NCBI GenBank assembly: GCA_021820645.1
Contig: JAKADJ010000042.1
Span: 1 to 12,451 of the forward strand
Source: Bacillota bacterium
GTDB taxonomy: Bacteria; Bacillota_E; Sulfobacillia; Sulfobacillales; Sulfobacillaceae
Length of the DNA: 12,451 bases
Direction: 5' to 3'
The notes below the pieces were generated by a model. The model worked only from the letters and a program-made list of their open reading frames with translations, made no database searches and had not been told where the DNA came from. The position numbers and the translations under genes are program-made. Position 1 is the first letter of the stretch; each line of letters begins with the position of its first letter. This document shows, piece after piece, positions 1 to 12,451 of the stretch.

Positions 1-44
1 TATTTAACTTCAATTCAAATTTATTGGTTCGTCGATTGAATATG

Positions 45-74
45 GTCAACATTTCAATTGACTTGTGATACATT
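45..74 (+). promoter_or_regulatory. Possible promoter/operator of the XRE-TPR gene
   Basis: The AT-rich leader holds an inverted repeat GTCAA-N8-TTGAC (45-49 and 58-62). It also holds a possible extended -10, TGATACATT (66-74), with a weak -35 TCAACA (46-51) at 17 bp spacing. The repeat overlaps the putative spacer, which would fit autorepression by the XRE protein. The -10 lies so close to the ribosome binding site AGGAGGG (81-87) that the untranslated leader would be almost absent, so this assignment is tentative. Confidence 0.25.
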
Positions 75-94
75 AGAACTAGGAGGGATGAACG

Positions 95-1432
95 ATGGTC
101 GGGGTTAAGATTCGCGATTTACGGAAAAAATTGGGGCTCACCCAAGAACAATTGGCTGGTCCCGAACTGACTAAAAGCTATGTGAGTCAAGTCGAACTCG
201 GCCGAATTCACCCATCCCATAAAGCATTAGCCATCATTGCCCACCGCTTAGGCAAACCCTTAGGGTACTTTGTAGAAAATGGTGACGACATGCGCACCAT
301 CGAGGTGTTACTCAAAGCCGTGCAGGCGCTATGGAATACCGGACGTTTGGAAGATGGGATGTTAGGTTTGCAAGAAGCCTATATGCTTGCTGCACGGACC
401 GGCCGCGACGATACGCTAGCGCGCATCAAAGCCACCATGGGACGGATGGAGATGACCCAAGGCAATTTGGTCGCCGCGTTATCCCACCTAGAAGAAAGCC
501 TCACCATGATTCATCCAGACGAGCATCCGATTCAAGCCGTAGAAATTGCCAATACGTTGGGGATGGTAGCGGCCCGCAATGGTTCTTTCCATAAGGCGAT
601 GAACTCTTTTCAGCAGTCATTAGAATATGCCCGCCGGTTACCAGACCATGCCGCCGACATTCGAGCGGAGTCTGCCCAGCACTATGGAGATTTTTGTTAC
701 AGCCAAGGTGAGTGGATTTCGGCGTTAGAGCTATACCGCGAAGCATTGGCCGGCCGGGAACATCTGATATCGCCCGGTCGCCAAGCTGAACTCTACGGAC
801 GGATGGCCTCGACCGAATGGCAAATCGGCCACCAAGATGAAGCCCTGGCCGCCATCGACCACGCGCTGTCAAGGGTCTCGCACGTCACCCAATCCGATGA
901 ACGCGCCACCATCGAAGGTGATTTGGGACGAGTCCTGATCGCCACAGGGCGCTATCACGAAGCCCATCAATTACTTGTCCAAAGCCTGGAAGTATTTGAC
1001 CGTCTACACTTCCAAGAAGGTCAAGCCGTGATTCTCGAAGCCCTGTTACAATTGGGGGCTAGTGAACCGAGCCAGGAGTGGCTGACGCAATATAGTGACC
1101 GCGTGTTTCGAGCCGAAAACGTGTGGCCATGGCTCCGAGTCAAAGTCTACGCATTACGGCTGCTGGCCCGTCGTGCAGTTCGGGAACGGCAACTCCCCAT
1201 AGCACGAGATTACTTAACCCAAGCCCTAGCATTAGCCGCACCGAATGCTCGACACGAAATCGAATGCGAAAATTATCTGGTCCGTGCTCAATTAGGCGAA
1301 CGCGATGCGGTCGAGCAACTGTGGTCCCATGTGGTCGATCCCCTGTTGAAAAAATCTCAGCCCCACCAGTTCACCCCCAAACTCCCCAAGATCTCTCCCC
1401 CACCCTTATCCCTAATCGGCTCGGTGTCGTAA
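95..1432 (+). CDS. XRE-family transcriptional regulator with TPR-like sensor domain
   Basis: This is a probable cytoplasmic DNA-binding regulator of 445 residues. Residues about 5-60 form a Cro/C1-type helix-turn-helix (LTQEQLAGPELTKSYVSQVE, then an ELGRIHPS-like stretch and ALAIIAHRLGKP). The rest, about 66-420, is helical with repeated 34-40 residue units rich in Ala, Leu and Tyr (for example GNLVAALSHLEESL, GSFHKAMNSFQQSLEYA, GEWISALELYREALAG, GRYHEAHQLLVQSLEVF), typical of tetratricopeptide repeats. The arrangement recalls Firmicute XRE-TPR regulators of the Rgg/PlcR/NprR kind, where the repeats bind a peptide or a partner protein, but no peptide gene is visible next to it. The start is fixed by AGGAGGG at 81-87, seven bases upstream. 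The Pro-rich tail (about 425-440) looks unstructured. Its target genes are unknown, and it faces the ribosomal operon tail to tail. Confidence 0.88.
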   Translation: MVGVKIRDLRKKLGLTQEQLAGPELTKSYVSQVELGRIHPSHKALAIIAHRLGKPLGYFVENGDDMRTIEVLLKAVQALWNTGRLEDGMLGLQEAYMLAARTGRDDTLARIKATMGRMEMTQGNLVAALSHLEESLTMIHPDEHPIQAVEIANTLGMVAARNGSFHKAMNSFQQSLEYARRLPDHAADIRAESAQHYGDFCYSQGEWISALELYREALAGREHLISPGRQAELYGRMASTEWQIGHQDEALAAIDHALSRVSHVTQSDERATIEGDLGRVLIATGRYHEAHQLLVQSLEVFDRLHFQEGQAVILEALLQLGASEPSQEWLTQYSDRVFRAENVWPWLRVKVYALRLLARRAVRERQLPIARDYLTQALALAAPNARHEIECENYLVRAQLGERDAVEQLWSHVVDPLLKKSQPHQFTPKLPKISPPPLSLIGSVS

Positions 1433-1447
1433 AAACCCCCACCCTAT

Positions 1448-1477
1448 AAAAAAGAGCCCCGTCTGGGGCTCTTTTTT
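1448..1477. terminator. Bidirectional intrinsic terminator
   Basis: Six A residues, a perfect 7-bp stem GAGCCCC/GGGGCTC with loop GTCT, and six T residues follow each other (1448-1477). The symmetry gives a U-tract on both strands. It therefore ends the XRE-TPR transcript (stop at 1432) and the rplM-rpsI transcript (rpsI stop at 1481, only three bases away). Confidence 0.95.
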
Positions 1478-1480
1478 GCA

Positions 1481-1873
1481 CTACCGCTTCGAAAATTGTG
1501 GTGCTTTTCGAGCTTTCTTCAGCCCATACTTACGCCGTTCCTTCATACGTGCATCTCGCTTAAGAAATCCTAAGCGCTTCAAAGAACCACGGAAGTTTGG
1601 GTCCACTCCCAGCAGAGCACGCGCAATCCCATGACGCACGGCACCAGCTTGGCCCGAAACGCCGCCCCCCTCGACACGAACCAGGACATCGAAGCGACCT
1701 TCTACATCAGCCGACTTCAAAGGGCCGACTACAACCATTCGCATGGTGGCGACCGGAAAATAATCTTCAAAGCTTCGACCATTTACCACCAATCGGCCGG
1801 ATCCTGGTACTAACCGCACACGAGCCACGGCATTCTTCCGTCGTCCAGTACCCCAAAACTGTGCTGTTGCCAT
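1481..1873 (-). CDS. rpsI: 30S ribosomal protein S9
   Basis: This 130-residue protein of the small ribosomal subunit has the full S9 pattern. The N-terminus reads [20 protein letters not shown] (here [16 protein letters not shown]), and a central [19 protein letters not shown] segment follows. The C-terminus is the basic tail [17 protein letters not shown], which reaches toward the decoding centre and P-site tRNA. Length is normal. The ATG start (1871-1873) shares one base with the rplM stop (TAATG), and a GGGAGG ribosome binding site lies inside the last rplM codons, so the two genes are probably translationally coupled. It is the last gene of the operon, and a hairpin terminator follows at once. 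Confidence 0.98.
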
Positions 1874-2307
1874 TATGCGTTAACCTCCCAAATCTCCGGC
1901 TGTTGAGCCTGGTGCGGGTGCGCATCAGATCGATAGACCTTAAGCTTACGATACATGTCGCGACCCAGTCGATTATGCGGCAACATTCCCCGCACCGCCT
2001 TCTCTAAAACGAACTCGGGCTTACGTAACATCAACTGGCGATAAATGGTCTTTTTGAGGCCACCTTCATGACCTGAATGATGGTAATAAATCTTTTGATC
2101 TAATTTATGCCCTGTTAAGAGGACCTTTTCTGCGTTAATGATAATGACGTTGTCACCGGTATCCAAATGGGGGGTATAAATCGGCTTGTGCTTCCCACGT
2201 AACAACGTTGCCGCTGCGGTGGCTACCCGCCCAAGGGGAATGCCCGATGCATCAATCACGTACCACTTTCGCTCAAAATCCTTGGGGCGAGCCATATACG
2301 TGGTCAT
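1873..2307 (-). CDS. rplM: 50S ribosomal protein L13
   Basis: This is a 144-residue large-subunit protein that acts early in 50S assembly. Family hallmarks are the [17 protein letters not shown] start, the [18 protein letters not shown] core, [14 protein letters not shown], and the C-terminal [20 protein letters not shown] with the usual short acidic end. The reading frame is open to 2361, but the start chosen here is the ATG at 2305-2307. It has AGGAGGG at 2314-2320, and the longer form would begin inside the promoter -10 element (2363-2368). It is first gene of the rplM-rpsI operon, overlapping rpsI by one base. Confidence 0.97.
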
Positions 2308-2320
2308 CCAAATCCCTCCT

Positions 2321-2356
2321 ACGAAATGGGTCGGCTGAGACCGCCGAAACCCGAAC
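2321..2356 (-). promoter_or_regulatory. rplM leader hairpin (possible L13 autoregulatory leader)
   Basis: The roughly 50-nt untranslated leader of rplM contains a stem TCGGC/GCCGA closed outside by GGG/CCC with a two-base bulge, loop GGTCTCA. It ends just before the AGGAGGG ribosome binding site. Short structured leaders that bind L13 are known upstream of rplM in Firmicutes (the Rfam L13 leader). Identity with that family was not tested, so this remains a structural candidate. Confidence 0.4.
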
Positions 2357-2362
2357 AGCAAT

Positions 2363-2392
2363 ATTCTACTAGGTTTGGCTAGTTGCTGTCAA
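2363..2392 (-). promoter_or_regulatory. Sigma-A type promoter of the rplM-rpsI operon
   Basis: Read on the minus strand, a perfect -35 TTGACA (2387-2392) is followed after 18 bases by -10 TAGAAT (2363-2368). Transcription should start near 2355-2357, giving a leader of about 50 nt. This also argues against the longer rplM start at 2361. Confidence 0.85.
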
Positions 2393-2459
2393 GACAAATG
2401 GCCACGGCACCAGGAATGCCACATAAACCCATCCGTTCTGGTCGCCGCTCGGCTCCTGT

Positions 2460-4148
2460 CTATGATTGCTTCGCGAGCCATTCTCGCAAGACACCTTTTT
2501 GCACCTTGCCGCCCGGACCTAATGGGAGTTCCTCGACAATCTCCACGCGTTCCGGCCACTTGAACTTGGCCACCCCTCGTCGGTCAAGATACTCCGCGAA
2601 CGATGTCACTGTCGGACGAGCCCCGGTCCCCACTACCACAAACGCGCAAACTCTTTCCCCCAAAACCGGATCGGGCATTCCCACGATGGCTATGTCCCGC
2701 ACATCTGGATGCGTACCCAAGAGGTCTTCAATCTCTTTAGGGAAGATGTTCTGGCTCCCCCGAAGGATCATGTCTTTCTTGCGACCCACAATGCGCAAAT
2801 ATCCCTCAGCATCGTACATTCCGAGATCCCCAGTATGTTGGTAACCTACCCATCGGTCATCGGCGGATCCCGCTTCATGATAAGTCTCCCGACTCTCAGC
2901 GGGTGACTCCCAATAACCATGGTGGATATTCCAAATCAGGATTTCGCCTACCTGTCCTGCCGGCAAACGCGACCCGTCGGGGGCAATAACCGGCACGTCG
3001 AATCCCTCTAAGGGCACGCCAGCCGCCGACAGCACCCGCTCTTTGGTTAATTCGGTCGCAATGGGGCTCATACAGCCGCCGACCTCAGAGGTTCCATAGA
3101 CGTTGAACGACTTAATGTCGCGGCGCCATAGTTTATCCAATACTTCGAACGACATCGGAGCGCCCGAATAACTGACCTGCCGCAAATGTTCCAGTGCTGC
3201 GTGTTCGAACGCGGGGTTGGTAACAACCCGCGTTATTAAGGCAGGATTCCATACCCACAGGGTAGCAGATTCTTCTTCTGTGATACGTAAGACCGCCTCT
3301 TCGTCAAACTCGGTGAGATAGATAGAGCGGCCCCCGGTATAGAGCGGCACATGTACTCCCCACAAGCGACCGGAACCGCCACTTAATGGTCCAATCAAGA
3401 TTCGGGTATCATATACGGTATGTCCGGCACGTTCAGCTATTCCTACACTGTGCACGTGAAACCAGTCGAGTGTCGTCCGTTGCGATAACTTCGGAACCCC
3501 AGTCGTGCCCGAAGTGGGCAATAACTCATGGACCGCAAGCGGACTCGGTCGCAACCAATCCAAGTCATCGAGGGAAAACTCTTCCCAAATTTTTTGATCC
3601 AACCAACTATCCCAATGAATGACATCCTCCGCATCAGAGGGTTCACCGGGAAGATCCACAATCACGAGTTGCATTCCTGGCACGAACTCGCGCCCTTCGC
3701 GGTACCATTCAAGAAATTCTCGGCCGTGCCAACGCGGCACGATAATTGCCAGATCGGGGGCAAGTTTTCTTATGGCGCCAATCGTTTCTGCCTTACCTAG
3801 ATCCACATTGAGTCCTGCATGCAATGCCCCCAATTTAGAGGTGACCCAATCCACATAGGTACTCTCCAAGATACTGGGTAAGTGCGACATAACCGTCGCC
3901 CCGGGCCTCAACCCGTGACGTAACATGGACACAATCAGGGTATTCACTTGGTGGTACGCTTCTTGCCAGGTCCGGCGCCGTCGTAATGAGTAGTCGACAC
4001 CGCAGTAGGTGTCCGCGAGGGCTTCTCGCGAACCGTAAAGCCTCGCGTTACGTTGCAATAAATCCCACTGTACAAAGCCAAAATGTCTACCACCTAGAGC
4101 TTTAGACTTCTTAATGTGATCGAATCGAAATAGGCTATCTTGTAGCAC
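2460..4148 (-). CDS. Acyl-CoA synthetase / AMP-dependent ligase
   Basis: This 562-residue ANL-superfamily enzyme activates a carboxylic acid to an acyl-AMP and then, most likely, to a CoA thioester. The adenylation motifs are intact: phosphate loop TSGTTGVPK (212-220), YGTSE (351-355), HTGD with Asp441, hinge region GRKKDMILRG (455-464), NIFPKEIE (467-474), and the catalytic lysine Lys548 in GPGGKVQKG. There is no carrier-protein or condensation domain, and the length is that of free-standing fatty or aromatic acid CoA ligases. The substrate cannot be read from the sequence. The GTG start has AAGGAGGG about six bases upstream. It lies upstream of rplM on the same strand, and no hairpin with a U-tract separates them, so some readthrough into rplM is possible. 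No beta-oxidation gene is nearby. Confidence 0.9.
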   Translation of the reverse strand: MLQDSLFRFDHIKKSKALGGRHFGFVQWDLLQRNARLYGSREALADTYCGVDYSLRRRRTWQEAYHQVNTLIVSMLRHGLRPGATVMSHLPSILESTYVDWVTSKLGALHAGLNVDLGKAETIGAIRKLAPDLAIIVPRWHGREFLEWYREGREFVPGMQLVIVDLPGEPSDAEDVIHWDSWLDQKIWEEFSLDDLDWLRPSPLAVHELLPTSGTTGVPKLSQRTTLDWFHVHSVGIAERAGHTVYDTRILIGPLSGGSGRLWGVHVPLYTGGRSIYLTEFDEEAVLRITEEESATLWVWNPALITRVVTNPAFEHAALEHLRQVSYSGAPMSFEVLDKLWRRDIKSFNVYGTSEVGGCMSPIATELTKERVLSAAGVPLEGFDVPVIAPDGSRLPAGQVGEILIWNIHHGYWESPAESRETYHEAGSADDRWVGYQHTGDLGMYDAEGYLRIVGRKKDMILRGSQNIFPKEIEDLLGTHPDVRDIAIVGMPDPVLGERVCAFVVVGTGARPTVTSFAEYLDRRGVAKFKWPERVEIVEELPLGPGGKVQKGVLREWLAKQS

Positions 4149-4161
4149 TTGGGTCCCTCCT

Positions 4162-4509
4162 TAAAAATCATTGTGGCATGCGTTCGCCATAACCCGAGGA
4201 TTTTCCTTCTGGGAGAACGCCGTGGGCGGCAAAAAAATACTGATAAGGCTCGTGGAAAGTGATCCCCATGCGGGTGACCATCAGAGTCGAACCAAGACGA
4301 AATGATTCCACGCCGGATAGACACGTGCGAAACGCCTGATGGGGAAACCATTGCTCTCAGGAGGCCTCATCAGAAGGTGACCTCAAGACCCCGTTTATCC
4401 CCACCTCAATCAGAGCCCGGTCGCGTTCATATAGAGCGTCCGTATAGGTGCCAGCCCCTACGATTTCGAGATACAGAGAGATTTCATCGGAGTATATCCT
4501 TCACACATT
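4162..4509. other. Intergenic stretch with no recognised gene
   Basis: This is the first part of the 413-bp divergent gap between the acyl-CoA synthetase and the hydroxyacid dehydrogenase. Short open frames exist on both strands, but they lack ribosome binding sites and protein-like composition. I see no tRNA, terminator or convincing promoter here. A 6-bp inverted pair CTGATG/CATCAG occurs at about 4336-4371. The synthetase promoter must lie in this stretch, but I could not place it. Confidence 0.5.
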
Positions 4510-4543
4510 TGGTACGATGTCAGTATTCTGGGGATTATCCCCA
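4510..4543 (+). promoter_or_regulatory. Candidate extended -10 promoter and operator of the dehydrogenase
   Basis: TGG-TACGAT (4510-4518) fits an extended -10 element without a clear -35. Downstream, at 4529-4543, is the perfect odd palindrome TGGGGAT-T-ATCCCCA. It can be a repressor site just after the expected start point, or an RNA hairpin of 6 bp with a 3-base loop in front of the ribosome binding site (4549-4554). The palindrome is certain; its role is inferred. Confidence 0.4.
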
Positions 4544-4561
4544 AGCACAAGGAGACCTTCT

Positions 4562-5491
4562 ATGCCAGAAGTACTTGCAGTCATCGGTAACCTGACCGAA
4601 CAATGGCAACACCGTATCAAAGAGTCCAGGCCCGACCTTACGGTGGTATTTTATTCAGAGCCCCACGATCTGGAGAATCATCTCGATCCACGCATTACGA
4701 TATTAGCGGCCGGTGGTGGGCGCGTCACCCGCGCCATCTGCGAAAAATTGCCTCACTTGCGATGGCTTCAAACCTTCTCGGCCGGAGTCGATGGGGTGGT
4801 CCAGGACCTCGCCCCGCAGGTCACCATTACCTCAATGAAAGGATTAAACCAGGTTGCCGTGGCGCAACATGCGATGGCATTCCTACTGGGTTTGACGCGA
4901 CTCGCGCCGAATCCCCCCTCCACGCCTCGCTCCCACCTGGTCCCCCTACGTACGTTAGAGGGTATGCGACACCTGATTGTGGGATATGGACACATCGGCC
5001 GACAAATTGGAGAATATAGCTTGCATTTCGGGATGACCGTAGAAGGCATCAGCCGTAGGGCCAGGCCGGACCAAAACGTCGCGACCTGGTCTGAATTAGA
5101 TCGGCGAATTGGGCAAGCCGATGTGATCACCTTAGCCTGTCCATTGACCGCAGAAACCTCGGGACTTATCGATCACAATCGGCTGCAGCGCATCAAGCCC
5201 GGCGCGTTTCTCATTAATATCGCCCGAGGAGAAGTCGTCGACCAAGATGCCCTGGTTGAATCGTTGACCGCAGGACATTTAGGAGGAGCCGGGCTCGACG
5301 TCACCACTCCCGAACCCTTACCCTCCGGACACCCCCTGTTGCAGTTTCCTAATGTCCTCGTGACGCCCCATGTGGCCGGAAACCTCCCCGACTACATGGA
5401 TCGGGCCGCGGCCTGGCTAATTGACAATCTCGAACGGGATCGGGATGGACGCCCTCTCTTAAATGTGGTGAACCGTTCCGATGGTTATTAG
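4562..5491 (+). CDS. D-isomer specific 2-hydroxyacid dehydrogenase
   Basis: This 309-residue cytoplasmic oxidoreductase would interconvert a 2-hydroxy acid and a 2-keto acid. It has the family's split catalytic domain around a Rossmann core: nucleotide loop GYGHIG (141-146), the catalytic residues Arg222 (ARGEVVDQDAL), Glu251 (TPEPLPSGHPL) and His270 (VTPHVAG). The residues after the second beta strand are Ser-Arg-Arg (164-166) rather than an acidic residue, which suggests NADP(H) preference. It resembles the glyoxylate/hydroxypyruvate reductase and phosphoglycerate dehydrogenase-like group; the substrate is unknown. The frame is open from 4448, but the ATG at 4562 is chosen because AAGGAG lies seven bases upstream and the protein then begins in the usual way. 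Its stop interlocks over four bases with that of the convergent ABC permease. Confidence 0.9.
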   Translation: MPEVLAVIGNLTEQWQHRIKESRPDLTVVFYSEPHDLENHLDPRITILAAGGGRVTRAICEKLPHLRWLQTFSAGVDGVVQDLAPQVTITSMKGLNQVAVAQHAMAFLLGLTRLAPNPPSTPRSHLVPLRTLEGMRHLIVGYGHIGRQIGEYSLHFGMTVEGISRRARPDQNVATWSELDRRIGQADVITLACPLTAETSGLIDHNRLQRIKPGAFLINIARGEVVDQDALVESLTAGHLGGAGLDVTTPEPLPSGHPLLQFPNVLVTPHVAGNLPDYMDRAAAWLIDNLERDRDGRPLLNVVNRSDGY

Positions 5492-6297
5492 CCGTTGCGC
5501 TTTAACGTCCCGCGATGCATCGCCCAACGTTCTGCCGTTTGAAAAATGATCAACCCAACGGGAACCAAAATGAACCCAGACAAAAAAAGCTCGAGGGAGA
5601 TGCCTAACAGTGACGCAAGGGGTCTCCCCCCCAAAATGGCTTGGCGGGATGCCTGCAAGGTGTAGGTGGCCGGAGATCCGTAGGACATCCATCGTAGCCA
5701 ACCCGGCAGCACCGACACCGGATAGTACACCCCCGAGACCAACAGCAACACCCCTTGAATGATTTGGGTAGCCTGTGCCCCACGCTCGGTAGACAAGAGC
5801 GGGAGCACGGCACCCATTAAACCGAGTCCAATAAAGGGAAGCGCTGATGCCGTCAGGACGAGAAGGGCTCCAATCCAATCAGCCCGTTGAATCGAGACGT
5901 GGAAAAACATCATCACTACCGCCAAAATAATGACAGTGCGGACAAGTCCATATAAGACGGCATAAAGACAGACCCCCATCAAGTAGGTTAGACGATGGAT
6001 GGGTGCCATAAAACTATATTCGATAGTCCCCTCCCAGCGTTCCCACGAAACCGCATTGGAAATTTCCTGAAAAAGAATCGAGAGAAAGTTCCATAGCAAG
6101 GCGCCAATAGCCAAGAACACCACCGTATGGGCACGCTGACTAGGCGGCAAGGAGAGTCCAATGAGCCCAATGGTCAACGTGTTTATCACGTTATAGAATA
6201 GAAATACGACTTCCCAGCCGGCGTACCGCCGGATCAAATGAAAATTACGGCGTACAATAGACCCCAGTGCGCGTGCTTCACGTTCGACGGCAATCAT
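5488..6297 (-). CDS. ABC-2 type transporter permease
   Basis: This 269-residue integral membrane subunit belongs to an ABC exporter. Six hydrophobic segments can be seen at about 28-50, 57-79, 104-131, 141-168, 176-198 and 227-252. The cytoplasmic WERWEGTIEYSFMAPIHRL stretch (86-104) corresponds to the coupling helix of ABC2_membrane proteins, and SGVYYPVSVLPGWLRWMSYG (188-207) matches their conserved fifth-helix region. ABC-2 exporters move drugs, lipids or polysaccharides; the cargo here is not evident. The ATG start has AGGGGAG upstream. The gene follows its ATPase by 29 bases and ends interlocked with the convergent dehydrogenase. Confidence 0.9.
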   Translation of the reverse strand: MIAVEREARALGSIVRRNFHLIRRYAGWEVVFLFYNVINTLTIGLIGLSLPPSQRAHTVVFLAIGALLWNFLSILFQEISNAVSWERWEGTIEYSFMAPIHRLTYLMGVCLYAVLYGLVRTVIILAVVMMFFHVSIQRADWIGALLVLTASALPFIGLGLMGAVLPLLSTERGAQATQIIQGVLLLVSGVYYPVSVLPGWLRWMSYGSPATYTLQASRQAILGGRPLASLLGISLELFLSGFILVPVGLIIFQTAERWAMHRGTLKRNG

Positions 6298-6326
6298 CTA
6301 ATAACTCCCCTTGAGCCTCAATTTAA

Positions 6327-7148
6327 TTAAGACGATTCTTCCACATCATTCTCTAAGTCCCGACCCGTTAGTCGGAAAAAGGCGTGCTCCAAACCCTGGC
6401 CTTCGCCCCACTTGGCCACTAATTCATCAGGCGATGCGTATGCGACAAACTGCCCCTCGTCAATAATGGCAATCTGATCGCAAAGCCGTTCGGCTTCAGG
6501 CATGTCATGCGTTGTGATTAGAATCGTCGCATCGTGCTCCTGACGAACCTGCAACACAAAGTCTTGCACTTCACGGCGAGAAGTCGGGTCTAATCCCGTA
6601 GTCGGCTCATCCAGTAACATCAACGTTGGAGACGTCAAGAGCGCCCGAGCTATCGCGATTTTTTGCTGTTGACCGCGTGACAGATTTTCTAGGGGCACCA
6701 CGAGTTTTTCGCGGGCCAATCCCAGACGTTCAAGAATACGAGTAGCGTCCTTCTGCGCTTGATGATTCGGTACGCCATAGAGCCCTGCCGCATAGGCCAA
6801 GTTCTCCCGCGCTGTGAGCTTTTTAAAAAAGCTTGCTTCCACCGATACCCGATTGATCAGGCGCCGCACCTTCATGCGATGCTCCAAGACATCCAAGCCA
6901 AACACCCGGATAGTGCCCTCGTCCGGAATCAGGAGTGTCGCCATCATCCGGATCAAGGTCGACTTACCGGACCCGTTGGGTCCCAGTACTCCCAATATCT
7001 GATGACGAGGAAGCACCAAGTCAATCCCCTTGACCGCGTGGGTAATCGTTGCCGTGCGATGCCACTTATTGCGCTGTATCACTTTAAAGGTCTTACCGAC
7101 CCCACGACATTCGATCGCTGCAACCCCTTCCGAAATCTTTACAGACAA
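6327..7148 (-). CDS. ABC transporter ATP-binding protein (exporter)
   Basis: This 273-residue ATPase is the partner of the downstream ABC-2 permease. It shows Walker A GPNGSGKS (56-63), signature LSRGQ (156-160), Walker B LMLLDEP with catalytic Glu181, D-loop GLD (185-187) and switch His214. The C-terminal 30 residues are short and acidic. The Q-loop is unusual: where most ABC ATPases have Gln, residues 98-112 read INRVSVEASFFKKLT with no glutamine. A related divergence is known in some ABC-2 ATPases. The start is TTG (7146-7148) after AGGGGG; an in-frame stop lies just upstream, and no ATG or GTG gives a full domain. Expression must pass the attenuator at 7177-7203. Confidence 0.92.
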   Translation of the reverse strand: MSVKISEGVAAIECRGVGKTFKVIQRNKWHRTATITHAVKGIDLVLPRHQILGVLGPNGSGKSTLIRMMATLLIPDEGTIRVFGLDVLEHRMKVRRLINRVSVEASFFKKLTARENLAYAAGLYGVPNHQAQKDATRILERLGLAREKLVVPLENLSRGQQQKIAIARALLTSPTLMLLDEPTTGLDPTSRREVQDFVLQVRQEHDATILITTHDMPEAERLCDQIAIIDEGQFVAYASPDELVAKWGEGQGLEHAFFRLTGRDLENDVEESS

Positions 7149-7176
7149 ACCTAGCGCCCCCTAAAAATCCCCAAAT

Positions 7177-7203
7177 AAAAAACCGACCGGACATTCCGGT
7201 CGG
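7177..7203 (-). terminator. Intrinsic terminator (attenuator) upstream of the ABC exporter
   Basis: On the minus strand a perfect 9-bp stem CCGACCGGA/TCCGGTCGG with a 3-base loop is followed by six T residues. It lies between the promoter and the exporter ATPase, 28 bases before the TTG start. Transcripts starting at the upstream promoter would therefore end here unless the hairpin is prevented. Confidence 0.88.
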
Positions 7204-7275
7204 CACGCGTGAACTCCTGATCCTACCTGAGAGGCAGAGTCCATCTGTGCCGAGCCCATCCAACCAACCCGGAAT
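7193..7275 (-). promoter_or_regulatory. Candidate antiterminator pairing in the exporter leader
   Basis: Two segments of the leader RNA can capture the 5' arm of the terminator. First, 7275-7264 (ATTCCGGGTTGG) pairs with 7203-7193 (CCGACCGGAAT): 11 pairs, including one G-U, with one bulged G. Second, 7253-7247 (TCGGCAC) pairs perfectly with 7206-7200 (GTGCCGA). Both segments lie inside the leader ORF, so the position of a translating ribosome would decide which structure forms. The complementarity is seen in the sequence; the switching is inferred. Confidence 0.6.
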
Positions 7276-7297
7276 CAAAGCGAATGGCCATACGCAT
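7223..7297 (-). CDS. 24-aa leader peptide of the ABC exporter attenuator
   Basis: This short ORF begins MRMAIRFDSGLVGWARHR and ends WTLPLR. It starts with ATG (7295-7297), six bases after the ribosome binding site GGGGGAG (7304-7310), and stops at TAG (7223-7225), 19 bases before the terminator stem. It lies downstream of a strong promoter and overlaps both candidate antiterminator segments. It holds five arginine codons, all different (CGT, CGC, CGG, AGA, AGG), and two tryptophans. By analogy with leader peptides of drug-inducible resistance genes, a ribosome stalled early would favour readthrough into the exporter, whereas complete translation would favour termination. The peptide itself matches nothing I recognise. 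Confidence 0.6.
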   Translation of the reverse strand: MRMAIRFDSGLVGWARHRWTLPLR

Positions 7298-7313
7298 GAC
7301 GAACTCCCCCTTT

Positions 7314-7333
7314 CTAATAATGGTAATTATTAG
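7314..7333. promoter_or_regulatory. Palindromic operator at the exporter promoter
   Basis: A perfect inverted repeat CTAATAAT-GGTA-ATTATTAG (8-bp arms, 4-base centre) overlaps the -10 element and is centred close to the predicted transcription start near 7325. This is the classic position for a dimeric repressor (MarR, TetR, GntR or PadR type). No such repressor gene lies in the window. Confidence 0.65.
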
Positions 7334-7361
7334 TAGAGCATGGGCCAGGCCGCCGTGTCAA
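7332..7361 (-). promoter_or_regulatory. Promoter of the leader peptide and ABC exporter
   Basis: On the minus strand a perfect -35 TTGACA (7356-7361) is followed after 18 bases by -10 TCTACT (7332-7337). A TG one base upstream of the -10 makes it an extended type. The start point is expected near 7325, inside the palindromic operator. Confidence 0.7.
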
Positions 7362-7429
7362 GTGTTTTTTCAGGAATCGCAACGGTTATCGTCCGTACCA
7401 TATTCCGCGGCCAAGAATCACTTTCTTTC

Positions 7430-7456
7430 TCCTATCGCCGACATCTTGTGATAGGA
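7430..7456 (+). promoter_or_regulatory. Inverted repeat overlapping the methyltransferase ribosome binding site
   Basis: TCCTATC (7430-7436) and GATAGGA (7450-7456) form a perfect 7-bp inverted pair with a 13-base loop. The second arm contains the AGGA likely used as ribosome binding site of the gene starting at 7467. It could be a translation-limiting hairpin, a protein site, or chance. Confidence 0.3.
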
Positions 7457-7466
7457 TGATGGCACT

Positions 7467-8312
7467 ATGCCAAATACTTTTGCAGAAGCACTGGATACTC
7501 TCCTCGCTGACCTCTTGGAAACGGTACCACTCCGCTATCGATGGCTGTTGCTACAAACCCTCTATACGGGGTCTAGCCGTCGCCAAGGAATCAGTAAACT
7601 CGCCCTGCAGCCGGGATCGCAAGGCCTTGATGTGGGATGCGGATTTGGCGCCATGGCCATGGAAATTGCAACGGCCTGGTCCTGCACCGTAGATGGGGTC
7701 GATTGCGACTCCACCATGTTAGAAATGGCCCGATCGCTGAGTGCGCCCATGACCTGGTTACAGGATCGGGTGCATTGGATATCCGGGGACATCCTAGCAC
7801 TGCCTTATCCTGACCATAGCCAAGACTTTGTCTGTACCCGATTTGTCCTCCAACATGTATCCGATCCGAAAAGAGCCATTCAAGAAATGTATCGGGTGCT
7901 GCGCCCGGGCGGCTTTGTCTATATTGAAGATATCGATGAGGGCATGGTCCTGCAGTATCCCGCTCCACCACCGGAATGGAGTCTGGTACTCGACGCGTTC
8001 TCCCGATTGCAACAAGCCCGCGGAGGAGATCGTCAGATTGGCCGTAAAATTCCAGTGTGGCTGGCTCAAAGCGGGTTTGAGGTGCAATCGATTGAGCCGC
8101 AATGGATGGCTCAGGTAACTCGACCCGAGCCCAATGGCCCCGCTATCCAATGGGAAATCGAACGGGTCGCGCTCGAGTTAGATGCGCTCTATGCGGCCCA
8201 ATTGCTGACTCCGGAAGAGTGGCAAAAGGGCCATGCCAGGTTCCGTGATCCGATCGCAGACATTTCGTTCCAATCCAATGCGTCCCTACAAATCCGAGCC
8301 CAGCGCGCTTAA
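7467..8312 (+). CDS. Class I SAM-dependent methyltransferase
   Basis: This 281-residue cytoplasmic enzyme of the Methyltransf_11/25 (UbiE-like) fold transfers a methyl group from S-adenosylmethionine. Visible motifs are motif I LDVGCGFGA (54-62), the acidic end of strand 2 at GVDCD (77-81), SGDILALP (106-113), and LRPGG (145-149) before the VYIEDIDEG strand. The N-terminal 45 residues are helical, and the C-terminal 100 residues are probably the substrate lid. The acceptor is unknown. The ATG follows a weak AGGA site lying in an inverted repeat. It is transcribed away from the ABC exporter, and the two share a 169-bp control region. Its stop interlocks over four bases with the convergent epimerase-like gene. 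Confidence 0.88.
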   Translation: MPNTFAEALDTLLADLLETVPLRYRWLLLQTLYTGSSRRQGISKLALQPGSQGLDVGCGFGAMAMEIATAWSCTVDGVDCDSTMLEMARSLSAPMTWLQDRVHWISGDILALPYPDHSQDFVCTRFVLQHVSDPKRAIQEMYRVLRPGGFVYIEDIDEGMVLQYPAPPPEWSLVLDAFSRLQQARGGDRQIGRKIPVWLAQSGFEVQSIEPQWMAQVTRPEPNGPAIQWEIERVALELDALYAAQLLTPEEWQKGHARFRDPIADISFQSNASLQIRAQRA

Positions 8313-9166
8313 AAATCCTTCTGCATCGATGTAATCGACAGCGAAAATTTCTCCCAACGTCGATCTTCGGTGGCATTGTTTTCTGCCAGCATCATCAACT
8401 GATCGACGGATACCGGAAATCCCGGTAGGTTTTGCCCGACCTTCGCCAGACGCATCATGAGGCCATACGGAATGTGCCATGGGGTAATGTGAGGCTTCCC
8501 TATGGCTTTTGCCACCCGGTCGTATAGCGCATTTAAGGTAAGCGTCTCGGGCCCACCCATTTCGTAGGTCTGCCCAATCGTCTCGGGGGTATCGACACAC
8601 AACGCCAGAAAGTTTGCGACATCCCCACGAAAAATCGGTTGGAACAAACTGGTACCAGGGCCTGGAATAGGTGTCACCGGAAGTTTTACTTGGCTCTGTA
8701 ACATCTTAAAAAATGGTGCGCCTCCGCCAAATAACAAAGAGGGGCGAGTAATGGTGTAGTGTAGCCCCGTTGTGTGGGTAATCAGGTCTTCGGCAATCCA
8801 TTTGGTTCGATGGTAGCGTGCCTTAGCACCCGGCCTGGTTCCCAGTGCCGACATATGAATCAGGCGATGCACATGGGTCGCAGACATCGCGGTGATAATT
8901 CGCCGAACGGTTTCTACATGCATGACGTCGAAAGTAATGTTCTCCGCCGGAACCTCTTTGATAATGCCCACTAAATTAATGACAGCATCTGCGTCGATAA
9001 AAGGGGTCACCAAATCCATATCCCGGACATCACCGGGCACGAGCCGCGCTCCATCCAGCACTCTCCCGTGCCGGGCAATCACTTTCACCTGATGCCCTCG
9101 GGATAACAAAGCTGCTTGTACGGCGGACCCGACATATCCGGTCCCCCCCACCAGTACCACATTCAC
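8309..9166 (-). CDS. NAD(P)-binding epimerase-like protein (atypical SDR, NDUFA9-like)
   Basis: This 285-residue Rossmann-fold protein has the nucleotide loop GGTGYVG (7-13), basic Arg32 after the second strand, the NLVGI segment (64-68), MSALGT (105-110), a YxxxK pair (Tyr118, Lys122) and the RPSLLFGGG segment (141-149). These fit the atypical short-chain reductases related to the complex I 39-kDa subunit and to NmrA/UDP-sugar epimerase-like proteins. Such bacterial proteins may bind NADP(H) without a known reaction, so no substrate is assigned. The start is GTG (9164-9166) with AGGGGGA upstream. It lies 31 bases after the adenosyltransferase gene and is probably co-transcribed with it. Confidence 0.85.
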   Translation of the reverse strand: MNVVLVGGTGYVGSAVQAALLSRGHQVKVIARHGRVLDGARLVPGDVRDMDLVTPFIDADAVINLVGIIKEVPAENITFDVMHVETVRRIITAMSATHVHRLIHMSALGTRPGAKARYHRTKWIAEDLITHTTGLHYTITRPSLLFGGGAPFFKMLQSQVKLPVTPIPGPGTSLFQPIFRGDVANFLALCVDTPETIGQTYEMGGPETLTLNALYDRVAKAIGKPHITPWHIPYGLMMRLAKVGQNLPGFPVSVDQLMMLAENNATEDRRWEKFSLSITSMQKDF

Positions 9167-9197
9167 GCCCGTTTCCCCCTATCCCCCAATACCGCTC

Positions 9198-9764
9198 TTA
9201 CTCGCGAAACACGTCACCGCCAGCATCATAAGTCCGTTCCGGCTTCTGGTCACGGGCATTCACAGCGCGTGCGAGGACAAACAACAAGTCGGAGAGCCGG
9301 TTGACATATTTTAAGTTGGCCGGAGAAATCTCCTCGTCCTCCATGAGTGCTACCATCCTGCGCTCGGCACGGCGAACCACGGTGCACGCTACGTGCAGTG
9401 CGGCCGCTCCAGAATTCCCACCCCGCATCACGAATTTTTTTATCGTGTCCGCTTCCGCTTTGAACCCGTCAATGATGGGTTCAAGGTTACTCGCGGCATC
9501 GTCTGGGGTTCGAGGCGTATATTTGGCCCCCGGTGGAGCCGCCAGATCGGCCCCCACATCCCATAGGCGTTGCTGTACACCAGCCAGCACCTCTAAAATG
9601 TCCTCATCTCGTGCGGGATTGAGATAGCTCATTGCGAGCCCGATAAACGCTCCCGCTTCGTCGACCGAACCATAAGCCTCGACTCGCACATCATGTTTCC
9701 CCCGACGTTGCCCGCCGATCAAGCTGGTCTTGCCTTTGTCGCCACCTCTGGTGTAAATCCGCAT
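9198..9764 (-). CDS. pduO: PduO-type ATP:cob(I)alamin adenosyltransferase
   Basis: This 188-residue enzyme transfers the 5'-deoxyadenosyl group of ATP to cob(I)alamin or cob(I)yrinic acid diamide, making coenzyme B12. The family motifs are clear: N-terminal YTRGGDKGKTSL (4-15) binding ATP phosphates, VRVEAYGSVDEA (26-37), the RRAERR helix (131-136) and YVNRLSDLLFVLAR (153-166). Length is typical of the PduO/MMAB trimer-forming family, which is unrelated to the CobA/CobO type. The ATG start has AAGGAG ten bases upstream, which is somewhat long. It diverges from a CobB/CbiA gene, in keeping with cobalamin synthesis or salvage, and it precedes the epimerase-like gene in a probable two-gene operon. 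Confidence 0.95.
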   Translation of the reverse strand: MRIYTRGGDKGKTSLIGGQRRGKHDVRVEAYGSVDEAGAFIGLAMSYLNPARDEDILEVLAGVQQRLWDVGADLAAPPGAKYTPRTPDDAASNLEPIIDGFKAEADTIKKFVMRGGNSGAAALHVACTVVRRAERRMVALMEDEEISPANLKYVNRLSDLLFVLARAVNARDQKPERTYDAGGDVFRE

Positions 9765-9853
9765 CGTTTGACGACTCCTTTACCTTAGATGTGTCCATTC
9801 GACGTGATACGGGGTCCGCAAACCACGCACAATAGATGGGATATCTCTTAAGC

Positions 9854-9896
9854 GTGGGGATCATAACGATTGTACCCCACTTTACGAAGCTTCGGC
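9854..9896 (-). promoter_or_regulatory. Candidate promoter and inverted repeat upstream of the adenosyltransferase
   Basis: On the minus strand a -10 like TATGAT (also TACAAT seven bases earlier) lies in the loop of the inverted repeat GTGGGG-N15-CCCCAC (9854-9859 and 9875-9880). A -35 like TTCGTA is 17 bases upstream but weak. The CCACGC end of the repeat can instead pair with GCGTGG further down the leader (about 9821-9826). I found no cobalamin riboswitch consensus here. A regulatory role is inferred only. Confidence 0.35.
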
Positions 9897-9990
9897 AGCA
9901 TCCTCTCCGGAATTCCCAAGTCTCCAGTCTCCACATGATAAGATTGCTATAGCGGTTGAGAATCTTAGAATGAGGAGCGGGAATAAGGCC

Positions 9991-11376
9991 ATGCAGATCC
10001 CCAGAATTATCGTCGCCGGTAGCCATAGCGGAGTCGGGAAAACCACAGTCGCATTAGGTTTAATGGGTGCGTTACGCGCACGGCATTTCATTGTGCAAGG
10101 ATTTAAGGTGGGCCCTGACTATATTGATGGGACCTACCATACCGCGGTCACCGGGCGGCCTTCACGCAATCTGGATAGTTGGATGGCGGGTCCCCAAGGG
10201 GTGCAGGAGGTTCTGAGACGGGGGGGACCCGGCGCTGACATTTCTGTCATCGAAGGCGTCATGGGGTATTACGATGGCAAAGATTCTAAAAGCATTGCCG
10301 GCAGCACCGCCGCCCTCGCCGACTTAACCCGCACCCCAGTTATCTTGGTCATAGATGTCGCCGGGACATCACGCAGCGCTGCGGCCATCGTCAAAGGGTT
10401 TCAAAGTCTTGATACCACCCGTCGCATCCGTGGAGTCATCGTCAACCGAGTGGGAAGCCCACGCCACTATGAGATGGTCCGCGACGCCATCGAAGAGGTA
10501 ACGGGCATTCCAGTGCTCGGATATCTGTCCGCGCACGCCATGCTCAACATGCCCGAACGGCATTTAGGACTGATTCCGGCCATTGAACGAGGAGACCATC
10601 GAACCTTGCTAGATGGCATCATTGCGTCGGTCCGTGACACGATCAATTTGACGCGAGTCATCGATATTGCCCGTGAGGCCCCTCCGATCTCCGATCTGAA
10701 CGCGACGGATAACAGTAAACGATATGCCCACCCCAAGGTCGCCATCGCAGTTGCCAAGGATAGCGCCTTCAATTTTTACTACCAAGAAAATTTAGAGTTA
10801 CTCATCGAGGCTGGAGCCGAGATCCAAGCATTTAGTCCATTGGCAGGAGACCGTATTCCAAAGGATGCCGACGCCTTATACATGGGGGGAGGATTCCCCG
10901 AGGAATTCCTAAGGGAGTTAAGTAACCCGACCCTGCTCCAAGACTTCCGCCATCGAATCGTAGCTGGTCTACCAACCGTTGCCGAGTGCGGGGGATTCAT
11001 GTTTCTCGGCCGCTCGGTGGCGGACACTCAAGGGCACGTCTATCCGATGGTTGGGGCCGTCCCCGTGACGACGGCCATGCAACCTCGGTTGGCTGCTCTC
11101 GGTTATCGAGAAATCGAATCCCAAAGCTCGAATCCGTTACTGGAATCTGGTGAGCATGCACGAGGTCACGAGTTCCACTATTCCCGGGCCTCCTACGACT
11201 TCGACCAGAATCGGGCCTATCGTCTCTCTCATCATGGCAACCTCACCCTCGATGGCTTTGCAACGCGTTCCCTGGTAGCCGGCTATGTCCATCACTATTT
11301 TCTGTCAAATCCTCTGATGGCTCAGCGCTTCGTCGCATCGGCTCTGGCTTATCAGACCCGTAAATCTCGCGTCTAA
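9991..11376 (+). CDS. cbiA: Cobyrinate (or hydrogenobyrinate) a,c-diamide synthase
   Basis: This 461-residue amidotransferase converts the a and c acetate side chains of the corrin ring to amides, using glutamine and ATP. The N-terminal ATP domain shows the P-loop AGSHSGVGKTT (9-19), KVGPDYID (39-46), and EGVMGYYDG (88-96). The C-terminal class I glutaminase domain shows MGGGFPEEF (298-306), nucleophile Cys333 in AECGGFMFLGR, GHEFHYS (392-398) and the histidine-rich GYVHHYF end (431-437). Sequence alone does not separate CbiA (anaerobic route) from CobB (aerobic route). The frame is open from the ATG at 9970, but that start has no ribosome binding site; the ATG at 9991 follows AGGAG by 13 bases and matches the usual N-terminus. 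It diverges from the adenosyltransferase and overlaps a small convergent ORF at its stop. Confidence 0.94.
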   Translation: MQIPRIIVAGSHSGVGKTTVALGLMGALRARHFIVQGFKVGPDYIDGTYHTAVTGRPSRNLDSWMAGPQGVQEVLRRGGPGADISVIEGVMGYYDGKDSKSIAGSTAALADLTRTPVILVIDVAGTSRSAAAIVKGFQSLDTTRRIRGVIVNRVGSPRHYEMVRDAIEEVTGIPVLGYLSAHAMLNMPERHLGLIPAIERGDHRTLLDGIIASVRDTINLTRVIDIAREAPPISDLNATDNSKRYAHPKVAIAVAKDSAFNFYYQENLELLIEAGAEIQAFSPLAGDRIPKDADALYMGGGFPEEFLRELSNPTLLQDFRHRIVAGLPTVAECGGFMFLGRSVADTQGHVYPMVGAVPVTTAMQPRLAALGYREIESQSSNPLLESGEHARGHEFHYSRASYDFDQNRAYRLSHHGNLTLDGFATRSLVAGYVHHYFLSNPLMAQRFVASALAYQTRKSRV

Positions 11377-11519
11377 AGGCGCCATAGCCTACTACCTGGA
11401 ATAACAGAGGAGCTGATGTCCATTGACTTCTTAGTTCCCTCATTCACGGGATCGACCGAGGCCTGATCTTCGGTGATTAACCGACAGAGCAGGGATCGAC
11501 GCTCAGTCGGTCGCGTCAT
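11373..11519 (-). CDS. Probable small protein, 48 aa, unknown function
   Basis: I do not recognise this protein. It begins MTRPTERRSLLCRLITEDQA and ends SRLWRL, is basic and hydrophilic, with one cysteine and no membrane segment or signal peptide. Evidence that it is real is contextual. The ATG (11517-11519) has an excellent GGAGGG site six bases upstream, a structured 36-nt hairpin precedes it, and its TAG interlocks over four bases with the cbiA stop, as two other convergent pairs do in this window. It lies 83 bases after the membrane fusion protein on the same strand and could be the last gene of that operon. A chance ORF cannot be excluded at this length. Confidence 0.45.
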   Translation of the reverse strand: MTRPTERRSLLCRLITEDQASVDPVNEGTKKSMDISSSVIPGSRLWRL

Positions 11520-11541
11520 CGTGATCCCTCCGTGCGTATCC

Positions 11542-11577
11542 CCAAATGACGGTCGGCGAGCACCAACCATCATTTGG
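11542..11577 (-). other. Long imperfect hairpin with G-U pairs
   Basis: On the minus strand CCAAATGA...TCATTTGG encloses further matches GGT/ACC and GG/CC, giving a 15-bp stem with a 6-base loop. The two irregular positions are U-G wobbles in the minus-strand RNA but C-A mismatches in the plus-strand RNA, so the structure favours the minus transcript. No U-tract follows. It may end or stabilise the membrane fusion protein mRNA, or form part of the leader of the 48-aa ORF. Confidence 0.55.
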
Positions 11578-11602
11578 AATATACCTCATCCAAGATTCCG
11601 GA

Positions 11603-12277
11603 TTAGCGAATTGTAATCCTAACCTCACAGCTTTCTCCCGGTAATAACGCGTATCCCGCGGTATTAATCGACAAGATGACCGGTATCCGTTGCGTCACTT
11701 TGGTATAAGTACCCGACGTGGCCGCGGTAGGAATCAGGGAGAAGAATGATTGAGTGGTCGGTTGGATGGCTTTCACGGTGCCGGTAAAGGAGACCCCAGG
11801 ATGCGCATCGACATAGATGGTCGCCGTTTGACCCACGCTCACATGGCGAATCTTGCTCTCTGGAATATTAGCCACCACCGTTACCTGGCTCAACTTCACT
11901 TCCGTGAAGAGCGCGGTTCCCGCTCCAACGATTTGACCATTGGCGGCCGAAACGGTTGCAACGGTCCCACTCGCTGGCGCCACGATATTCACCGTGGACG
12001 TGCCCGCGGTCGACGACTTCCCGGACTTCGATGCGCCCGCCACAGTCTCGTGGGCAATGATCTGCCCTTTGGTCACCCGCTCTCCGACATAGACATTAAG
12101 TCCTTGAATGGTCCCTGAAGCTAATGCCGGCACGGGTATCGTCGGAGCGGATATCGCACCATCTTGCGTGCTCACGTAATTGTAACTCTGGTTCCAGTAA
12201 TACGCGCCCAATCCTCCAATCAGGATAACGGCCACGAGGATCAGAATATTGATTAGGATTAAGCGACCTTGTTTCAC
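11603..12277 (-). CDS. EmrA-like membrane fusion (HlyD family) protein
   Basis: This 224-residue adaptor of a drug exporter has one N-terminal membrane helix (about 6-27) and an extracytoplasmic remainder. The EmrA signature YVSTQDGAISAP (34-45) opens the first half of the lipoyl-like domain (about 45-78), and APASGTVATVSAANGQIVGAG (100-120) forms the second half. Where EmrA has a long coiled-coil hairpin, there is only a short Gly/Ser/Lys linker (about 79-96). The beta-barrel region ends with SFFSLIPTAATSGTYTKVTQR (177-197), which corresponds to the conserved EmrA stretch before its last strands. The GTG start has AGGGAG upstream. It follows the partial transporter gene by 68 bases, as in emrAB-type pairs but with reversed gene order. 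Confidence 0.87.
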   Translation of the reverse strand: MKQGRLILINILILVAVILIGGLGAYYWNQSYNYVSTQDGAISAPTIPVPALASGTIQGLNVYVGERVTKGQIIAHETVAGASKSGKSSTAGTSTVNIVAPASGTVATVSAANGQIVGAGTALFTEVKLSQVTVVANIPESKIRHVSVGQTATIYVDAHPGVSFTGTVKAIQPTTQSFFSLIPTAATSGTYTKVTQRIPVILSINTAGYALLPGESCEVRITIR

Positions 12278-12345
12278 GTTGTTCTCTCCCTACGTGTTTA
12301 GTTAGTGTGTTGCGGTATACCCTCATCATGAATCGGTATTACTGG

Positions 12346-12451
12346 CTACTCTGCGGCCATTGCCCGAGGAGCATTGCCCTGGGTCCGGTATGTCTTTAGC
12401 GCCAGTGACAACACTGCCCCGACCACAATGAAGACAGCCGCGGCCACGAAT
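12346..12451 (-). CDS. C-terminal fragment of a membrane transporter, probably EmrB-like MFS
   Basis: Only the last 34 codons lie in the window; the gene continues beyond its right edge. They encode a hydrophobic helix (VAAAVFIVVGAVLSLAL) followed by a short polar cytoplasmic tail ending RAMAAE and a TAG stop (12346-12348). A last transmembrane helix with such a tail, directly upstream of an EmrA-like adaptor, fits a DHA2-family (14-helix) drug:H+ antiporter. The family assignment rests mainly on this context. Confidence 0.6.
   Translation of the reverse strand, partial: FVAAAVFIVVGAVLSLALKTYRTQGNAPRAMAAE

Follow-up and report, generated by a model that had tools for sequence, protein, structure and literature searches.

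A conserved regulatory element, the leader that precedes a two-gene ABC-2 exporter operon, lies within the 12,451-nt stretch of Sulfobacillaceae DNA analysed here (the window, from a genome assembly of 2.88 Mb), where it spans 7325–7176 on the minus strand. It is best read as a ribosome-operated attenuator, a new design inside a known kind. We identify the pairing elements of the leader, show that they exclude one another in folding and that they are conserved together, and assign a probability of roughly 0.78 to the full account of a three-state transcription attenuator operated by the ribosome that translates the short leader ORF. The class of mechanism, ribosome-mediated attenuation that is on when the ribosome stalls early, had been proposed in a first-pass annotation of the sequence and is supported here by both comparison and folding; what that annotation missed is the pairing of the leader's own Shine–Dalgarno (SD) region with the end of its ORF, the element that makes the leader a switch.

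In particular, we suggest that when no ribosome is loaded the SD region (element 1, Table 1) would pair with the ORF end (element 2), the terminator would form and transcription would stop near 7176. A ribosome translating to the stop codon would cover the ORF end and, because 18 nt separate the stop from the first terminator base, the terminator would form again, leaving the operon off. Only a ribosome detained within roughly the first third of the leader would leave the SD region unable to capture the ORF end, which could then fold into the antiterminator (7256–7236 with 7217–7198) and take 7204–7198 of the terminator arm, so that RNA polymerase would proceed into the exporter genes. Within this account we infer the translation of the leader, the kinetics and order of folding, and the identity of the inducer.

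Leader anatomy and the exporter operon

Both the TTGACA/extended -10 promoter and the 24-codon ORF with a good ribosome-binding site that had been claimed for this region are present (Table 1). The -10 region reads TGcTCTACT, and the promoter is missing from the output of a generic promoter scan because that scan demands an A as the second base of the -10; judged by eye, two related loci, L004 and L008, share this -35/TG-10 arrangement, the former carrying a 24-codon ORF at the matching position. The ORF has the strongest SD of the short ORFs of its region. Between it and the ATPase gene sits the intrinsic terminator, for which the annotated hairpin and six T were correct, the stem having 10 pairs (terminal G–U included) rather than 9; the stop codon does precede it, with 18 nt and not 19 before the first stem base. 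As a single sequence the leader folds in a manner that is only mildly unusual (z -2.09, 6/200 shuffles as good).

Table 1. Features of the exporter operon, its leader and the divergent gene in the window
Feature	Position	Strand	Description	Basis
Promoter	7361–7332	-	TTGACA 7361–7356, 18-nt spacer, TG 7340–7339, -10 TCTACT 7337–7332	Sequence
AT-rich inverted repeat, CTAATAAT-4-ATTATTAG	7333–7314	-	Perfect 8-bp arms; overlaps expected transcription start	Sequence
Element 1, SD region	7314–7298	-	15 bp with element 2, predicted anti-antiterminator	Fold; swap test, 30 genera
Shine–Dalgarno of leader ORF, AAAGGGGGAG	7313–7304	-	Duplex with anti-SD probe, -13.7 kcal/mol	
Leader ORF, MRMAIRFDSGLVGWARHRWTLPLR	7297–7223	-	ATG 7297, 24 codons, stop TAG 7225–7223	
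Antiterminator 5' side, GGCTCGGCAC + GATGGACTCT	7256–7236	-		Minimum-energy fold of 7282–7195
Element 2, leader ORF end	7245–7229	-	Predicted partner is element 1 or the antiterminator strand	Fold; swap test
Antiterminator 3' side	7217–7198	-	Takes in 7204–7198 of terminator 5' arm	Fold
Intrinsic terminator	7204–7176	-	Stem 7204–7195:7191–7182, then six T (7181–7176)	Folding; hairpins in relatives
ABC transporter ATPase	7148–6327	-	TTG start; PF00005; closest NCBIfam TIGR01188 drrA, under cut-off	
ABC-2 type permease	6297–5488	-	PF01061	
Class I methyltransferase gene	7467–8312	+	Divergent from exporter operon	

One further element of this region, the AT-rich inverted repeat, raises the question of whether the operon might be controlled mainly at its promoter, by a repressor bound to the repeat, with the leader as a minor layer. 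Its perfect 8-bp arms do overlap the presumed transcription start, which is what such a reading would call for; by eye the repeat is not kept as such in L004 or L008, where the leader is kept, and since it is not conserved we set repressor control aside as the main layer and regard it as quite improbable.

The nearest curated subfamilies of the operon's ATPase and permease include drrA and drrB. Both proteins score below the cut-offs of the DrrAB daunorubicin exporter subfamily (231.7 bits against TIGR01188, cut-off 312.45; 43.7 bits against TIGR01247, cut-off 223.05). Compared by sequence with proteins of solved structure, the ATPase is matched best by ABCA-type transporters; for the permease no such match is found at E 0.01. 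In the neighbourhood, the DNA upstream of L004, L008, L021 and L022 appears by eye to contain the start of the same methyltransferase gene that diverges from the operon here, and the window has genes for a cobalamin adenosyltransferase and a cobyrinate a,c-diamide synthase near each other on opposite strands (9198–9764 and 9991–11376).

Alternative folds of the leader

When the leader is folded as it would stand just as the stop codon has been made (7325–7222), the result is the 15-bp helix between the SD region and the ORF end. If a ribosome at the start codon is taken to keep the RNA up to 7283 out of the fold, 7282–7195 forms an antiterminator of 9+9 bp at -30.3 kcal/mol, compared with -17.8 to -18.3 kcal/mol for the terminator; its helices (7256–7247 with 7206–7198, and 7245–7236 with 7217–7209) capture 7204–7198 of the terminator arm. 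Withholding the RNA up to 7271 gives a best fold in which 7269–7261 pairs with 7207–7198, and the terminator arm is again captured. The RNA beyond a ribosome at the stop codon has the terminator as its sole fold (-18.3 kcal/mol), in agreement with the earlier claim that a ribosome which finishes would not block termination. In these models, then, the ORF end can pair with only one of two partners at a time, either the SD (predicted to lead to termination) or the region before and into the terminator (predicted to lead to read-through).

The two leader segments that had been proposed to pair with the terminator 5' arm can be placed within these folds. The 7-pair segment (TCGGCAC 7253–7247 with GTGCCGA 7206–7200) forms seven perfect pairs and belongs to the likely antiterminator, of which the annotation had recognised only these 7 of 18 pairs; the second segment (GGTTGGTTG, 7269–7261) exists and pairs within 7207–7198, with 9 pairs in the fold in place of the 11 with one bulge that had been claimed.

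Modelling of ribosome states over the related leaders described below gave, with a ribosome early in the ORF, a probability that the terminator arm is captured of 0.75 (genus mean) versus 0.62 with the ORF shuffled; the value lay above the shuffled null in 27/30 genera (Wilcoxon p 7e-7). With the SD:ORF-end helix already formed the capture probability was 0.46, a figure that is low in part because it was computed on a shorter stretch. Under a free-competition (equilibrium) model the genus means were 0.72 with an early ribosome, 0.65 for free RNA and 0.52 with the ribosome at the stop; the early-minus-free difference in 20 shuffled sets was 0.005, maximum 0.037 (computed with two rather than four ribosome positions). 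For the window's own leader this model gave 0.89 free, 0.78 early and 0.97 at the stop, the wrong direction for a switch. An antiterminator that excludes the terminator in dependence on ribosome position was found by folding and by comparison, the free-competition model being weak on this point and contrary for the window. The free-competition result, a smaller contrast than that of the state model, disfavours a plain equilibrium view. A switch of this kind would need to rely on the order of folding, and we infer that in the window it depends on both the kinetics and the order.

Conservation of the leader in related loci

The ATPase was used as query against genomes of the family (34), the order (42), the class (154) and a sample of the phylum (398), and the DNA upstream of 77 distinct orthologous ATPase loci was examined by eye or by script, with duplicates removed; the set leaves out four further ATPase matches (second matches in G264 and G466, and those in G408 and G347). 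Loci from outside the phylum were scripted in part (L105–L118 and L120) or served as composite-scan background only (L122–L171). A short leader ORF with an SD precedes the ATPase at 68/77 loci, in 31/37 genera, the loci entered as leaders having been chosen by judgement. Among the relatives of the window's genome are Sulfobacillus benefaciens (L094), S. harzensis (L102) and MAGs of environmental Bacillota. Homologous loci without the leader ORF and the complementary segments, which the first-pass annotation had named as evidence against itself, were looked for, and the opposite was the outcome at these 68. No leader is visible at the other 9 of the 77 (L009, L010, L011, L019, which begins at a contig edge, L021, L022, L065, L069 and L083).

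The arrangement in the window is more than chance. A composite scan (ORF of 12–45 codons, SD of -11 kcal/mol or stronger, and a hairpin plus T-run starting 8–27 nt past the stop codon), applied to 1,397,966 strand-bases of retrieved loci, returned 50 distinct ORFs, alternative starts counted apart; 45/50 match leaders identified beforehand, the other 5 belong to three further leaders before the same ATPase (L049 with three starts, L073 and L076), and none within those strand-bases lies elsewhere. Because all the DNA scanned surrounds genes for this or other ABC ATPases, the rate is valid for such DNA only. A pattern built on the leaders of genus g10 matched 7 times in the 34 family genomes versus 1 for a reversed control; 3 of the 7 are leaders of the set itself (G022, G024 and G028), one is an additional leader in G025 (L177, below), and those in G010, G016 and G017 are unexplained and perhaps due to chance. 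A second leader pattern, badly specified and so uninformative, matched in 0/398 genomes and also missed known carriers.

Several observations accompany these counts. Genome G025, in which the ATPase locus L019 begins right at the edge of its contig, has a leader of the same type close to the end of a different contig (L177, G025:C95:340–424); the two are probably one locus split by assembly, kept outside the count of 68. At L065 and L083, both in single-contig genomes, a tiny ATG ORF (MRWRH and MRI, respectively) near the ATPase frame may be a reduced form of the leader or may be chance. Outside the phylum, leader-like ORFs of 44–45 codons precede a related ATPase in Thermomicrobiaceae and Sphaerobacteraceae (L109, L110 and L111), with a V-R-L-R stretch and a terminator-like hairpin, 1/3 passing the pairing test. 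Two terminator-like hairpins lie between the leader ORF and the ATPase at L045, L053, L061, L073, L076, L082, L085 and L091.

Conservation of the pairings

Pairings and peptides were tested on 64 leaders from 30 genera (L049, L056, L073 and L076 of the 68 standing outside the tests). In a partner-swap test, own partners were compared with those from other genera as genus averages with 5000 permutations. For the SD:ORF-end pairing the own mean was -29.3 versus -21.0 kcal/mol when swapped, all 30 genera did better than swapped on average, 22 of them beyond z -1.64, and 0/5000 permutations were as good; L036, L037, L057 and L060 were individually unremarkable. Examples of the pairing are AGGUCGUGAAAU with AUUUCGCGACCU (L053), AGGCCGUACC with GGUACGGCCU (L072 and L080) and AGGUCGUUGA with UCAACGACCU (L058). 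The pairing of the ORF end with downstream RNA gave a weaker signal, 24/30 genera doing better with their own partner (11 beyond z -1.64; 0/5000 permutations) and six showing none. The control pairing, SD with downstream RNA, gave no signal (11/30 genera; 3867/5000 permutations).

The choice of leader ORF drew partly on pairing energy. Choosing the strongest-SD short ORF alone gave the same stop in 63/64 leaders (the exception, L016, is at a contig edge), and the choice therefore did not need structure. Against shuffled ORF ends, the SD:ORF-end pairing had a mean z of -2.69, with 50/63 leaders at p<=0.05 and 13 failing singly; the same test gave a mean z of -0.3 (3/25 at p<=0.05) at left-out loci, a set that includes L049, L056, L073 and L076, and -0.61 (2/10) upstream of 10 paralogous ATPases. 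In 55/64 leaders the best hairpin after the stop precedes a stretch with at least 4 T in 9, and in 43/64 it begins 11–19 nt downstream of the stop, a gap that may be about where a terminating ribosome just leaves the hairpin free.

RNAalifold, applied to a 14-sequence alignment, found the terminator alone (9 pairs, 5 changed on both sides). The likely reason is that the register of the SD:ORF-end helix shifts from one clade to another; given this sliding, the partner-swap test was used in place of column counting. The same alignment bears on whether the leader might be a riboswitch-like RNA that binds a ligand or protein, with the ORF incidental. In favour of such an RNA, the leader is structured and has a terminator, and it draws Rfam matches, though sub-threshold ones only. 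It has no conserved unpaired core in the alignment, since the invariant or nearly invariant columns fall in the SD region, start codon, ORF end, stop and terminator; ORF lengths range over 12–42 codons in the 64, and neither the window nor any of 18 related loci has an Rfam 15 match that reaches the gathering threshold. We consider such an RNA very unlikely. The sub-threshold matches were to Hrs13 (24.9 bits, cut-off 52, E 0.0005), SAM-III (17.6 bits, cut-off 45, E 0.33) and, on the opposite strand, AaHKsRNA41 (11.6 bits, cut-off 97); they cover the terminator or the SD region and, as none reaches its cut-off, were rejected as family memberships.

Leader peptides and the inducing signal

The leader peptides have 12–42 residues in the 64 (62 in L056) and share no sequence across genera. 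Within groups picked by eye, the frame of the complementary ORF end stays constant as ORF length varies, as in the GSPP end of 6 leaders of genus g10 (23–25 codons) and the RPDP end of 7 leaders of genera g71, g136 and g309 (30–42 codons). The short ORF might instead encode a small peptide with a function of its own, which the ABC transporter exports or on which it is a target, and the terminator would then do no more than fix the peptide-to-transporter-mRNA ratio. This would fit the strong SD found throughout and the few peptides that resemble signal or membrane segments (8/64 have a 15-residue window of hydropathy of at least 1.6). Against this, the 64 leaders have neither a cross-genus sequence nor a common hydropathy, and what is conserved is complementarity among start, end and terminator region; because the peptides are not conserved we set the operon-peptide idea aside as very unlikely.

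One feature of the peptides does recur. K/R-X-K/R, an arrest motif for macrolides and ketolides, occurs in residues 2–14 of 30/64 leaders, a genus-averaged fraction of 0.50 versus 0.27 with the same residues shuffled (0/3000 shuffles), and K/R pairs at other spacings are not enriched (i+1, 0.25 vs 0.29; i+3, 0.13 vs 0.25; i+4, 0.22 vs 0.23). In all, seven patterns were tried over four residue windows, and K/R-X-K/R had been noticed by eye before the test. Hydrophobic-Arg-hydrophobic is enriched about equally (26/64; 0.43 vs 0.20 shuffled) and also occurs, as IRF, in the peptide of the window, which is among the 34 of 64 lacking K/R-X-K/R in residues 2–14; that peptide (R2, R6) and L004's have arginines four apart instead. 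Since K/R-X-K/R is favoured near the peptide start in relatives, the trigger of the leader family is most likely an exit-tunnel inhibitor of the macrolide/ketolide type. A drug may be the inducer, and the exporter may confer resistance. The comparable enrichment of the second motif, the prior noticing of the first and the 34 leaders without it mean that arrest is not the only reading.

The same RNA switch might answer a general signal, namely slow or scarce translation (initiation block, starvation, energy loss), with loaded, dawdling ribosomes antiterminating whatever the peptide. That the peptides are hardly conserved, that the window's own has no K/R-X-K/R, and that vmlR is reported to be induced by compromised protein synthesis (PMC9226507) are all consistent with this possibility; the spacing-specific enrichment would be unexpected if the peptide were irrelevant, and we regard a general signal as possible, though rather unlikely.

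Returning to arrest by a drug, we put forward tentatively, at less than even confidence, that the leaders form an unannotated, ancient class of self-closing leader ORF, in which the SD would be sequestered by the ORF's last codons, which double as antiterminator strand. Such a leader would act as an AND gate that fires only with a ribosome both loaded and stuck early, and across the sampled phylum would serve one orthologous ABC-2 exporter as its sensor of macrolide-like compounds that bind the exit tunnel, the peptide drifting freely except for K/R-X-K/R. The trpL leader of E. coli likewise limits its own translation by distal pairing. If our account of the leader is right, a widespread regulatory RNA lacking an Rfam match would exist in little-studied environmental Bacillota (Sulfobacillus and relatives), and an orphan exporter family would be tied to ribosome inhibition; mutual complementarity of SD, ORF end and terminator region would offer a searchable rule for other genes, and dozens of natural leader peptides would be available for studying drug- and sequence-dependent arrest.

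Relation to known attenuators

Among the literature matches listed (titles and abstract starts, with subscription literature mostly outside coverage) there is no publication on this leader. The vmlR leader of Bacillus subtilis comprises a uORF, anti-antiterminator, antiterminator and terminator, and a ribosome stalled on the uORF prevents the anti-antiterminator; the uORF is three codons long (MIN), the RNA around its SD, ahead of SL-1, is single-stranded, the target is an ABCF factor, and a role of (p)ppGpp has been studied (PMC9226507). In the present leaders, by contrast, the ORF has 12–62 codons, the SD lies within the anti-antiterminator and the target is an ABC-2 exporter; the window has a 24-codon ORF before that exporter rather than a three-codon uORF before an ABCF gene. 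The bmrBCD leader of B. subtilis resembles ours in placing a leader peptide, terminator and antiterminator ahead of ABC transporter genes, and is induced by ribosome-targeting drugs; the bmrB gene measures 162 bp (53 residues) and contains the terminator within its coding sequence, the function of a predicted anti-antiterminator being left open there (PMC4191407), whereas in the window the terminator starts 18 nt after the stop. An anti-antiterminator/antiterminator that overlaps a short ORF is also known from Rli53/lmo0919 of Listeria monocytogenes, which is shifted by drug-stalled ribosomes and whose target is described as an ABC transporter giving lincomycin resistance; its ORF, of three residues, differs in length (PMC8079631).

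With regard to the peptides, R-X-R type arrest motifs are known from two leaders that resemble our set in this respect: tlrB (yxjB) of B. subtilis, where an RYR motif at the C terminus of a 9-residue peptide mediates tylosin induction and no overlapping antiterminator was identified (PMC6851288), and uORFC-6-1, which precedes hflX (PMC8632094). Ketolides stall ribosomes predominantly at K/R-X-K/R, and in ErmDL the motif (Arg6-Leu7-Arg8) is needed with telithromycin and dispensable with erythromycin (PMC8298421). The 30/64 leaders with K/R-X-K/R near the N terminus are like ErmDL; unlike ErmDL, the window's own peptide has no such motif there, and regulation is here predicted to be transcriptional.

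Considering these systems together, we read the leader as an unannotated variant of the antibiotic-responsive attenuation exemplified by bmrCD, vmlR and Rli53, whose logic it shares and from which, as they are described, it differs in that the leader's own SD and last codons form the two strands of the anti-antiterminator.
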